This document shows, piece after piece, positions 1 to 64,000 of a stretch of DNA of 64,000 nucleotides. The position numbers were made by a program, and so were the translations under genes. Source of the DNA: Chelativorans alearensis (GTDB lineage Bacteria; Pseudomonadota; Alphaproteobacteria; Rhizobiales; Rhizobiaceae). The stretch lies in contig NZ_WQNI01000009.1 of NCBI RefSeq assembly GCF_010993735.1, positions 1 through 64,000 of the forward strand. Reading direction: 5' to 3'. Below the pieces are notes generated by a model. It was given only the letters and a program-made list of their open reading frames with translations, did not search any database and was not told the DNA's origin. Positions within the stretch are counted from its first letter, which is position 1; each line of letters opens with the position of its first letter.

Positions 1-656
1 CCCCTGCCCCGCCCCGGCCGGCGGTGCGCGCCGCCGTCCCCGACGAGGCGCAGGCCGCGCGGGCGCGCGCGCTTGCGCGCGAGGCGGGATCACTGGAGGA
101 GTTGAAGGCGATCCTCGCCGATTTCGACGGCTGCAACCTGAAACACACCGCGAAGAACATGGTCTTCGCCGATGGCAACCCGGAGGCCGACCTGATGCTG
201 GTGGGCGAGGCGCCGGGGCGCGACGAGGACCTGCAGGGGCTGCCTTTCGTCGGCCGTTCGGGAAAGCTGCTCGACCGCATGCTGGCGGCGATCGGCCGCG
301 ACCGCACGAGCGCCTACATCTCCAACGTCATCCCCTGGCGGCCGCCCGGCAACCGCGATCCCTCGCCGCTCGAAACCGAGATCTGCCGCCCGTTCATCGA
401 GCGGCACATCGAACTGGTGAAGCCAAAGGTGCTGGTGACGCTGGGCAACCCATCCACCAAGCTGCTGCTCAACACGCAAACGGGCATCATGCGCATGCGC
501 GGCACGTGGGCGATCCACGCCACCCCGGATGGGCACGAAATCCCGACGATGCCGACGCTGCATCCGGCCTATCTCTTGCGCAACCCGGCGCACAAGAAGC
601 TCGCCTGGCGCGACTTCCTCGCCATCAAGGCGAAGCTCAAGGAGCTGGGCGGCTAG
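1..656 (+). CDS. Uracil-DNA glycosylase, family 4/5-like (5' end outside window)
   Basis: Removes uracil from DNA as the first step of base-excision repair. The protein carries the superfamily motif GEAPGRDEDLQG followed by PFVGRSGKLLDRML, the block YISNVIPWRPPGNRDPS, and a C-terminal LHPAYLLR motif with the catalytic-loop histidine. The frame is open to the left edge of the window, so the GTG at 24 is probably internal and the N-terminus is missing. Only two cysteines are visible (in DGCNLKH and EICRPF), whereas classical family 4 enzymes use four to bind a 4Fe-4S cluster. This may be a cluster-poor alphaproteobacterial subgroup, or the other ligands may lie upstream. The ORF ends in GG-stop about 100 bp before a convergent gene. 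Confidence 0.9.
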   Translation, partial: PAPPRPAVRAAVPDEAQAARARALAREAGSLEELKAILADFDGCNLKHTAKNMVFADGNPEADLMLVGEAPGRDEDLQGLPFVGRSGKLLDRMLAAIGRDRTSAYISNVIPWRPPGNRDPSPLETEICRPFIERHIELVKPKVLVTLGNPSTKLLLNTQTGIMRMRGTWAIHATPDGHEIPTMPTLHPAYLLRNPAHKKLAWRDFLAIKAKLKELGG

Positions 657-753
657 GGTGTGTCGAGAATAGTCGCATCAGGCGGCGCCGGCCGGCTACA
701 CGACGCCCTCAAGCGCTCTCTGGACTCCGAGAGCGGGCGGGGCAAGCGGTGGC

Positions 754-1170
754 TCACGCCGAAACGTTCAGAGCCACGGCGGCGCGAATGAGCGCTTTCA
801 ACGCCTCTTCATCGATCCTGCCGCCCTCGTGAAAATCGATGGCGCGGCGGGTGTTGCCTTCGAGGCTGGAGTTGAAGAGGGCCGAGGGGTCCTCAAGCGC
901 GGCGCCTCTGGCGAAGGTCAGCTTCACCTTATCCTTGTACGTCTCGCCGGTGCAGATGATGCCGTCGTGCTCCCACACCGGCACGCCCAGCGGGTTCGAC
1001 GGCTTTCGCCATTTCACCTCCTCGACCACTTCGGGGTCGGCCTCCCTGATGAGAGCCCGGACGCGCGCGAGCGTCTCGCCCCGCCAGTCGCCTAGCGCGG
1101 CGATTTTCGCGTCGATGAGCTGGGAGGGGGCGGCTTCGGCTGTTGCTTCTGTCGGGTCGCTCTTCTTCAT
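754..1170 (-). CDS. DUF1801 (YdhG-like) domain protein
   Basis: A 138-aa cytosolic protein. It contains the DUF1801 core, VEEVKWRKPSNPLGVPVWEHDG followed by ICTGETYKDKVKLTFARGA, with the typical alternating beta strands. The biochemical function of the family is unknown. The N-terminal 20 residues are charged and alanine-rich. It is the last gene of a minus-strand run of small proteins (VOC, membrane peptide, second DUF1801), separated from the next gene by about 50 bp, so co-transcription is plausible. The start at 1170 (MKKSDPTEA) is preceded by an AAGAAGGTGATGACACC leader containing purine-rich sequence. Confidence 0.8.
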   Translation of the reverse strand: MKKSDPTEATAEAAPSQLIDAKIAALGDWRGETLARVRALIREADPEVVEEVKWRKPSNPLGVPVWEHDGIICTGETYKDKVKLTFARGAALEDPSALFNSSLEGNTRRAIDFHEGGRIDEEALKALIRAAVALNVSA

Positions 1171-1222
1171 GGTGTCATCACCTTCTTCATGGTTGTTGCC
1201 GCTCGCCCGCCATCCATTCCGC

Positions 1223-1660
1223 TCACAACTTCTCGCCGGGCAACGCGGCCGCCTGCTTCACCCAATCGGCGAACTGGGCTTCGTCGAACTGGCCTTCATA
1301 GATGTCGAGGTAGCGCACTTCCGGGTGTTTTGACGCGCCAGGCGGAACCGGCCGAAGCGACGTGCCGCGGAAGAAGGTCACCTTCACGTATTTCGTGAAG
1401 CAATGGTAGCTGAGGAACCAGACGTCATCCTCGATGCCGTAGAAGGGCGAGTTCCATTTGACCGCCTTCTTCACGCCGGGGACGGTGCGCGCGACGATCT
1501 CGTCGATGCGGCGCCCGACGTCGCTTTTCCAGCCCGGCATGGCCGCGATGTAGGCTTGCACGGGCGCGTCGCCGTAGCCCTTGGCGATCTGCGGGTTGCC
1601 GCCCGAGAGGAGAACCGGCTTTTCGGCCTTCGCCGAATTCTTGGACGTCTTGCCGGCCAT
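1223..1660 (-). CDS. DUF1801 (YdhG-like) domain protein, second copy
   Basis: A 145-aa protein starting at MAGKTSKNSAKAEKP. The longer open frame upstream antisenses the neighbouring membrane gene and was discarded. The core VKKAVKWNSPFYGIEDDVWF followed by YVKVTFFRG matches DUF1801, and the C-terminal helix QFADWVKQAAALPG is typical. Many homologues are annotated only as uncharacterised. The gene starts 5 bp after the stop of the upstream membrane peptide, so the two are likely translated from one message. It is distinct from the DUF1801 protein just downstream (low identity, different N-terminus), so it is a family neighbour rather than a recent duplicate. Confidence 0.8.
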   Translation of the reverse strand: MAGKTSKNSAKAEKPVLLSGGNPQIAKGYGDAPVQAYIAAMPGWKSDVGRRIDEIVARTVPGVKKAVKWNSPFYGIEDDVWFLSYHCFTKYVKVTFFRGTSLRPVPPGASKHPEVRYLDIYEGQFDEAQFADWVKQAAALPGEKL

Positions 1661-1665
1661 CGCGT

Positions 1666-1887
1666 TCACTCCTGCCCGACGGTTCGTCCCTCGCCGCGCC
1701 ACCTCGCCGCATACGGCAGCACGAACATGTAGAGGCCGGTGAACAGCTGCAGGAAGAGCGGCGGCAATGGCGAGTAGACCACCCAGGCCGGAGGCTCCCC
1801 CAGACCCATGGCGACGAAGTTTGCAATGACGGCCGCCGTGAAGACGATCGACGTCCATCGGTGAACCTGCCGAATCAAAATGTTCAT
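1666..1887 (-). CDS. Small two-helix membrane protein
   Basis: A 73-aa peptide beginning MNILIRQVHRWTS. It has two hydrophobic segments: roughly residues 12-28 (IVFTAAVIANFVAMGLG) and 34-58 (WVVYSPLPPLFLQLFTGLYMF). A basic, glycine-rich tail follows. The HRW-near-N-terminus and paired helices resemble small cytochrome b561/DUF-type membrane peptides in rhizobia, but no function can be assigned. It sits between the VOC gene and the second DUF1801 gene, 28 bp and 5 bp away, on the same strand. Confidence 0.7.
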   Translation of the reverse strand: MNILIRQVHRWTSIVFTAAVIANFVAMGLGEPPAWVVYSPLPPLFLQLFTGLYMFVLPYAARWRGEGRTVGQE

Positions 1888-1915
1888 TGGGACCTTCCTG
1901 TGAGACGCGCCCGCC

Positions 1916-2305
1916 CTACCAGCGCGCCAGCTGGGTGATTTGAACGAGGTTGCCGCAGGTGTCGTGCAGCTGGGCGATGGTCGAGCCGGTTACCTCGGTC
2001 GGCGGCATGGTGAACTCGGCGCCGCGCGCCTTGATGCGCTCGTGGTCGGCCTTGACGTCGTCGGTAAAGAACATGACGGCGGGCTGGCCCTGTTGGAATA
2101 TGGCCTCCCGGTAGGCCTTGGCCGCCGGGTTGTCCGGCGCGAGTTGCAGCTCGGTTCCGTCCGGCTCTTCGGGCGAGGCCACGGTCAGCCAGCGAAACGG
2201 CCCATTGCTGAAATCGGCCTTCTTGGTGAAGCCCAGCACCTCGGTATAGAAGCGCAGAGCCTTTTCCTGGTCGTCCACGTACACGCTGGTCAACTTGATC
2301 TTCAT
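1916..2305 (-). CDS. VOC (glyoxalase/bleomycin-resistance-fold) protein
   Basis: A 129-aa single vicinal-oxygen-chelate domain protein. It begins MKIKLTSVYVDDQEKALRFY, the usual strand-helix start of the fold. GFTKKADFSNGPFRWLTVASPEEPDG follows, and it ends HDTCGNLVQITQ, where the glutamate position of many metal-binding members is replaced by D/N/Q residues. It may therefore bind small molecules rather than catalyse glyoxalase chemistry. Members are commonly annotated as dioxygenase- or resistance-like without a known substrate. It is 78 bp downstream of the SRPBCC gene on the same strand and probably belongs to the ArsR-controlled group. Confidence 0.85.
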   Translation of the reverse strand: MKIKLTSVYVDDQEKALRFYTEVLGFTKKADFSNGPFRWLTVASPEEPDGTELQLAPDNPAAKAYREAIFQQGQPAVMFFTDDVKADHERIKARGAEFTMPPTEVTGSTIAQLHDTCGNLVQITQLARW

Positions 2306-2383
2306 CGGTATTCCTCCGTTGTCACGCGCGCGGTGAGTACCGCTTTGTAAACAGGGTCTTAGCTGCGATTGCTCCGGCGGGCC

Positions 2384-2794
2384 TCAATCCATCCGCGCCA
2401 GGACCTCTTCCAGGGCCGCGAAGAACCGCGGCCATCCGGCCTTGGCGCCCCGGTAGTAGGGCTGCTGGTCCGGCCGGAAGCCCGACTGCTCCATGCGCAG
2501 GAGGGTTCCCGTGCTCGTCGTGGTGAGCGTCCAGGTGACGACGCTCCTCAAATCCTTGGTGTCCCACGTGTAGGAGAGCGTCTTGTGCGGCTCGGCCGTC
2601 TGCACCTTTCCGTCGACCGTGCCCCAGTCCGCGCTGAGATTGAAACGGTCGCCCACGACAGGCTTGAAGTCGTTCTTCATGAGCCACTCCTCGATCAGGT
2701 GGGGTTGGGTGAGCGCGCGCCAGATCTTTTCCGGCGGATGCGAGATCTCGCGTTCGACGACGACGGAGAGCGTTTCGGGTTCGGTATTGGTCAC
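2384..2794 (-). CDS. SRPBCC / AHSA1-domain protein
   Basis: A 136-aa START/Bet v1-like (AHSA1, activator of Hsp90 ATPase homologue 1-like) protein. It opens with VVEREISHPPEKIWRALTQP and contains YTWDTKDLRSVVTWTLTTT and a closing amphipathic helix WPRFFAALEEVLARM. The fold makes a hydrophobic ligand pocket. Stand-alone bacterial copies usually sit beside an ArsR repressor, as here. The start codon overlaps the stop of the regulator gene by 4 bp (ATGA), indicating translational coupling and co-expression. The ligand is unknown. Confidence 0.88.
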   Translation of the reverse strand: MTNTEPETLSVVVEREISHPPEKIWRALTQPHLIEEWLMKNDFKPVVGDRFNLSADWGTVDGKVQTAEPHKTLSYTWDTKDLRSVVTWTLTTTSTGTLLRMEQSGFRPDQQPYYRGAKAGWPRFFAALEEVLARMD

Positions 2795-3114
2795 TGGTCC
2801 ATCCTATTGAGCAGATCTTCGAGGTCGTTGAACCGGCTTTGCCAGAACCCGGTCATCTGGTTCGTCCAGTCGACCAGCGGGGAAAGGGCGCCGAGCTCGG
2901 CGCTATAGTGCGTCTGGCGGCCTTCGTGGCGGTCGCGCACCAGCCCGGCCCGCTTCAGGACCCCGAGATGCTTCGAGACGGCCGGCTGCGAGATGCCGGC
3001 CTCGGCCGTCAGGGCCCGGACCGTCAGGTCTCCCTCGCGGCACAGCCGCTCGAAAATGGCGCGCCGCGTCGGATCGGCGAGCGTTCTGAAAAGGATATCG
3101 TGGGGCTGTGGCAT
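2791..3114 (-). CDS. ArsR/SmtB-family winged-helix repressor
   Basis: A 107-aa DNA-binding regulator. The helix-turn-helix lies in residues about 31-58 (VRALTAEAGISQPAVSKHLG), followed by the wing LVRDRHEGRQTHYSA. The start LFRTLADPTRRAIFERL is the canonical first helix of the family. No CxC metal-binding motif is present, as is usual for the subgroup paired with SRPBCC proteins. It is first in an apparent operon with the SRPBCC gene. A perfect dyad (TATTGAT-CGAA-ATCAATA) lies 22 bp upstream of the start and is a likely autoregulatory operator. Confidence 0.92.
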   Translation of the reverse strand: MPQPHDILFRTLADPTRRAIFERLCREGDLTVRALTAEAGISQPAVSKHLGVLKRAGLVRDRHEGRQTHYSAELGALSPLVDWTNQMTGFWQSRFNDLEDLLNRMDQ

Positions 3115-3135
3115 TGCAATCGATAACCCGCTGGC

Positions 3136-3153
3136 TATTGATCGAAATCAATA
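3136..3153 (-). promoter_or_regulatory. Candidate ArsR operator (perfect dyad)
   Basis: TATTGAT and its exact complement ATCAATA are separated by CGAA, 22 bp upstream of the ArsR start codon. An AT-rich dyad of this size in the promoter of an ArsR-SRPBCC operon is the expected position for the repressor's own binding site. The assignment is inferred from position and symmetry only. Confidence 0.55.
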
Positions 3154-3240
3154 ACCGCCGGGATATGTGTGAGTCAAGCAGGCTTGTGGGGCGCGACGGG
3201 CGCCGGCGTCTCCTTGGTCCGGGAGACGCGCTATCGCCTC

Positions 3241-4203
3241 TCACCCACCCGGCGGCACGAACCTTCTGGCGGCGACGCGTTTTAGGCCGAGTTGGCGCTC
3301 GCGCCAGATGATGAAAAGGCCGGCGCCGACGACGATGATGCCGCCGACGAGCGTGTAGAGGGTGGGTATGTCGCCGAAGGCGAAATAGCCGACGACGATG
3401 GCGAGGATCATCGATGTGTATTCGAAGGGGGCGATGGTCGAGAGTTCGGCGTGGCGGTAGCACTGGGTCATCAGGATCTGCGCTACGCCGCCGCAGATGC
3501 CGGCGCCCGCCAGCGCCAGGAACTGCCAGCGCGTCAGCGCTTCCCAGCCGAAGGGGATCGTGAACAGCGAGACGACTGTCGCGGTGGCGGAGAACCAGAG
3601 GACGATGGTGGCCGTCTTCTCCGTCATCACCAGCCGGCGCACCAGAAGCATGGCCACAGCCGAGGCGGCAGCACCGCCGAGGATGGCGATGACGCCGAGG
3701 GCCTGGCCTTCCTCCATGCCGGTTGCCCCCGTCAGCAGCGTGAGCTTGGGCCAGGCGATGATGACGACGCCGAGGAAACCGACCAGCACGGCGCTCCAAC
3801 GGTAGAGGCGCACCACCTCGCCGATGAAGACGGCGCTGAAGACGACGACGATCAGCGGCTGCGCATAGTTGAGCGTGATGGCGTCAGGCAGGGGCAGGCG
3901 CGTCAGGCCGAAGAAGCCGAGGCCCATGGCGGCGACGCCGACGAGGCCGCGCATGATGTGGCCGATGGGGCGCGTCGTGTGGAAGGCGGTCCGCAGCTCC
4001 TTCCGCCAGGCCAGCATGACGAGGATCGGGAAGATGGCGAAGAAGGAGCGGAAGAAGACGATCTGCCCGGCCGGGACGGTGCCGGCCGACTTGATCAGGG
4101 AGGACATGGCGACGAAGATCGCCACCGATATGATCTTGAGCGTTATGCCGACGAGCGGCCTTCGTTCGGTGGCAAGGTCTGTGGCGGCGACGGCCATGGC
4201 CAC
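3241..4203 (-). CDS. EamA-family (DMT superfamily) permease
   Basis: A 320-aa inner-membrane transporter with ten predicted hydrophobic helices arranged as two EamA repeats. The first runs roughly 22-150 (ISVAIFVAMSSLIKSAG through FLGVVIIAWPKL). The second runs 170-300 and ends with the typical VGGIIVVGAGLFIIWRE. The PAGQIVFFRSFFAIFPILV segment and LPLPDAITLNYAQPLIVVVFSAVFIGE are conserved in S-adenosylmethionine or metabolite-exporter-like DMT proteins. Substrate cannot be predicted. It is flanked by an ArsR operon reading the same way and by the molybdopterin oxidoreductase, with no clear operon link to either. Confidence 0.9.
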   Translation of the reverse strand: MAMAVAATDLATERRPLVGITLKIISVAIFVAMSSLIKSAGTVPAGQIVFFRSFFAIFPILVMLAWRKELRTAFHTTRPIGHIMRGLVGVAAMGLGFFGLTRLPLPDAITLNYAQPLIVVVFSAVFIGEVVRLYRWSAVLVGFLGVVIIAWPKLTLLTGATGMEEGQALGVIAILGGAAASAVAMLLVRRLVMTEKTATIVLWFSATATVVSLFTIPFGWEALTRWQFLALAGAGICGGVAQILMTQCYRHAELSTIAPFEYTSMILAIVVGYFAFGDIPTLYTLVGGIIVVGAGLFIIWRERQLGLKRVAARRFVPPGG

Positions 4204-4268
4204 TCACCTGCCCGGCCGGGCTGGAACCGCCGGCCGGACGTTTTGCGTGCATTCGTCGGATGGCGGTG

Positions 4269-6581
4269 TCACCGCGTCCCTCGCGCCTCCGCGATCGCGT
4301 TCCACACGCGTGACGGCGTGGTGGGCATCTCGATGTGGGAGATGCCGTAGGCGCGGTAGAGCGCGTCCGTCACGGCGTTGAGCACGGCCGGGGTGGAGCC
4401 GACGGTGCCGGCCTCGCCGGCGCCCTTCATGCCAAGCGCGTTGGTGGTGGAGGGCACGTTGCGGGTCTCGAAATGGATGAGCGGCAGAAGGTCGGCGCGC
4501 GGCATTCCGTAGTCCATGAAGCTCGCGGTGATGAGCTGCCCGTCCTCCGAGTAGATCGCCTCCTCCGTCAGCGCCTGGCCGGCGCCCTGGGCGATGCCGC
4601 CGTGGATCTGGCCGGCAAGCAGGATCGGGTTGGCCGTGGCGCCGAAATCGTCGACCACCGTATAAGCCACGACCTCGGTCCTGCCTGTCGCCGGGTCGAT
4701 CTCCACCTCGCAGATGTGGGTGCCGTTCGGGTAGGTCGGCTCCTCCTGGCGGAAGTCGCCGAGGCCCTTGATATCGTCGGGGTTCTTCGCCGCCTTGGCT
4801 ATGCCTGAGAAATCCATCGCCCGGTCGGTGCCGACGATGCGGGCCGTGCCGTCGACCAGTTCGATGTCGGCGGGCGAGGCTTCCAGTTCGTCGGCGGCGA
4901 GCTTCCTGATCTTCTCTGCCAGGTTCTCGCCGGCGCGTGCGGCCGAGACGCCGCCGATGGGGATGGAGCGGGAGCCGCCGGTGCCGCCGCCCGATTCCAG
5001 TTCATCCGTGTCGCCCTGGTGGAGGTGGATCTTGTCGATGTCGATATTCAGCTTCTCGGCGATCAACTGGGCGTAGGCCGTGGCGTGGCCCTGGCCGTTC
5101 GACTGGGTGCCGATGGCGAGCGTCACCGTGCCGTCGCCGTTGAGGGTAAGGTGCGCGGGCTCGGAGCCGGGGAAGGCGCAGGCCTCGATATAGGTGGCCA
5201 TGCCGATGCCGCGGATATGGCCGCGCTTCTTCGCCTCTTCGAGCCGCTCCTCGAAATCCGCCCAGCCGGCACGCTCCATGGCGAGCGTCATGTGCGCGTC
5301 CAGCTCGCACCGATCGTAGGTGCGGCCGCCGGGCGTGACATAGGGGAATTGCTCCGGCTTGATGAAGTTGCGGCGGCGGATCTCCTCGCGCGGGATATCG
5401 AGCTGGCGCGCGCACTCGTCGACCAGCTTCTCGATCAGGAGGGCCGCTTCCGGCCGCCCTGCCCCGCGATAGGCATCGACGGGACAGGTGTTGGTGTAGA
5501 CGCCCTTCACCGTGGCGCTGAGCGGCTGGATGTCGTAGACGCCGGTCGCCATCGTCACCCCGCCGGTGGGGATGTAGGGGCCGAACTGGTGGATGTAGGC
5601 GCCCATATTGGCCAGGACCTCGATGCGCAGGCCGAGGAAACGGCCGTTGCCGTCGAGCGCCATTTCGGCGGTGACGACGTTGTCGCGGCCCTGGCTATCG
5701 GTCAGGAAATGCTCGCCGCGGTCGCCGTTCCACTTGACGGGGCGGCCGAGCTGCTTGGCCGCTTCCATCACCAGGGCATATTCGCGATAGGTGAAGGCCT
5801 TGGTGCCGAAGCCACCGCCGACGTCGGGCGTGATGACGCGCAGCTTCTCCTTCGGGAGCTTGAAGACCTGATCGGCCAGCACCGACTGCATCATGTGCAC
5901 GCCCTGGGAGCCGGTGGTGAGCACGAAGCGGTCCTCGTCGTCGCGCCATTCGGCAATCGCCGCGCGCGGCTCCATGTAATTGGCGACGAGGCGGTTGTTG
6001 ATGAAGGATACCTTGACGACGCGCTCGGCCTTGTCGAAGGCTTCCTTCGTCTTCTCCTTGTCGCCCTGGTGGTAGAGGAAGGCCTGGTTGGAGCCGAGCT
6101 CGGGCCACACAAGGGGTGCACCGTCCGCAAGCGCCTCGGCCGTACCGGCAACCGGCTCCTCGTCCTCGTAGTCGATCTCGATCAGCTCGGCGGCGTCCTG
6201 CGCCTCAGCCCGCGTGTCGGCGACGACGAAGGCCACCGCGTCGCCAACGTATTGCACGCGGTCGCGGCAAAGGATCGGGATGTCGCGCGTCGGGGCGCGG
6301 CTGCCGTCCGGCTGCTCCGGCATGGCGCCGGACGCAAGGTCGCCGAGATGGGCGGTGTCGGCGCCGGTCAGCACCAGGTGCACGCCGGGGGCGGCTTTTG
6401 CCGCGTCCACCGACGTTACGGTGAACCTGGCCTTGGCGACGGGCGAGCGCAGCACATAGCCGTGCAGCGTGCCCGCCGGGGTGATGTCGTCCGTGTAGCG
6501 GCCCTTACCGGTGATAAAGGTCTCGTCTTCCTTGCGCAGCACGGATGCACCCATGCCGAATTTCGGTGTGAGAACCGTCAT
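4269..6581 (-). CDS. CoxL/xanthine-dehydrogenase-family molybdenum-binding subunit
   Basis: A 770-aa molybdopterin-binding large subunit of the xanthine oxidase / aerobic CO dehydrogenase family. The N-terminal a/b hammerhead domain (about 10-150) precedes the Mo-cofactor domain. The motif [16 protein letters not shown] is the form-II CoxL signature, not the AYxCSFR of true CO dehydrogenase, so the substrate is probably another aldehyde or heterocycle. GGGFGTKAF and GAGEAGTVG are Mo-cofactor contacts. The start at [11 protein letters not shown] is chosen because AAGGA lies 8 bp upstream; longer reading frames overlap pepN's upstream region. The FAD (medium) and 2Fe-2S (small) partners are not adjacent, so they must be encoded elsewhere or be absent. 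Confidence 0.9.
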
Positions 6582-6753
6582 GCCGGGATTCCTTACGATT
6601 TGTTGGGCGAGCGATTGGGCGAATGAATTGGAAACATCTGGAGACATTCCGATGCAGACAGTTTTGTCGACGGGCGGCATCGTGTAAAGAGCCACACTTG
6701 AAATTGTTGGGCCAGGCGGCGCGCGGTGCCAGTGGCCGGCAGGGGAGTAAAGC

Positions 6754-9399
6754 ATGCGCACCGATACAGGCCAAGCATTCCACCTCGAAGACTATCGCCC
6801 GAGCGACTATCTCATTCCCGAATTGGAGATGACCTTCCGGCTGGATCCGGAAAAGACGCTGGTGACGACGAAGCTCCTGGTGGAGCGGCGGGAGGGCGTT
6901 GCGGCGGGCGCGCCGCTGGCGCTCGACGGCGACGGGCTGGCGCTGGAGACGCTGCTGATCGACGGGGAGGCCGTCGACGACGGCGCCTACGAGGCGACGC
7001 CGGACAGCCTGAGGATCACCGGATTGCCGCGGCAATCCCGCTTCGAGGTGACCATCGCCACGCGCCTTGCTCCTGCGCAGAACAAGGCGCTGATGGGTCT
7101 CTACGTCTCCAACGGGGTCTACTGCACCCAATGCGAGGCGGAAGGCTTCCGCCGCATCACCTACTGCCTCGACAGGCCGGACGTGCTCAGCACCTACCGC
7201 GTGCGCATCGAGGCGCGGGAGAAGGAAGCACCGCTCCTGCTTTCGAACGGCAATCCAGCAGAGAAGGGCGCGCTCGAGGACGGCTGGCATTACGCGGTCT
7301 GGCACGACCCCTTCCCCAAGCCCTCCTATCTCTTCGCTCTGGTGGCCGGGAGCCTGAGCGCGGTGCGCGACCGCTTCGTCACCATGTCGGGCCGCAAGGT
7401 CGACCTTGCCATCTATGTCGAACATGGAAAGGAGGAGCGGGCGGCCTATGCGATGGACGCGCTGAAGCGGTCCATGGCCTGGGACGAGGAGCGCTTCGGG
7501 CGCGAATATGACCTTAACGTCTTCAACATTGTCGCCGTCTCGGACTTCAACATGGGGGCGATGGAGAACAAGGGGCTCAACGTCTTCAACGACAAATACG
7601 TGCTGGCCGACCCGGAGACCGCCACCGACGCGGATTTCGCCAATATCGAGGCCATTATCGCGCACGAGTACTTCCACAATTGGACAGGCAACAGAATCAC
7701 TTGCCGCGATTGGTTCCAGCTCTGCCTGAAGGAAGGGCTGACCGTCTACCGCGACCATGAATTCTCCGCCGACCAGCGCTCGCGCGCCGTCAAGCGCATC
7801 AGCGAGGTGCGCACCTTGCGGGCGCATCAGTTTCCCGAGGACCAGGGGCCGCTGGCGCATCCGGTGCGCCCGCGCGTCTACCGCGAGATCAACAATTTCT
7901 ACACGGCCACCGTCTACGAGAAGGGCTCGGAGGTGGTGCGCATGATCCGCACAATCCTCGGGCCGGACGCCTTCCGCGCCGGCATGGACCTCTACTTCGA
8001 GCGCCACGACGGCGAGGCCGTGACCATCGAGGATTTCCTCGCCTGCTTCGAGGAAGCCTCGGGCAAGGACCTCACCCAGTTCGCGCTCTGGTACCACCAG
8101 GCGGGCACGCCGAATGTCACCGTCGCCACGAACTACGACGCGCGGGTGAGGGAATACATGCTGGAGATCGAGCAGGCGGTGCCGCCGACGCCGTCGGAGG
8201 CGCGCAAGCGGCTGATGCATATCCCCCTCGCCTTCGGCCTCGTCGGCCCGGATGGGCAGGATATGGCCTATGAGGGCGTCGATGGCGCGGAGGTGGAGGA
8301 CGGCGTCATCCACCTCAAGAAGCGCCGCCACCTCATCCGCTTCAGCGGTGTGAAGGCGCGGCCCGTCGTCTCGCTCAACCGCGGGTTTTCCGCCCCCATC
8401 ACGCTATCGCTGGAGATGCGTCAGAAGGACCGCCTGTTCCTTGCCCGCCACGACAGGGACCTGTTCTCGCGCTGGGAGGCGCTCAATACGCTTCTCACCG
8501 AGGCGCTGATCGAGGCATCGACGCGCGTTCGCGGCGGCAAGAGCCCGGGCTTCGACACGGTGCTGCTCGGCTATCCGGCGGAGATCGCGGCGGAGGAGAG
8601 ACTGGAGGCTGCCTACCGGGCGCTGGCGCTGACGCTGCCTTCGGAAGCCGATATCGCCCGCGAGATCGGCAGCAACATCGATCCCGACGCCATCGGCGAG
8701 GCAAGGAAGGCGCTGCGAGAAGCGATCGCGCGGGAGGCGCAGGAGACATTCGCACGGATATACGAGGAGTTGGAAGACGGCGGCCCCTTCAGCCCGGACG
8801 CGACAAGCGCCGGCCGGCGGGCGTTGCGCAACGTCCTCCTCGAATACATGGCCGCGGGCTCGGGCGACCCGGCGTCCGCCGTGCGGCAGTTCGAGACGGC
8901 GGGCAGCATGACCGACCGGGCAGCCGCACTTTCGGTGCTGGCGCACCAGTTCCCGGGCAGCGATGCGGCTTGCCATGCGCTCGCCGCTTTCGAGGAGCGC
9001 TACGGCGACAATCCGCTGGTGCTCGACAAGTGGTTCATCGTCCAGGCGACCACGCCGGGCGACAAGACCGTCGACCTGGTGCGCGGCCTGATGGAACATC
9101 CGGCCTTCTCGCTCACCAACCCCAACCGCGTGCGCTCCCTCGTCGGCACCTTCGCCTCGAACAACCAGACCGGCTTCCACCGTGCCGACGGCGAGGGCTA
9201 CCGCTTCCTGGCCGACATGGTGCTGGCGATTGAGAGGCACAACCCGCAGGTTGCCGCGCGCATCGCCGTCGCCTTCCGCTCCTGGCGCTCGCTGGAGAAG
9301 GGCCGGCAGGAGGAGGCGCGCAAGGCGCTTGCCCGCATTGCCGCCCAGAAGGAGCTTTCGCGTGACCTGCGCGATATTGTGGAGCGGACGCTGGCTTAG
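6754..9399 (+). CDS. pepN: Aminopeptidase N (M1 zinc metallopeptidase)
   Basis: An 881-aa broad-specificity aminopeptidase that trims N-terminal residues from peptides in the cytoplasm. The exopeptidase motif GAMENKG (about 270) and the zinc site HEYFHNWTGN followed 19 residues later by the ligand glutamate in LKEGLTVYRD are intact. The N-terminal beta-domain begins YRPSDYLIPELEMTFRLDPEKT, and the C-terminal alpha-solenoid ends with FASNNQTGFHRADGEGY and SLEKGRQEEARKAL, as in E. coli PepN. Length matches the family (about 870-880 aa). A GGGGAG ribosome-binding site precedes the ATG. It is divergent from the molybdenum hydroxylase gene. Confidence 0.97.
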   Translation: MRTDTGQAFHLEDYRPSDYLIPELEMTFRLDPEKTLVTTKLLVERREGVAAGAPLALDGDGLALETLLIDGEAVDDGAYEATPDSLRITGLPRQSRFEVTIATRLAPAQNKALMGLYVSNGVYCTQCEAEGFRRITYCLDRPDVLSTYRVRIEAREKEAPLLLSNGNPAEKGALEDGWHYAVWHDPFPKPSYLFALVAGSLSAVRDRFVTMSGRKVDLAIYVEHGKEERAAYAMDALKRSMAWDEERFGREYDLNVFNIVAVSDFNMGAMENKGLNVFNDKYVLADPETATDADFANIEAIIAHEYFHNWTGNRITCRDWFQLCLKEGLTVYRDHEFSADQRSRAVKRISEVRTLRAHQFPEDQGPLAHPVRPRVYREINNFYTATVYEKGSEVVRMIRTILGPDAFRAGMDLYFERHDGEAVTIEDFLACFEEASGKDLTQFALWYHQAGTPNVTVATNYDARVREYMLEIEQAVPPTPSEARKRLMHIPLAFGLVGPDGQDMAYEGVDGAEVEDGVIHLKKRRHLIRFSGVKARPVVSLNRGFSAPITLSLEMRQKDRLFLARHDRDLFSRWEALNTLLTEALIEASTRVRGGKSPGFDTVLLGYPAEIAAEERLEAAYRALALTLPSEADIAREIGSNIDPDAIGEARKALREAIAREAQETFARIYEELEDGGPFSPDATSAGRRALRNVLLEYMAAGSGDPASAVRQFETAGSMTDRAAALSVLAHQFPGSDAACHALAAFEERYGDNPLVLDKWFIVQATTPGDKTVDLVRGLMEHPAFSLTNPNRVRSLVGTFASNNQTGFHRADGEGYRFLADMVLAIERHNPQVAARIAVAFRSWRSLEKGRQEEARKALARIAAQKELSRDLRDIVERTLA

Positions 9400-9420
9400 T
9401 GCAGGCCGTCGCCGTGCGCG

Positions 9421-9467
9421 CGTCGTCCCGGAAGCTGGAGCGATAGCGGAGGCTGTCCGGGATGACG
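9421..9467. repeat. Short copy of an intergenic palindromic repeat
   Basis: CGTCGTCCCGGAAGC...GCGGAGGCTGTCCGGGATGACGCGCG. It shares its left part and its GATGACGCGCG end with a longer copy at 36863-36997 but lacks the central approximately 90 bp. The ends are complementary (CGTC-TCCCGG / CCGGGATGACG), so it can fold into a hairpin. It lies in the 225-bp gap after pepN, which otherwise holds nothing recognisable. It resembles the short dispersed intergenic elements common in rhizobial genomes. Confidence 0.55.
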
Positions 9468-9624
9468 CGCGCGGGTGGGGGATGATCGCCCTCACCCGTT
9501 CCGCCACCTCAATTTTCCCCGCCCCTCTGGACAAGGCGAATCACCTCTGATTCCTTATGGGTGATTCGCAGGGTCGGCGTAGGCGGATCAGTCAAGGGAA
9601 AAGAGAAGCGAGGGAGCCCTTCGG

Positions 9625-11952
9625 ATGGCGAAGGCGGACACGTGGGCGATACCCACGGGGGGTATTTTCTCCAGGCGCCGGAACCGCCGCACGCATGGTA
9701 TGGGGTTGGCCGGCAACGCCAAGATCATTGCCGCGCCCGCCTATGAGCGCCTGCTTGCCGTCGAGCCCTACCTGCGCCGCTCCATCCCCATCCTCGTCGT
9801 CATCTTCCTGCTGGTCATCGCCTCCGCCCGTTTCCTGTCGATGATGGAGTGGCGCGAGGAGATCGAGCGCGACACCAAGACGCTGCTCGGCATGGCGGCA
9901 AACAATCTTGCCCAGTCGATGCGGCTCGCCGCACCGGAAGGCCTGCCGCAGCCGCAGGAGGCGGGCGTGCTCATCGACGAGGTGAGCCGCCAGGGCGGCA
10001 TCGGCAGCGACTGGATCCTGGCGGTGGCCGACCGGCAATTCATCGTCACCGCCGCCTCGCCGCGTGGGCAGAAGATGGCCGGGCAACCGCTGGACACCTT
10101 CGTGACCGGCGGGCAGCCGCTGTTCCTGTTCGGCGAGCGGGCTGGGGTGCTCGACGTGCGCCTCGGCGGCACGGACTGGCTGGCGGCGGTGGATATCCTG
10201 CCGGGTGGGGCGGGTGCGGCGGTGGCGCTCGCCGACCGCGACGCCATCTTCGCCGACTGGCGCCGCTCCGCCTCTCTCAACGTCACGCTCTTCGTGGTGA
10301 CGGCGGGCGTTCTGATGGCCATCCTCTACGCCTATTTCAGCCAGGCGGCGCGGGCACTTGCCGCCGACCGCATCTATCTGGAGGCGCATCAGCGCGTCGA
10401 CCTGGCGCTGGTGCGCGGGAAATGCGGCCTGTGGGACTGGGACATGGCGCGCGGCAAGATGTACTGGTCGCGCTCCATGTACGAGATGCTGGGCTATGAG
10501 GCGGCCGACGTGATGCTTTCCTTCGGCGACGTGTCGAGCATCATCCACCCCGACGACGGCGACCTCTTCACGCTCGCCAACCGCATCGTGGCGCGCGAGA
10601 TCGACCAGATCGACCAGGTGTTCCGCATGCGCCATGCGGACGGCCGGTGGATATGGATGCGCGCGCGGGCGCAGGTGGTCGATGCGGACGCGCCGGAAAT
10701 CCACCTCATCGGCATCGCCGTCGACGTGACCGAGCAGCGGACGCTGGTGCAGCAGTCGGAAGCCGCCGACCAGCGCTTGCGCACGGCGATCGAGAACATC
10801 ACCGAATCCTTCGTCTTGTGGGACGCCGCCGAGCGCCTCGTCATGTGCAACACCAAGTACCAGCAGGACACGGGCCTCGACCTAAGCGAGATCGTGCCCG
10901 GCGTGCGCCGCCAGGACATCGAGAGGCGGATGAACGCCATCCGCTCGGAACGGCGGCTGATGAGCCAGGCAAACCCCGGCGCCGGCGCCACGTTCGAACG
11001 GCAGCTCGCCGACGGGCGCTGGCTGCAGGTGACGGAATTGAAGACGCGCGACGGCGGCACGGTGTCGGTCGGCACCGATATCACCCAGCTCAAGCAGCAC
11101 CAGGAAAAGCTGGTCGACAGCGAGCGGCGGCTGATGGCGACCATCCACGACCTTTCCGTGGCGCGGCGCGCCGAGCAGGAGCGCGGGCATGAGCTCGTCG
11201 AGCTCAACCGCAAATACATGCGCGAGACCGAGCGGGCCGAAGCGGCCAACCGGGCGAAATCGGAATTCCTCGCCAACATGTCGCACGAGCTCAGAACCCC
11301 ACTCAACGCCATCATCGGCTTTTCCGAGCTCATGCAGCAGAGCCTGTTCGGGCCGCTGGGTTCCGAGCGCTACGAGGAATATGTCGGCGATATCTATTCC
11401 AGCGGAACCTATCTCCTCGGCGTCATCAACGACATCCTCGACATGTCGAAGATCGAAGCCGGCCAGTTCTCCATCAACCGGGAGTGCATCGACCTTTGCC
11501 CGCTCATCCGTGAGACGGTGCGTGTGGTGGCGCTGCAGGCGGCCAAGAAGGACATCGAGGTGGAGACGGAAATCCCCGATTCGATCTCGCTGGTGGCCGA
11601 CCGTCGCGCCATCAAGCAGATCGTCATCAACCTTCTGTCCAATGCCGTGAAGTTCACCGGCCAGGGCGGCAAGGTGACGGTCAGGGCGCGCAAGGTCTCC
11701 GGCGCGCTGACGCTGGCGATCGAGGATACGGGCTGTGGCATCCCGCGCGTGGCGCTGAAGAAGCTCGGACGCCCGTTCGAGCAGGTCCAGAACCAGTTCT
11801 CCAAGAACCACGCGGGCTCGGGCCTCGGGCTCGCCATCTCGCGCTCGCTCACGGAGCTGCATGGCGGGGCGCTGAAGATCCGCTCGAAGGAAGGCGTCGG
11901 CACCATCGTGTGCGTGCGCATTCCCGTGCTGGAGCAGGCCGAGGCGGCGTAA
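9625..11952 (+). CDS. pleC: PAS-domain sensor histidine kinase/phosphatase, PleC-type
   Basis: A 775-aa membrane kinase. A transmembrane helix lies near residues 50-72 (SIPILVVIFLLVIASARFL), followed by a periplasmic sensor region of about 150 aa and a second helix near 220-236 (LNVTLFVVTAGVLMAILYAY). Two PAS domains (about 262-375 and 385-480), a HisKA domain with FLANMSHELRTPLNAIIGFSELMQQ, and an HATPase domain (NLLSNAVKFT, DTGCGIP, GSGLGLAIS) complete it. In rhizobia PleC controls phosphorylation of the polarity and cell-cycle regulator DivK. Identification rests on architecture plus the pepN-pleC-glnE neighbourhood known from Sinorhizobium. The start at 9625 is uncertain; MGLAGNAK downstream is an alternative. 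Confidence 0.82.
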   Translation: MAKADTWAIPTGGIFSRRRNRRTHGMGLAGNAKIIAAPAYERLLAVEPYLRRSIPILVVIFLLVIASARFLSMMEWREEIERDTKTLLGMAANNLAQSMRLAAPEGLPQPQEAGVLIDEVSRQGGIGSDWILAVADRQFIVTAASPRGQKMAGQPLDTFVTGGQPLFLFGERAGVLDVRLGGTDWLAAVDILPGGAGAAVALADRDAIFADWRRSASLNVTLFVVTAGVLMAILYAYFSQAARALAADRIYLEAHQRVDLALVRGKCGLWDWDMARGKMYWSRSMYEMLGYEAADVMLSFGDVSSIIHPDDGDLFTLANRIVAREIDQIDQVFRMRHADGRWIWMRARAQVVDADAPEIHLIGIAVDVTEQRTLVQQSEAADQRLRTAIENITESFVLWDAAERLVMCNTKYQQDTGLDLSEIVPGVRRQDIERRMNAIRSERRLMSQANPGAGATFERQLADGRWLQVTELKTRDGGTVSVGTDITQLKQHQEKLVDSERRLMATIHDLSVARRAEQERGHELVELNRKYMRETERAEAANRAKSEFLANMSHELRTPLNAIIGFSELMQQSLFGPLGSERYEEYVGDIYSSGTYLLGVINDILDMSKIEAGQFSINRECIDLCPLIRETVRVVALQAAKKDIEVETEIPDSISLVADRRAIKQIVINLLSNAVKFTGQGGKVTVRARKVSGALTLAIEDTGCGIPRVALKKLGRPFEQVQNQFSKNHAGSGLGLAISRSLTELHGGALKIRSKEGVGTIVCVRIPVLEQAEAA

Positions 11953-12034
11953 GGCGTAGACGAAACCTTGCCGCATTCGGCTGCTTATCTCCGCCGACTG
12001 CTCCTTCACACGATCCTATGGGGAACCCGGTCGG

Positions 12035-13219
12035 ATGCGCACGCTGCTCACCCTTGCCGCCATTTCGGGCCTGCTCGCCTTCCCGGCGCCCGGCAGCGCG
12101 CAGGAGCCGGCGGACCCGAAAGCCGTTCTGAAGCGACTGTTCGAGGCGCCGGAGCTTGAGAGGGAGTGGTTCGCGCCGGATTTCCTGGCGCAGATACCGA
12201 CGGCCCAAATCGTCGGCATCGTCGAATATCCCGAGAAGCGGTACGGCCAGCTTCGGTCGATTTCCGGCGAGGGGCAGCGCTTCACCATCGCGCTCGAGCG
12301 GGCCGAGATACCGACCCGCCTCGTGCTCGACGGGGAAGGACGTATCGCCGGGCTCCTGTTCGAGCCGGCTGTGGCGGCGGGGGCGCTGACCCAACAGGTC
12401 GATGCCGTTGCCGGACTTCCGGGCCGGACGGCGCTGCTTGTCCTGAGCGACGGAGAGGAACGGGCCGCACACAACGCCGATGAACCGCTGGCGGTCGGCT
12501 CGGCAGCCAAGCTCGCCATCCTCAAGGCGGTCACCGATGCGGTTTCGCAGGGGCGTCTGGAATGGGATCAGGTGGTCCCGCTCGACCCGGACTGGCGGTC
12601 GCTGCCCTCGGGCATCCTGCAAGCCTGGCCGGACGGGACGCCACTCACCGTCGCCACGCTCGCCAACCTGATGATCTCCATCAGCGACAACACGGCGACG
12701 GACGCGCTGATCCGGCTTGTCGGGCGCGAGGCGGTCGAGGCTATAACGCCGCGCAACACGCCTTTCCTCACGACGCGCGAGCTCTTCACGCTCAAGGCCG
12801 CGGGCAACGAGGAACTGCGCTCCGCGTGGATCGCAGGGGACGAGGAGGCGCGGCGCGATGTCCTCGAGCAGGTCGCCTCGGCGCCGCTTCCGGGCGAGGA
12901 GGCACTTCCCGCCGAGCCGACCGTCGATATCGAATGGTTCCTCTCGGCCCGCGAACTCTGCACGCTGATGGAGGAGCTTTCAGCCCTCCCCGCGCTGCAC
13001 ATCAATCCGGGGCTCGCGGCATCGAGGAGCTGGCGGAAGGTCGCCTACAAGGGCGGTTCCGAAGCTGGCGTCCTCAACTACACCACCTGGCTGGAAGATG
13101 GCGAGGGAACCAGCCACTGCGTTGTCGCGACGTGGAACAACGGCGATGCGGCGCTCGATGAGCGGCGGCTGGTGTCGAGTTATCGGGGGATATTGGGAGC
13201 GTTGCGGGAGGGGGAATGA
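12035..13219 (+). CDS. Secreted class A beta-lactamase-fold serine hydrolase
   Basis: A 394-aa protein with a cleavable signal peptide (MRTLLTLAAISGLLAFPAPG-SAQ). An N-terminal approximately 90-aa Cpe/DUF3887-like domain is followed by a class A beta-lactamase-type domain. SxxK is present as GSAAKLAIL (the nucleophile serine), SDN as SISDNTATDAL, and the KTG position reads YKGGSEAGVLNYT. No ExxLN omega-loop glutamate is obvious, so true beta-lactam hydrolysis is doubtful. Periplasmic peptidase- or esterase-like activity on cell-wall or other substrates is more likely. It lies alone between pleC (same strand, 80 bp) and convergent glnE (18 bp). Confidence 0.83.
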   Translation: MRTLLTLAAISGLLAFPAPGSAQEPADPKAVLKRLFEAPELEREWFAPDFLAQIPTAQIVGIVEYPEKRYGQLRSISGEGQRFTIALERAEIPTRLVLDGEGRIAGLLFEPAVAAGALTQQVDAVAGLPGRTALLVLSDGEERAAHNADEPLAVGSAAKLAILKAVTDAVSQGRLEWDQVVPLDPDWRSLPSGILQAWPDGTPLTVATLANLMISISDNTATDALIRLVGREAVEAITPRNTPFLTTRELFTLKAAGNEELRSAWIAGDEEARRDVLEQVASAPLPGEEALPAEPTVDIEWFLSARELCTLMEELSALPALHINPGLAASRSWRKVAYKGGSEAGVLNYTTWLEDGEGTSHCVVATWNNGDAALDERRLVSSYRGILGALREGE

Positions 13220-13237
13220 GGCCGGAAAGGGCGCACC

Positions 13238-16204
13238 CTACCCCTTCCTCCGCAACAGCCGGTCGAAATGTCCCCTCACCCGCCGCGCGGTGTCGGCGAC
13301 ATGCGCCTCCAATACGCCGAGATCGGGCAGGTCGGCGCCGCGCAGGAGGGTGTCGGCGAGGCCGGGCGGTACGTCGTTGGGGTCGAGCGGGCCGGTGAGG
13401 CACAGGCGGATCACCTGGGTGAGCATCATGTAGAGCCGGTGCGCCTCCGCAAGTTCTGTGCGCGTCTGCTCATCGGCGAAGGCCGGCGCTAGGGATGAAA
13501 GGATATCGGCGGTGCCGGTGAGGGGCGGCTCGCTCGCGCAGCGGCCGGAAAGGACGGCGACCTGGGCGATGAATTCCAGGTCGATGATGCCGCCGGGGAT
13601 GAGCTTGAGATCCCAGGTGTCCCTCGGCGGCTTCTCCTTTTCGATGAGATCGCGCATCTTCACCGCGTCGCGCGCCAGCTTCCCATACGAACGCGGCAGC
13701 GAGAGGATCGCCTCCACCTCCGCCCGCGCCTCCTCGCGGAGCGTCTCCTCGCCGGCCATGGGGCGCGCCCGCGTCAGCGCCATGTGCTCCCACGTCCAGG
13801 CGTCCTTGCGCTGGTATTTGCGGAAGGCGTCGATGTGGGTGGCGACCGGCCCCTTGTTGCCGGACGGGCGTAATCTCAGGTCCAGCTCGTAGAGCACGCC
13901 TTCGGCGGTGGGGGCGGAGACGGCGGCGATCAGGCGCTGGGTGAGACGGGCGTAGTAGTGGGAAGGCGCCAGGGGCTTGGCGCCGTCGGATTCGTCCGCC
14001 TCCGGCGCATGGTCGTAAAGCAGGATCAGATCGACGTCGGAGCCGGCGGTCAGCTCGCGGCTGCCGAGCTTTCCCATGCCGAGGATCGCCGCCCGCCCGC
14101 CTGGCACGCGGCCGTGGGCGAGCGCGACTTCCTCCTGCACCGCCTCGAAGGCGGCGCCGATGGTGAGGTCGGCGAGGTCTGAGAAGGCCTTGCCGGCGCG
14201 CACGGCATCGATGCTTCCCGTAAGAAGGCGGATGCCGATGAGGAACTTCTGCTCGGCGGCGAAGATGCGCAGACGGTCGAGCACCTCCTCATAGACGCGC
14301 GCCGCCTCCAGGAAGGCTTCCAGCCTTTGCGCCAGATAGGCGCGGTTGGGCAACTCGGAAAGCAGCGCCGGATCGAGAAGGCCGTCGAAGACGTGCGGGC
14401 GGCGCGTGATGACCGCCGCAAGGCGCGGGGCGGCACCCATGATCGTGGCGAGCAGTTCCAGAAGACGCGGGTTCGACTGCAGGAGGGAGAAGAGCTGGAT
14501 GCCGGCGGGCAAGCCCGACAGGAACTGGTCGAAGCGCAACAGCGCCTCGTCGGCGCGGCGCGTGCTGCCGAAGGCTTCGAGCAGCGCCGGCGTGAGCTCG
14601 GTCAGCCGCTCGCGCGCTTCCGCCGAGCGGGTGGCGCGGTAGCGGCCGAAATGCCAGCCGCGGATGACGCGGCAGATATCGCTCGTCCGCTCGAAGCCGA
14701 GCCCGGAGAGGGTCTGCAGGGTGCCGGGATCGTCGACGTCGCCCGTGAAGACGAGATTGCCGACCCCGCGCGAAAGCTCCGGCGCGGTCTCGAAAAGCGC
14801 GGCGTAGTGTCCCTCGACCGTCTTCAGCGCCGCGCGGAAGGCGGCGGCGAAGGTCTCCTCGTCGGTATAGCCGAGCAGGAGGGCGATGCGCCGGAGTTCG
14901 GCGGCGTCCTCCGGCAAGGTGTGGGCCTGCTCGTCGGCGACCATCTGGATGGCGTTCTCGACGTCCCTCAGGAACCAGTACTGTTCGACCAACCCCTCGC
15001 CCACCTCCGCCGTGATCCAGCCGTGCTTGGCCAGTTGCCTCAGCATGGCTACCGTCTCGCGCTCGCGCAGCTCCGGGAAGCGGCCGCCGGCGATGAGCTG
15101 CTGGGTCTGCACGAAGAACTCGATCTCACGGATACCGCCGCGCCCCAGCTTGACGTTATGGCCGAACACGGCCACCTCGCCATGACCCTTGTGGGCGTGG
15201 ATCTGCCGCTTGATGGAGTGCACGTCGGCGATCGCCGCATAGTCGAGGTACTTGCGCCAGACGTAGGGCTGCAGTTCGCGCAGGAAGGCCGCGCCCGCTT
15301 TAAGGTCGCCGGCGACGGCGCGCGCCTTGATCATGGCGGCGCGTTCCCAGTTCTGGCCGCGGCTTTCGTAATAGTTGAGCGCGGCCTCCACGGGGATGGC
15401 AAGCGGCGTCGAGCCGGGATCGGGCCTGAGCCTGAGATCGGTGCGGAAGACATAGCCGTCCTCGCTGCGGTCCTGCAGCATGCGCACCAGCCGCCGCGTC
15501 AGCCGCACGAAGAGGTCGGTCGCCTCCAGGGGATCGACGAGGGCCGGAGCGTGCGGGTCGATGAGCACGATGAGGTCGATGTCGGACGAATAGTTGAGCT
15601 CGCCGGCGCCGAGCTTGCCCATGGCGAGCACGATCCAGCCAGAGCCGGTGCCCGGCTTTTCCGGGTCCGGCAATTTCAGCTTGCCCTGGCGGTGGGCGTC
15701 GCGCAGGAGGAAATCGACCGCCGCCCCCACGCAGGCCTCGGCAAGCGCGGAAAGCCGCGCCACGGTGGCAGCGGCATCCGCTTCGCCGGCGAGGTCGCCG
15801 AGCCCGATCAGGAAATGCGCCTCGCGCTTCAGCCGCCTGAGCGCCTTCATCACCGACGCCTCGCTGGCATCCTCGGCGAAGGCCGCCGCACCGATGGCCG
15901 CGTTCAGGCTTGCCAGCCGGGCGTCGAGCTTTTCGTCGAACAGCGCCTCGAGGTTCGGCGGGTCCCGCCGGGCGCAGTCGCGCAGGTAGGGCGACAGGTC
16001 GAAGACGGCGCCGAGGAAGTTGGCGAGCGCGCTGTCGCCGGAGAGCAGTCGGGCAAGGCGCGGGCAGTCTTCTTCGGCGGCGGTTTCAGCAAGGGAGTCA
16101 AGTTCGGCGCCGGCGCGGTCGGCGTCGAGCGGAGAAAGCGCGCGGACCGGCGCGCCGAACCAGACGGAACCGTTCTCGCCTTTCAGGGTAATGTCGCTGG
16201 GCAT
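13238..16204 (-). CDS. glnE: Bifunctional glutamine synthetase adenylyltransferase/deadenylase
   Basis: A 988-aa enzyme that adenylylates and deadenylylates glutamine synthetase in response to PII, tuning nitrogen assimilation. It contains two nucleotidyltransferase modules. The C-terminal adenylylating module is marked by GKLGSRELTAGSDVDLILLYDH. The N-terminal deadenylylating module is marked by GKLGAGELNYSSDIDLIVLID. Each is followed by a GlnD-PII-uridylyltransferase-like helical domain (GRGGIREIEFFVQT and PGGIIDLEFIAQ). Start at MPSDITLKG, with AGGAGG 3 bp before it; an alternative ATG is 12 bp upstream (MRRLMPSD). A longer frame upstream overlaps the kinase gene antisense and was discarded. 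Confidence 0.96.
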   Translation of the reverse strand: MPSDITLKGENGSVWFGAPVRALSPLDADRAGAELDSLAETAAEEDCPRLARLLSGDSALANFLGAVFDLSPYLRDCARRDPPNLEALFDEKLDARLASLNAAIGAAAFAEDASEASVMKALRRLKREAHFLIGLGDLAGEADAAATVARLSALAEACVGAAVDFLLRDAHRQGKLKLPDPEKPGTGSGWIVLAMGKLGAGELNYSSDIDLIVLIDPHAPALVDPLEATDLFVRLTRRLVRMLQDRSEDGYVFRTDLRLRPDPGSTPLAIPVEAALNYYESRGQNWERAAMIKARAVAGDLKAGAAFLRELQPYVWRKYLDYAAIADVHSIKRQIHAHKGHGEVAVFGHNVKLGRGGIREIEFFVQTQQLIAGGRFPELRERETVAMLRQLAKHGWITAEVGEGLVEQYWFLRDVENAIQMVADEQAHTLPEDAAELRRIALLLGYTDEETFAAAFRAALKTVEGHYAALFETAPELSRGVGNLVFTGDVDDPGTLQTLSGLGFERTSDICRVIRGWHFGRYRATRSAEARERLTELTPALLEAFGSTRRADEALLRFDQFLSGLPAGIQLFSLLQSNPRLLELLATIMGAAPRLAAVITRRPHVFDGLLDPALLSELPNRAYLAQRLEAFLEAARVYEEVLDRLRIFAAEQKFLIGIRLLTGSIDAVRAGKAFSDLADLTIGAAFEAVQEEVALAHGRVPGGRAAILGMGKLGSRELTAGSDVDLILLYDHAPEADESDGAKPLAPSHYYARLTQRLIAAVSAPTAEGVLYELDLRLRPSGNKGPVATHIDAFRKYQRKDAWTWEHMALTRARPMAGEETLREEARAEVEAILSLPRSYGKLARDAVKMRDLIEKEKPPRDTWDLKLIPGGIIDLEFIAQVAVLSGRCASEPPLTGTADILSSLAPAFADEQTRTELAEAHRLYMMLTQVIRLCLTGPLDPNDVPPGLADTLLRGADLPDLGVLEAHVADTARRVRGHFDRLLRRKG

Positions 16205-16245
16205 AAGCCTCCTCATCTTCGGGGCGGCAACAAGCGCTGCCCCTT

Positions 16246-17649
16246 CTACCCATTCTTGCCTGCCGGAAACACCATCGCAACCGAAAGCCCCTCCCCGTCG
16301 CCGGAAAGCTCCAGCCGGCCGCCGTGGAAGGTCATCACCGCCTTGGCAAGGCTCAAGCCCAGCCCGGAGCCCGGCTGGGTGCGGCTTGCCTCCAGCCGCA
16401 CGAAGCGCTCCGTCGCCCGCTCCCGGTCGGCTTCGGGAATGCCTGGGCCGTTGTCGCGCACCGTCAGCCGCACCGCGCCGGCATGTTTCTGCAACGTGAC
16501 GGAGACGGCCGGACTCTCGTTGGCGCCGCCGGCGGAATATTTGATGGCGTTGTCGACGATGTTGGAGAGCGCCTGGCCGATGAGCTCGCGATTTCCGTCG
16601 ATGCGCACCGCCACCTCCGCCTCCGCCTTCAGCTCCACGCCCATTTCCTCGGCCGCCGGCTCGTAAAGTTCCACCACGTCGGCAACGATGGCGCTCAGAT
16701 CGACGGTCTTCGTCGTCTCCGCGGAATAGCCGGCCTCGAGCCGTGAGATCATCAGGATGGCGTTGAAGGTGCGGATGAGCTGGTCCGATTCGGCGATCGT
16801 CTGTTCCAGCGCCTCGCGGCATGCCGCCTCGTCCTCACGGCGATTGAGCGCCGCTTCGGCGCGGTTGCGCAGGCGCGTCAGCGGCGTCTTCAGATCGTGA
16901 GCGATATTGGCGGAGACCTGCTTCAGCCCCTCGTTCAAGGCGGAGATGCGGTCGAGCATCGCGTTGAGGTTTTCCGAAAGCCGGTCGAACTCGTCGCCGG
17001 CACCCGACACGGGCAGCCGGCGGGAAAGGTCACCGCCCATGATCTGCCTGCTCGCCGCAGACACGTTGTCGATGCGCTTCAGCGCCCGGCGGCCGACGAA
17101 AAACCAGATAAGAAGCGCGCCGAAGCCCATCATGCCGAGTGCCGCCATCAACGCGTTACGCACCACGTTGCGGAACCGTTCCGGCTCGCCGAGGTCGCGC
17201 CCGACGAGCAGGATCATGCGGTTGGGAAGGCGGATGACCTGCGCCACCGCCGTGTGGCGCGAATTCTCGCCGCTGTCCTCGCCATAGCGGCGGTAGGCGA
17301 AGGGGCGATCGGTCCAGCCGACCGTGTCGAGCACGCCGGGCTGAATGCTCTCCACATTGCCGGAAAGGATGAGGCCGTTGGGATCGGTGATGAGATAGAG
17401 GTTGGCGCCGGGCTGCCGGGCGCGCATCTCCATCGCCCGCACCAGCGTCGGCAGGCCGCCGCGCTGATAGGCGCGGCCGAGGCCGCTGACCTCCTCGGCA
17501 ATCGCCTCCTGCGTCTGCGCGGTGATCATGCGCACGGAAAGCGAGGTGACGTAGATGACGAGTACGACGGCGCAGATGGCGAACAGGATGAGATAGAGCG
17601 CGGAAAGCCGCGCCGCAGTCGTCTTCATGATGGCCGGCATGGCAGGCAT
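16246..17649 (-). CDS. Two-component sensor histidine kinase (OmpR-type partner)
   Basis: A 467-aa inner-membrane kinase. TM1 is LSALYLILFAICAVVLVIYVT (N-terminus), a periplasmic loop of about 125 aa follows, and TM2 is ALMAALGMMGFGALLIWFFVG. A HAMP linker follows (ALKRIDNVSAASRQIMGGDL). The HisKA box is VSANIAHDLKTPLTRLRNRAE with the phospho-accepting histidine. The HATPase has NIVDNAIKYS, DNGPGIP and GSGLGLSLAKA. It is encoded 7 bp after the response regulator and is surely its partner. In-frame starts at 17640 and 17628 (MKTTAARLS) are equally possible; none has a strong Shine-Dalgarno. The signal sensed is unknown, but degP lies immediately upstream, suggesting envelope stress. Confidence 0.9.
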   Translation of the reverse strand: MPAMPAIMKTTAARLSALYLILFAICAVVLVIYVTSLSVRMITAQTQEAIAEEVSGLGRAYQRGGLPTLVRAMEMRARQPGANLYLITDPNGLILSGNVESIQPGVLDTVGWTDRPFAYRRYGEDSGENSRHTAVAQVIRLPNRMILLVGRDLGEPERFRNVVRNALMAALGMMGFGALLIWFFVGRRALKRIDNVSAASRQIMGGDLSRRLPVSGAGDEFDRLSENLNAMLDRISALNEGLKQVSANIAHDLKTPLTRLRNRAEAALNRREDEAACREALEQTIAESDQLIRTFNAILMISRLEAGYSAETTKTVDLSAIVADVVELYEPAAEEMGVELKAEAEVAVRIDGNRELIGQALSNIVDNAIKYSAGGANESPAVSVTLQKHAGAVRLTVRDNGPGIPEADRERATERFVRLEASRTQPGSGLGLSLAKAVMTFHGGRLELSGDGEGLSVAMVFPAGKNG

Positions 17650-17656
17650 GCGGATA

Positions 17657-18331
17657 TCAATCCGCCCGGAGCATGTAGCCGGCGCCGCGCACCGTGTGCA
17701 GGACGGGTTTGTCGAAACCCCTCTCGATCTTGCCGCGCAGGCGCGAGATGTGCACGTCGATGACGTTTGTCTGCGGGTCGAAGTGGTAGTCCCAGACGTT
17801 TTCGAGCAGCATGGTGCGGGTGACGACCTGGCCGGCGTGGCGCATGAGGTATTCGAGCAGGCGGAACTCGCGCGGCTGCAGCGTGATCTCCTGCCCGCCA
17901 CGGCGCACGGCGTGGGACAGGCGGTCGAGCTCCAGGTCGCCGACGCGGTAGACCGTCTCGATATCCTTGGCGCCCGCACGGCGCTTCAGCACCTCGATGC
18001 GGGCCAGCAACTCGGAGAAGGCATAGGGCTTTGTGAGGTAGTCGTCGCCGCCAGCGCGCAGGCCCGTCACCCGATCGTCCACCTCGCCCAGCGCCGACAG
18101 GATGAGCGCCGGCGTGGCGTTGCCCTTGGAGCGCAGCTCGGCGATGATCGACAGGCCGTCACGGCGCGGCAGCATGCGGTCGATGACGAACACGTCGTAG
18201 CTGCCGGTCTCGGCAAGGGCGAAGCCGCTCTCGCCATCCGGCGCGATATCGGCGGTGTGGCCGGCCTCCGCGAAGGCCTTCTTCATGAACCCCGCCGCTT
18301 CGCGGTCGTCTTCGATAACCAGAATCTTCAT
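17657..18331 (-). CDS. OmpR/PhoB-family response regulator
   Basis: A 224-aa transcription factor. The receiver domain (1-115) has the acidic pair EDD at 7-9, the phospho-acceptor Asp in YDVFVIDRMLPRRDG, the switch threonine/serine in LILSALGE and the lysine in LTKPYAFSELLAR. The C-terminal winged helix (about 125-222) is of the PhoB type, with ITLQPREFRLLEYLMRHAGQVVTR and VIDVHISRLRGKIERG. It is upstream of and nearly contiguous with its kinase. A 165-bp gap separates it from degP, leaving room for its own promoter. Gene order degP-regulator-kinase-glnE is the same as in Sinorhizobium. Confidence 0.93.
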   Translation of the reverse strand: MKILVIEDDREAAGFMKKAFAEAGHTADIAPDGESGFALAETGSYDVFVIDRMLPRRDGLSIIAELRSKGNATPALILSALGEVDDRVTGLRAGGDDYLTKPYAFSELLARIEVLKRRAGAKDIETVYRVGDLELDRLSHAVRRGGQEITLQPREFRLLEYLMRHAGQVVTRTMLLENVWDYHFDPQTNVIDVHISRLRGKIERGFDKPVLHTVRGAGYMLRAD

Positions 18332-18496
18332 GACAAGAGGTTTACACCGAACGGCCCCGCACAGGCGATAGATTCAGGCCGGTGAAAAGACGCGGCGGCG
18401 AGAGGGCCCGCCGCCGCGCTGGCTCAGGGGCGGTGGGAAAAGGGGCTAGCGCCCACCGCCCGTATCGCCAGAGGGAAATCCACGGCAGCCTGCCGA

Positions 18497-20002
18497 TCAG
18501 CCGATCGGCAGAGCCATGAACCGGTTGGAATTTTCCCGCTCAACCTGCACCAGCACTGCACCGCGGCCCGCGTTGGAGGCCGCCTCGACAGCCGCCTTCA
18601 GGTCTTCCACGGAGCTCACGGGCTGCGAGTTGACCGAACGGATGATGTCGCCCGGTGCCACGCCGACATCCTCGGCCGCGCTGCCCGGCTCGACATCGGT
18701 CACGACCAGCCCCTCGCCATCCTCGGCCGGAGTGACCGAAAGGCCGAAGTCCGTCGAGGTGACCGAAGGTTCTGAGCTGTCGGGAGCCGCCGCCGCCAGC
18801 TGATCGGTGCTGGGCATCTCGCCGAGTTCCACATCGAGGTTGGTGGCCTCGCCGTTGCGCCACACGGTCACCTCCACTGTCTTACCGGGATCGTACTCGG
18901 CGATGCTGCGGGCCAAATCACGCGGTGAGGCGATGCTCTTGCCGTCAACGGCGACGACCACGTCGCCCGCCCGGATACCGGCCGAGCCCGCCGGCTCGTC
19001 CTTTTTGGCGTCGACGATCAGGGCACCCTTGGCCTCGTCCAGGCCGAGGGATTCGGCGATCTCGTCCGTCACGTCCTGGATCTGCACACCCAGCCAACCG
19101 CGCTCGACGGTGCCATCACGGATCAGTTCCTGGACAACCGAGTTTGCAAGCGAGGCGGGGATGGCGAAGGCAATGCCGACATTGCCGCCGGAGGGCGAGA
19201 AGATGGCCGTGTTGACGCCGACCACCTCGCCCGACAGGTTGAAGGCCGGGCCGCCGGAGTTGCCGCGGTTCACCGCCGCATCGATCTGGATGAAATCGTC
19301 ATAGGGACCAGCGCCGATCTCACGGCCGCGCGCCGAGACGATGCCAGCGGTCACGGTGCCGCCGAGGCCGAAGGGATTGCCCACCGCAACCACCCAGTCG
19401 CCGACACGGACGGCGCCATCGTCGGCAAAGTCCACATAGGTGAACTTGCGGCCGTTTTCCTTGACCTTCAGCACTGCAAGGTCGGTGCGCGCGTCGGTTC
19501 CCACCAGCTCCGCATCGATCTCCGTGCCGTCATCCATGACGACCATATATTCGGAGCCACCCTGGACGACGTGGTTGTTGGTCACCAGGTAGCCATCCTC
19601 GGAGATGAAGAAGCCGGACCCCTGCGCGACGGGACGCTGGCGCAGACGGGGACCGCGACGCTCTGAGCGCCGATCCTCGCGGAACTGGTCGAAGAAGCGC
19701 TTGAGCGGATGGCCGTCGGGCAGGTTTTCCATGCCCGGCATGTCGAAGAAGGGGGAGGAAACCGTTCCCGTCTCCGCCGTCTCGCCCCTGACGCGGACGC
19801 TTACGACGGCCGGGGAGACGACCTCCACCACATCGGCGAAGCTCGGCGCCTGGACAGGCTTATCGAGCTTGACCGGCTCGGCCAGCACCGGCACCGTTCC
19901 CGTGCCTATCGCGCTGAGGCCAACGGCACTGGCGATGGCCACCGAGGCCACCGCACCGATCAGGCGCACGCGCGTTCTTGAAGTGGCTTTGTTTGAACTC
20001 AT
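18497..20002 (-). CDS. degP: Periplasmic DegP/HtrA-type serine protease (Do family)
   Basis: A 501-aa envelope quality-control protease and chaperone. The signal peptide covers about 1-38 (RVRLIGAVASVAIASAVGLSAIG). The trypsin-like domain contains the catalytic histidine in VTNNHVVQGG, aspartate in DARTDLAVLKV and serine in NRGNSGGPAFNL. Two PDZ domains follow: about 285-375 (RGWLGVQIQDVTDEIAESLG) and 410-500 (DVEPGSAAEDVGVAPGDIIRSV). Start at MSSNKATSRTR, with AAAGGAG 11 bp upstream; the longer open frame lacks a signal peptide at its N-terminus. It sits between the ccm operon and a two-component pair, suggesting regulation by envelope stress. Confidence 0.95.
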   Translation of the reverse strand: MSSNKATSRTRVRLIGAVASVAIASAVGLSAIGTGTVPVLAEPVKLDKPVQAPSFADVVEVVSPAVVSVRVRGETAETGTVSSPFFDMPGMENLPDGHPLKRFFDQFREDRRSERRGPRLRQRPVAQGSGFFISEDGYLVTNNHVVQGGSEYMVVMDDGTEIDAELVGTDARTDLAVLKVKENGRKFTYVDFADDGAVRVGDWVVAVGNPFGLGGTVTAGIVSARGREIGAGPYDDFIQIDAAVNRGNSGGPAFNLSGEVVGVNTAIFSPSGGNVGIAFAIPASLANSVVQELIRDGTVERGWLGVQIQDVTDEIAESLGLDEAKGALIVDAKKDEPAGSAGIRAGDVVVAVDGKSIASPRDLARSIAEYDPGKTVEVTVWRNGEATNLDVELGEMPSTDQLAAAAPDSSEPSVTSTDFGLSVTPAEDGEGLVVTDVEPGSAAEDVGVAPGDIIRSVNSQPVSSVEDLKAAVEAASNAGRGAVLVQVERENSNRFMALPIG

Positions 20003-20157
20003 GTCGGAATTCGCTCCTTTTGCCAATCGAAGCCGCAATGACAGCGGTCTGCTCGGCACACTTTTCGTGCCGGGTTGGTTCGAAGGTAGGAGCATACACC
20101 TTACGGTGCCATTTCCGTGGCATGAAACTTTGGTAATGTTTCGCCGAGCGCGCGGCT

Positions 20158-20619
20158 TCAGTCGCGCTCGTCCAGAACGCTCTTGAGGGCCGCTTCCTCC
20201 TCTGCCGACAAGGTCGCGGCGCGGCGTTCCGTCCGCCGCCGCAGGTTGACGAAGGCGATGAGACCGCCGCCGATGAGGACGAGCACGGGTGTCGCCCAGA
20301 GAAGCGCGTTGCGGGCGCTCAAGCGCGGCTTCAAGAGCACGAACTCGCCATAGCGGGAGACGATGTAAGCCAGCACCTCTTCATCCGTGTCGCCCGCGCG
20401 GATGCGGTCGCGCACGAGAATGCGCAGGTCGCGGGCAAGGTCGGCATTGGAATCGTCGATCGACTGGTTCTGGCACACCATGCAGCGCAATTCGGCCGAA
20501 AGGTCGCGTGCCCGCGCTTCGAGCGCCGGATCGGCGAGCATCTCGTCGGGCTCCACCGCCGCGGCGGGCCAGGCAAGCGCCAGAAGCAGGAGAAGGAGAA
20601 GGAGGACCGTGCGGGTCAC
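20158..20619 (-). CDS. ccmH: Cytochrome c maturation protein CcmH/CycL
   Basis: A 153-aa periplasmic thioreductase subunit that keeps the CxxCH cysteines of apocytochrome c reduced for heme ligation. The active-site motif [20 protein letters not shown] is intact, followed by [12 protein letters not shown] and a C-terminal membrane anchor ([19 protein letters not shown]). An N-terminal signal sequence ([20 protein letters not shown]) is present if translation starts at the GTG at 20619, which overlaps the ccmF stop codon by 4 bp (GTGA). It is last in the ccmI-E-F-H operon. Confidence 0.95.
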
Positions 20620-22607
20620 GAAGCCTCCTCGCCGGCGCTGGCGAGTGCGGCCTTGCGGCGGGCCGGTGCGCCGACACGCAATCTGCGGTCGAAGAGGGAG
20701 ATGCCGCCGGCGCCCATCATCACCAGCGCGCCGATCCAGATGAGCGTGACCAGCGGCTTCCACCACATGTGCACGACAAGCCCGCCATTGTTCGTGGCGT
20801 CGCCGATGGACACGTAGAGCTGGCTGAGCCCGATGGTCCTTATGCCGGCCTCGGTGGTCGGCATGCCGCGCGCGGTGTAAAGGCGCTTGGAGGAGATAAG
20901 CTCGCCCAGCCGCAGGCTGTCGGCCCCGGTAAGGACGAAACGGGCGCGATCTTCCGTATAGTTCGGGCCCGTGAACGGCTGCAGCCCCTCAAAACGCAGC
21001 GCGTAACCGCCGATCTCGGCGGTCTGACCGGGCTGCATGGTCAAGATCCGCTCCGTCTCAAGCGTGGTGACGCAGACGACGCCGAGCGTCGTGAGCCCGA
21101 GACCAGCATGGGCCAGCGCTGTTCCGAACATGGAAAGCGGCAGGCCCCTGAACCGGCTGAATGCAGCAGCCGGCCCGACCTTGCCGACGCCGGCCTTGAG
21201 CGCCAGGTCGGTCATCGCGCCGAAGATGAGCCAGAGGCCGAGCCCGATGCCGAGAGCGGCGAAGGCCGAACCACGATTGATGAGGAAAAAGGCCAGAAAC
21301 GCGCTGATGACGGCCGCCGCGAAGGCGAAATGCAGGCGCTGCGCCGCCCCCATCAGATCGCCCCGCTTCCAGGACAGGACGGGGCCGAAGGGAACGGCGG
21401 CAAGCAAAGGCAGGAAGAGCGGTACGAAGGTAAGGTTGAAGAAGGGGGCGCCGACGGAGATCTTCTCCCCCGTCACAGCCTCCAGCACGAGCGGATAGAG
21501 GGTGCCGACCAGCACCGTCGCCGCCGCGGTGGTCAGAAGCAGGTTGTTGAGGACCAGCGCCCCCTCGCGCGAGATCGGGTGGAACAGGCCACCGGGCGCC
21601 AGTGCCGCCGCGCGGAAGGCGAAGAGCGCCAGCGCGCCGCCGATGAAGAGTACCAGAATGGCCAGGATGAAGACGCCGCGGGTCGGGTCGGAGGCAAAGG
21701 CGTGCACCGAGGTCAAAACGCCGGAGCGCACCAGGAACGTGCCGAGAAGCGACAGAGAAAAAGTGAGAATGGCTAGAAGCACCGTCCAGATCTTCAAGGC
21801 CGAGCGCTTTTCCATGACGATCGCCGAGTGCAGGAGCGCAGTGCCCGCCAGCCACGGCATGAAGGAGGCGTTCTCCACCGGATCCCAGAACCAGAACCCG
21901 CCCCAGCCGAGCTCGTAATAGGCCCAGTAGGAGCCCATGGCGATGCCGCCCGTCAGAAACGCCCAGGCGGCCAGCGTCCACGGCCGTACCCAGCGCGCCC
22001 AGGCCGCATCGACACGCCCGTCGATCAGCGCGGCGGCGGCAAATGAGAACGAGATCGAGAAGCCGACATAGCCGAGATAAAGCAGCGGGGGGTGAATGGC
22101 GAGCCCGACATCCTGCAGGATGGGGTTGAGGTCGCGCCCCTCGATGGGCGCCGGCTGCAGGCGGGCGAACGGGTTCGAGGTTAGGAGGATGAAAAGCAGG
22201 AAGGCGCTGGCGATCAGCCCCTGCACGGCCAGCACATTGGCCTTCAGCGTCGGCGGCAGGTTGCGGCCGAAGGCGGCGACCAGCGCGCCGAAGAACGACA
22301 GGATCAGCACCCACAGGAGCATGGAGCCTTCATGGTTGCCCCAGGTTCCGGTGATCTTGAAGAGCAGCGGCTTGGCCGAGTGCGAGTTCTCCCACACGTT
22401 GACGACGGAAAAGTCCGACTGCACATAGGCAAGCATCAGCGCGGCGAAGGCGGCGGCGAGAAGGGCAAGGCCGGTGATGGCGGCGGGCTCACCCACGCGC
22501 ATCAGCGAAAGGCTGCCGATCCGCGCGCCGACAAACGGCACGAAGAACTGCACCAGCGCCAGCGCCAGTGCCAGGACGAGAGCGAAATGGCCGAGCTCGA
22601 CGCTCAT
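20616..22607 (-). CDS. ccmF: Heme lyase subunit CcmF/CycK
   Basis: A 663-aa polytopic inner-membrane protein that attaches heme from holo-CcmE to apocytochrome c together with CcmH and CcmI. It contains the tryptophan-rich WWD-type domain as [19 protein letters not shown] (about 235-255), conserved heme-ligand histidines in [10 protein letters not shown] and in the [15 protein letters not shown] block, and about 14 hydrophobic helices. A large periplasmic loop occupies the C-terminal quarter. Length is family-typical. It lies 10 bp downstream of ccmE and overlaps ccmH by 4 bp, the standard alphaproteobacterial cycHJKL arrangement. Confidence 0.97.
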
Positions 22608-22617
22608 GGATACCGCC

Positions 22618-23052
22618 TCATTCTTCCTGCCAAACGCCTCTCTCCTTCAGGCTGTCCGCCACTTCCCTGGGCATATAGGCCTCGTCATGCTTGGCCAGCA
22701 CAGTATCAGCCAGGAGAACGCCGTCCTCTCCGAAGGCGCCTTCCACCACCACCCCCTGCTCCTCGCGGAAGAGGTCCGGCAGGATGCGGTCGTAGACCAC
22801 GGGAACGGTATGCTCGTAGTCGGTGACGGCGAAACGCACGCGCGTCCCCTCGCCGCGCACGATCGAGCCCTTTTCCACCAGCCCGCCAAGGCGGATGCGG
22901 TCGCCGGCGCCGGCGGGCTGCGCCAAGAGATCGACAGGCATGTAAAAATAGGACGTCTGCTGACCGAGCGCATAAAACGTCAGCGCCGCTGCCAGGGCGA
23001 GGAAGCCCATCCCGGAGCCGATCACGGCCAGCCGCTTCTGCTTGCGCGTCAC
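22618..23052 (-). CDS. ccmE: Heme chaperone CcmE/CycJ
   Basis: A 144-aa membrane-anchored periplasmic chaperone that covalently binds heme on a histidine and delivers it to CcmF. The N-terminal anchor is LAVIGSGMGFLALAAALTFYA. The OB-fold contains YFYMPVDLLAQPAGAGDRIRLGGLVEKGS. The heme-binding motif is VLAKHDEAYMP, with the reactive histidine and downstream tyrosine. Stop and start spacing with ccmI (7 bp) and ccmF (10 bp) indicates one operon. Confidence 0.96.
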   Translation of the reverse strand: MTRKQKRLAVIGSGMGFLALAAALTFYALGQQTSYFYMPVDLLAQPAGAGDRIRLGGLVEKGSIVRGEGTRVRFAVTDYEHTVPVVYDRILPDLFREEQGVVVEGAFGEDGVLLADTVLAKHDEAYMPREVADSLKERGVWQEE

Positions 23053-23059
23053 GTCACAC

Positions 23060-24181
23060 CTACTCGTCTTGCGGGACGCCCAGCGTCTCCGCGTATTCCG
23101 TCAATGTCTCGGCTTCCTCGCTGCCGGCGCCGAATGCCGCCAGCGCGCGCTCCAACGCCTCGCTGGCCTCGCCCTTCCTGCCCAGAACGACATAGGAGCG
23201 CAAAAGCCGCCGCCAAGCTTCAATATCGGCCGGGTCCTCGCGCAGCCGCGCATCGAGGCTGGCCACCATTCCTTCTATCATCTCCTGACGCGCTGCGGGC
23301 GTCATCTCCTCAGCTGCAGTGATATCCGCCTCGGAGGGGCCCGGCGCCTCGCCTTCACTGCCGTTGAGGCCGGCGATTGCCTGCCCGGCGACCTCCTTCC
23401 ACGGCGAATCCTCAGGAAGTCCTGCCGCCATCTTCTCCCAGATAGTGCGCGCTTCCGTCGTATTTCCCTCCTGCGCTCGCGCCATGGCGATGAAGAAGCG
23501 TGCACGAGGATTGGTCGCGTCGATCTCAAGCGCCCGTTCGAACGCCGCCTCCGCCTCCGCGGTGACGATACCGCCCGCTTCGCCCACCAGGGCCTCACCG
23601 AGAGCCGCCTCGCGCGCCGCGCTCGGTCCGGTGAGCGCGATCGTCTTGCGGTAGGCCGCCGCCGCATCGCCGTAGCGCCCCAGCCGCGTATAGATCGGCG
23701 CCAAGACCTCCCACCCCCGGGCATCCTGCGGATTGTCCGCGAGATGAGCCTCCGCGCGGGCGACCAACTCGTCGATCGAAGCCTGCGAGGGATCGACCGT
23801 CAGCCGCGCCTGCAGGGGAAGGGCAGGCATGCCCGGCGAGCCGAGGAATGCATAGAGGCCCCAGCTCACCAACGGCACCGCCAGCACGGCCGCCGCTGCG
23901 ATGGTGCGGGCCGAGCGCCCGCCTCCTGCGGCGGCATCGTCCTTCCCAGTCTCGCTCAAGCGCAGGATGCGGCGCCCGATCTCGGCGCGCGCCTCGGCCG
24001 CGTCGGCCTTGGAAATCAGCCCGCGCCCGACCTCCTGCTCAAGCTCGGCAAGCTGGTCGCGATAGACGGCAAGGTCGTGCTCCATGCCCGCGCGCTGGTC
24101 CCCGCGCCGGCGCAGGAAGGGCAGCATCACCGCCAACGAGGCGATGAGCGTCAGAAGCGCGGCTAGAACCCAGAACAACAT
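23060..24181 (-). CDS. ccmI: Cytochrome c biogenesis protein CcmI/CycH
   Basis: A 373-aa apocytochrome c chaperone. Two N-terminal membrane helices (MLFWVLAALLTLIASLAVML and AIAAAAVLAVPLVSWGLYAFLG) flank a cytoplasmic leucine-zipper-like loop rich in E/A/R. The periplasmic part has tetratricopeptide repeats (for example GWEVLAPIYTRLGRYGDAAAAYRK and ALEIDATNPRARFFIAMA) that hold the C-terminus of apocytochrome. It is the first gene of the ccmI-E-F-H operon. The 82-bp upstream gap probably carries the promoter. Confidence 0.94.
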   Translation of the reverse strand: MLFWVLAALLTLIASLAVMLPFLRRRGDQRAGMEHDLAVYRDQLAELEQEVGRGLISKADAAEARAEIGRRILRLSETGKDDAAAGGGRSARTIAAAAVLAVPLVSWGLYAFLGSPGMPALPLQARLTVDPSQASIDELVARAEAHLADNPQDARGWEVLAPIYTRLGRYGDAAAAYRKTIALTGPSAAREAALGEALVGEAGGIVTAEAEAAFERALEIDATNPRARFFIAMARAQEGNTTEARTIWEKMAAGLPEDSPWKEVAGQAIAGLNGSEGEAPGPSEADITAAEEMTPAARQEMIEGMVASLDARLREDPADIEAWRRLLRSYVVLGRKGEASEALERALAAFGAGSEEAETLTEYAETLGVPQDE

Positions 24182-24263
24182 GTCTGTTCAAATATCCGTC
24201 ACGCCGGGCGGTGCCAACTCCCTCGGCATGCGGCCTTTTGGCATGACCGGAGCCTTGCTGGTG

Positions 24264-24689
24264 TCAGTTGAGCAACGTCCAGCTTCCATCGGGATTGCGG
24301 CAGGCGGTGCCACGCACCGAGCGCGCCGATCCGCCCGCGTTCACCACGTGCGAATAGGGCCGGCAATCCTGCGAGCCCACGCGATAGGGCTGTGCCGCGG
24401 TCACCGTGCCGCCGTGGCCGGTCTTCTCGTCGCGCCAGGCCACCGGCTCGCCGGCAGGCGCCGATTCGAGCGCCCGGTACTCGGCATTGACAGCCTCAAG
24501 CCGCTCGCGCCGCGATAATTCGGCGCCTGCGCTCGCCACCAACCCGCCACCGACGATCCCGGCGACCGGCTCGCCGGAACCAGCGCCGATGGAGCGGGTG
24601 AGCCGCGCATCGGCGGTTCCGGGCAAGCCACCCATGGCGCAGCCCGAAAGCGCAAAAATTGCAAACATGACAAACGCCGGGAATTTCAT
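24264..24689 (-). CDS. Outer-membrane lipoprotein, 17-kDa-surface-antigen-like
   Basis: A 141-aa lipoprotein with signal peptide MKFPAFVMFAIFALSG and lipobox LSGC, so cysteine 17 is probably lipidated. A glycine-rich stretch (GSGEPVAGIVGGGLVAS) resembles the glycine-zipper segment of rickettsial 17-kDa antigen-type proteins. The C-terminal half (YRVGSQDCRPYSHVVNAGGSARSVRGTACRNPDGSW) is the RT0821/Lpp0805-type surface-antigen domain with two cysteines. It is monocistronic. About 180 bp upstream, containing two strong hairpins, separates it from feuQ. Start chosen at the lipoprotein signal rather than the ATG 30 bp earlier. Confidence 0.8.
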   Translation of the reverse strand: MKFPAFVMFAIFALSGCAMGGLPGTADARLTRSIGAGSGEPVAGIVGGGLVASAGAELSRRERLEAVNAEYRALESAPAGEPVAWRDEKTGHGGTVTAAQPYRVGSQDCRPYSHVVNAGGSARSVRGTACRNPDGSWTLLN

Positions 24690-24791
24690 CGCCGCATCAA
24701 GCCCTTCAACCCGCTCCACAAAAAGCGCCGTCGCCTATAGACCATGTTTGACGGAATTTTGTCCACCTTCCCGCCTTCCCAGTGGTCTGAC

Positions 24792-24818
24792 CCAAACAGA
24801 TGGTACCCATCTGTTTGG
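24792..24818. repeat. Perfect hairpin 1 of a twin pair
   Basis: CCAAACAGATGG - TAC - CCATCTGTTTGG: 12-bp perfect arms with a 3-nt centre. It shares the core ACAGATGG/CCATCTGT with a second hairpin 43 bp away. It lies between the feuQ stop and the lipoprotein start. No run of T follows on either strand, so it is not a classical terminator. Confidence 0.8.
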
Positions 24819-24860
24819 AGAAATCAGCCCACAAGCTATTAATCTGGTGGGGCGATTTGC

Positions 24861-24887
24861 CCTGACAGATGGGGACCATCTGTCAGG
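24861..24887. repeat. Perfect hairpin 2 of a twin pair
   Basis: CCTGACAGATGG - GGA - CCATCTGTCAGG: 12-bp perfect arms, 3-nt centre. The outer four bases differ from hairpin 1 in both arms in a compensated way, so pairing is conserved although the sequence is not. It lies 15 bp beyond the feuQ stop codon. Confidence 0.8.
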
Positions 24888-24902
24888 ATCGCACCACTAG
24901 CC

Positions 24903-26330
24903 TCACGCGCTCAAAAGCGTCACTTCCGCTCTCAAGCCGCCAAGCTGCGAGCGTTCCAGCGAAAGCCCGCCACCGTACTCCTCCACCAGATCGGCGACAA
25001 TCGCCAGGCCGAGCCCGGTTCCCGGCTTGGTTTCATCGAGCCGCCTTCCCCGCTTCAGCGCCTGCCGCGCCTGGTCTTCCGGTATCCCCGGTCCGTCATC
25101 CTCGACGACGATGCGGAAGCTGCGCTCTTCGCCCTCCTCTTGCGGCGGATGGAGCGACAGCGCGACGCGGCCGCGCGCCCATTTCATCGCGTTTTCCAGG
25201 AGGTTGCCGGTGATCTCCTCAAGGTCCTCCCGCTCGCCGGCGAACACCACGGCTTCCTCCGGCAGGCGAACCGTCAGCTTTTTCTCGGGATTGAGCTTCT
25301 CCGTTACCCGCACCATACGCTCCAGCGTCTCGTTCACCGGGCTGCGTTGGGCGAGTGCGCTGCGCTGGGCAGCAGCGCGGGCGCGCAGGAGATAGTGGTC
25401 AATCTGCTGCTGCATGGCCGAAGCCTGGGTGGAAATCAGCGTCCCCTGCCCACCGCCCATGGCGCGGCCCTCGTTCATCAACACCGCCAGCGGCGTCTTC
25501 AATGAGTGGGCGAGATTGCCCACCTGCTTGCGCGAGCGCTCGATGATACGGCGGTTGCTCTCGATCAGCGCATTGGTTTCATCCGCCAGCGGTGCGATCT
25601 CCCCGGGAAAAGGTCCGGAGAGCCGCTCCGCAGTACCGGCGCGTATATTGGCGAGCGCCCGGCGGATTCCCTGCAGCGGCCTGAGCGCAATCAGGATAGC
25701 GAAGGCGTTGATCGCCACCATGCCTAGCCCGAAAATGGCCAGATAGACAAAAAGCCGCCGCGCGAAATCGTCGATCTCCCGCTCCAATTCGCTGCGGTTG
25801 CCCATGACGCGGAAGCGGGCTATGCGGTCGGCCTCGTCGAGCACGATCTCCGCCTCCAGCACCTGGATATCGTCCCCACCCGGCCCTTTCGCCAGATAGC
25901 TGCGCTGAAATTCGCGGTTGAAGGGCACGACGTTCTGCGCCGGCGAAGGCACGCTCCCCACCAGCGACGGCGAACGCAGCAGATTGCGCAGAGCCTCGGA
26001 CGCCGGCTCGACGGACCAGTACCAGCCCGATAGCGGTTCGGAAAAGCGTAGGTCCCCGAGGTTCGGACTGCCCACCAGGCTGCCCGCCCCGGACGCGCTC
26101 ACCGAGGCGATCAGGTTGAAAAGATGGGCGGAGAGAACCTCCTCGAAGCCGCGGTTGCTGACCTGCCGGAACAACGTCGAGATCACGGTGGCGATAACCA
26201 CCAGCGCGATGATGGCCCAAATGGAGGAGAAGGCGACGACGCGAAAGGTCACCATCCGCGGCAGCCGCCGAAGCCGCGACAAAAACGCCACCTTAGGCGA
26301 TTTCACCCTTCGCTCAGCCCGTTCAGGCAT
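24903..26330 (-). CDS. feuQ: Sensor histidine kinase, FeuQ-type
   Basis: A 475-aa inner-membrane kinase. TM1 is VVAFSSIWAIIALVVIATVIST, a periplasmic region of about 130 aa follows, and TM2 is LFVYLAIFGLGMVAINAFAILIAL, with a HAMP segment after it. The H-box is GNLAHSLKTPLAVLMNEGRAM, with NLLENAMKWARG, DDGPGIPE and GTGLGLAIV in the ATPase domain. Its start overlaps the end of the regulator gene by 8 bp (ATGCCTGA). In rhizobia FeuQ works with FeuP to activate cyclic-glucan export (ndvA) in hypo-osmotic conditions. In R. leguminosarum the pair was linked to iron uptake. Symbol assigned from the partner's strong FeuP likeness. Confidence 0.8.
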   Translation of the reverse strand: MPERAERRVKSPKVAFLSRLRRLPRMVTFRVVAFSSIWAIIALVVIATVISTLFRQVSNRGFEEVLSAHLFNLIASVSASGAGSLVGSPNLGDLRFSEPLSGWYWSVEPASEALRNLLRSPSLVGSVPSPAQNVVPFNREFQRSYLAKGPGGDDIQVLEAEIVLDEADRIARFRVMGNRSELEREIDDFARRLFVYLAIFGLGMVAINAFAILIALRPLQGIRRALANIRAGTAERLSGPFPGEIAPLADETNALIESNRRIIERSRKQVGNLAHSLKTPLAVLMNEGRAMGGGQGTLISTQASAMQQQIDHYLLRARAAAQRSALAQRSPVNETLERMVRVTEKLNPEKKLTVRLPEEAVVFAGEREDLEEITGNLLENAMKWARGRVALSLHPPQEEGEERSFRIVVEDDGPGIPEDQARQALKRGRRLDETKPGTGLGLAIVADLVEEYGGGLSLERSQLGGLRAEVTLLSA

Positions 26331-26988
26331 TCGGCTCGCGCAAGCGGTAGCCCATTCCCCGGACGGTCTCGATGAGGTCCGAACCCAGCTTCTTACGCAG
26401 ACGTCCCACAAACACTTCTATCGTGTTGGAATCACGATCGAAATCCTGATCGTACAAATGCTCGACCAGCTCGGTGCGCGAGACTACCGAGCCCTTGTGG
26501 TGCATGAGATAGGCGAGCATCCGGTACTCGTGCGAGGTCAACTTCAGCGGCACCCCGTCCACATCGGCCTTGGAGGCCTTGGTGTCGAGCCTTAGCGGTC
26601 CGCAGAAAAGCTCCGGCGAGGCATGCCCCGCCGCGCGGCGGATGAGCGCGCGCAGGCGCGCCAGGATTTCTTCCATGTGGAAGGGCTTTGTCACGTAGTC
26701 GTCGGCGCCCGCGTCGATGCCGGAGACCTTGTCGCTCCAGCGGTCGCGCGCCGTCAGGATGAGCACGGGCATCTTGCGCCCATCCTGGCGCCAGCGTTCC
26801 AGCACGCTGATGCCATCCATCTGCGGCAGGCCGATGTCGAGCACCGCGGCGTCATAGGGCTCCGTATCACCGAGAAAATGCCCCTCCTCGCCATCGAAGG
26901 CGCGGTCCACCACATAGCCGGCATCCTCCAGCGCACTTGAGATCTGCCGGTTCAGGTCCTTGTCGTCCTCGACAACGAGTATGCGCAT
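26323..26988 (-). CDS. feuP: Response regulator, FeuP-type (OmpR family)
   Basis: A 221-aa transcription factor. The receiver has MRILVVEDDKDLNRQ, the phospho-acceptor in YDAAVLDIGLPQMDGISVLE, the threonine in LILTARDRWSDKV and the lysine in VTKPFHMEEILARLRALIRR. The winged helix includes LKLTSHEYRMLAYLMHHKG and SNTIEVFVGRLRKKLG. The DRAFDGEEGHFLGDTEPYDA stretch and the RRAAGHASPEL linker are characteristic of rhizobial FeuP. Start at MRILVV; the longer frame upstream is not supported. Preceded by 69 bp and the small periplasmic gene, all in one direction, so the three may be co-transcribed. Confidence 0.85.
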   Translation of the reverse strand: MRILVVEDDKDLNRQISSALEDAGYVVDRAFDGEEGHFLGDTEPYDAAVLDIGLPQMDGISVLERWRQDGRKMPVLILTARDRWSDKVSGIDAGADDYVTKPFHMEEILARLRALIRRAAGHASPELFCGPLRLDTKASKADVDGVPLKLTSHEYRMLAYLMHHKGSVVSRTELVEHLYDQDFDRDSNTIEVFVGRLRKKLGSDLIETVRGMGYRLREPNA

Positions 26989-27057
26989 GGTCGCTCGCTC
27001 CAGACAGAAAATCGGTGAACAGGATAGCCGATCCGCCGGAAACATCACCCCTGATTT

Positions 27058-27348
27058 TTATTGTGCCGGAACGGTGAACTCCGCGCGCCGCGGCCTTCCG
27101 CCGTCCTTGCCAGGCACCAGGACCACGATCCTGCAGACGGTTTGACCGCCGCGCGATTCCTCCGAGGCTTTCGCCAGTGTACCCCCCTGTTCGGCGGCGA
27201 TCCGCTGGCCGATGGCATAGCAATCCGCGCCCTGGGCGAGGAGCATCGGCTTCCCGGCCTGCTCTTGGCCGGATGCACCCGTGGCAACGAACGCCACCGC
27301 CAGCGCGGCCGATGCGGTCAGAATGGATATGGAGCGAAGCTGTTTCAT
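27058..27348 (-). CDS. Small secreted protein upstream of feuPQ (PepSY-like)
   Basis: A 96-aa exported protein with an N-terminal signal peptide (SISILTASAALAVAFVATGASG). The mature part of about 67 aa has two cysteines (GADCYAIGQRIAAEQGG and GGQTVCRIVVLVPG) that could form a disulfide. The helix-then-strand pattern resembles a single PepSY domain, a fold often encoded beside and inhibiting feuPQ-type systems in rhizobia. By position it may be a periplasmic modulator of FeuQ; this is inference. Confidence 0.65.
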   Translation of the reverse strand: MKQLRSISILTASAALAVAFVATGASGQEQAGKPMLLAQGADCYAIGQRIAAEQGGTLAKASEESRGGQTVCRIVVLVPGKDGGRPRRAEFTVPAQ

Positions 27349-27423
27349 GCTGCCGTGTCTAGCTCACCAGGGCTGAACGGAGAATGAACAATGAAAGCGC
27401 GCCGATGCCAAGGTCGCAATTTT

Positions 27424-27461
27424 GGGCCGCATGCGCGGGAAGGTCCCCGCGCATGCGGCCC
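27424..27461. terminator. Strong hairpin at the end of the GTA cluster
   Basis: A 16-bp perfect GC-rich stem (GGGCCGCATGCGCGGG and its complement) with a 6-nt loop. It begins 6 bp after the stop of the holin-like gene, the last gene of the cluster. No T-run follows on the minus strand, so it may act as a factor-dependent terminator or 3'-end stabiliser. Confidence 0.6.
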
Positions 27462-27466
27462 AGGCA

Positions 27467-27673
27467 TCAGTTGATGCGGCGGTCGGCCGCCAGCCGGCCG
27501 AAAATCGCCAGCAGGCCGGATATGGCGGTGATCGCCTGCAGCAGCGTCTCCACCAGCGCCTGATTGTCGACCTCCTCGACAGGCATCCCCAAGAGACCGC
27601 CCGTACCGGCGACGACGGTCACCACGGACGCCCAGATGGTGCGCGACAGATACCAGGGTTTCGTTTCGTTCAT
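27467..27673 (-). CDS. Small holin-like membrane protein
   Basis: A 68-aa peptide, MNETKPWYLSRTIWASVV at the start. It has two hydrophobic stretches (TIWASVVTVVAGTGGLLGM and LLQAITAISGLLAIFG) and a basic C-terminus (RLAADRRIN). This layout (KPWxxSRTIW near the N-terminus, two helices, charged tail) is common in small phage proteins of alphaproteobacteria predicted as holins, which permeabilise the inner membrane for lysis. A good AAAGGAG lies 7 bp before the ATG. It is the last gene of the GTA-like cluster, 32 bp after the tip protein. Confidence 0.65.
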   Translation of the reverse strand: MNETKPWYLSRTIWASVVTVVAGTGGLLGMPVEEVDNQALVETLLQAITAISGLLAIFGRLAADRRIN

Positions 27674-27705
27674 AGCAAACTCCTTTCCAGCTGATCCTTA
27701 CTTCC

Positions 27706-30700
27706 TCACGCCATTGCAACTGTCCGCCGCACGGCTAGGCCGGCGCCAATTGCAGCGCTCAGTTGACGCACCGTCACGTCGACCGCCGCCGGCAACTCGG
27801 CGAAATCCGCGGCGGCCATCGCCGCCGTGTAGGTCCATTGGGGGAGAGCCGTGTCGGTGCTGCGTACGGCAGCACCGCCCACTGGCGCGATCTCGACGCG
27901 GTAGCGCTCCTGTGCCTCTCCGAGAGGGATATCTGCACCCAGCCAGCCATCGGCATCCACGCGCCCGCGCCGCACCCAGGAAAGGGAAAGGTCGCCGCGC
28001 TCGATCCGCCCTTTAAGATGCACCGGCGACAGCGGCAGCAATGCCCGCACGCCGCCGGTAACCCGCTCAAGCAGGAAATTTTCTTCCGACGGGTTGAACC
28101 CCGCCGGCCCCACCCGCCAGTTGAGATCGAGGCCGATCTCCCCCGCCCTGAGTCCGGCCGGAGCCACCGCCTCGTCGAGAAGCACGAAGGGTGCTCCCTC
28201 CGCGGCGCCCGCCGCCATCGCATCGTTGGTTCCGAGTTGACCGCGCAGCAAGCCGGCAAGCCGCCATACCGAGGGCGAGATCTCCTCCGCCGTGTCGAAC
28301 TGAAGGATCTCCCACCCCCCCGCCAGCGAGCGTACGGCCGCCGCGTTCCCACCATTCAGCACTTGAAGCCGCGACAAGCTCTGCAACTCGCCATCATAAA
28401 GCCGCACCGTCACCGCAGTCGCACTGTCCCGCCTTCCTTCCGCCGCCCCGCCGGGCAGCGCCACGACAAGCGCGCCGATCACTGCTCTAAGGCCCACGGT
28501 CGAGCGCAGGACAAATCCCGTCTCCTCCGGCGAAGCCAGCACCGCTTGGCTGCGCCAGGGCTTGGCCCGTAGGGCGAGGCGCAACTGATCCTGCGGAGCG
28601 TCCTCGCTCGTGCGCACCGGCAGGTCGAGAAAGAGCGCGTGCGGGCGCCCCGGCGCGAAGCTCTCTCCGGTCTCGCGCCGGGGAATGCCGGCCCCGGAGG
28701 CGGGTGCTGCCGCCACACGCACGATGCGCCGTGCCCTGACCAGCCGTGCCAGCCCATCTTCGATCTCCGTCGCCAGATAATCCGGCCCTTGCGGCGCATT
28801 CGGCAGCCGGAAAACGCTTCCCACCTCCAGCCGCTGTTCCGTCAACGGTATGGAAAACGCCACGCGCTCGCGCCCGTCCCAGCTGCGGCGCAGGAGGTCG
28901 CGCACCAGCCCGTTCGCCTCGTCGGCGGAAAGCACGCCGGGAAAGCTGACGAAGCTCGTCCCGCTCCCCTTCGCGCCTACATAATTCGCCGCCGCCGTTG
29001 CCGACTGGTGGTCGTTTAGCGGATTGCGGAAATCGAGTTGGGCGAGTGCCGGCAGCGCATGATCGGGTGTGCGCACCCGCTCCACCATCTCACGCCCCTC
29101 CTCCACCACCAGTTCATCGAGCAGCAGCGTTTCGCCCGCCCCCGCTCCTTCGGTGGCGAATATCAGCCCCTCCTCTCCGTCGCGCGCGCCGACGCCGAAC
29201 AGTGTCGCCAGCGGCTCGATGGCCGCGCGAGCCGTTGTCGGATCGGTGACGACATAGCCCGCCACCGTCCCGTCCGCCCGCGTCGCATCGGCGGCCGGAA
29301 GCCCGTGGTCGGCAAGGATCGCCTCGATCAGCGCGCCCACCGAAACGCCGCTCAGCCGGCCGTTCAGCCAGTGCCCGTGCGCCCAGTTCTCGCCGTCACC
29401 CCAGACATCTGCGTAGGTCGGAAAGGCCGGAAATGGCCGCGCATCCCACGCCCACAGGCTGATCGCGCCGACATCCACCATCGGCCCGCCATAGACTGCC
29501 GAGATCGGGTTTGCTGCCGCTCCGCCATCCGCCCAATGCGCGTAATGAGCGGCCAGGAACCGCTGCTGCGCCAGGTCAGAGCGCCCGCCGCTGGAAAAGT
29601 GCGGAAGCACGTTCTCCGAAGACTTCGGGTCGGGAAACACGTTCGGCTGGTTCGGACCCTTGTCCACCGCGGCGCAGCCAAGCTCGGTGAAGTGGAACGG
29701 CTTCGACTGCGGCACCCAGGCCGTGGGCTCGGCTTCCTCCACCCCTCCGATGCGGTTGAAGTGGCGGTTCGACCACCAGCCCACCAGATCCTTGTAGCGG
29801 AACACCCAGTCTTTGCCGTAAGCCCCATCGCTGATGGGTGAGCGTAGCCTAGCCGCCCGATCCGCCTCACTCGCATAATACCAGTCGAACCCCTCGCCCG
29901 AGGTGATCGCGGCGCGCAGTCCCTCCAGGTCGTAGGGCCCGGCAAACCCGTCGGGGTTTTCCCCTCCCACGTCCGAATCCCGCCAGTCGGAGAGCGGCAT
30001 ATAATTGTCGATGCCCACCGCATCGACGTCGGCATGCGCCCACAGGCTGTCCAGGTGAAAGAACACGTCCCCCGACCCATCCGCCGGCTGATGCCCGAAA
30101 TACTCGCTCCAGTCCGCCCCGTAGGTGATCGTCGTCGCCGCTCCCAGAACGCCGCGCACCTGGCCCGCGAGCTCTTGCAGGATCTCGACAAAGGGGAACC
30201 TGTTCTCCCCATCACGCACCGTCGTCAGCCCGCGCATCTCCGAACCGAGAAGAAACGTGTCCACCCCGCCGGCGGCGGCCGCCAGGTGCGCATAGTGCAG
30301 CACAAGCCGCCGGTAGCTCCATTCGTCCGGATCGCCCGCGAACCGAATCGAATCCGCCTCCGGCGAAAACTGCCCCGGCGAGGCCAGCCCCGCCAGCTCC
30401 TCGATCTGAACCCGTGCAAGGGCCGTTTTGTCGGCGGTCCCCGGCTGGCCGGGGGCGGGATAGCAGGTGATACGCCCGCGCCACGGGTAGGCCGCCTGCT
30501 CGGTGCCGCCATAGGGGTCCGGCAGGTCGTTGCCCGCCGGCACATCCATCATGATGAAGGGATAGAGCCCCACCTTCAGTCCGCGCTGCCTGATGGCGGC
30601 GATCGCCTCCATCACCGAGCGGTCCGTGGGCGTCCCGCCAAAAGCGGCCCTCCCGTCAACCTGCGAGACGACCTGTGCCTCCTCCCGGTCGATGCCCGAA

Positions 30701-31599
30701 ACGCGCCACGGCTGCGAAAGTCCCGCCGGGTTTGTATGCGTCACCATCGGCCGGATGGTGCAGTGCCCGGCATTCAGGTCCGTCCCGAACCACGCGACCA
30801 CCAGCGACACGCTCTCAAGGTTTGGGCATAGTGCCTGCAGCTCGTCGAGCGCGGCTTCGAAGTCCGTCGCCGCCGCCCGATTGTGCCGGTTCACCGCCCT
30901 GGTCTCGCCGGGATCGCCTGTCTGCTTCACCAATGTCGGCGACAGACCGTACTCGGTCGCGCCCGGTATCAGCGACACTGACCGGACGCGCCGGTTGAGC
31001 CCATCCACCGGCCGCATCACCTCGAACTGGAACTGCGGAATGCGGCGCCCGTAGTCATCGATGGGAAAGCGCTCGATCACCAGATAGGCCGTGCCGCGAT
31101 AGGCCGGCGCATTGCCTGTGCCCTGCTTCGCCTCGATCAGCGGGTCCACCGGCTGGTCTTGCGAGCCCTGATAGACCCGTATCTCCAGCCGCTCGCGGTC
31201 GACCTCCTGCCCGTCGGCCCATACCCGCCGCACGCCTGCGATCTCGCCCTCGCACAGCGCAAAGGCCGCGTTGGCGAAATAGGAATAGGTCGTGACCTTC
31301 GGTCCCCCTTTTCCGCCCTGCCGCTCCGTCCTGCTCCTCTCCTCGAAGTGCGTCGCCCAGATCAGCGTCCCGCCCACACGTACAGTTCCGTAGACCCGTG
31401 GCAACGGCGCTCCTTCCTCCGCCGTCAGCGGCCGCGCCGCCGCGAGCCGCGGCCCCTCGTAGTGCTTGGTCGAGTCGATGATCGCCCGGTCGATCACGTA
31501 GCCCGCCATGGCTCCCGCTGCCGAGCCGATCGCCGAGCCAACCGGCCCCAGCACCCCGCCCAGAAAGGCGCCGGCGGCCTGCAGAACGATTGTCGCCAT
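27706..31599 (-). CDS. GTA gp15-like tail tip/host-specificity protein (TIM-barrel)
   Basis: A 1297-aa tail-tip protein corresponding to RcGTA gp15 (megatron). The N-terminal hydrophobic glycine-rich region (MATIVLQAAGAFLGGVLGPVGS) is typical. Residues about 60-230 form a hub-like domain (GTVRVGGTLIWATHFEER). About 260-640 is the glycoside-hydrolase/TIM-barrel-like GTA domain (YPFIMMDVPAGNDLPDPYGG, VDAVGIDNYMPLSDWRDSD, KPFHFTELGCAAVDKGP). Further beta-rich tail domains follow. It probably contacts and degrades surface polysaccharide or forms the channel. It starts 5 bp after the peptidase stop. The longer ORF start lies inside the peptidase gene and was discarded. Confidence 0.93.
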   Translation of the reverse strand: MATIVLQAAGAFLGGVLGPVGSAIGSAAGAMAGYVIDRAIIDSTKHYEGPRLAAARPLTAEEGAPLPRVYGTVRVGGTLIWATHFEERSRTERQGGKGGPKVTTYSYFANAAFALCEGEIAGVRRVWADGQEVDRERLEIRVYQGSQDQPVDPLIEAKQGTGNAPAYRGTAYLVIERFPIDDYGRRIPQFQFEVMRPVDGLNRRVRSVSLIPGATEYGLSPTLVKQTGDPGETRAVNRHNRAAATDFEAALDELQALCPNLESVSLVVAWFGTDLNAGHCTIRPMVTHTNPAGLSQPWRVSGIDREEAQVVSQVDGRAAFGGTPTDRSVMEAIAAIRQRGLKVGLYPFIMMDVPAGNDLPDPYGGTEQAAYPWRGRITCYPAPGQPGTADKTALARVQIEELAGLASPGQFSPEADSIRFAGDPDEWSYRRLVLHYAHLAAAAGGVDTFLLGSEMRGLTTVRDGENRFPFVEILQELAGQVRGVLGAATTITYGADWSEYFGHQPADGSGDVFFHLDSLWAHADVDAVGIDNYMPLSDWRDSDVGGENPDGFAGPYDLEGLRAAITSGEGFDWYYASEADRAARLRSPISDGAYGKDWVFRYKDLVGWWSNRHFNRIGGVEEAEPTAWVPQSKPFHFTELGCAAVDKGPNQPNVFPDPKSSENVLPHFSSGGRSDLAQQRFLAAHYAHWADGGAAANPISAVYGGPMVDVGAISLWAWDARPFPAFPTYADVWGDGENWAHGHWLNGRLSGVSVGALIEAILADHGLPAADATRADGTVAGYVVTDPTTARAAIEPLATLFGVGARDGEEGLIFATEGAGAGETLLLDELVVEEGREMVERVRTPDHALPALAQLDFRNPLNDHQSATAAANYVGAKGSGTSFVSFPGVLSADEANGLVRDLLRRSWDGRERVAFSIPLTEQRLEVGSVFRLPNAPQGPDYLATEIEDGLARLVRARRIVRVAAAPASGAGIPRRETGESFAPGRPHALFLDLPVRTSEDAPQDQLRLALRAKPWRSQAVLASPEETGFVLRSTVGLRAVIGALVVALPGGAAEGRRDSATAVTVRLYDGELQSLSRLQVLNGGNAAAVRSLAGGWEILQFDTAEEISPSVWRLAGLLRGQLGTNDAMAAGAAEGAPFVLLDEAVAPAGLRAGEIGLDLNWRVGPAGFNPSEENFLLERVTGGVRALLPLSPVHLKGRIERGDLSLSWVRRGRVDADGWLGADIPLGEAQERYRVEIAPVGGAAVRSTDTALPQWTYTAAMAAADFAELPAAVDVTVRQLSAAIGAGLAVRRTVAMA

Positions 31600-31604
31600 C
31601 TGGC

Positions 31605-32060
31605 CTATCTCTCTCCCGTTGCAGGAAACGCGAACACGCCGGCGATCCGCCGCCGCCACTGCGGTACGAGTTGAGACACCACCACCGCCTGCCCTTCATA
31701 GGCATGGACGAACGCGTCCTCGCCAGCGAGAATGCCCGCATGCTTGGCCGGCAGATGCGGCCGCCAGCGGAAAAGCACCACCCGCCCCGCCTCCAGCCCA
31801 CCGTCCGCGCATTCCACGAAATGCCGTCGGGCAGCCGCAAAAAGCCGCTCCCCGCCCCCGGTCTCCGCCCAATCCATGCTGTAGGGGCCAGCTGCCTCCG
31901 GCTCCGCCCCATAGAGCGCCCGCCAGACCCCGCGCACCAGCCCAAGGCAATCGCAGGCAATCCCCTTGCTGCTTGCCTGGTGCCGATACGGTGTGCCCAC
32001 CCAGGACAACGCCTCGTCCACCACCGCCTCGTCCAAGGCGGCCCTCTCCGCTCTGCTCAT
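31605..32060 (-). CDS. GTA gp14-like NlpC/P60 cell-wall peptidase
   Basis: A 151-aa cysteine peptidase of the NlpC/P60 fold, tail-associated. The catalytic cysteine is in ACDCLGLVRGVWRALYG. The conserved histidine lies in HLPAKHAGILAGEDAFVHAYEG. WVGTPYRHQASSKG is the family's entry motif. In GTAs and siphophages it locally opens peptidoglycan during DNA entry. Start overlaps the gp13-like stop by 4 bp (ATGA). It belongs to the gp12-gp13-gp14-gp15 tail block. Confidence 0.94.
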   Translation of the reverse strand: MSRAERAALDEAVVDEALSWVGTPYRHQASSKGIACDCLGLVRGVWRALYGAEPEAAGPYSMDWAETGGGERLFAAARRHFVECADGGLEAGRVVLFRWRPHLPAKHAGILAGEDAFVHAYEGQAVVVSQLVPQWRRRIAGVFAFPATGER

Positions 32061-32941
32061 TCCACCAACGGACCGCCGTCAAACGTCTGTTCCTCGGTGA
32101 CGTAGCTATAGGCAGCGTCGTTCCCCGGTAGATGCGGAAAGCCGCGAAAATTCGCGCTGTTGGCAAATTTCGCCTTGCAGGTCGAAAACCGCTTGTCGCA
32201 GCCCGCGACGACCGTCAGCGCATCCCCCGGCGCCACCGCCGCCGCCGCGTCCCACCAAAGGTCGAGCACCACGCCGTCCACCCCCTTGCGATGCGCCGCC
32301 ACGCGCTCGCGGCGCCCGGCGCTCGCGCCGGACATCCAGGTCACAACCCCATTCGTGAACCAGCCCGTTTCAAACGCATCGAGCCCGGAGACGATGACGC
32401 TGTTGCCGTTCACCCCCTCCAGAATTCCGTTGCCCTGGAATCCCCCTGCATCGAGATCGACCCCGCACCGCGCATCCCCCAGTTCCGCATCGCAGCTCCG
32501 CCGTACGGTGCGCCCGTTGGTCTGGTCCAGCGCCCGCTCCGGGCTTTCCAGTTCCGCCACGAAGCGTCCGTCGCGCCGGGCGATCTGCCCGATCACCGCG
32601 CGGCGCAGCCGCGCGAACTGGCTGGCGTCCTGCCAGTTGACCAGCAGCGTCTCCACTCTTGCCCCGTCATAGACCCCCGCCAGGATGTCGGCCTCCTCGA
32701 TATCCAGTGCCGACAGCGCCCCCTCCACGTCCACGGTGTCCACCGCCAGCCCCAGTGAACGCCGCGCTTCGCTCGCCGAAAGCCCCGTCTCCGGCATAAA
32801 CGCCATGCCGTCGCAGACGACCTCGCGGTCATGATCGGTAAAACCCATTACGGTGCCGTCGCTGCGGGTCAGCCGCCAGCAATGGCACAGCGTCGTAACC
32901 TCGCCTTCCAGATGCGCCGCAAGGGCCGCCGCCACGGGCAT
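32057..32941 (-). CDS. GTA gp13-like baseplate hub protein (DUF2163)
   Basis: A 294-aa DUF2163 protein. The N-terminal domain holds LCHCWRLTRSDGTVMGFTDHD and a C-terminal cysteine-containing segment (GCDKRFSTCKAKFANSANFRGFPHLPGND) that in RcGTA gp13 binds an iron-sulfur cluster in the tail hub. Four or more conserved cysteines are visible (SCDAELGDARCGVD, GCDKRFSTC). ATG at 32941 is chosen since GGAGG lies 7 bp upstream; a GTG 3 bp earlier overlaps. The stop of the preceding gene shares the A of the ATG. Confidence 0.92.
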   Translation of the reverse strand: MPVAAALAAHLEGEVTTLCHCWRLTRSDGTVMGFTDHDREVVCDGMAFMPETGLSASEARRSLGLAVDTVDVEGALSALDIEEADILAGVYDGARVETLLVNWQDASQFARLRRAVIGQIARRDGRFVAELESPERALDQTNGRTVRRSCDAELGDARCGVDLDAGGFQGNGILEGVNGNSVIVSGLDAFETGWFTNGVVTWMSGASAGRRERVAAHRKGVDGVVLDLWWDAAAAVAPGDALTVVAGCDKRFSTCKAKFANSANFRGFPHLPGNDAAYSYVTEEQTFDGGPLVE

Positions 32942-33579
32942 CACAACACCTCCACCAGTGGAATGGATGGGATCTGCCCCGCCTTGAACGTCGTCACGCT
33001 CGCCGATAACCGTTCGATGTCGAAGCGCACCGGAACGTCGAACTCGTATCCCGCCGTCACTTCCTCGCCGTCCGCCGGAACGGCTCCGGCAACGAAGACC
33101 ACCTCCCCCGTCTCCGCGTCGATCGAATAATCGGCTGAGATCACCTTCGGCTCCCCCGCCACCGCGACAAGGACGCTCCCCGCCACCGGCCTGGCGATCA
33201 CCCGCTCATAAGCGTCTGCTCCCTCTCCATAGGTCTTCACCATGCGAAATCGCTCCCGCACCCCATCGCCCACGCCAATCACCTGATCGAACGCGGAAGG
33301 CGCCTCCTGCGGACCGCACGACCTCCAATCGAACGGATCGCGAAACCGAAAGGCATGCAACGATCCCCGCCGCGCCTCGAAGAAGCCCAGCACCGCGTAC
33401 AGGTCCTCGATCGAGCGCACTCCCGTTCCCGCATCGTAATGCCGGCGCGAACGGCTAACTCGCGCATTGCGCTTCTCCCGCCCCGAGGAAAGCTGCACGA
33501 TTTCGTTGCGCCGCTCCGGCCCGCCGGTCGCGCCAAAAGAGACGCCGAGCGGAAAGCGGACGTCGTGAAAGCTCTGCAT
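32941..33579 (-). CDS. GTA gp12-like distal tail protein (DUF2460)
   Basis: A 212-aa DUF2460 protein. It contains FHDVRFPLGVSFGATGGPER, the conserved RRHYDAGTGVRSIEDLYAVLGFFEAR, and FRFRDPFDWRSC. It forms the distal tail ring connecting tube and hub in GTAs. The ORF is open 24 codons farther upstream, but the start at MQSFHDVRF matches the family. It is followed by gp13 with a 1-bp overlap and preceded by 133 bp without a gene. Confidence 0.92.
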   Translation of the reverse strand: MQSFHDVRFPLGVSFGATGGPERRNEIVQLSSGREKRNARVSRSRRHYDAGTGVRSIEDLYAVLGFFEARRGSLHAFRFRDPFDWRSCGPQEAPSAFDQVIGVGDGVRERFRMVKTYGEGADAYERVIARPVAGSVLVAVAGEPKVISADYSIDAETGEVVFVAGAVPADGEEVTAGYEFDVPVRFDIERLSASVTTFKAGQIPSIPLVEVL

Positions 33580-33712
33580 TGGCTCCTGCCTCACTTCAGA
33601 TATGCATTTTTTAGGAGGCTGTTTTCCGTACGGTTTGAATCCCTTGGCCACGGATCCTCAGATCTGACCCGAGGATAAGCGGCCAAGAGATGGAAGCGCC
33701 GACTCATCCGCC

Positions 33713-34267
33713 TCACAACCCACGTGTCCCCCTTGTGACCACCCGCGTCAGCATTCCCGCGACCTGTGCCTCCGACTTGCGGAAGGAGGCCGCATCCTGC
33801 GTCGTCACATTGAACACGATGGTCGGCGCCGCCGCGCCGCCGCCCGACGCCACGCCAAGCCGTCCGTCCGCCGTCCTTTGCAGGGGCAAGATCGCTTCCG
33901 CCCCCGCCTCCCCCATCAGCCCGATGTTCCGCCCGGCCGGAAAATAGGTCGGCGCCGAAACCACACCCCCGCCCGCAAAGGGCACGACCCCGCCCTTGGC
34001 AAAAGGCAGCACACCGCCGAGGAGCCCACCGAGCAGCCCGCCCGCCAGGCTCTGCAACGGTCGCAGTCCCTGCTCCAGCGCCATGCCTGCCAGATTGAGC
34101 CCGATCTTGCGCAGCACGTCCTCCAGCGACTTGCCGCTCACCACCGCGCCCTTCAGCGCCCCCGTCAGTTGCGTCCCAAAGCTCTCCGAAAGCCCTGTCA
34201 GGTTCTCCAGTGCCGCCTCGAATGGCGCCGTATCGGCGACGATCGGCACCCGCACTTCATCCGCCAT
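33713..34267 (-). CDS. GTA gp11-like short tape-measure protein
   Basis: A 184-aa tape-measure protein. Length matches the very short tails of GTAs (RcGTA gp11 is about 220 aa), far shorter than phage tape measures. It contains helical segments (AALENLTGLSESFGTQLTGAL) and a glycine-rich hydrophobic middle (LAGGLLGGLLGGVLPFAKGG) with the typical GGVVSAPTYFPAGR-GLMGEAGAEAILPL motif of lambda-H-type tape measures. The start overlaps the tail-chaperone frame by 11 bp. Confidence 0.9.
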   Translation of the reverse strand: MADEVRVPIVADTAPFEAALENLTGLSESFGTQLTGALKGAVVSGKSLEDVLRKIGLNLAGMALEQGLRPLQSLAGGLLGGLLGGVLPFAKGGVVPFAGGGVVSAPTYFPAGRNIGLMGEAGAEAILPLQRTADGRLGVASGGGAAAPTIVFNVTTQDAASFRKSEAQVAGMLTRVVTRGTRGL

Positions 34268-34439
34268 CCCATGTCTCCTGATTGTCCGGGAAAAGCCGCA
34301 TCAGCCGGTGAAGCTCCGCCCGACCGGGCGCTTGCTCCCTTGCAAGCCCCAGCGCCTCCAGCGCGGCGTTGAATTCGAGCGGCGTCATCGCCCAGAAGGC
34401 GGCCGGCGACAGCCGCAGCAGGCCGAAGGCCGTCCCCAT
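34257..34439 (-). CDS. Tail assembly chaperone, second part (GTA gp10.1-like)
   Basis: About 60 aa (or about 77 if made by frameshift). It matches the small GTA chaperone family in LLRLSPAAFWAMTPLEFNAALEALG. The conserved PFPW segment of the family lies upstream of the only ATG/GTG codons (34439, 34442) but in frame, and no start codon precedes it after an AGGAGG. The same frame runs open through the upstream chaperone gene in the -1 register. A slippery AAACCCT sits just before that gene's stop. Expression as a -1 frameshift fusion is therefore more likely than independent initiation. The true N-terminus is uncertain. Confidence 0.7.
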   Translation of the reverse strand: MGTAFGLLRLSPAAFWAMTPLEFNAALEALGLAREQAPGRAELHRLMRLFPDNQETWDGG

Positions 34440-34486
34440 CACCTCCCGCCAGGGAAAGGGGGGCCTCCTTGCTCCCGCTGCGGCGT

Positions 34487-34831
34487 CTAAGGGTTTTCGC
34501 CCCGACCTCCCTCCGGCGCCCCCGCCCCGAACGTCACGGAGAGCAATTCTCCGACAAGCGCTGCAAAACCCGCCGCGCCTCCCTCGCAGCGCATGGCCCG
34601 CACGTCCTCGTCGCTCACCTCGTGGCCGCCGCCGCGCAGACCCGCGGCAATCACCGCCGCCATATCCCGTGCCGAAAGCCGGCCGCTCGAAAACCGCTCC
34701 ACCAGCCGGTTCAGGTCCTCGGCTTCGAATGCCGCCTCCAGCTCCGCCAGCGCCCCCAGTGTCAAGCACAGCCGATACTCACGTCCGTCGAGCCTGGCCG
34801 CCACCTCGCCGCGCCGCCTGTTCACGCTCAT
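34487..34831 (-). CDS. Tail assembly chaperone, first part (GTA gp10-like)
   Basis: A 114-aa GTA-family chaperone. LDGREYRLCLTLGALAELEAAF and the AAVIAAGLRGGGHEVSDEDV segment are conserved in the Phage_TAC GTA family. It chaperones the tape measure during tail assembly. The start overlaps the tail tube gene by 4 bp. It ends ...GENP-stop with codons GAA AAC CCT TAG, making the heptamer A-AAC-CCT. Confidence 0.88.
   Translation of the reverse strand: MSVNRRRGEVAARLDGREYRLCLTLGALAELEAAFEAEDLNRLVERFSSGRLSARDMAAVIAAGLRGGGHEVSDEDVRAMRCEGGAAGFAALVGELLSVTFGAGAPEGGRGENP
34490..34496 (-). promoter_or_regulatory. Candidate -1 frameshift slippery site
   Basis: AAACCCT in zero-frame phase A-AAC-CCT, immediately before the TAG of the gp10-like gene. 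It fits the X-XXY-YYZ form. A -1 shift reads CCC TTA GAC and enters the gp10.1-like frame in the correct register. The rule of G/GT-type chaperone fusions in siphophages makes this plausible; it is unproven here. Confidence 0.55.
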
Positions 34832-35244
34832 GGTGCCACCGCGAAGCTCACCGGCCCCGCCGATTCCAGCGCGATCTCGAACGTCACTTCCCCGTCGTGA
34901 CTGCCCGAATACTCAAGCGCGGTGATCTGAAAGCCCCCTGAAACGGTTCCGAAATCGGGAATGGCGAACTGCCAGGCCGCGATCTCGCCGGCAAAGAACC
35001 GGCCCCTGATCATCGCGTCCGATTGTGCGTCCTTAAATATCCCCGACCCGCTGACGGAGGCCCGCTGCACGCCACTACCGGCGAGCAGCTCCCGCCACCT
35101 GCCCACCGAATCCGCATCGGTGATGTCCACCGTCTCGCTGTTGAAGGCCAGCCTCTTCGTCCGCAGTCCCGCCACGGTGACGAAACGCCCCTGCCCGTCC
35201 TCGTCCAGCTTGAGGAGCAGGTCCTTCCCCTTCTGCGCACCCAT
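34828..35244 (-). CDS. GTA gp9-like major tail tube protein (TP901-1 family)
   Basis: A 138-aa tube protein of the TP901-1 major-tail family. It begins MGAQKGKDLLLKLDEDGQGRF and contains VDITDADSVGRWRELLAGSGVQRASVSGSG and FKDAQSDAMIRGRFFAG, which match GTA tail tube proteins. It polymerises around the tape measure. It is 52 bp after the terminator gene and overlaps the chaperone gene by 4 bp. Confidence 0.93.
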   Translation of the reverse strand: MGAQKGKDLLLKLDEDGQGRFVTVAGLRTKRLAFNSETVDITDADSVGRWRELLAGSGVQRASVSGSGIFKDAQSDAMIRGRFFAGEIAAWQFAIPDFGTVSGGFQITALEYSGSHDGEVTFEIALESAGPVSFAVAP

Positions 35245-35296
35245 CCATGGGCCTCCTTCGATGTGAGTGAAATGCTCTCAAGGGTGGCGCGGGAAG

Positions 35297-35701
35297 CTAC
35301 GCCTCCACCACCGCCCGAAAATGCAGCGCCCCGTGATAGGCGCCGAGGTCCTCGTCGTACCTGACCTCCGAGGACTCCAGCCGCAGATTGACAAGCCGAT
35401 GCCCCGCCAACCCCAACTCCTCCCCGTGCAGCGCGCCGCGCACCAGTTCCATCAGCGCCAGCACCTCCCGCCGCCCCTTCCTCTTCGACCAAGTGTTGAG
35501 CGTGAAGAAGTGCTCGCTTCCCTCCTCCGTTCCCGTGCTCCAGTCATAGGCCGTCGCTCGACCGAAGGTGACGTACGGAAAGGAAAGCCCCGCCGGCGTC
35601 AGGTCATGAAACCGCACCCCGCCAAGCGCGGCCACCAGCGCGGCGTCGTTCGTGAGCGCGGCGAATACCGCCTCCTGCAGATCAAGTGTCGCTGCGCTCA
35701 T
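35297..35701 (-). CDS. GTA gp8-like tail terminator (DUF3168)
   Basis: A 134-aa DUF3168 protein. It contains LDLQEAVFAALTNDAALVAAL and RFHDLTPAGLSFPYVTFG, with YDWSTGTEEGSEHFFTLNTWS, all family-typical. It caps the tail at the head side. Start at MSAATLDLQEAV, preceded by GGAGGAAGGC; the longer frame overlaps the upstream small gene. It overlaps that 63-aa gene by 20 bp. Confidence 0.92.
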   Translation of the reverse strand: MSAATLDLQEAVFAALTNDAALVAALGGVRFHDLTPAGLSFPYVTFGRATAYDWSTGTEEGSEHFFTLNTWSKRKGRREVLALMELVRGALHGEELGLAGHRLVNLRLESSEVRYDEDLGAYHGALHFRAVVEA

Positions 35702-35873
35702 GCCTTCCTCCCCGCCTGCGCGTATTCGCCCGCCGGAGCGCTTCGCGGCGCATCCGCACCGCCCTTCCGGCGTCCGGCCGTGCCCCGCTCTCAACAGTGC
35801 CCGCCACGGTGTGCACTTTCGTCCGCATAGCCCGCACCAGCCCGTCCAGCGTCAGCCGCATCGTCACCTTCAT
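35682..35873 (-). CDS. Small basic protein between head closure and tail terminator
   Basis: A 63-aa, arginine-rich peptide (MKVTMRLTLDGLVRAMRTK...). It is translationally coupled to the closure gene by an ATGA overlap and has a strong GGAGGAGGGACG Shine-Dalgarno. The N-terminal 30 residues resemble the start of HK97 gp10-type neck proteins, so it may be a shortened or eroded copy. RcGTA has no obvious equivalent. The assignment is tentative, but the signals for translation are good. Confidence 0.55.
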   Translation of the reverse strand: MKVTMRLTLDGLVRAMRTKVHTVAGTVESGARPDAGRAVRMRREALRRANTRRRGGRHERSDT

Positions 35874-36208
35874 CGTCCCTCCTCCCGCACACGACAGACG
35901 AGATAGCGTCCCGTCTCGTCGGCATCCCGCACCGTGACGATCTCCAGCACCCGCCCCTCCTTCACGAAACGCATGCCGCTTGCCACGTCGTCGCGAAAAC
36001 GCAGCGTTACCCGGTGCGTCACCTCTTCATGCGCCTGCCCGGCGCCGAAAAAGTTTGTCGCCCTTACCGGCTCGACATGCGCAAACACCGTCGCCACCTC
36101 CTGCCAGCTTTCCGTGTGTCCGCCGGCGCCGTCCGCCGCCGTCACCGCTGCCTCCAGCACCAGCTCGGTGCGCAGCCGTCCCGGATCGATAAACATGACA
36201 CCCATCAA
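35870..36208 (-). CDS. GTA gp7-like head closure protein (SPP1/HK97 head-tail adaptor)
   Basis: A 112-aa phage head-closure protein. MFIDPGRLRTELVLEAAVTAADGAGG and RAVRATNFFGAGQAHEEVTHRVTLRFRDD match the family. It stoppers the portal vertex and joins the tail. Start overlaps the adaptor stop by 4 bp; the ATG 3 residues in (MFIDPGRL) is an alternative. Confidence 0.9.
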   Translation of the reverse strand: MMGVMFIDPGRLRTELVLEAAVTAADGAGGHTESWQEVATVFAHVEPVRATNFFGAGQAHEEVTHRVTLRFRDDVASGMRFVKEGRVLEIVTVRDADETGRYLVCRVREEGR

Positions 36209-36774
36209 AGCCTCGGCCCCCGCCAGGCGGCGATCAGCCGCCGATATTCGTCGGGAATGGACACGGGTTGGCCATCGGCGCCGAAAGCACCTCGGAACTC
36301 ATACCAATGCGCCATCAGGATCAGCATCGCCCGCTTCAGAAGATCCGGAACGTCCGTCCCCGCCTCGCCGAAACCTGCCGAAAAATCGATCTCGATCCCG
36401 TTCAGCGCCAGCCCCGGCGCTGGCCTTTCCTCGAGATGGAGCCGCGCCGGAGAAGACACCGCGTCGAGCTGATGGTCTTCCGGCGCCAGCACCGTCGCCG
36501 CCCCGTCGCCGTCGAACACGGTCACCGACAACACCTCCCGCACCGGCGTGCGCCTGAGAAGCACGATCCCGCCTAGTGGCCACCGGTCGAGCACCAACCG
36601 CCAGGCCTGGTCGATCAGTGCCATGCCTGCCACCCGCTCCACCTCTTCGCGCGCAGCGCGGATAAGCCCGGAAATCAGCCCGTCCTCGCTGTCGTGGGCA
36701 ATGCGCAAATGCGCCTTCGCCTCGACAAGCGAGACCGGCTCGGCGGCCGGCTCGACCGTTCGAAACAGCGTCAT
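36205..36774 (-). CDS. GTA gp6-like head-tail connector (adaptor)
   Basis: A 189-aa connector with the N-terminal helix set EPVSLVEAKAHLRIAHDSEDGLISGLIRAAREEVERVAG, typical of HK97 gp6-like/DUF proteins. A beta-sandwich segment (VREVLSVTVFDGDGAATVLAPEDHQL) and a C-terminal helix (AMLILMAHWYEFRGAFG) follow. Start at MTLFRTVEPAAEP; ORF extension upstream is into the intergenic repeat. It follows the capsid gene at 258 bp, an unusually large gap filled by a repeat. Confidence 0.92.
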   Translation of the reverse strand: MTLFRTVEPAAEPVSLVEAKAHLRIAHDSEDGLISGLIRAAREEVERVAGMALIDQAWRLVLDRWPLGGIVLLRRTPVREVLSVTVFDGDGAATVLAPEDHQLDAVSSPARLHLEERPAPGLALNGIEIDFSAGFGEAGTDVPDLLKRAMLILMAHWYEFRGAFGADGQPVSIPDEYRRLIAAWRGPRL

Positions 36775-36862
36775 AAAATGTCTCTCTTTGGGATGATCGA
36801 ATGGATGACGGCCCCGGCGGGAGGAGACCGGGGCCGTCAAGGGCAACTCACCGCTCCGGCGC

Positions 36863-36997
36863 CGTCATCCCGGAAATCGGAGCAAAGCGGAGACTATCCG
36901 GGACCCATTCTCGCCTCGCTGAAGCTCCGGCGAAGCTGGCCGGAACCTCGACGTCACGGAATGGACCCGGCTCTCGCTTCGCTCGGCCGGGATGACG
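36863..36997. repeat. Intergenic palindromic repeat (long copy) inside GTA cluster
   Basis: Begins CGTCATCCCGGAAATCGGAGC and ends CCGGGATGACG, with complementary ends. A short related copy lies at 9421-9467. It fills the 258-bp gap between capsid and connector genes, where GTA clusters normally have almost no spacer, so it looks like an insertion. It has no coding capacity. Confidence 0.6.
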
Positions 36998-37032
36998 CGC
37001 GCCGCAGGCACGAGCGCCCACCTGCATCGCCG

Positions 37033-38289
37033 CTAGGCTTCCACCTTCAAGAGCTTGATCGCCTCAAAGTTCTGGATGCCCCCGCCCACGCGCTTGGTCG
37101 TGTAGAACAGCACGTAGGGCTTCGCCGAATAGGGATCGCGCAGAACCCGCACGCCCGTCCGGTCGACCACCAGATAACCGCGCCCGAAGTCACCGAAGGC
37201 GATCGGCGTGGCATTCGCCGCAATGTCCGGCATCTCCTCGGCCTCCACCACCGGAAAGCCGGCCAGCATCGCCCGGCTGCCGGGGGTAGCCGGCGGCTGC
37301 CACAGGTAATTGTCGTCGGCGTCCTTCAGCTTGCGCAGCGTGGCTTGGGTTTTGCGGTTCATCACCCAATCCGCGTTCTGGCGGTAACCCGCCTTCAACG
37401 CATAGATCAGGTCGATGAGCTTGTCCGACGGTGCCATCGACGGCAACCCGGCTGCATTCCCTGTCGCCAGATAACCGACATTCCCCCAGTTCCAGGCCTC
37501 GTCCGCAACCTGCGGATAGTCGAGGAAGCCGCGCGGCTTGTTCGTCCCGTCTCCGTTGACGAACGCCGCCCCCTCCTGCTCGGCGAACGCTGTCTCGATC
37601 TCGCCTGCGATCCACGCGTCGAGATCGACCACGCTGTCCTCCAGAAGGGCGGCGGTCGCCGCCGGCATGGCGTAAAGCTCGGCCGTCGGGAAGGAAAGCT
37701 CGTCCAGCGTGCTCGACGCCGTCTCCGGCCGAGGCGCCGTCTCGCCCACCCAGCCCGTCGCCGGCCCGGTGACGGCGAACGGCTTCTTCAACACCGCCGT
37801 GGACACCTTCCGCACGGAAGCGATCGAGCGGATCGGCGAAATCTCGGCAAGCCTCCTGCCGATCATCGCCTCCGTCTCCTCCGGCACCAGATAGCCGCCG
37901 TCCTGGCCGGAGCCGTAGGACATCGCCTTCTCCTCGAGTGCGCGCAGCTGCCGCTCGTCGCCGGTGCGGATGTAGCTCTCGAAGCCCTGCTTGTGCTCCA
38001 GATGCTCAAGCGCGCCGACGGCATCGCGCTGCCCGAGCGCCGGCCGCGCCCGCTTCAGTACGACCCGGTCCAGCACCTTCTTATGCTCGTCGAGCGCCTG
38101 CGAGATGCGGTCCACCTTTTCGCTCGTCACCGGGTCAGCGGCAGAGCGCCGCTCGATCTCGGCCAACCGCTCATCGTTCGCCTCCCTGAAGGCCTCGAAG
38201 GAGGTCATGAAGTCCTCGAAGGCGCCGCTCACGTCGCCGATCGGCCCCGCCGACTTCACTTCCAGGACGCCCTTGTTCGTCTCAGTCAT
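37033..38289 (-). CDS. HK97-family major capsid protein (GTA gp5-like)
   Basis: A 418-aa capsid protein. The N-terminal delta/scaffold region (1-110) is charged and coiled-coil-like (TSFEAFREANDERLAEIERRS). The HK97 fold starts near GSGQDGGYLVPEETEAMIGRRLAEISPIRSIA. It includes ALLEDSVVDLDAWIAGEIETAFAEQEGAAFVNGDG and ends LPDIAANATPIAFGDFGRGYLVVDRTGVRVLRDPYS. The prohead protease is directly upstream and would remove the N-terminus. Start MTETNKGVLEV overlaps the protease by 8 bp. Confidence 0.96.
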   Translation of the reverse strand: MTETNKGVLEVKSAGPIGDVSGAFEDFMTSFEAFREANDERLAEIERRSAADPVTSEKVDRISQALDEHKKVLDRVVLKRARPALGQRDAVGALEHLEHKQGFESYIRTGDERQLRALEEKAMSYGSGQDGGYLVPEETEAMIGRRLAEISPIRSIASVRKVSTAVLKKPFAVTGPATGWVGETAPRPETASSTLDELSFPTAELYAMPAATAALLEDSVVDLDAWIAGEIETAFAEQEGAAFVNGDGTNKPRGFLDYPQVADEAWNWGNVGYLATGNAAGLPSMAPSDKLIDLIYALKAGYRQNADWVMNRKTQATLRKLKDADDNYLWQPPATPGSRAMLAGFPVVEAEEMPDIAANATPIAFGDFGRGYLVVDRTGVRVLRDPYSAKPYVLFYTTKRVGGGIQNFEAIKLLKVEA

Positions 38290-38968
38290 TTTCCGATCCT
38301 CGTTGGTGAAAAAGTCTGGCCGCCCGGCGGATGGTCGCCGCCAGGCGCTCCGGCGTTCCCGGCGCGGCGTCCCGCTCGCGCAGGAGATGGGCGAAGCCGC
38401 GCGCAATCACCGTCTTGGCCTCGCTCCGCGTCAGCCCCGCATCCCGCGTCAGCCAACGTTCGAATTCGCGCGGGCTCGGAAGGCCGGTGAAATCCTTCAC
38501 CGCCTCCACCCGCGCCTCCGGCAGCATGGGAAACGTCACCACGGAAATCTCCCAAAGGTCCGCCTTTTTGATGCGCCTGATCCCAGTCCGCGGCTCGTTG
38601 ACGGCCCGCACCGTGCGGAACCCGATGGAAAGCCCGTCCAGCGCCCCGTCGCGCATCAGCTCCAGCACCTCGCGCGCCTTGCTCACCCCGGCCGCCAGCT
38701 TGCCGCGCACGAACAATCCCCGCGCGTCCTCGCGGATCTCCTTCCAGGCTCCGATCGGCTGGTTCGGATCGTGCTGAAACAGCATCCTGATCCCGCCTGC
38801 CCCGCGCTTTTCGAGGGATTCGGCGAACGCCCCCCGCTCCACGACGTCGCGGCCCAGATCCACGCGCCCGAACAGGCTCGCATAACCGGAGAACGATCCG
38901 TCGCGCTCCACCTGCTCCACGTCGAGCCCCGCATATTTGCGCTCGTCCGCCCCGATAGAGATGCTCAT
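38282..38968 (-). CDS. HK97-family prohead protease (GTA gp4-like)
   Basis: A 228-aa HK97-type serine protease. It has GSFSGYASLFGRVDLGRDVVERGAF and MLFQHDPNQPIGAWKEIREDARGL, where the HDP motif holds the catalytic histidine. DGALDGLSIGFRT contains the nucleophile region (GLSIGF). A long C-terminal helix may act as a self-scaffold. Start MSISIGADERKYAG is chosen; the upstream frame overlaps the membrane gene. It matures the capsid protein. Confidence 0.93.
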   Translation of the reverse strand: MSISIGADERKYAGLDVEQVERDGSFSGYASLFGRVDLGRDVVERGAFAESLEKRGAGGIRMLFQHDPNQPIGAWKEIREDARGLFVRGKLAAGVSKAREVLELMRDGALDGLSIGFRTVRAVNEPRTGIRRIKKADLWEISVVTFPMLPEARVEAVKDFTGLPSPREFERWLTRDAGLTRSEAKTVIARGFAHLLRERDAAPGTPERLAATIRRAARLFHQRGSEND

Positions 38969-39312
38969 CGCACGTTCCTCGCTTCCCGCCGTCTCGCGGC
39001 GTTCGCAAAAAGCCGCATCACGAAGCCGATGGCGCTCCAGGCGCACAAGCTCGCCGCCGCCGAGCCTATAAGCACCACCTCGCCCGGCGCCAGCTTGCCG
39101 GCAAGCCCCAGCTCGGCGGCGATCTTCAGCCCCGCCGCGCCGCCGAAGATAACGCCGCAGACCACGCCAACGGCGAAGCGGATCGCCGCCTCCCGCCGGC
39201 CGCTCGGCAGCAGGTATGCGAGGGAGATCGCCGATCCGGCAATCGCCCCTCCGGCCTTGGCCACCCACAGCCAGGCCGCCTCGCTCAGTCCGATCATCCC
39301 TTGATCCTTCAT
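38965..39312 (-). CDS. Small membrane protein (DUF6107-like)
   Basis: A 115-aa protein with three hydrophobic segments (AGGAIAGSAISLAYLLP, AIRFAVGVVCGVIFGGAAGL and VVLIGSAAASLCAWSAIGFVMRL). It overlaps the protease start by 4 bp and lies 39 bp after the portal gene. A small helical membrane protein at this place recurs in rhizobial GTA-type clusters (comparable to the RcGTA g3.5 position). A holin-type role is possible, but there is no direct support. Confidence 0.75.
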   Translation of the reverse strand: MKDQGMIGLSEAAWLWVAKAGGAIAGSAISLAYLLPSGRREAAIRFAVGVVCGVIFGGAAGLKIAAELGLAGKLAPGEVVLIGSAAASLCAWSAIGFVMRLFANAARRREARNVR

Positions 39313-39351
39313 TTCGTCATCCCAGCCCCACGAACGCCCTTGCTCTTACGC

Positions 39352-40524
39352 TCAACCGCCCACAGCGCCGTACCCCACGGCCTCGCGCTTCTCGTCGTCG
39401 CTCAGGAAGCTCGCCTCGCTCACCCGCGCCCACAGCGCCTCGCGCTCGGCCGAAAGCCCCTCCACCTGGTCTGCGTCGAACCACAGCCGCACATCGCCGC
39501 CGAAGCGGGGCGCGAGGAACCCGCCCAGCTCCTTGGCTATCCTTCCGACCAGCGGCAGCACGGTCAGCCGGTAGAAGGCGCGGTTCGCCTCCTGGTAGTT
39601 CGCGTAGGTATTGTCGCCGGGGATCCCCAAAAGCATTGGCGGCACGCCGAGCGCCAGGGCGATGTCGCGCGCTGCGCCGTTCCTGGCCTCCATGAAGTCC
39701 ATGTCGCGTGGGGAAAGGCTCATCGCCTTCCAGTCGAGCCCGCCTTCGAGCAGCAGCGGCCGCCCGGCCTTCGCCGCCCCGGAGTACCCGTGTTCGAGTT
39801 CCGCCTTCAGCCGGTCGAACTGCTCGTTGGAAAGGTTTGCGCCTTCCTTCGTCGCATAGACCAGCGCGCCGGAAGGCCGTGCCGAGTTGTCCAGGAGTGC
39901 CTTGTTCCACCGCGCCGCGGCATTGTGGGTGTCGAGCGCCTGCAGGGCGGCCGCCAGCGGCGCGAATCCGTAGTGGTCGTCGAGCGGATGAAAGAGCGTC
40001 AGATGCAGCCCCGCGCCTTCCTCCTCCAGCGACACCCGCCGCTTGACGGTTCCCGCCCGATGCTCCAGCGCCACCGGCCAACCGGCGCTGTCGGCGACCA
40101 CCGTCACCCGGTCCGGGCGCAGCAGGTGCATCTCGCGTGCGCCCGTCGCCGCCTCGACAAGCTCCACATAGGCGTTGCCGGAAAGGACCAGGTGCCCGTA
40201 AAGCACCTCCATGAACGTCGTCCCCGCTTGGCCGTGGTTCGGCCGCGCCAGAAGCTCGAGCAGCGGATGCCGGTCAAGCTCCGCCTCCCCCTCATATGCC
40301 AGCCACGGCACCGCCGCAGCGGCTTCCGCGATCAGCCGCACCGCCCTGTGGGCGACGGGATTGCGCATGAACCCCTCGCGTGCCAGCGAGGCATAGTCGC
40401 GCCGCGTCCACAGGGCCTCACCCTCCCGGTGAAGTGCCACGAAGCCGTAGCCTGCCGCCTGCTTGCGCTCGACGGCAACTTCCTTCTCCCCCCGGATTCG
40501 TGCCCAGGGCCAATTCCAAGCCAT
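39352..40524 (-). CDS. HK97-family portal protein (GTA gp3-like)
   Basis: A 390-aa portal. It contains DYASLAREGFMRNPVAHRAVRLIAEAAAAVPWLAYEG, HPLLELLARPNHGQAGTTFMEVLYGHLVLSGNAYVEL and ARDIALALGVPPMLLGIPGDNTYANYQEANRAFYRLTVLP, all typical phage portal blocks. It forms the dodecameric DNA channel. It follows the three small genes in the terminase-portal interval. Confidence 0.96.
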   Translation of the reverse strand: MAWNWPWARIRGEKEVAVERKQAAGYGFVALHREGEALWTRRDYASLAREGFMRNPVAHRAVRLIAEAAAAVPWLAYEGEAELDRHPLLELLARPNHGQAGTTFMEVLYGHLVLSGNAYVELVEAATGAREMHLLRPDRVTVVADSAGWPVALEHRAGTVKRRVSLEEEGAGLHLTLFHPLDDHYGFAPLAAALQALDTHNAAARWNKALLDNSARPSGALVYATKEGANLSNEQFDRLKAELEHGYSGAAKAGRPLLLEGGLDWKAMSLSPRDMDFMEARNGAARDIALALGVPPMLLGIPGDNTYANYQEANRAFYRLTVLPLVGRIAKELGGFLAPRFGGDVRLWFDADQVEGLSAEREALWARVSEASFLSDDEKREAVGYGAVGG

Positions 40525-40610
40525 ATGCGGTTCCTATCGGATTAGATCGGGTCGGCGCCGGCAGGCCGCGCTTCAGACCTGCACGGCCACGCCGGCGCTC
40601 GGGCAGCGCG

Positions 40611-40799
40611 TCATGCGGGCTTGGGCGCTCCCGTCCCGGCATCCGCCTCCGCAGCAGGTTGCTTCAAACCCTGAGAACGCACGTCGAGCGCCTGACCGTT
40701 AACGGTCTGCCCGTCGCCCTTCGCCGAGTTCGACGGCAGCGGCACGATACCCGCCCGCACCGCATTCACCGCAAAACGTTTTCCGCATCCACAACCCAT
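40611..40799 (-). CDS. Small cysteine-tipped protein of the terminase-portal interval
   Basis: A 62-aa peptide starting MGCGCGKRFAVNAVR, with an intact CxC at residues 3-5 and a proline/alanine-rich tail (AAEADAGTGAPKPA). AAGGAG lies 7 bp before the ATG, so translation is well supported. The cysteine pair could bind a metal or be redox-active. It is 18 bp downstream of the next small gene and 86 bp upstream of portal. No family recognised. Confidence 0.6.
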   Translation of the reverse strand: MGCGCGKRFAVNAVRAGIVPLPSNSAKGDGQTVNGQALDVRSQGLKQPAAEADAGTGAPKPA

Positions 40800-40817
40800 G
40801 TGAGACTCCTTTCCTGG

Positions 40818-41102
40818 TTAGTTCACGAAGATTCCGATCAGCAGCCCGAGCGCAAACCCGCCCACCGCGCCGATCGTCATGAAACGAAACCCGAGACAAC
40901 ACGGGCAGTCCGCCCACAGAAGCTCGGTCATGCGCACCGTCCAATGGCTTTCGACGGCGCACCAGCGGGGCAGCGCGTGCACGGCCGCCCATGCCATGAA
41001 GTTGGAGAGGCGGTTGTCCGCCCAGTCCTCTTCTCCATCCGCCCCCGGCCGATGCTCGGGCCGGAAGCGGAACGGATCGGTCATCGGGAAATGACGGCTC
41101 AC
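40818..41102 (-). CDS. Small protein with CPCC motif and C-terminal membrane helix
   Basis: A 94-aa protein. The soluble N-terminus is followed by WADCPCCLGFRF and a single hydrophobic helix (MTIGAVGGFALGLLIGIFV) that ends the protein. GTG at 41102 overlaps the upstream 54-aa gene's TGA by 4 bp, indicating coupling; ATG at 41084 (MTDPFRFRPEH) is an alternative. A role in GTA packaging or lysis is only inferred by position. Confidence 0.55.
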   Translation of the reverse strand: MSRHFPMTDPFRFRPEHRPGADGEEDWADNRLSNFMAWAAVHALPRWCAVESHWTVRMTELLWADCPCCLGFRFMTIGAVGGFALGLLIGIFVN

Positions 41103-41263
41103 GGCACGCGCGCGGCAAGATGCGCGGAAACCCCGCGGAAGGCGCTAGGCGCACCCAGATCCATGACCCCGAGCGGCGACACGCCGCCCGCACACGGGAC
41201 GCTGCGGGTTTTGTCGCCGGGAAGAAAGCCTTTCCCTTCATGCATACGGAGGGCCTCTGCCAT
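41099..41263 (-). CDS. 54-aa protein, short gene upstream of the CPCC membrane gene
   Basis: Reading down from the ATG at 41263, the peptide is MAEALRMHEGKGFLPGDKT... ending ...AARVP, 54 aa. AAGGAG lies 9 bp before the ATG, and the TGA overlaps the next gene's GTG. No family recognised. It has proline, glycine and one cysteine and no membrane segment. It is short enough to be missed by automated callers. The 250 bp upstream of it (41264-41513) contain no gene. Confidence 0.5.
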   Translation of the reverse strand: MAEALRMHEGKGFLPGDKTRSVPCAGGVSPLGVMDLGAPSAFRGVSAHLAARVP

Positions 41264-41513
41264 GTCCTCTCGCTCCTTTCAGCTGAGAATGATCGATGAG
41301 CCGGGCCGCCTGTCGTCGGCCCGGCGATGCTCTCGTTTCAGGAAAAGTTGCCTGTGCGCGGCTCGCCGGGGCGGCCGGCATCAGTTCCCTGCTGGCTTGA
41401 ACGGGGGCGTCCACCTGTCAGGCGAACGCCCCGCGATGGCCATCAACGCTAAAGCCGCACGTCTCGTCCCGCGATAAGGAACGGCGCCGTGTGGCGCGAT
41501 GGCCCTTGCCCGC

Positions 41514-44500
41514 TCAATCGCAGAACTGGACCTGACCGCGTGGATGGTACGGGGCGCCATCCAGCCACACATCTGCGGTAGAAAGAACGTTTCCACCGCA
41601 ATCGAGCGTGGTGTGCCGCAGGAATTGCACGGGATCGGGAGTGATGACCGCTGGCGTCACCGTCAGTCCGACCATCGCCCAGCCGTTCAGCGTGGTACCG
41701 GGGCTTGGAGAGAGGTCAAGGCTTAGGGTATTCCGAAGCCGGAACCGGTTGGAACGTTTGATGTCGGCTCCGCTGCCGGGTTGGCGGTGCAGCCGGTGCG
41801 TGGTAGCGTCCCAGAAGACAAGCGGCTGCGTCACCTCGAGCATTTCCACGTCCACCTGAAACTGCAGGTATTTGGGATCTACCCCAAACTCGATCTCGCG
41901 AATATCGAATTCCAGATCGACCGGCCCGTTGTGGAAGTGCCACACATGGTGATTGGTCTCGTCGCCCAAGAGAAAGAGGCCTGGGGTGACGGTTGCTGGG
42001 CCAAACCATATGCCCTGATTGATCGAATATACCACCCCGTTTTCGGCGGTGGCCTCCGTCACGGGCGTGGATGTTATCCCTTCGTTGTTCGTGGCAAAAT
42101 CAAATGTATACGGGGCAACAGCGGGCGTGGGCAGCACATCGCAAAGCACCTGCGTCGTCGTCACACAATCGCTGCAAAGCTGAACCTGCCCCTGCGGCTG
42201 GTACTCGCTGCTGCCGTCCAGCGTCCAGTCCGTCACGGCAAGCACATTCCCACCGCAATCGGTGGAGGTATGCCGCATGAACTGTACGGGCGCGGGAGTG
42301 TCGACCACCGGCGTCATCGTGAGGCTCATCATCCCCCACTGGCTCAGCGTGGTCTGGTCGCCTGCAGTGAAGGCAAGGCTTGTGACATTCCGAAGCCGGA
42401 ACCGGTTGGGATAATGGATGTTGGTCGCGCCGCCGGATCGGCGGTACAGCCGGTACGTGACAGGGTCCCAGTAAAAATACGGCTGTGTCACCTGCATCGC
42501 TTCCGTGCCTTCCGGAAACTGCAGATATTTGGCGTTATTCGAAACATGCATCCCGCGAACATCGAATTCCAGATCGACGGGCCCGTTGTGGAAGGTCCAC
42601 AAGTGCTCGGGGTCCTTGCCGCTGCCCAGGATAAACGCGCTCGTTTCAGTGTCGAACCATATGCCCTGGTTGATCGAATATACCACCCCGTTGGGGGCGG
42701 TGGCCTCCGTCACCGGCGTGGATGTTATCCCCGCATCGCTCTCAGTGAAATCAAATGTATACGGGGTGACAGCGGTGGCGGGCTGCACATCGCAGAGCAC
42801 CTGCGTCGTCGCCGTCACACAATCCGATCCGCCCCCGCCGCCGGAGCAGCCGCAATTGCAGTAGGGGCCGGAAGCGTAAGTCAGACCCTGGAAAGCTGCG
42901 GCATGGCAGGCGACGCCGCCGCCCGCATTGCGGTAGAGGTGCGTGATGGTGGCCGGCGGATTGTCGTAGTAGGCACGTGCGGTGATGTTCTGGACGAGAG
43001 CATCGATGTCGCCGGTTCCAGGCACCCATACGCCTTCGCCGTCGATGAACTCCACGCGGTCTGGCACCGGATCGAGGCTCCGCACGCCCTCCCAAGGGTC
43101 GATGTCGATAAAGTCGAGGCGCAGGCTCGTCATGCGCTGCGCCACCTCGTCGAGCGTGAAAGTAAATCGGCTTTCGGGATTTGCATGGCCGAGCGGCGCG
43201 TTCACCGACACATTCTGCCCGGGTTGCCAATTGGCGCCGCAAGGAGTGCTCCCACCCGGGGCCGTTACGGTGTTGAACTTGATCCGCGCTTCCTCGCCCG
43301 TCCTGGGATTGGTCACGGTATAGATGTAATCGTGTCCTTCCTGCCCATCCGGGTCAGCGATGACATTCGTCTGTGGCCATTCAAGCTCCACCAGGGACGG
43401 TATGCCATCAGTGGTGTCGGCGACCGCGATCGGCGTATATGGTTGCCCTTCGGCATCCGTGTCGTAGTGCCGTACGAAGTTGCCTTCACAGTCATAGACA
43501 TAGTTGCGGAAGAACGGCACCGCGCAGCGCTGCCCCTCTTCGTTGGGCTCGACATCGGGCCTCAGGTCGCGCATCTCGCGGGCGTGCACTGTCGAGGCAC
43601 AGGCCGGCGGCTGGGGCACCACTTGCCCGTTGGGGTCGACTACATAGTCCTGCCCGTCGAGCGTGGTGTCGTTGGAAGACAGAATGTTGCCCTCGCAGTC
43701 CACTACCGTGTCGCGCCGGAACGGCACAACCGTGCCGTCGGCACGGATGTCGTAGAGAAGCTGCGTTGTCGCCGTCGGCTCACAGTTTTCACACTCGATG
43801 CAATTGCAGGCGGGGCCGGAAGCGTAGGTGATGCCCTGGAAGGCAGCGGCATGGCAGGCGAAGCCGCCTCCCGCATTGCGGTAGAGGTGCGTTATGGTAG
43901 CCGGCGGATTGTCATAATAGGCATGTGCCGTGACGTTCTCGCCAATAGCGTCGATGTCGCCGGTCCCAGGCACCCATACGCCTTCGCCGTCGCTGAAATC
44001 CACGCGGTCTGGCACCGGATCGAGGCTCCGCACGCCCTCCCAATGGTCGAGGTCGACAAAGTCGAGGCGCAGGCTTGTCATGCGCTGCGCTACCTCGTCG
44101 AGCGTGAAAGTGAATCGGCTTTCGGGCTCTCCGTGGCCGATCGGCGCGTTCACCACCACATTGTTCCCGGGCTGCCACGCTTCACACTCCCCTCCTGGGG
44201 TTGTGGAGGCAGCCGTGACCGTGTTGAGCTTGATCTGTGCTTCCTCGCCCGTCCTGGGATTGGTCACGGTATAAATGTAATCGTGTCCTTCCTGCCCAGC
44301 CGGGTCAGCGATGACATTCGTCTGTGGCCATTCAAGCTCTACCAAAGATGGTGTGAGGCCGTTGGGGCAGTCGGCCCCCGCGACCGGCTGATATGGTTGT
44401 CCTTCGGCATCCGTGTCGTAGTGCCGTACAAAGTTGCCTTCACAGTCATAGACATAGTTGCGGAAGAACCGCACCGCGCAGCGCTGCCCCTCCTCGTTGG

Positions 44501-46166
44501 GCTCGACATCGGGCCTCAGGTCGCACATCTCGCGGGCATGCACCGTCGCGGCACATGGCTCCTCCGCCGGCGGCTGGGCCACCACCTCGCCGTTCGGGTC
44601 GACGATATAGTCCTGCCCGTCGAGCCCGGTGTCGTGGGTCTCGATGACATTGCCCTCGCAGTCCACCACCATGTGCCGCAGGAACGGCACAACCGTCCCG
44701 TCGGCACGGATGTCGTAGAGAAGCTGCGTCGTCGGCGTCGGCGCGCATTCCGCATCCTGCGGGCATGGGCCGACGCTCACCGCCGCGGTCGGGGCGTAGG
44801 CCACGCCGTCAAGGTCGGTGTCGAAGAACTGGCCCGTCGGCTGCCCGTCCTGCGATACATACCAGCGCAGGAAGCTCACCGTCCCGCCGTCGCACATGAC
44901 CTTCATCTCAAGGTCGGTGCCGTTCTCGCAGCTTCCGACCGCTCCCTGCACCTGGTAGGCGGCGCCGTCCAGATCGGTGTCCTCGGGCGGCTGGATGGTG
45001 CCGTCGGCATCCCTGCAGATCCTGCGGATGAACGGCGTCGAGGCCGTCCCCACCTTGTCGCACAAAAGGAGGGCCTCGCACTTCGGCGCCCCCGGCGCCT
45101 GCGCCGCCACCTCGCCGTTGGGGTCGACGACATAGTCCTGCCCGTCGAGCCCGGTGTCGTGGGTCTCAAGGACATTGCCCTCGCAATCCACCACCATGTG
45201 CCGCAGGAACGGCACAACCGTGCCGTCAGCCCGGATGTCGTAGAGGAGCTGCGTCGTCGGCGTCGGCGCGCATTCGGGGTCCTGCGGGCACGGGCCGACG
45301 CTCACCGCCGCGGTCGGAACATAGGCCACGCCGTCAAGGTCGGTGTCGAAGAACTGGCCCGTCGGCTGCCCGTCCTGCGATACATACCAGCGCAGGAAGC
45401 TCACCGTCCCGCCGTCGCACATGACCTTCATCTCAAGGTCGGTGCCGTTCTCGCAGCTTCCAACTTCACCCTGAATCAGATAGGCCGCGCCGTCGAGATC
45501 GGTGTCCTCGGGCGGCTGGATGGTGCCGTCGGCATCCCTGCAGATCCTGCGGATGAACGGCGTCGAGGCCGTCCCCACCTTGTCGCACAAAAGGAGGGCC
45601 TCGCACTTCGGCGCCCCCGGCGGCTGCGCCACCACCTCGCCGTTGGGGTCGACGACATAGTCCTGCTCGTCGAGCCCGGTGTCGTGGGTCTCAAGGACAT
45701 TGCCCTCGCAATCCACCACCATGTGCCGCAGGAACGGCACAACCGTGCCGTCGGAACGGATGTCGTAGAGGAGCTGCGTCGTCGGCGTCGGCGCGCATTC
45801 GGGGTCCTGCGGGCATGGGCCGACGCTTACCGCCGCGGGGTCCGAGGGGGTATAGGCCACGCCGTCAAGGTCGGTGTCGAAGAACTGGCCCGTCGGCTGC
45901 CCGTCCTGCGATACATACCAGCGCAGGAAGCTCACCGTGCCATCGTCGCACATGACCTTCATCTCAAGGTCGGTGCCGTTCTCGCAGCTTCCGACCGTAC
46001 CCTGCACCTGGTAGGCGGCGCCGTCCAGATCGGTGTCCTCGGGCGGCTGGATGGTGCCGTCGGCATCCCTGCAGATCCTGCGGATGAACGGCGTCGAGGC
46101 CGTCCCCACCTTGTCACAAAGCAGGAAGGTCTCGCATTCGGTGTATACGCATGTGGTCCTAGCCAT
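41514..46166 (-). CDS. Giant cysteine-rich tandem-repeat protein (1550 aa), putative fibre
   Basis: A 1550-aa protein with no signal peptide or membrane segment. A short module of about 55-60 aa recurs about 14 times. It runs LLCD or similar, then FLRH-type, then D-x-x-GNVL, then DTxLDGxxYxxxG-V-C. Three consecutive supermodules of 173-177 aa (residues 15-540) are nearly identical. They are followed by two ATVHAREM modules of roughly 300 aa (containing DEVAQRMTSLRLDF) and two modules of roughly 200 aa (NGVVYSINQGIWF, FHNGPVDLEFD). A GGAG precedes the ATG. It lies between terminase and portal, outside the normal GTA plan. It is probably a particle surface fibre or adhesin; this is inference. 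A shorter paralogue is encoded just upstream. Confidence 0.85.
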   Translation of the reverse strand: MARTTCVYTECETFLLCDKVGTASTPFIRRICRDADGTIQPPEDTDLDGAAYQVQGTVGSCENGTDLEMKVMCDDGTVSFLRWYVSQDGQPTGQFFDTDLDGVAYTPSDPAAVSVGPCPQDPECAPTPTTQLLYDIRSDGTVVPFLRHMVVDCEGNVLETHDTGLDEQDYVVDPNGEVVAQPPGAPKCEALLLCDKVGTASTPFIRRICRDADGTIQPPEDTDLDGAAYLIQGEVGSCENGTDLEMKVMCDGGTVSFLRWYVSQDGQPTGQFFDTDLDGVAYVPTAAVSVGPCPQDPECAPTPTTQLLYDIRADGTVVPFLRHMVVDCEGNVLETHDTGLDGQDYVVDPNGEVAAQAPGAPKCEALLLCDKVGTASTPFIRRICRDADGTIQPPEDTDLDGAAYQVQGAVGSCENGTDLEMKVMCDGGTVSFLRWYVSQDGQPTGQFFDTDLDGVAYAPTAAVSVGPCPQDAECAPTPTTQLLYDIRADGTVVPFLRHMVVDCEGNVIETHDTGLDGQDYIVDPNGEVVAQPPAEEPCAATVHAREMCDLRPDVEPNEEGQRCAVRFFRNYVYDCEGNFVRHYDTDAEGQPYQPVAGADCPNGLTPSLVELEWPQTNVIADPAGQEGHDYIYTVTNPRTGEEAQIKLNTVTAASTTPGGECEAWQPGNNVVVNAPIGHGEPESRFTFTLDEVAQRMTSLRLDFVDLDHWEGVRSLDPVPDRVDFSDGEGVWVPGTGDIDAIGENVTAHAYYDNPPATITHLYRNAGGGFACHAAAFQGITYASGPACNCIECENCEPTATTQLLYDIRADGTVVPFRRDTVVDCEGNILSSNDTTLDGQDYVVDPNGQVVPQPPACASTVHAREMRDLRPDVEPNEEGQRCAVPFFRNYVYDCEGNFVRHYDTDAEGQPYTPIAVADTTDGIPSLVELEWPQTNVIADPDGQEGHDYIYTVTNPRTGEEARIKFNTVTAPGGSTPCGANWQPGQNVSVNAPLGHANPESRFTFTLDEVAQRMTSLRLDFIDIDPWEGVRSLDPVPDRVEFIDGEGVWVPGTGDIDALVQNITARAYYDNPPATITHLYRNAGGGVACHAAAFQGLTYASGPYCNCGCSGGGGGSDCVTATTQVLCDVQPATAVTPYTFDFTESDAGITSTPVTEATAPNGVVYSINQGIWFDTETSAFILGSGKDPEHLWTFHNGPVDLEFDVRGMHVSNNAKYLQFPEGTEAMQVTQPYFYWDPVTYRLYRRSGGATNIHYPNRFRLRNVTSLAFTAGDQTTLSQWGMMSLTMTPVVDTPAPVQFMRHTSTDCGGNVLAVTDWTLDGSSEYQPQGQVQLCSDCVTTTQVLCDVLPTPAVAPYTFDFATNNEGITSTPVTEATAENGVVYSINQGIWFGPATVTPGLFLLGDETNHHVWHFHNGPVDLEFDIREIEFGVDPKYLQFQVDVEMLEVTQPLVFWDATTHRLHRQPGSGADIKRSNRFRLRNTLSLDLSPSPGTTLNGWAMVGLTVTPAVITPDPVQFLRHTTLDCGGNVLSTADVWLDGAPYHPRGQVQFCD
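44546..46124 (-). repeat. Three near-identical ~525-bp direct DNA repeats
   Basis: Units at about 45594-46124, 45069-45593 and 44546-45068 encode residues starting LLCDKVGTASTPFIRR. Long blocks match base for base; for example GATCCTGCGGATGAACGGCG recurs at about 45012, 45543 and 46075. They differ by one 6-bp indel and scattered substitutions. Such identity suggests recent duplication or ongoing recombination. Confidence 0.85.
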
Positions 46167-46344
46167 TTCGGGCCGCTCCAGTAAATTGGGGGAGAAATTG
46201 GAAAGGGCGGCACTCGGGCCGCCCAGCTCGGATTGCTTGCGATTGGAAAGTCACGATACCGGCGCGGGCTATCGGGCAGCCATCGCGCGGTCGTCGATCT
46301 TCAATCGTCATAGTGATATTGCCGCAGGGATTTCCCTTGCGCGG

Positions 46345-47985
46345 CTAGCCGCAAAGCTGAACCTGCCCCTGTACCTGGTAGGCCGTGCCGTCCAGATTCA
46401 CATCCACGACAGAAAGAACGTCTCCACCGCTGTCGAACGTGATGTGCCGCAGGAACTGCACCGGATCAGGGCCGCTGCTCCGTGGCGTAACCGTCAGCCC
46501 GAACAATCCCCAGGAAGCCAATGCATTGGGGGCGCTGAGAGCAAGACTGGTGACATTCGTCAGCCGGAAACGATTGGGGGATGCGGTATTCGTGAAGAGG
46601 GGGTCGCGGCGCAGTCGTTTGGCGACGTCATCCCAGGTAACATTGGGTTGCGTCACCTCCAGCATCACCGTGTCCTGTGGGAACTGCAGATACTTGGAAA
46701 GCAGCGTAAGCTGCGTATCACGGATATCGAATTCCAGATCGACGGGCCCGTTGTGGAAGGTCCACTGGTGCGTATCGGTGTTGTTGCCAAGGGAAAAATA
46801 GCCCGGGTCACCGCCGTTGGGCGACCAGGAGCCCTGGTTGATCGAATATACGACCCCGTTGGGGGCGGTGGCCTGCGTCACCGGCGTGGATGTTATCCCC
46901 TCGTTGCTCGCGGCGAAATCAAATGTATACGGGGCAACAGGGGGCGTGGGCAGTACATCGCAAAGCGCCTGCGTCGTCGAAGTGATACCGTCGGAATCGC
47001 TGGAACTGGAGCACTCGCCGACGTTCACCTCCCCTTGCGGAGTATAGTCACTACCGTCAATCGTGGTGTCGGTGAAAGAGAGCACGTTGCCATCGCAATC
47101 GAGGCAGAGATGCCTTAGAAATTGGATAGGCCCAGATGCTGCGGGTGCTACGGTCAGCCCAACCAGCCCCCACGAGGCCGCCCCCAAATCAAGCGCGTTG
47201 AGAGTAAAGCTGGTAATATTCTCAATTCGAAAGCGGTTCGCTGCTCTAAACGATGTGTTGGCGGTGCTGCACGCCTGCCTGGTGGCCGGGTCCCATGTCA
47301 TGCCCCCTACCGGATCAAGCTGTACAACCTCGGTCCCCGGCGGCAACTCGACGCAGCCAACAGCGCCGGATGTCGAGGGGCGCAGGTCGAATTCCAGATC
47401 GACCGCGCGGTCGAATGTCCATGTCTGCACTGGACCGTCACCTGCCTGGCCGAGAAGCAGTATTTCCGTCGGGGGCTGGCCGATCTGGGTGGAGTCGCAC
47501 TGGTCCACCTGCCAATTGACGCTGTTGGACGACGTCCCGTTTGCTGGGCAGGACAGCCCAGAGAGACTGAGGTTAACCGGCTCTTCCGCGGGTGTCCCCG
47601 CATCGCACATCGGTTGCGTCGTCGAAGTTGCGCAACCGCAGCAATCGCCCACCTTTACGGGATCGGTGGGCACGACGTCGGCGCCGGCAAGATCGGTATC
47701 GAAGAATTCGCCGGTCGCCTCCCCGTCACGCGTGACGTACCATCGCAGGAAGGTCATCCCCGCGCTGTCGCACATGACCTGCTTTTCAAGATCGTGCCTG
47801 TCTCCGCAAGCGCCGATCTCGCCCTGAATAGTGTAGACACTTCCGTCTAGATCGAGATCTTCGACCCGAACGCTCCCATCGGCTTCCTCGCAGAACCTGC
47901 GGATGAAGGGGGTCGTCGACGATGCTGTTTTGTCGCAGAGAAGAATGCTTTCGCACTCCTCATGCGTACAGATGACCTCTGCCAT
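46345..47985 (-). CDS. Cysteine-rich repeat protein (546 aa), paralogue of the giant
   Basis: A 546-aa protein whose first 110 residues (MAEVICTHEECESILLCDK... PFIRRFCEEADGS...) align with the giant protein's start. It contains about 4 copies of the short module (LLCD, VMCD, PMCD, ALCD). Its C-terminal 210 residues (TFDFAASNEGITSTPVTQATAPNG) match the giant's last modules. Start MAEVICT with AAGGAG 9 bp upstream. A 78-bp spacer with a hairpin separates it from terminase, and 178 bp separate it from the giant gene. Probably a partner or alternative component of the same structure. No known family is assigned. Confidence 0.82.
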   Translation of the reverse strand: MAEVICTHEECESILLCDKTASSTTPFIRRFCEEADGSVRVEDLDLDGSVYTIQGEIGACGDRHDLEKQVMCDSAGMTFLRWYVTRDGEATGEFFDTDLAGADVVPTDPVKVGDCCGCATSTTQPMCDAGTPAEEPVNLSLSGLSCPANGTSSNSVNWQVDQCDSTQIGQPPTEILLLGQAGDGPVQTWTFDRAVDLEFDLRPSTSGAVGCVELPPGTEVVQLDPVGGMTWDPATRQACSTANTSFRAANRFRIENITSFTLNALDLGAASWGLVGLTVAPAASGPIQFLRHLCLDCDGNVLSFTDTTIDGSDYTPQGEVNVGECSSSSDSDGITSTTQALCDVLPTPPVAPYTFDFAASNEGITSTPVTQATAPNGVVYSINQGSWSPNGGDPGYFSLGNNTDTHQWTFHNGPVDLEFDIRDTQLTLLSKYLQFPQDTVMLEVTQPNVTWDDVAKRLRRDPLFTNTASPNRFRLTNVTSLALSAPNALASWGLFGLTVTPRSSGPDPVQFLRHITFDSGGDVLSVVDVNLDGTAYQVQGQVQLCG

Positions 47986-48022
47986 TTCAGATCGCTCCTT
48001 TGGGTAAGTGATGGACAATGCT

Positions 48023-48048
48023 CCAAGCCCGCACGAGATCGGGCTTGG
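48023..48048. repeat. Hairpin between terminase and repeat-protein genes
   Basis: CCAAGCCCG and CGGGCTTGG, 9-bp perfect arms with an 8-nt loop, 15 bp after the terminase stop codon. No T-run follows; it may attenuate read-through from terminase into the repeat-protein genes. Confidence 0.45.
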
Positions 48049-48063
48049 CTTTCACCTTTGATT

Positions 48064-49416
48064 TCAAAGAAAATTCCGTATGCGCGGCACGCCTGTGCGC
48101 CCAAGCATGAGTTCCGTGATCGCCCAGACAAGCGCATCCACCCGGTCGGGCGAGCGCCCCTGCGACAGGCCGTCCGTGCCGAAGTCGCACATCTCGTCTT
48201 CCAGTTCGGGAAGCCGCCGCGCATGCCGCACCCGCCCCTGCGCGTAAAGCGCTGCCACCGGCTCGGCCCTCAGCCATTTCCCCCGGTTCGCCCGCACCGC
48301 CTTCACGGGGACGGTGGCATCCACCGTGCCGATCACGCTTCTCACCATGTCGCCGCCCTGGTTCACCTCGGCAACGATCATGTCGGCCTGGAACCGGCGA
48401 TAGAGCGCGACCGCCCGCGCCGCCCAGACCTCGGGCTTCACCGCCCGCACCGTGCCGTCTTCCAGCACCCAGGCCGCCCCGTCAGCGCCGAGCCCGGCCA
48501 CCACGATCCCGCAGGCATCCGAGGTGCGCCGCCCGCTCGCTGGCGGGTCCACCGCCACGACGATGCGGCGCAACGGACCCGCCTCGCCCCAGCGCCCCGT
48601 CGCCGTCTCTATTTCCGCGCGCGTCCACAGCGCGTCCTCGCGGTCCTCGATCAGTTCGCCGTCCAGTTCCTGCCGCCCCAGCCGCGTGCCGGCATAGCTC
48701 CGCTCCACCGAGCGCAGGAACCGCCGCGCCAGGTTCTGCGCATTCTCCTCCGTGCGCATCCGCGTCACGGTCACGTCCGGGCTTGCCAGCAGCCGCCGGA
48801 TCAGCGGCACCGGCTTCGGCGTCGTCGTCAGCATCTGCACGGGCCGGCTCCCCAGCCGCAGCCCGAACTGCAGCATGTCGAAACACGCTTCCCCGTTCTT
48901 CCACTTGGCAAGTTCGTCGCACCATGCCGCCTCGAATTGCGGCCCGCGCAGGCTGTCCGGGTCCTCGGCGGAAAACACCTGCGCCACCGCCCCATTGTCC
49001 CAGACGAGCCGCCGCCGGCTCGGCTCATAGCGCGGCCGGTTTCCGCGCGAGATCGAAAGCAGCCCCGAAGTCCCCTCGATCATCACCTCGCGCACGTCCG
49101 CAAACGTCTCCCCCACCAGTGCGATGCGCTTATATTCATGGTTTGAAAAAGGCGGCAGCCCCCGCACCAGCCCGTTCACCCATTCCGCCCCCAGCCGTGT
49201 CTTGCCGGAGCCGCGCCCGCCCATCACCAGCCAGGTGTCGCAAAGCCGCGCCCCCACCGGATATTGCGGCAGCCGTCCAAAGCCGAACCACTCAGCCAGC
49301 GCCCTCTCCGCCATCGGTTGGGTCAGGTTCTCCACAGCCCATGGTGGCAGCGAGTTCACAAGCAAGCTCCACGATACGGGCATCGATAAGGGCGAGCGTG
49401 GCGGCCAGTTCTTCAT
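48064..49416 (-). CDS. Terminase large subunit (GTA gp2-like)
   Basis: The approximately 450-aa DNA-packaging motor. Walker A is MGGRGSGKTRLGAEWVNGL. RIALVGETFADVREVMIEG is the adenine/arginine-finger region. FSAEDPDSLRGPQFEAAWCDELAKW includes the Walker B-like segment. The nuclease domain has VAVDPPASGRRTSDACGIVVAG and EVNQGGDMVRSVI, both with acidic metal ligands. Start uncertain: ATG at 49416 overlaps the small terminase gene by 125 bp, ATG at 49383 or 49314 are alternatives, and none has a strong Shine-Dalgarno. Length is typical. Confidence 0.95.
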   Translation of the reverse strand: MKNWPPRSPLSMPVSWSLLVNSLPPWAVENLTQPMAERALAEWFGFGRLPQYPVGARLCDTWLVMGGRGSGKTRLGAEWVNGLVRGLPPFSNHEYKRIALVGETFADVREVMIEGTSGLLSISRGNRPRYEPSRRRLVWDNGAVAQVFSAEDPDSLRGPQFEAAWCDELAKWKNGEACFDMLQFGLRLGSRPVQMLTTTPKPVPLIRRLLASPDVTVTRMRTEENAQNLARRFLRSVERSYAGTRLGRQELDGELIEDREDALWTRAEIETATGRWGEAGPLRRIVVAVDPPASGRRTSDACGIVVAGLGADGAAWVLEDGTVRAVKPEVWAARAVALYRRFQADMIVAEVNQGGDMVRSVIGTVDATVPVKAVRANRGKWLRAEPVAALYAQGRVRHARRLPELEDEMCDFGTDGLSQGRSPDRVDALVWAITELMLGRTGVPRIRNFL

Positions 49417-49825
49417 CGCTTTTCTTCTGCCTTTCCGCCGCGCGCTCGGGCACGCGGGTCATCTCGCCGATCTTCTCGACCATCCTCAGCATGGCAGACA
49501 GCGCATCGATCCTCCCCTTGTCGTAGCTGCCGGACGCCCGCCCCTCGCCGACCGCCACCTCCAATTCGCTCACCAGCTCGTCCGAGAGCGCCAGCAGCCG
49601 CGTCTCCAGCGCCTCCGGGTCCGTCTCGGCAGGTGGCTCGGGGGCCTTCTCGTCAGGCCGCTCGGCATTCGCCATGCGCCAGCCCTCGACCCTGGCGACG
49701 TTCAGCCAATGCTTTGCCGACCGTCCGGTAAGTTCGGCCAAGTCCTCGGGCGTTATCCGCCCACTCTCCATGACCTTCCTCGCCCTCCTGCTCACGCGCA
49801 TCGACGGCACATATCTCAACGGCAT
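49292..49825 (-). CDS. GTA gp1-like small terminase
   Basis: A 177-aa protein. The N-terminal helix-turn-helix-like segment RKVMESGRITPEDLAELTGRSAKHWLNVARVEGW fits a DNA-binding small terminase. A long charged helical region follows (LETRLLALSDELVSELEVAVGEG), then MLRMVEKIGEMTRVPERAAERQKKSDEEL. Start MPLRYVPSMRV is selected over a 38-aa extension. It is the first gene of the cluster; the 196 bp upstream of it to the IS target contains no TTAA-N7-TTAA CtrA site. Confidence 0.8.
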   Translation of the reverse strand: MPLRYVPSMRVSRRARKVMESGRITPEDLAELTGRSAKHWLNVARVEGWRMANAERPDEKAPEPPAETDPEALETRLLALSDELVSELEVAVGEGRASGSYDKGRIDALSAMLRMVEKIGEMTRVPERAAERQKKSDEELAATLALIDARIVELACELAATMGCGEPDPTDGGEGAG

Positions 49826-50013
49826 CCCGTCTCTCCCCGAAATCCGCGCAACAAAAAAGCGCCGGAGCCCAAGGCGCCGACGCTCACGAAAACCCAGCCG
49901 AAAAGAAGATCGAGGCCCGGCCACCGACCGAACCCCCAAAAGCGGCTCCCGCCGCCGAACCCACTTTTCCGACGATGCCTGAACCCTAGCAAAGGGCCGT
50001 TACGGTGTCAAGG

Positions 50014-50021
50014 ACTAAATT
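50014..50021 (+). repeat. 8-bp target-site duplication, left copy (ACTAAATT)
   Basis: ACTAAATT immediately left of the IS1595 left inverted repeat. The identical copy sits at 52610-52617 at the right end. Eight-bp duplications are characteristic of the IS1595 family. Confidence 0.9.
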
Positions 50022-50044
50022 CCTAATTATATACTTGACGTACC
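50022..50044 (+). repeat. IS1595 left inverted repeat
   Basis: 23 bp, identical in reverse complement to 52587-52609. It contains TTGACG, which doubles as the -35 of an outward-to-inward promoter. Confidence 0.9.
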
Positions 50045-50063
50045 ACTGCTGATTTGTTATGGT
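50035..50063 (+). promoter_or_regulatory. Promoter reading into the element from the left repeat
   Basis: -35 TTGACG (50035-50040, inside the inverted repeat), 17-bp spacer, -10 TATGGT (50058-50063). It lies 26 bp upstream of the 66-aa gene's ATG and would also drive the transposase. Confidence 0.6.
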
Positions 50064-50088
50064 TAAGTCAACTGGTCGGGAGTGCGTC

Positions 50089-50289
50089 ATGTCAAACCGA
50101 GAGACCTCAATACGCTACGAAGCAACCGACGCGGAAGTTGTCGTTGCTGGCGATTTGACCGTGATCGTATTTGAGACTGTGACTCACGGTCGGGTTGGCG
50201 TGCAGATGCCGCGCTCTGCCTGCGAGCGTCTAAGCGAGCAATTGCAATACGCTCTAGCTCAAGCAAACGATCCTTCTGCTCAGGGGTAA
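50089..50289 (+). CDS. 66-aa protein upstream of the transposase
   Basis: Begins MSNRETSIRYEATDAEVVV and ends DPSAQG. GGGAG 6 bp before the ATG supports this start; the ATG at 50059 lies inside the -10 box. Predicted alpha/beta, soluble (VAGDLTVIVFETVTHGRVGVQ then a helix CERLSEQLQYALAQA). It lies 11 bp before the transposase, in one transcript. No known family; possibly an accessory or regulatory factor for transposition. Confidence 0.6.
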   Translation: MSNRETSIRYEATDAEVVVAGDLTVIVFETVTHGRVGVQMPRSACERLSEQLQYALAQANDPSAQG

Positions 50290-50300
50290 AAATCGTAGCC

Positions 50301-51293
50301 ATGTTTGACATCACCAATCCAATTTACACCGACGCCGACAAGGCCCGCGAGCATCTGGAGGCCATCCATTGGCCGAACGGTCCTATCTGCCCGCATTGCG
50401 GTAACGTCGATCCTGCCCGCATCACGAAGATGCAGGGAAAATCCACGCGCCCCGGCGTCTACAAGTGCAATGAATGCCGCAAGCCGTTCTCCGTGACGGT
50501 CGGCACCGTCTTCGAGCGCTCCCATATTCCGATCAACAAATGGGTGCTGGCTTCGCATCTCATGGCCGCATCGAAGAAGGGCATGAGCGCCCATCAGCTA
50601 CACCGTATGCTCGGCGTCACCTACAAAACCGCTTGGTTCATGGCACACCGCATTCGCGAAGCCATGAAGGAGGACAACGACACGTCCGGCCCACTTGGTG
50701 GCGAAGGTAAAACCATCGAAGCCGATGAGACCTACATCGGCAAGCGCGAGACACCACGCAACTATGCTCGCCCGCGTGCTCGCAAGAACTGGAAGCCAAC
50801 AAAATCAGGCAAGGCCGGTGGCGCACAGAAGCGCATCGTGGTTGGTCTTGTCGAGCGTGGCGGCAAGTCCCGCATGTTCCATCTGAATGACGCCACCAAG
50901 GCCACTGTGCGCGAAGTGCTGGTGCGCAACGCTGATCGCCAGTCCATCCTCTACACGGACGAAAGCCGCCTCTACACAGAGACCGGCGCGGAATACGCCA
51001 AGCACGGCACCACCAAGCATTCCGCCGGGGAATACGTTCGCTACGAGGACGGCGCGGTCATCCACTCTAACACGATTGAAAGCGTCTTCTCCGTCTTCAA
51101 GCGCGGCATGGTCGGCGTCTACCAGCATTGCGGCGAGGCTCACTTGCACCGCTACCTTGCCGAATTCGATTTCCGCTACAACCGCCGCGCCGCGCTCAAG
51201 ATCAGCGATGCAGAGCGCGCCGAAGACCTGCTCCGTGGTGCCCGCGACAAGCGTCTTACTTATCGGCGGATTGGTGAAGCCACGTACTCGTAA
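50301..51293 (+). CDS. IS1595-family transposase (ISXO2-type)
   Basis: A 330-aa transposase with the N-terminal zinc ribbon CPHCGN...YKCNECRKPF, then a helix-turn-helix-like region (KGMSAHQLHRMLGVTYKTAWFMAHRI). The catalytic domain starts EADETYIGKRETPR (first D), continues through LYTDESRLYTETG (second D), and ends with NTIESVFSVFKRGMVGVYQH (third acidic E). The motif YLAEFDFRYNRRA is the IS1595-family C-terminal signature. It is intact and likely active. Confidence 0.95.
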   Translation: MFDITNPIYTDADKAREHLEAIHWPNGPICPHCGNVDPARITKMQGKSTRPGVYKCNECRKPFSVTVGTVFERSHIPINKWVLASHLMAASKKGMSAHQLHRMLGVTYKTAWFMAHRIREAMKEDNDTSGPLGGEGKTIEADETYIGKRETPRNYARPRARKNWKPTKSGKAGGAQKRIVVGLVERGGKSRMFHLNDATKATVREVLVRNADRQSILYTDESRLYTETGAEYAKHGTTKHSAGEYVRYEDGAVIHSNTIESVFSVFKRGMVGVYQHCGEAHLHRYLAEFDFRYNRRAALKISDAERAEDLLRGARDKRLTYRRIGEATYS

Positions 51294-51648
51294 GCAGAAA
51301 GCGCGCAGGCTTCTCCACAAGCGCAAGTCGAAGCGATTCGACTCCAAGAAATAGAGCGGTGTACCATCCGAATCACTGCGACGGTCTGCTTGATCCAGAG
51401 CGGCACTCTGGGCAACCAAGCGGGAAGTGATCGCAGCCTGTGCCGGTCATGGCGTCAGGACTCGGCCCACGAAGTGAGGCAGAAACCCCGGCCATGAAGC
51501 GGGGCCACACAGGGGTACCGGATGTGGCACGTGACGCGGATGGTACACCGATGCTGCCATGAAGGACCGGGTGAATGTCCTTCGATGGACCGGATGGTTT
51601 CAACCTTTTGGGGTTGTCACCGGTGATACCCCGATAGGAGCCTTCCCG

Positions 51649-51744
51649 ATGCGGAAGCGAATATCGGTCAACATAGAGGTGACAGTGGATGCCGCAAAAT
51701 GCCTTCGGGTCTTAGCGTTTGTCCTTTTTGTCATTCTCATCTGA
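51649..51744 (+). CDS. 31-aa membrane peptide
   Basis: MRKRISVNIEVTVDAAKCLR followed by a hydrophobic C-terminus (VLAFVLFVILI). AGGAG stands 8 bp upstream of the ATG. It runs against the small charged gene (51712-51870) and overlaps it by 33 bp at the 3' ends. The length and strong ribosome-binding site support translation; function unknown. The preceding 355 bp (51294-51648) after the transposase hold nothing else recognised. Confidence 0.45.
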   Translation: MRKRISVNIEVTVDAAKCLRVLAFVLFVILI

Positions 51745-51870
51745 AGCGGGGCGGCGGCTTCGGTCGTCGCCCTTTTTCTTCCCGCCTCTGGGATCAGGCG
51801 GGGTCTTCAGCAGGCGGCGCAATATCTCATCGCCCTTTTCCTGGTCTTTGTCTTTGGGGGGGTTCGACAT
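51712..51870 (-). CDS. Small charged KDQEKGDE/LRRLLKT protein (module A)
   Basis: A 52-aa protein: MSNPPKDKDQEKGDEILRRL, then LKTPPDPRGGKKKGDD and a lysine/arginine-rich tail. Its first half is conserved with the protein at 53356-53538 (about 20 of 28 residues), whereas tails diverge. Its ATG (51868-51870) shares the CATG palindrome with the ATG of the divergent HEPN-like gene. Differences between copies are enriched at silent positions of this frame (CTG/TTG, GAT/GAC), supporting that it is coding. It has no good Shine-Dalgarno. Plausible antitoxin or regulator of the HEPN partner. Confidence 0.6.
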   Translation of the reverse strand: MSNPPKDKDQEKGDEILRRLLKTPPDPRGGKKKGDDRSRRPASDENDKKDKR

Positions 51871-52510
51871 GGCTCATGATCCAGAAACGGAAGCGTTGAT
51901 CCAGCGCATCGGAAAAGAGCAAGACGACATCATAACTGGGATTGGTCTCGCAACAACTGCATGGTCAGCGCTCGAATCAGGGTTAAGCGATTGCTTCTCA
52001 CTTATGGCGTTCAACGCGTACGGCAACGACAAAGCCGGCATCATCTTTTACAGCCCGAGCAACTTCGAAACTAGGCTCCGTTTGGTCGGCGATCTAGTAG
52101 CTTTCACGTTGGCGGGCAACGAAACCCTCGCGTCGCGTTGGGCAACGATCAAGGGACGCATCCAGCGAAAGCAGGGAGTGCGAAATGCAATTGCCCACGG
52201 CTCGCTGATAAACTCCGGCAACCGCATGCTTCTCACCCCGGCATTTGGTGACAGACTACGCTGGCAAGGCGGACGGGGTAAAACCGGGATGAAGGGCACG
52301 GACATTCAGCAGTTCGCCGCCGCCGTTTGGCACCTGTCCGGCATCATGGTGCACTACAATCGAGCCCTTGCGCGATATCTTGGGGCTCCCAGTTACTATC
52401 AGCCGGACCTTGGCGAAACATATAGCGAACTAGTTCGCGAACTAGATAATCAGATTCAGGCCCGAAGTAATCAAAATCCCAACTCGCCAGAAAGCGGCTC
52501 CCGCGCCTAA
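51869..52510 (+). CDS. HEPN-like protein A (RNxxxHG), IS1595 passenger
   Basis: A 213-aa largely helical protein. IGLATTAWSALESGLSDCF near the N-terminus and RNAIAHG at residues 105-111 give the R-N-x3-H pattern typical of HEPN RNase/toxin folds (R-x4-6-H with a polar residue after R). The layout W-x2-LE, long helix, RNxxxHG, helix is repeated in protein B (52785-53357). GGGGGGG lies 6 bp upstream of the ATG. The start codon overlaps the divergent small gene's start. The 3' end overlaps the antisense 77-aa gene by 167 bp. RNase activity is inferred from the motif only. Confidence 0.6.
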   Translation: MAHDPETEALIQRIGKEQDDIITGIGLATTAWSALESGLSDCFSLMAFNAYGNDKAGIIFYSPSNFETRLRLVGDLVAFTLAGNETLASRWATIKGRIQRKQGVRNAIAHGSLINSGNRMLLTPAFGDRLRWQGGRGKTGMKGTDIQQFAAAVWHLSGIMVHYNRALARYLGAPSYYQPDLGETYSELVRELDNQIQARSNQNPNSPESGSRA

Positions 52511-52577
52511 TCATCTCTGGCGTGATCTCGATCTCATCTTCGTTTTGTGCCGGCCTGTCAGCCGAATCAGTACTCAT
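52344..52577 (-). CDS. 77-aa acidic protein near the right IS end
   Basis: Begins MSTDSADRPAQNEDEIEITPEMIRRG and continues SDYLVRELVRYMFRQG; EIEITPEMI is shared with many small alphaproteobacterial proteins of unknown role. GAGG 6 bp before the ATG is a good ribosome-binding site. The ATG sits only 10 bp inside the right inverted repeat. It is antisense to the last 167 bp of the HEPN-like gene, an unusual overlap that could allow antisense control. Confidence 0.6.
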   Translation of the reverse strand: MSTDSADRPAQNEDEIEITPEMIRRGSRFLASWDFDYFGPESDYLVRELVRYMFRQGPADSNWEPQDIAQGLDCSAP

Positions 52578-52586
52578 TTCATCCTC

Positions 52587-52609
52587 GGTACGTCAAGTAT
52601 ATAATTAGG
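52587..52609 (-). repeat. IS1595 right inverted repeat
   Basis: Exact complement of 50022-50044. It is followed directly by the target duplication ACTAAATT (52610-52617). Confidence 0.9.
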
Positions 52610-52617
52610 ACTAAATT
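52610..52617 (+). repeat. 8-bp target-site duplication, right copy (ACTAAATT)
   Basis: Identical to 50014-50021. The next base starts the end of the second element, so element A inserted exactly at element B's flank. Confidence 0.9.
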
Positions 52618-52640
52618 CCTAATTGTGTGCGTGACCTACC
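52618..52640. repeat. Terminal repeat of element B
   Basis: CCTAATTGTGTGCGTGACC plus TACC. Aligned with element A's end it differs at five positions. Lying directly against A's target duplication, it marks a tandem insertion at the same 8-bp target. Confidence 0.75.
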
Positions 52641-52784
52641 GAGATTGGAAATGCGCGATTATTCGCGACAGGCTGGCACTGAGCATCGCGGGGCCCCCTG
52701 CTCGAAGGGATATCGATGAACTGGCAAGGATTATCAACCGCCACCAACGGGACGATAACGACGACTTGGACGCGGAATGCGCGA

Positions 52785-53357
52785 TCAAGGTGTTCGCAGT
52801 TGTGCGAGCGCATCTTTCGTGAAGATGGCCTGTGAGATCGTGGATAGGTAGCGGTTGGACATTGCGGTCAATTCGGCAACGGTCTCGATCCCCTCAATCG
52901 TATATTCATGGTTCGAGAGATTGAATTCGTCGTCGCCGATGAATTTTAGAGTTCGCAGCACGCACGTTTTGGTGGCGGCATCCCAACTGTCAAGCACGCC
53001 ATGAATCAGGTTGTTCCTGTGCGGGCTCAGTTCCTTCAATTTGGTCGTCAGTGTGCGAATGTCCACGGTCAAGTTCGCGAGGGCCGGGTGCTGATTAAAC
53101 CAGCGCTTCAGCAGCTTGATTTTGGCCTGAAAACTGATCGGGTGTTTAGCATCGAAAATGGTGTCTGAGTGCTCGCGGTTGTTGACGTGGATTAGGACCG
53201 CATCAATATGTTGCTCTAGTCGCGCCCACTGAGCGGAAGCGAAGCCAAGAGCGCGGAAAAGGTCGTCCAAACCATCGGGCGCATCAAGCGGCCCGCCGAC
53301 AAAAACGAAATCGCGGTTTAGGCCGCCCTTGTCCAAGGTGACGCGGTATTCTTCCAT
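52785..53357 (-). CDS. HEPN-like protein B (RNxxxHG), IS1595 passenger
   Basis: A 190-aa protein. ALGFASAQWARLEQHIDAVLI, a middle FQAKIKLLKRWFNQ, and SPHRNNLIHGVLDSWD with R114-N-N-L-I-H119-G. It has the same plan as protein A but low overall identity. GGGGGA 7 bp upstream is a good Shine-Dalgarno. The ATG at 53355-53357 overlaps the divergent small gene's ATG on one CATG. A toxin- or defence-like RNase role is proposed from motif and genetic pairing, not shown. The C-terminus runs into the 52618 end region. Confidence 0.6.
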   Translation of the reverse strand: MEEYRVTLDKGGLNRDFVFVGGPLDAPDGLDDLFRALGFASAQWARLEQHIDAVLIHVNNREHSDTIFDAKHPISFQAKIKLLKRWFNQHPALANLTVDIRTLTTKLKELSPHRNNLIHGVLDSWDAATKTCVLRTLKFIGDDEFNLSNHEYTIEGIETVAELTAMSNRYLSTISQAIFTKDALAQLRTP

Positions 53358-53538
53358 GATAGAATCCCCCATGGATAAAGACCAGGAAAAGGGCGACGAG
53401 GTGTTGCGCCGCCTGTTGAAGACCTCTTCCGATCCGAGGAAGGCACGAACGGATCGAAAGGGTGCGCTTCCAAAGGACCTGGATGTATCGGCCCCGGCTG
53501 GTACAACTGGAACCAGCCGGGGCGACACAAAGTCCTAG
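53356..53538 (+). CDS. Small charged KDQEKGDE/LRRLLKT protein (module B)
   Basis: A 60-aa protein: MIESPMDKDQEKGDEVLRRL, then LKTSSDPRKARTDRKG and a threonine-rich tail (TGTSRGDTKS). It aligns from the first methionine with the protein at 51712-51870, so the CATG-overlap start is conserved. An internal ATG (53371) aligns with the KDKDQ block. It converges on the 79-aa gene with a 4-bp overlap. Confidence 0.58.
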   Translation: MIESPMDKDQEKGDEVLRRLLKTSSDPRKARTDRKGALPKDLDVSAPAGTTGTSRGDTKS

Positions 53539-53774
53539 CTCGGGCCGTTCTGTGTTTGGATCAACAGCTTCCAGCGTATCGCACCCGTAGAGGGGTTGTG
53601 TTGGCGATGGTTTTGCGGAGGCAACGGATCGCCCGCATTGCAGGCATATTCGTCTCTGCAATTGGCGCAGATGTATATGCCGGAATAGGGCGCGGCGGTG
53701 CCCGGCGAGTGCACCTTGTCGAAACAGGCGTCCACCTTGTGGGCCAGTTCGTCGCCATTCTGATAAAGTGCCAT
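53535..53774 (-). CDS. 79-aa CxxC protein with PLPPQNH motif
   Basis: MALYQNGDELAHKVDACFDK at the start, then GIYICANCRDEYACNAGDPLPPQNH and IRWKLLIQTQ. The CxxC (ICANC) and a following cysteine suggest a zinc-ribbon-like or rubredoxin-like mini domain. Similar small proteins with PLPPQNHxQH...IRWKL occur in many bacteria without known function. AGGA 9 bp before the ATG. It belongs to element B's cargo and has no equivalent in element A. Confidence 0.62.
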   Translation of the reverse strand: MALYQNGDELAHKVDACFDKVHSPGTAAPYSGIYICANCRDEYACNAGDPLPPQNHRQHNPSTGAIRWKLLIQTQNGPS

Positions 53775-54028
53775 GTCATAATTTTCCTGTATGAGGCCAC
53801 AGGAAGGCTTGACGGAATCACCTGGAGAATTAGTGTGGTGATTGTTCTTCAAGGTCGAGCCTCTCAGTGGCTTGGTTGACGATAATGGCGGTGATTCGTG
53901 GTCACCGCAGCCATCCATTTGAGGGGAGTCCAGAGCGTGAAAGCAAGGACGTTCCCGTTCCGTCCACTGGAATCAGAGGTTGTTCCCACGCTTTTTGCGC
54001 AACCAGAGAGAGTCGGTGCGCTTTCTGC

Positions 54029-54086
54029 TTAGGCGTAACCGGTCTCACCAATCCGCCGATCGGTGACGCGCTTGTCGCGAGCCATG
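54029..54086 (-). pseudogene. IS1595 transposase remnant, 3' fragment (element B)
   Basis: Encodes ARDKRVTDRRIGETGYA-stop, matching the end of transposase A (ARDKRLTYRRIGEATYS-stop) and continuing in the same 3' noncoding sequence (AAGCAGAAAGCGC). Separated from the upstream fragment by an inserted segment starting at 54087. Confidence 0.8.
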
Positions 54087-54096
54087 AGATTAAATT

Positions 54097-54119
54097 CCTA
54101 ACTACGTGCGTGACAAACA
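54097..54119. repeat. Third IS1595-type terminal sequence
   Basis: CCTAACTACGTGCGTGACA..., preceded by ATTAAATT. It resembles the ends at 50022 and 52618 and sits at the left boundary of the segment that interrupts transposase B. No matching right end was found near 54817. Confidence 0.6.
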
Positions 54120-54133
54120 AGGGAGCAAGCCGG

Positions 54134-54442
54134 TCAGGCGGCGTTAAGCGTCGGAAGGTCGCTGACATCAACTTCGCGCTCCGCATGCCAGGCGTCGTAA
54201 GCGGCCTGCATGCGCAGCCACGAGGCGGCGCCTCCGCCAAATACCTTGCCAACCTTCACGGCAATAGTCGGGGAAAGCGGCTTGCGCTCGGCAAGAATGT
54301 CATGCAGGTGCTGGCGCGAAATGCCAAGCATGCCGGCAATCTCGCTCTTCGTCACATTGAGATCGATCAGGATATCATCCAGGACCGCCCCTGGATGCGA
54401 GGGGCAGCGATCAGGGTCTCTGATAGCGGGATACACAGTCAT
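54134..54442 (-). CDS. higA: HigA-family antitoxin
   Basis: A 102-aa helix-turn-helix antitoxin. CPSHPGAVLDDILIDLNVTKSEIAGMLGISRQHLHDILAERKPLSPTIAVKVGKVFG is the classic HigA/VapI helix-turn-helix (XRE) pattern, followed by ASWLRMQAAYDAWHAERE. It neutralises HigB and represses the operon through the upstream dyad. It lies 11 bp after higB, in the usual toxin-first order. Confidence 0.92.
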   Translation of the reverse strand: MTVYPAIRDPDRCPSHPGAVLDDILIDLNVTKSEIAGMLGISRQHLHDILAERKPLSPTIAVKVGKVFGGGAASWLRMQAAYDAWHAEREVDVSDLPTLNAA

Positions 54443-54453
54443 GGCAGTGCCTC

Positions 54454-54732
54454 CTAATGGTACTGTTCGAAATCGACGTGGAGCGCATCACTGTCTTCGA
54501 ACTCGAACGTGATGCACCACGGCCCGTTCACATGGATCGTGTACCGCGTCGGGTTAACGCCCTTGAGGGCGTGGAAGTCAAAGCCGGGATGGTTCACATC
54601 CTCCGGCGCTCCGGCTGCCTCAAGCCTTTCAAGGCGCAGAAGGATGCGCTTGTGCATTCTGGCGTCAATCTTCGCTGTACGGCCCTTCGACCACAGTTCC
54701 GCCAGCGCCTTTGATTTGAACGACTTGATCAC
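54454..54732 (-). CDS. higB: HigB/RelE-family toxin
   Basis: A 92-aa ribosome-dependent mRNA interferase-like toxin. MIKSFKSKALAELWSKGRTAKI and RMHKRILLRLERLEAA, followed by YTIHVNGPWCITFEFEDSDALHVDFEQYH, match HigB. Starts with GTG at 54732, about 7 bp downstream of the -10 and without a Shine-Dalgarno, so the mRNA may be leaderless. Confidence 0.92.
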   Translation of the reverse strand: MIKSFKSKALAELWSKGRTAKIDARMHKRILLRLERLEAAGAPEDVNHPGFDFHALKGVNPTRYTIHVNGPWCITFEFEDSDALHVDFEQYH

Positions 54733-54734
54733 AA

Positions 54735-54780
54735 GTGTAAGCTATCAGGCTACACATCAATGTCAACAGATAGCTTACAC
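54735..54780 (-). promoter_or_regulatory. higBA promoter/operator dyad
   Basis: 12-bp perfect arms GTGTAAGCTATC (54735-54746) and GATAGCTTACAC (54769-54780). Between and overlapping them on the minus strand are -35 TTGACA (54761-54766) and -10 TAGCTT (54739-54744) at 16-bp spacing. A repressor dyad straddling the promoter fits HigA autoregulation. Confidence 0.7.
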
Positions 54781-54816
54781 ACAGCAGGAGATGAGTCGAG
54801 ATGTCTTCTTCTGCCT

Positions 54817-54902
54817 GCGCAGCGCGGCGGTTGTAGCGGAAATCGAACTCGGCAAGGTAGGTGGCTTCACCGCGATGCTGCTGGACGCCGATCACGCTTT
54901 GG
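54817..54902 (-). pseudogene. IS1595 transposase remnant, upstream fragment (element B)
   Basis: Encodes ...VIGVQQHRGEATYLAEFDFRYNRRAA, matching transposase A (GMVGVYQHCGEAHLHRYLAEFDFRYNRRAA) with small deletions. It stops abruptly on both sides; the 5' two-thirds of the gene are absent. Confidence 0.8.
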
Positions 54903-55066
54903 CGATATTTACCTTCTCGTACACAGTTTAGCTTACCAACAATTTCCCCAACACCCCATTCCCCAAAATGTGCTAAACCTCTCCCAGGGGGACGACTTTG
55001 CGCACTTGCCGCGGCTTTTTCCGCGGCAGGTCGACAAGCAAGGGGAAGAGGCCGGGCGGTCCAGCA

Positions 55067-57211
55067 ATGGAAGAGAAGCGCACGAAAAAGGGGCGGGCGC
55101 CGAGGGCAACGAGGCTCCTCGAGGTCGATGCATGGATCGATTCCACGCTCTATGAAGCGGGCTTCAAGCTTTCGGAAGCCTGGGAAAACGTCACCATCTT
55201 CTTCCGCCGCTTCCGCCTTTACGGGGCAAAGCGCGCCGCGATCGAGCTCTTCAGCGAAAGCCTTACCCTTGCCACCGTCGGCGCCGTCCTCATGCTGGCG
55301 CTCGCCATCCCCGCCTTCGAGGAGACCTCGGCCAACTGGCGCGCCCAGGACGACTATGCCGTCACCTTCCTCGACCGCTACGGCAACGAGATCGGCCAGC
55401 GCGGCGTCATCCAGCGCGATTCCGTCCCCGTCGACGAGATGCCCGACCATGTGGTCAAGGCGGTGCTCGCCACCGAGGACCGCCGCTTCTTCGAGCATTT
55501 CGGCATCGATTATCTCGGCCTCGTGCGCGCCATGACGGAGAACGTGCGCGCCAACACCATCGTCCAGGGCGGCTCCACCCTCACCCAGCAGCTGGCCAAG
55601 AACCTCTTCCTCACCAACGAGCGCACGGTCGAGCGCAAGGTCAAGGAAGCCTTCCTGGCGCTGTGGCTGGAGGCGAACCTTTCCAAGAAGGAGATCCTGC
55701 AGCTCTATCTCGACCGCGTCTATCTCGGCGGCGGCACCTTCGGCATCTCGGCCGCGGCCGATTTCTATTTCGACAAGCAGGTGCAGGACCTGACCCTCGC
55801 CGAGGCGGCGATGATCGCCGGCCTCTTCAAGGCGCCGGCCCGCTATGCCCCGCATATCAACCTGCCGGCCGCCCGCGCGCGCGCCAACGAGGTGCTCACC
55901 AACCTCGTCCAGTCCGGCCTCATGACCGAGGGACAGGTGCTGCCGGCCCGCCTCAACCCGGCCAGCGCCGTCGACCGGGGCGAACGCGACAGCCCGGATT
56001 ATTTCCTCGACTGGGCGTTCGAGGAGGTCAAGAAGATCGTCCCCGACGGCGCCACCCATTCGCTGGTGGCACGCACCACCCTTGATCCCGACCTGCAGCA
56101 GGCCGTCGCCGAATCGATGGAGTACCACCTGCGCCAGCACGGCAAGGATTACGACGTCACCGAAGGCGCTGCCGTGGTCATGGAGACCGACGGCGCCGTG
56201 CGCGCCATCGTCGGCGGGCGTGATTACGGCCAGAGCCAGTTCAACCGCGCCACCCAGGCGCTGCGCCAGTCCGGCTCCTCCTTCAAGCCCTATGTCTACG
56301 CCGCCGCCATGGAAGCCGGCTTCGAGCCCGGCTCGGTGATCTCCGACGCGCCGATCTCGTGGGGCGGCTGGGCGCCGCAGAACTACACCCGCCGCTATGC
56401 CGGCCGCGTCGACCTCGCCACCGCGCTTATCCATTCCTACAACACGGTGCCGGTCCGCCTCGCCCACGACCATCTCGGCCTCGAGCCGATCGAAAAGCTG
56501 GTGGTGGCGATGGGCGTGGAGTCGGAATTGAACGGCCACAAGACGATGGTGCTCGGCACCTCCGGCATGACGGTCATGGACCAGGCCACCGGCTACAGCG
56601 TCTTCGCCAGCGGCGGCTATGCCGGCATCCGACACGGGATCCTGCAGCTCACCACCCATTCGGGCACGGTCCTCTACGATTTCGCCCGCGACGCCACGCC
56701 GCCACGCCGCGTCCTTTCCGAAAAGGCCGTCTCCGCCATGAACAGCATCCTCGTCCAGGTGCCCGAGCGCGGCACCGGGCGGCGCGCCGCCCTTCCGGGC
56801 GTGCGTTCGGCCGGCAAGACCGGCACCACCCAGTCCTACCGCGATGCCTGGTATGTCGGCTACACGGGCAACTACGTCGCCGCCGTCTGGCTCGGCAACG
56901 ACGATTACCGCCCCACGCGCCGCATGACCGGCGGCTCTCTGCCGGCCATGGTGTGGCAGCGCTTCATGGCCTACGCGCATCAGAACGCGGAACTCAGGCC
57001 CATCCCCGGCATAGACGACCCGCTACCCGAACTCGACGCCACCACGGTTGCCACCGCCAGCGAGGCGGAAGGCCAGATAAACGGCCTCGCCCGGCCGCCC
57101 CGCACGATGCCGACAGCCACCAGCAACGTCTTGAAGGGCATGGCGGAACATTTCCGCCGCGCCCCACCGCTGAAACCGACCGCCGGACCGGAGACCCTGT
57201 CGGCCCTTTGA
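55067..57211 (+). CDS. Bifunctional class A penicillin-binding protein (PBP1a-type)
   Basis: A 714-aa peptidoglycan synthase. A short cytoplasmic N-terminus precedes one membrane helix (LTLATVGAVLMLALAIPAF). The GT51 transglycosylase domain has VLATEDRRFFEHFGID with the catalytic glutamate and GGSTLTQQLAKNLFLT. The transpeptidase domain has SGSSFKPYVYAAAME (SxxK), LIHSYNTVP (SxN) and GKTGTTQSYRDAWYVGYTG (KTG). Start at MEEKRTKKGRAPRATR; the frame upstream to 54998 lacks a good site. It is the first host gene right of the IS island; about 165 bp separates it from the transposase remnant, so its promoter may have been altered by the insertion. Confidence 0.93.
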   Translation: MEEKRTKKGRAPRATRLLEVDAWIDSTLYEAGFKLSEAWENVTIFFRRFRLYGAKRAAIELFSESLTLATVGAVLMLALAIPAFEETSANWRAQDDYAVTFLDRYGNEIGQRGVIQRDSVPVDEMPDHVVKAVLATEDRRFFEHFGIDYLGLVRAMTENVRANTIVQGGSTLTQQLAKNLFLTNERTVERKVKEAFLALWLEANLSKKEILQLYLDRVYLGGGTFGISAAADFYFDKQVQDLTLAEAAMIAGLFKAPARYAPHINLPAARARANEVLTNLVQSGLMTEGQVLPARLNPASAVDRGERDSPDYFLDWAFEEVKKIVPDGATHSLVARTTLDPDLQQAVAESMEYHLRQHGKDYDVTEGAAVVMETDGAVRAIVGGRDYGQSQFNRATQALRQSGSSFKPYVYAAAMEAGFEPGSVISDAPISWGGWAPQNYTRRYAGRVDLATALIHSYNTVPVRLAHDHLGLEPIEKLVVAMGVESELNGHKTMVLGTSGMTVMDQATGYSVFASGGYAGIRHGILQLTTHSGTVLYDFARDATPPRRVLSEKAVSAMNSILVQVPERGTGRRAALPGVRSAGKTGTTQSYRDAWYVGYTGNYVAAVWLGNDDYRPTRRMTGGSLPAMVWQRFMAYAHQNAELRPIPGIDDPLPELDATTVATASEAEGQINGLARPPRTMPTATSNVLKGMAEHFRRAPPLKPTAGPETLSAL

Positions 57212-57306
57212 GGATATTGCACCGGGCAGGGTGAGGTTTCGGTTGAATCGGAAAGGTGCATGAAAGTATCACGAGCGTCGCCCACCACCGCAGATACCGG
57301 CCTCCC

Positions 57307-57891
57307 ATGCTGAAGACGCTTTTCCTGACCCTCCTCGCGCTCACCATCGCGGTCGGCGGCGGTGCCGCCAGCGTTTGGATGATGCTCGAGGAAGCACGCC
57401 CCGTGGGCGCCGTCAACGCCGGCCCGTGGACGGCGTTTCCGAGTGTGGGAACGCGCGAGGCCGATCCCTATTCGCGCGCCCGCTTCGCCCGCCAGGGCGG
57501 CATTCCGCTGGGCCGCTCGGAGGGCATCACGTTCACCGCCCGGCGGGATTCGAACGGCCGTAGTCTGCGGCGCGAGTGCGCCTATAGGATCGAAGGGCCG
57601 ATGCCCACCTCCCGTTTCTGGACCCTTTATGCGGCCGGCCCGGAAGGCGCGTTGCTGCCGCCCTTCAAGCGTCGCCGGGCCGCTCTTCATTCGCAGATGG
57701 TGCTGCGCCATTCCGACAACGGCTTTTCCATCGCCGTCTCCCGCCATCCGGTGCCATCCAACTGGCTGGCCGTCACCGGCGACGGGCCGATGCAGCTTGT
57801 GCTGACCCTGTTCGACACCCCTGTCGCTTCCGGCGCGCGGGTCGAGGAGCTCTCCCTGCCGAGGATCACCAGGACGGCTTGCGATGGCTAG
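57307..57891 (+). CDS. DUF1214-domain envelope protein
   Basis: A 194-aa protein with an N-terminal membrane anchor or signal (TLFLTLLALTIAVGGGAASVW). The DUF1214 fold shows SRARFARQGGIPLGRSEGITFTAR and YRIEGPMPTSRFWTLYA with a C-terminal SNWLAVTGDGPMQLVLTLFDTP. It overlaps the next gene by 8 bp. DUF1214/DUF1254-type pairs are common in rhizobia; function not known. Confidence 0.85.
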   Translation: MLKTLFLTLLALTIAVGGGAASVWMMLEEARPVGAVNAGPWTAFPSVGTREADPYSRARFARQGGIPLGRSEGITFTARRDSNGRSLRRECAYRIEGPMPTSRFWTLYAAGPEGALLPPFKRRRAALHSQMVLRHSDNGFSIAVSRHPVPSNWLAVTGDGPMQLVLTLFDTPVASGARVEELSLPRITRTACDG

Positions 57892-58435
57892 ACTTCCCTA
57901 CGCCCTCCTCCTCGGTCTCGTCGGCGCCGGCATCGTTCACCTCGCCATCCTTTTCCTGTTGCCGAGCTATTCGGTGCGCGACGCGTGGTCGCGGCTTTCG
58001 GCGGTCGCCGAGCCCTATGATACCGTGCGGTTCGACCGCGAAAAGCTCGCCCAACAGGTGCCCATCCCCGCCGATCCCTTTATCGAGGCAGCCGCCTGCC
58101 GCTTCGACCTTTCGCGCGGCTCGCTCCATGTGCACGGCGAAGGCTCGGTGCCCTTCTGGTCCATGTCCGTCTATGACCACCAGGGCCTCAACGTCTACTC
58201 CATCAGCGACCGGGCGACGCCCGACGGGGCGCTCGACTTCACGGTCCTCACGCAGGCGCAAATGCAGCGCATGCGTACCAACGTTGCCGCCGACCTCGGC
58301 CAGTCCGTCTTCATCGAGACCGATGTTGAGGAGGGCATCGTCTTGTTGCGCGTCTTCGTGCCCGACGAAACCTGGGAAGGTGCCGCCACCGCCTTCCTCA
58401 ACGGCATAAGCTGCGAGCCGCGGCCCTTGGGCTGA
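57884..58435 (+). CDS. DUF1254-like envelope protein
   Basis: A 183-aa protein with an N-terminal hydrophobic helix (YALLLGLVGAGIVHLAILFLL). The beta-rich remainder contains AACRFDLSRGSLHVHGEGSVPFWSMSVYDHQGLNVYSI, typical of the second member of the DUF1214/DUF1254 pair. Translationally coupled to the gene before it. Confidence 0.82.
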   Translation: MARLPYALLLGLVGAGIVHLAILFLLPSYSVRDAWSRLSAVAEPYDTVRFDREKLAQQVPIPADPFIEAAACRFDLSRGSLHVHGEGSVPFWSMSVYDHQGLNVYSISDRATPDGALDFTVLTQAQMQRMRTNVAADLGQSVFIETDVEEGIVLLRVFVPDETWEGAATAFLNGISCEPRPLG

Positions 58436-58438
58436 AAT

Positions 58439-58606
58439 TCAGCGGCGCTTGCACTCCTGGTGCGGGCGGAAGGGGGTTTCCTTGCCGCCGTCCCTGCGCT
58501 CGTAGCGCACACCGGGAAAAATGATGATCGCCGCACCGCCCTTCGGGACTGGCAGCCGCCGGTTTGGCCGCGGCGCCACGCGCTTGAAGTTCAGGATAGT
58601 TGCCAT
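58439..58606 (-). CDS. Small conserved rhizobial protein
   Basis: A 55-aa protein, MATILNFKRVAPRPNRRLPV, with the core AAIIIFPGVRYERRDG and a basic C-terminus. GGGGGA 8 bp before the ATG is a good ribosome-binding site. The IIFPGVRYER motif is seen in small uncharacterised rhizobial proteins. It converges on the DUF1254-like gene (3 bp gap) and lies near a CtrA site. Confidence 0.7.
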   Translation of the reverse strand: MATILNFKRVAPRPNRRLPVPKGGAAIIIFPGVRYERRDGGKETPFRPHQECKRR

Positions 58607-58674
58607 GCTTACGTCCCCCGCTTCGGGCCGGAATGGTACGCAACGCCTCCCTCGCCATGAAACGCCTCTCATGG

Positions 58675-58690
58675 TTAACGGCTCCTTAAC
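58675..58690. promoter_or_regulatory. CtrA-type binding site (TTAA-N7-TTAAC)
   Basis: TTAACGGCTCCTTAAC is a perfect match to the CtrA consensus TTAA-N7-TTAAC. A second, imperfect site (TTAA-N8-TTAA) follows about 22 bp later. They lie between the divergent 55-aa gene and the DUF2336 gene and could control either. Confidence 0.7.
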
Positions 58691-58835
58691 GCCAAATAGT
58701 GAACGCAACCCTTAATTTCGCGGTTAATGGGTCGCTAACGCATTACCGATAATTTGAACGACGAGCCGGGAGGCCGCCTGCGCAGAAAGGCCGCATCCCA
58801 CCGACACAAGTGTTCTTGAGTATCAGGCGTTAAGC

Positions 58836-59774
58836 GTGTCCACCGCGGACTTCAGGCATATCGCGTTCGGAGGGGGCCCGCGCAACTGTGAGCGGCTGTT
58901 TCGTGCCGCCGTCTCCGCCTTCTGCACGCTCTCCCGTCCCACGAAGCGCGAGCTCGCGCAACTCGACGATCTGGCGCTCGGCCTGTTCGACGCCGTGCCC
59001 GCCGAGGCGCGCCGGTACGCCGCCGCCGCACTTTCCGAGTGCGACCCCGCCCCCAGGGACCTCGTCCGGCGGCTCGCCGAAGAGCCGGTGGAAACTTCAG
59101 CCCCCCTCCTCGTGCGCTCAGGTGCGCTCTCCGACGTCGACCTCATTGCCCTGATCGGCCGCCACGGCCTGCCGCACGCCAAGGCCATTGCCCGCCGCGA
59201 CGGCCTCAACCCGGTCATCGCCGCCCTCATCCGGGCGCTCGTCGCCCGCGCCGAAAGCGAAGCCGAGATCGCCGAAAGGGCAGAGCCGGAAGTCGATGCG
59301 CTGGAGGCCATCCGCTGCCAGCTCCGCGACCTGATGCAGGAAGCACCGCCGGCGGGCGATCCGTCAGAGAGTGGCAAAGCAGGTGAAGAACAGCCAGCCC
59401 CCGACCCTGACCAGACCTATACCGCGCTGCGCGAGGCCGCGCTTTCCGACGACAGGCAGGTCTTCGCTACCACTCTCGCCCGCCTCCTCGGGGTCTCGGC
59501 GGAGCGGACCCGTCGGCTGACCTCCGGCATCGGCTACGCCGATCTGCTCACAGGCCTCTGCGCACTGAAATTGACCGTGGAGCAGGCTTTCCTCGTCACC
59601 GCCGCCGTCTTCCCGGGCCAGGTCGCCCACGCCGCCGCGATTCGCCTCTTCATCGAGCGCTACACCACCATCAGCACGGAGGCGGCCCGGAAAAAGGTCG
59701 AGGACTGGCGCTGTCAGGACCGGCCGGAAGACCGGCGCCCCGCTGCAGCTCACTCGGTGGCAACCGCCAGATAG
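58836..59774 (+). CDS. DUF2336-domain protein
   Basis: A 312-aa helical-repeat protein with GTG start. LFRAAVSAFCTLSRPTKREL and LLVRSGALSDVDLIALIGRHG are DUF2336 (HEAT-like) motifs. The C-terminal segment LREAALSDDRQVFATTLARLLGV and KKVEDWR closes the fold. Downstream of a CtrA site, it may be cell-cycle-linked. It converges on the DUF1491 gene with a 25-bp overlap. Confidence 0.85.
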   Translation: MSTADFRHIAFGGGPRNCERLFRAAVSAFCTLSRPTKRELAQLDDLALGLFDAVPAEARRYAAAALSECDPAPRDLVRRLAEEPVETSAPLLVRSGALSDVDLIALIGRHGLPHAKAIARRDGLNPVIAALIRALVARAESEAEIAERAEPEVDALEAIRCQLRDLMQEAPPAGDPSESGKAGEEQPAPDPDQTYTALREAALSDDRQVFATTLARLLGVSAERTRRLTSGIGYADLLTGLCALKLTVEQAFLVTAAVFPGQVAHAAAIRLFIERYTTISTEAARKKVEDWRCQDRPEDRRPAAAHSVATAR

Positions 59775-60094
59775 CCGTCGATCTCGTCCGCCGTCTCCAC
59801 CTCCACCACCCAGACATCCGGATCGAAGCGCATCTCGCGCTCCAGCCGCTTCTCCACCGCGTCCTCCTCGGTGGCCGCCGCCACACGAACGAACTGCCGT
59901 TCGCTGGGCCGCGCATCATCGTAGCTCGTCTGTGGCGCGGGAGCATAAAACTCCAACTCCCCCAGCCGCGTGCGCCGGATGATGAAGATCGCCCCCGCCT
60001 CCCGCGCTCCCTTGCGTCTCACCGCTGCAAAGCCGCCATCGGCGAAAACGCGCCTCACCAGCGCTGAAACCCACAATTCGCTGGTCACACGCAT
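59750..60094 (-). CDS. DUF1491-family protein
   Basis: A 114-aa protein: MRVTSELWVSALVRRVFADGGFAAVRRKGAREAGAIF and FDPDVWVVEVETAD are highly conserved DUF1491 blocks. Function unknown. It follows the peptidoglycan-binding gene at 219 bp, a gap with no gene (60095-60313). Confidence 0.9.
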   Translation of the reverse strand: MRVTSELWVSALVRRVFADGGFAAVRRKGAREAGAIFIIRRTRLGELEFYAPAPQTSYDDARPSERQFVRVAAATEEDAVEKRLEREMRFDPDVWVVEVETADEIDGYLAVATE

Positions 60095-60313
60095 GACGAC
60101 GCGGTCTTCCCGTTGGTGCTCGCTGATTTAAGCATGTGATCCAGGATACCGGCTGCACTTGCAAGGCAATTCCGGCAGCGAACGGAGGCGCCGACGCGCT
60201 TGGCCAAAGCCTGAATTGTCCTTGCGGTAGAATCATTTATCCACATATCTTCAACTTCACCCTTAGGTTGAATGTACGCAGATAACTGCAACCATAGATA
60301 CAGGTACCGCTCA

Positions 60314-61183
60314 TCAATTCGTCAGGCCGATCTCCCGCATCTTGGCCAGGAACGCCTGGTCGGGTTCGCCGGTCACCGGCAGGCCGAACAGCGATTGGAA
60401 CTCGCGGATCGCCGAGCGTGTGTTCTCGCCCATCACACCATCCACTTCGATGCCGTCATTGCCGAAAGCTTTCAGCCCGGCCTGGACGCGCTTGATCACC
60501 GGGTCGCCGCCGGCTGCTGCTACAGCCCCGCCGTCGAGCGAAGCCGTCTGCACCGGATCGCTCTGCTCGCGCGGCCGTGGTGCCGGCTTTGGTGCCGGCA
60601 CTGCCGCTTCCACCGTCGCCGCCGGCCCTTCCAGCCCGAGCTGGCTCAGCAGAGGCGAATCGATCTCCGTACTGGGCTCCAGCCCGACGATGCGGCGGTA
60701 GTTTTCCACTGCCCCACGCGTTTGTGGCCCCGTCAGCCCGTCCACGGGTCCGCGATAAAGCCCCAGATCGCTCAGAACCCTCTGAACGGAGCGCACGGTG
60801 GCATCGCCGCTGTCCTCCGCCACCGAACCCGTCGATTCCGGTGCCGGCTCAGCCTCGACCTTCGGCGCTCCCTCGCCATCCGTCACCGCGCGCACCTCCT
60901 CGCGGGGGGCGGCGGCAGGACGCGGCGTCTCCTCCGGCGCGATCTCCGGCGCGGGCGCCGCGGTGAAAGCCGGCGCCCGCGTCGACACGAAAGCGCTGGG
61001 GTGCACCTGCGGCTGATACCAAAGCGCATTTGCCGAAACGAAGGCCAGCGACACAAAAAAGGCCGTCGTCCCACCGACCGCAGCCGGATTGCGCGCGACC
61101 ACCGCACCCAGTCCGGAAAGCCCGGCGCGCAGCCATCCCCCTTCGTCTCCGCCGTGTTCAGGCCGTCTTGCGTAACGCGTCAT
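60314..61183 (-). CDS. Peptidoglycan-binding protein, two PG_binding_1 domains
   Basis: A 289-aa envelope protein. One membrane helix (AAVGGTTAFFVSLAFVSANALWY) precedes a proline/alanine-rich linker (PAPEIAPEETPRPAAAPREE). Two PG_binding_1 domains follow: VRSVQRVLSDLGLYRGPVDGLTGPQTRGAVENY and VIKRVQAGLKAFGNDGIEVDGVMGENTRSAIREF. ATG at 61183 is chosen over the GTG at 61195; both overlap the kinase gene's end. It is encoded right after the kinase. Confidence 0.88.
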   Translation of the reverse strand: MTRYARRPEHGGDEGGWLRAGLSGLGAVVARNPAAVGGTTAFFVSLAFVSANALWYQPQVHPSAFVSTRAPAFTAAPAPEIAPEETPRPAAAPREEVRAVTDGEGAPKVEAEPAPESTGSVAEDSGDATVRSVQRVLSDLGLYRGPVDGLTGPQTRGAVENYRRIVGLEPSTEIDSPLLSQLGLEGPAATVEAAVPAPKPAPRPREQSDPVQTASLDGGAVAAAGGDPVIKRVQAGLKAFGNDGIEVDGVMGENTRSAIREFQSLFGLPVTGEPDQAFLAKMREIGLTN

Positions 61184-62936
61184 CGTTCCACTCACTGTTG
61201 AAGTTCGCTCCGCCTATCGCGGTGTATTCTTCCTCCCCGCCATCGTCCTCCACGCCGCCCGCCGGCAGCGTGACGTGCACCCGCGTGCCCGTGCCCGGCG
61301 CGCTCTCGATGCTCATGGCACCGCCGGAGAGCTTCACCAGCCCCTTCACCAGCGCCAGACCGAGCCCCGTGCCCTGGCGCGTATAGCTGTTCTGTACCTG
61401 TGTGAAGGGCGTGCCGACACGCTCCAGGTCCTCCGCCGACATACCAATGCCCGTATCGCTTACATCGAGCTCCAGCCGGCCGCCGCTGCGCCGCGCCGTC
61501 ACCCTTACCTCGCCCGCCGGCGTGAACTTCACCGCATTGGACAAAAGGTTGATGAGCACCTGCTGGACGGCGCGGCGATCACAGTTCACCACGCCGATGT
61601 CTTCGGCGATATCGGCCTTCAGCGCCACCGACTTCGCCTCCGCCTCACGCGCCGACATCGCAAGGCAGAACTGCAACGCTTCCTCGAAGCGGAACGGATG
61701 CGACTCCAGCGCATAGGCGCCGGACTGCAGCTTCGAGACATCCAGAATGGCGTTCACCACCGACAGGAGGTGCCCGCTCGCCTCGCGGATGAGGCCGACA
61801 TACTCGCGCTGCCTGTCGTTGGCGAAACGGCCGAACATCTCGTTCGCCAGCACATCGGAGAAGCCAAGAATGGCGTTGAGCGGCGAGCGCAGTTCATGGC
61901 TGACGGAAGCGAGATAACGATCCTTCGCCAACGTGGCGCTATCGGCGGCATCCTTGGCGCTCGCAAGTGCGGCCTCCAATTCGGTCGTCGCGGCGTCGTC
62001 GCGCACGACGGCGACAAGCCCGCTCCCGTCCGGCTCGGCGGCGATATCGGCGATCAGCGCACGAAAGCAAGCTCCCGCCGGTACGCCGGCTTGTGCCGGT
62101 GTGCGCATGCGCATGCGTACAACGCGCCGGTCTGCCCCCTCGCGCAGGTCGGCCAGCGCTTGCAGATAGGCGATGCGGTCGGCCACGTGGATACGGTCGA
62201 AAAATCCTGTTCCCAAAAGCATCTCCGGCGCCACGGCAAACAAGTCTTCCGCCTGCGGCGAAGCCTCAACCACGTCGCCGCCCTGCTGCATGCGCAGGAC
62301 CGCCGCGCCAATGACCTCCTCGACAGACCGGCCCTTCGGTCCGCCAGCGGCCTCGCGCTCGCCGGCTAGCGGCAGCCGGGCGAGAAGTGTCGCCATATAA
62401 AGAAGCGGCACCGCCCACAGCCACGCCGAGGCAGGCACCGCGCCGGCAAAGACCGTCGCGCTCAACGCCGCGCCGAACCCGATGGCCGAGCCGGCCGCCA
62501 TCAACCCGAAGCCGAGCGCCCTCTTCGTTCGCCCAATCCAGCCCGCCTCGACGGCAAGTGCAGCCGCCATCGCCGTCAGCGGCGAGGAAAGCCCGCCGCC
62601 GGCGGCCGTCAAGACACCGACCGCCACAGCCGCGAGCACGAGCGAGGCAGGTTCGACCAGCCGTCGGCGGCCGGTGACGATCAGCGCGAAGGCCGCCAGA
62701 AGGCCGGCACCGAATACCATGAATACGGAAGCGAGCGCACCTGCTCCACCTCCAATGAGCGGCATCGCCTGCGCGGTGGCGATCGCCGCAAGCACCGGCC
62801 CCACCAAAAGCGCTGCCAACAGCCGCCGCTGCCGCGCGCGCTCATCCGCCCCCATGACGGAGGGATGCAGCAGGCGTTCGCAGGCCGCTTTCAGGCTCTC
62901 GGGCCAGTTCGTGGAAAGGGACGCTCGTGTACTCAA
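61158..62936 (-). CDS. Sensor histidine kinase with multi-helix N-terminus (DivJ-like)
   Basis: A 592-aa kinase. The N-terminal approximately 200 aa contain five or six hydrophobic helices (LLAALLVGPVLAAIATAQA through LWAVPLLYMATLLARL). A PAS domain (about 205-320) is followed by HisKA with LASVSHELRSPLNAILGFSDVLANEMF and HATPase with VLINLLSNAVKFT, DTGIGM and GTGLGLALVKG. This layout matches DivJ, the DivK kinase counterpart of PleC. The name is left off because related kinases (CbrA, PdhS) share features. An imperfect CtrA-type site is 66 bp upstream. Confidence 0.85.
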   Translation of the reverse strand: MSTRASLSTNWPESLKAACERLLHPSVMGADERARQRRLLAALLVGPVLAAIATAQAMPLIGGGAGALASVFMVFGAGLLAAFALIVTGRRRLVEPASLVLAAVAVGVLTAAGGGLSSPLTAMAAALAVEAGWIGRTKRALGFGLMAAGSAIGFGAALSATVFAGAVPASAWLWAVPLLYMATLLARLPLAGEREAAGGPKGRSVEEVIGAAVLRMQQGGDVVEASPQAEDLFAVAPEMLLGTGFFDRIHVADRIAYLQALADLREGADRRVVRMRMRTPAQAGVPAGACFRALIADIAAEPDGSGLVAVVRDDAATTELEAALASAKDAADSATLAKDRYLASVSHELRSPLNAILGFSDVLANEMFGRFANDRQREYVGLIREASGHLLSVVNAILDVSKLQSGAYALESHPFRFEEALQFCLAMSAREAEAKSVALKADIAEDIGVVNCDRRAVQQVLINLLSNAVKFTPAGEVRVTARRSGGRLELDVSDTGIGMSAEDLERVGTPFTQVQNSYTRQGTGLGLALVKGLVKLSGGAMSIESAPGTGTRVHVTLPAGGVEDDGGEEEYTAIGGANFNSEWNDDALRKTA

Positions 62937-63384
62937 CTCGACGCGCTCGCTCGTGTCCGTTTGACGGGCTCTTGTTCTGGTCGGACACTCGCATCCAGCC
63001 TTTAAGGAAAGGATAAACGGGCGCCCGGGAAAGGCACCGCAAGGCCTGAAACGTGGCCGATCTGGGGAAATGCGGGCAAGGGAATGCGTACATGGTTAAC
63101 AAAAGATCGCCGGATTCGGGCTGTCACGCGCCCACCTCCGCCACTCGCGGAGAAGCCGCTCGGGCCGAATCCCGCAATCCGCGCAATTCCTTAGATGCTT
63201 ACGCAGAGGTTGCAGCCACGACGCGTCTTTGAAAGAAATTCGTTTCGAATCCCGACATTTTCGAATTTTCCAGCCATTTGCCTCCAATTTTAGCCAATTT
63301 CTCAAGAGCTCTTTTGCGCGCCGATGCCATTGTCGCTACCAGGGAAGCCCCGGATCCAAGGGGCGGCTATTGAGGACTGAAGCC
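62937..63384. other. 448-bp divergent intergenic region
   Basis: Lies between the DivJ-like kinase (minus) and the DUF5330 gene (plus). It holds a CtrA-like site, TTAA-GGAAAGG-ATAA (63002-63016, one mismatch), a TTAAC half-site near 63092, and an AT-rich stretch around 63230-63300 that can serve promoters. A 69-codon frame at 63096-63305 has no supporting signals and was not called. Confidence 0.5.
63002..63016. promoter_or_regulatory. Imperfect CtrA-type site upstream of the kinase
   Basis: TTAA-N7-ATAA with one mismatch to TTAA-N7-TTAA, 66 bp upstream of the DivJ-like kinase start. Weak on its own; its weight comes from the cell-cycle context. Confidence 0.35.
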
Positions 63385-63726
63385 ATGGGATTCCTGATCC
63401 GTTGTGCCTTCTGGCTTTCGCTGGTGCTTCTTTTCATCCCGCTCAACACGGGTGAAGGGCCGGAGGCCGAAAAGGTCGGTCCGCTGCAGGCACTGGCGGC
63501 GGCCCGTGACGCGGTGCGCGACGTCGCCGGCATCTGCGAACGCCAGCCCGAGGTCTGCGCCACCGCCAAGACCGCCGTGCACACCATCACCGCGCGAGCA
63601 AGGGAAGGCATGCGCATCGCTCAAGGCCTGATCGACGACAAGGCCGTGCCCCAGGCGGACATCGTCGAAGAACCGGGGGAAGAACCGCAGGTGACCGCCA
63701 CCGGCAGCATCGCCCCGGCCGAATAA
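63385..63726 (+). CDS. DUF5330-type small exported protein
   Basis: A 113-aa protein with N-terminal anchor MGFLIRCAFWLSLVLLFIPL. The rest, DAVRDVAGICERQPEVCATAKTAVHTITARAREGM, contains a cysteine pair (ICERQPEVC) and fits DUF5330, a short rhizobial envelope family of unknown function. Start at the ATG before the anchor; the longer ORF is unsupported. Confidence 0.82.
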   Translation: MGFLIRCAFWLSLVLLFIPLNTGEGPEAEKVGPLQALAAARDAVRDVAGICERQPEVCATAKTAVHTITARAREGMRIAQGLIDDKAVPQADIVEEPGEEPQVTATGSIAPAE

Positions 63727-63797
63727 TCCGGCCTCACGCGCTTCAAAAACCGGACTTTTCCCGTGACGCCCGCCCGCATAATCACTATATGCGGGCT

Positions 63798-64000
63798 ATG
63801 ACGACTGGTATCGACACCATCCGCGACGACTTCGCCTTCCTCGACGATTGGCAGGAGCGCTACCGCTATATCATCGAGCTCGGCAACGACCTGCCGGTGT
63901 TTCCCGAAGCCTCGCGCGACGACCGCCACAAGGTGCGCGGCTGCGTCAGCCAGGTCTGGCTTCATACCGAGATCGGCGAGGGCCGCGATCCGCTTATCAC
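63798..64000 (+). CDS. sufE: SufE sulfur-transfer protein (3' end outside window)
   Basis: Accepts sulfur from SufS for iron-sulfur cluster assembly. MTTGIDTIRDDFAFLDDWQERYRYIIELGNDLPVFP and DRHKVRGCVSQVWL, with the active-site cysteine in VRGCVSQ, are diagnostic. An in-frame ATG 9 bp upstream (63789) is also possible. Cut by the right window edge after about 68 residues. Confidence 0.93.
   Translation, partial: MTTGIDTIRDDFAFLDDWQERYRYIIELGNDLPVFPEASRDDRHKVRGCVSQVWLHTEIGEGRDPLI

Follow-up and report, generated by a model that had tools for sequence, protein, structure and literature searches.

A clade of alphaproteobacterial transposons of the IS1595 family is probably built from a fixed frame and one exchangeable cargo slot, with a small gene that stands head-to-head with the cargo belonging to the frame. 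The frame comprises a left end with a promoter-like sequence, the transposase, a spacer, a small gene for a charged protein on the opposite strand and, at the far end, a constant right end of about 60–90 bp. The slot extends from the ATG of the small gene to the right end and is read away from the small gene. The cargo ATG is placed on the small-gene ATG, the two sharing one CATG, so that a Shine–Dalgarno-like sequence for the cargo lies opposite the small gene's first codons, which are constant. Recombination in the constant arms may be the route by which cargoes are swapped. Most cargoes are HEPN-like proteins in which the R[ND]xxxH motif is intact; they could be RNases that benefit the element through defence, abortive infection or addiction. 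In this reading, the small protein is a translated part of the frame and not a cognate antitoxin; as a guess, it might regulate the frame or serve as an accessory in transposition.

The window, that is, the whole stretch of 64,000 nucleotides from contig NZ_WQNI01000009.1 of Chelativorans alearensis, holds two elements of this type (Table 1). Element A ends in CCTAATTATATACTTGACG, and the 8-bp duplications that flank it, ACTAAATT, are identical. Its transposase matches PF12762 (DDE_Tnp_IS1595, E 4.8e-32) and PF12760 (zinc ribbon, E 2.2e-12), both above the Pfam cut-off, and relatives are named 'IS1595 family transposase' by NCBI. The target duplication of the IS1595 family is 8 bp in size. Duplications matching at 8/8 positions, mostly in the form AGG-N8-CCT, are present in 16 of the 18 elements with both ends examined, and the 18 elements measured are about 2.3–2.9 kb long. 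An insert like the 76-aa open reading frame (ORF) of A is absent from the 17 other left ends compared. Element B is a remnant: its right end (from 52618) and both genes remain, along with a 72-nt piece of transposase. In a relative from the same genus (G002), element B lies at the same point and exactly the A stretch is missing; the flank runs through AGG-ACTAAATT and then directly enters the tip of B. From B onward, the stretch shared with the window is 99.6% identical over 2183 bp. Two further relatives (L195, L196) carry the empty target AGG-ACTAAATT-CCT. Given these duplications, the relative that lacks A and the empty targets, element A is complete and, on the simplest reading, a fairly recent insertion; element B, reduced to a short transposase remnant, is older. 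Among phages, two distant transposase matches were the only ones found.

Table 1. Features of elements A and B, in positions of the 64,000-nucleotide window.
Feature	Position	Strand	Basis or remark
Left 8-bp target duplication of A, ACTAAATT	50014–50021		
Complete IS1595-type element A, 2588 bp	50022–52609	+	Inverted ends, 8-bp duplications, relative lacking A
76-aa ORF between left end and transposase of A	50059–50289	+	
IS1595-family transposase A, 330 aa	50301–51293	+	PF12762, PF12760
Small constant protein A, 52 aa	51712–51870	−	
Stretch in small gene A holding the Shine–Dalgarno-like G-run for partner A	51849–51868	+	dG −11.2
CATG common to both start codons, pair A	51868–51871		Reading frames and homology boundary
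HEPN-like partner A, 213 aa	51869–52510	+	E36, R105-N106...H110
Right-end ORF of A, 77 aa, EITPEMI motif	52344–52577	−	Begins in constant right end, reaches into partner A at its 3′ end
Right inverted end of A	52587–52609	−	Includes TTGACG
Right 8-bp target duplication of A, ACTAAATT	52610–52617		Abuts tip of element B
Right end of older, truncated element B	52618–52640	+	
HEPN-like partner B, 190 aa, MEEYRVTL...	52785–53357	−	HRNNLIHG
Conserved CATG junction, pair B	53355–53358		Homology to other elements
Small constant protein B, 60 aa, MIESPMDKDQEKGDE...	53356–53538	+	Profile matches
Second CATG, earlier choice for pair B	53370–53373		15 nt inside small gene B
Remnant left of element B, 72 nt, matching transposase 3′ end of A	54011–54082	−	

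A separate observation concerns the insertion site. Among the 26 elements whose outer flanks were compared, a set that left out pair B, L008–L010 and L034, 14 share one insertion point to the nucleotide, two bases ahead of TTGACA in a promoter-like sequence, and both orientations occur; the seven of these 14 with both ends readable have duplications matching at 8/8 positions. At 12 of the 29 loci L007–L035, the fetched stretch includes a gene for PBP1A, for a large terminase or for both. In the window, the neighbour of the site is a cluster of terminase, portal, prohead protease and capsid genes, and since such a cluster lies beside PBP1A in several genera, it is probably a gene transfer agent. 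Within the genus sample, the site was matched in 14 of 16 genomes, being occupied by IS1595-type ends in four, empty in eight and unclear in two.

The preliminary description of this DNA had reported two IS1595-type elements, in each of which a gene for a small charged protein stands head-to-head with one for a HEPN-like protein, and both pairs were found as placed, together with the motifs RNAIAHG (partner A), RNNLIHG (partner B) and DKDQEKGDE-LRRLLKT (small proteins). Its claim that the start codons overlap on a single CATG holds for both pairs, but its position for pair B lies 15 nt off. The conserved junction of pair B is set at 53355–53358, because other elements align at an offset of 15 nt from the CATG first chosen and the profile matches to small protein B start at 53356. 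The starts of both B proteins therefore change by five residues.

The overlap of start codons is far beyond chance. It is exact at 23 of the 29 small-protein loci L007–L035 and in both window pairs, that is, in 25 of 31 cases. The six non-overlapping loci comprise three from Agrobacterium/Rhizobium in which the small ORF is kept and there is no partner (L008–L010), one whose partner starts with TTG in another frame (L012) and two that are damaged (L034, L035). In a wider profile search, 33 of 50 matches, which include weak ones that are probably not members (e.g., L137, L141), have a divergent partner of at least 140 aa starting within 70 nt. The overlap is exact at 22 of these 33 loci when the best of alternative starts is taken, a choice that favours overlap.

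Exchange of the partner is seen at the DNA level. In the pairwise comparisons listed, homology spans the transposase, the spacer and the small ORF, ends a few nucleotides from the CATG and resumes as a short stretch at the right end, with none across unrelated partners; related partners, such as those of L012 and L021, are the exception among the pairs listed. In agreement with the earlier idea of a conserved small partner facing a variable effector, transposases that are 97% (L026/L014), 96% (L015/L013) or 94% (window A/L012) identical accompany partners of only 22%, 20% and 17% identity, respectively. Conversely, the partners of L018 and L024 are 83% identical and their small proteins only 46%. 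Nitratireductor alexandrii (L016) and N. arenosus (L022) carry the element at the same place. In these genomes, 50-nt windows of the flank and of the frame next to the slot are 92–100% identical, with 94% identity over 4056 columns on one side and 92% over 1970 on the other, the windows of the latter extending into the flank. Between a point just within the right end and roughly codon 11 of the small gene, the two loci differ throughout (the cargo plus about 33 nt of the small gene), and their cargoes, both of the second partner family, are 25% identical to each other. The cargo has been exchanged in place here, the simplest route being recombination or conversion with another element. When 56 partners were grouped by phmmer (E-values for a set of 56, with the partners from distant loci picked by hand), 39 fell into one HEPN-like group and seven into a second group, the rest being a DUF3800 protein and singletons.

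The small constant protein adjoins IS1595 transposases in Mesorhizobium, Nitratireductor, Chelativorans, Hoeflea, Aquibium and other Alphaproteobacteria. Of 397 genomes of the order, 20 had a match to a first profile; a second profile matched in 23 of 289 genomes in the class sample and in 11 of 299 in the phylum sample (own genome counted throughout). Every match in the phylum sample, for which the share of genomes outside the class is not given, lies within the same class. Distant members share a core resembling RRDxxLKRMLxTPPKPHK. Across 20 core codons of 26 sequences (29 extracted cores minus L009, L033 and L035, with L010 and L034 missed by the motif), pN/pS is 0.22 and third codon positions vary most; the sequences were collected by protein similarity, so the sample is biased toward protein-level conservation. 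By this codon-level evidence, the small ORF behaves as a translated protein under protein-level selection. NCBIfam and PHROGs scans returned no informative family for the small proteins or the window partners.

A survey that started from the transposase read 29 of 38 places, omitting the window's own and eight that the small-ORF search had already yielded. All four transposases of at least 60% identity, six of 13 at 50–60% and four of 12 below 50% are accompanied by a small ORF of the same or a related type; two of these last four are of another type and on the other strand, and one place (L153) ends 187 nt past the transposase. Against the frame-and-slot reading, the distances of transposases and small proteins showed no significant correlation in a Mantel test, and in the distant elements L140, L149 and L154 the small frame follows the cargo on the cargo's own strand or is fused to it.

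The constant side of the junction also carries Shine–Dalgarno-like sequence. Directly ahead of the partner, 20 nt that form small-gene codons on the other strand pair with the anti-Shine–Dalgarno sequence at a mean of −6.1 kcal/mol, compared with −4.2 on the small-gene side and a background of −2.2. The core motif stands before the partner in 25 of 34 pairs and before the small gene in 8 of 34. These 34 exact-CATG pairs comprise both window pairs, 23 of the 29 loci L007–L035 (all except L008–L010, L012, L034 and L035) and nine chosen from 22 distant exact loci; they are related, so p-values overstate the effect. Pair B was scored at the start first chosen for it, and its corrected start has a GGGGG run 8 nt upstream. 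As the Shine–Dalgarno-like sequence lies in small-gene codons, any cargo with its ATG on the junction would seem to find a ribosome-binding site already provided by the constant side, which cargoes may actually use.

Promoter-like sequences sit in both ends of the element, and the earlier statement that the pair must be expressed from a shared region is unsupported. TTGACG is present in 15 of 18 left ends and 14 of 18 right ends; it is joined by the hexamer GATAAC at 17 nt in 8 of 18 left ends and by TATGAT at 18 nt in 3 of 18 right ends, the hexamers being the best of three spacings with no control run. Many left ends continue with AAGGAG and then the transposase start. The transposase and the partner lie on one strand, the right-end ORF and the small gene on the other; therefore, facing promoters, if active, would give mutually antisense transcripts.

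The HEPN-like nature of the large proteins, proposed at the outset, is supported by sequence motifs and by a structural model. The motif R[ND]xxxH is present in 41 of 56 partners, compared with 2.4 in shuffles, and in 37 of the 39 members of the large group. In 17 aligned partners, both window proteins included, R105 and H110 are invariant, and N106 and an upstream glutamate nearly so. The AlphaFold model of partner A (m539e6ed64abf), the one HEPN-like protein modelled, is a helical bundle with a pLDDT of 83.9 and helices at 66–80, 85–110 and 143–171, so placed that the motif at 105–110 ends the third core helix. A model from the second partner family (L026) had a pLDDT of 61, too poor for use. 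Profile searches were less telling: no Pfam HEPN family scored above its cut-off in the 17 partners; partner B, scanned from the start first chosen, matched PF18730 (HEPN_Cthe2314) at E 0.012, below cut-off. PDB sequence profiles matched the partners at E 0.19 and above or not at all. Foldseek gave no match to the model of partner A at E 0.001, a result not counted as evidence against HEPN. None of ten proteins (both window partners and eight others) matched PADLOC-DB 2.0.0 defence profiles at E 0.1, and tblastn of both large proteins against plasmids found nothing at E 0.01. The cargo proteins are putative RNases, metal-independent if they behave like the HEPN superfamily, and may have a part in defence.

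It was initially suggested that the pair may be a toxin–antitoxin or defence cassette. In a toxin–antitoxin module, the HEPN-like protein would be the toxin and the small charged protein its direct antidote. The head-to-head arrangement, the small charged protein and the existence of known HEPN toxins speak for this, as does a neighbouring IS1595 remnant that bears HigB and a HigA-like HTH protein. This reading is nevertheless improbable. The same small-protein family stands opposite unlike partners, and replacement of the partner leaves most of the small gene in place, as in the two Nitratireductor genomes. The two genes, whose regular co-occurrence was a check set in the preliminary description, are also found apart. 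At 15 other places that hold relatives of partner A, a search of about 1500 bases to each side recognised no small ORF in 12; ten of these 12 also lack an IS1595 transposase, and at one (L175) the contig ends. The three Agrobacterium/Rhizobium loci keep a small ORF and no partner. Absence of the small frame beside the large gene, named at the outset as a refuting outcome, thus largely counts against the pairing, whereas R/H conservation and HEPN-like architecture survive. Because the partner is exchangeable opposite a constant small gene, a cognate toxin–antitoxin pair is unsupported, and defence or toxicity of the pair can be suggested only as a function it may have. Co-inheritance of an antitoxin with its own toxin, expected of a type II system, was not found, and the adjacent minimal nucleotidyltransferase of a HEPN-MNT system has no match among the nine ORFs scanned at 50301–54732.

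Two further explanations were weighed. If the small gene were a DNA or RNA control region only, such as a promoter or a ribosome-binding platform with an incidental frame, the high conservation of its core DNA and the Shine–Dalgarno-like sequence for the partner within its first codons would be accounted for. The low in-frame pN/pS and third-position variability, a core like LKRMLxTPPKPHK kept at the protein level in distant relatives, and the small frame of L140, which is continuous with a larger open frame, make this improbable as well. It is somewhat easier to imagine, although still unlikely, that the HEPN genes are ordinary passengers picked up randomly by IS1595, the junction being the edge of constant DNA; passenger-carrying IS families (tIS) have been described (PMC7986276), and HEPN-like relatives occur outside the elements. 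Random pick-up leaves the Shine–Dalgarno-like sequence on the constant side unexplained, and exact overlap at 25 of 31 close and 22 of 33 wider loci, often with unlike partners, calls for selection or a mechanism. A bolder form of the frame-and-slot reading, less likely than not, is that selection in this IS1595 clade favours the swapping of single effector genes in a dedicated plug-in slot. The small gene would then be the left recombination arm, supply the ribosome-binding site of the effector from its opposite strand and fix the effector's ATG by the overlap of start codons. Promoters at the two ends would face each other, so that transposase and cargo on one side and right-end ORF and small gene on the other are read from mutually antisense transcripts, and the element would repeatedly shuttle HEPN and other effectors to one nucleotide before the gene-transfer-agent promoter.

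Comparison with known systems separates the familiar from the new. The elements share with the IS1595 family (ISXO2-like transposase) the transposase domain, inverted ends, 8-bp duplications and a passenger inside the unit, and differ from known IS1595 and tIS elements in the constant small gene with its start overlap, the regular cargo slot and the in-place exchange. The HEPN superfamily, with HEPN_Cthe2314 (PF18730) and HEPN_RiboL-PSP (PF18735) as the nearest Pfam families, has Rx4H, a polar residue after R, an upstream acidic residue, a helical bundle and a motif ending the third core helix among the features given in PMC3710099; the partners share the sequence features, and the modelled partner A also the fold. 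The partners differ in scoring below the Pfam cut-offs and, in the window, in standing beside no detected nucleotidyltransferase. In the table of that paper, no operon partner is listed for Cthe_2314. An integron-cassette HEPN named there (PDB 3jrt) is likewise the cargo of a mobile, exchangeable cassette system, whereas in the present elements the slot is bounded by a start codon on one side and the end of the transposon on the other. Tn3-family transposons are described in PMC7157771 as carrying toxin–antitoxin passengers, including one HEPN-MNT pair, in a fixed place, repeatedly acquired and exchanged between transposons by recombination. In that case, however, the toxin travels with its antitoxin and the res site is the proposed point of exchange, whereas here the small gene stays and the partner changes. 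A literature search showed in its listings no description of this small gene, start overlap or cargo slot, and the founding IS1595 paper (Siguier 2009) may describe passengers of this clade. Passenger-carrying IS and Tn3 toxin–antitoxin exchange are thus known, and the small gene, start overlap and cargo slot would be the new elements.

In this clade, then, a minimal transposon swaps an effector gene as a cassette with a junction precise to the start codon, and it offers a directly testable system for how small mobile elements gain defence- or toxin-like cargo. The elements also provide highly diverse HEPN-like proteins that escape curated family models. Moreover, they correct a tempting reading, in that a conserved small gene opposite a variable effector need not be an antitoxin.

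An identical insertion nucleotide is used by 14 of the 26 elements compared, among them element A, the complete IS1595-type element of the window, and it recurs in hosts belonging to seven named genera and to further Rhizobiaceae. This common site, which is occupied in both orientations, lies opposite PBP1A and a short way 5' of a TTGACA promoter-like sequence, ahead of a gene-transfer-agent-like head gene cluster. Within this cluster in the window, two large ORFs are located between the terminase and portal genes, and a Pfam scan of both returned zero matches.

An extra ORF starts within the constant right end of the elements and extends into the slot, the stretch reaching back to the ATG of the small charged gene. 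Apart from the copy in A, it is found at the right ends of eight loci from other genomes (L011, L015, L019, L023, L027, L028, L029 and L033). Many of these ORFs contain an EITPEMIEAG-like motif, while others differ; in L012 and L021, both the family of the exchangeable partner gene and the ORF body are held in common.

In element B, the older truncated element adjoining A, the spacer between transposase and small gene resembles those of L007, L014 and L019 at the DNA level. It also includes an ORF that contains GIYICANCRDEYACNAGDPLPPQNH, for which a Pfam scan found zero families. B is adjoined in turn by a third IS1595-derived remnant with a HigB-like toxin gene.

Positions of the features described (L, loci from other genomes)
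Feature	Position	Strand	Remark
Elements at common site	window A (left target duplication 50014-50021), L012, L016, L017, L018, L021, L022, L024, L025, L028, L029, L031, L033, L035
Large ORFs	41514-48018		557 and 1550 aa
Right-end ORF, A	52344-52577
B spacer ORF	53535-53918		127 aa
Third remnant	54086-54907
IS1595-type end	near 54097
HTH gene in HigA position	54134-54442	-	Pfam HTH matches below cut-off
HigB-like toxin gene	54454-54732	-
Transposase remnant	54818-54907
Other-type small protein	L165:546-743; L166; L167:3515-3712; L168

On three Agrobacterium/Rhizobium plasmids (L008-L010), which have this gene neighbourhood in common, the small ORF persists together with a 123-aa transposase fragment, and no partner is present. 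In L140, beside an IS1595 transposase, an open frame of 367 aa that looks like a trypsin-type protease runs at its C-terminus without a break into the small-protein motif. The more distant IS1595 elements L165-L168 have another type of small protein nearby, with a pattern like SERFIDAARELGxDE...FDExxKKxAxxPP. The types of cargo differ there as well; judged by eye, those in L166-L168 are DUF3800-like or PIN-like.
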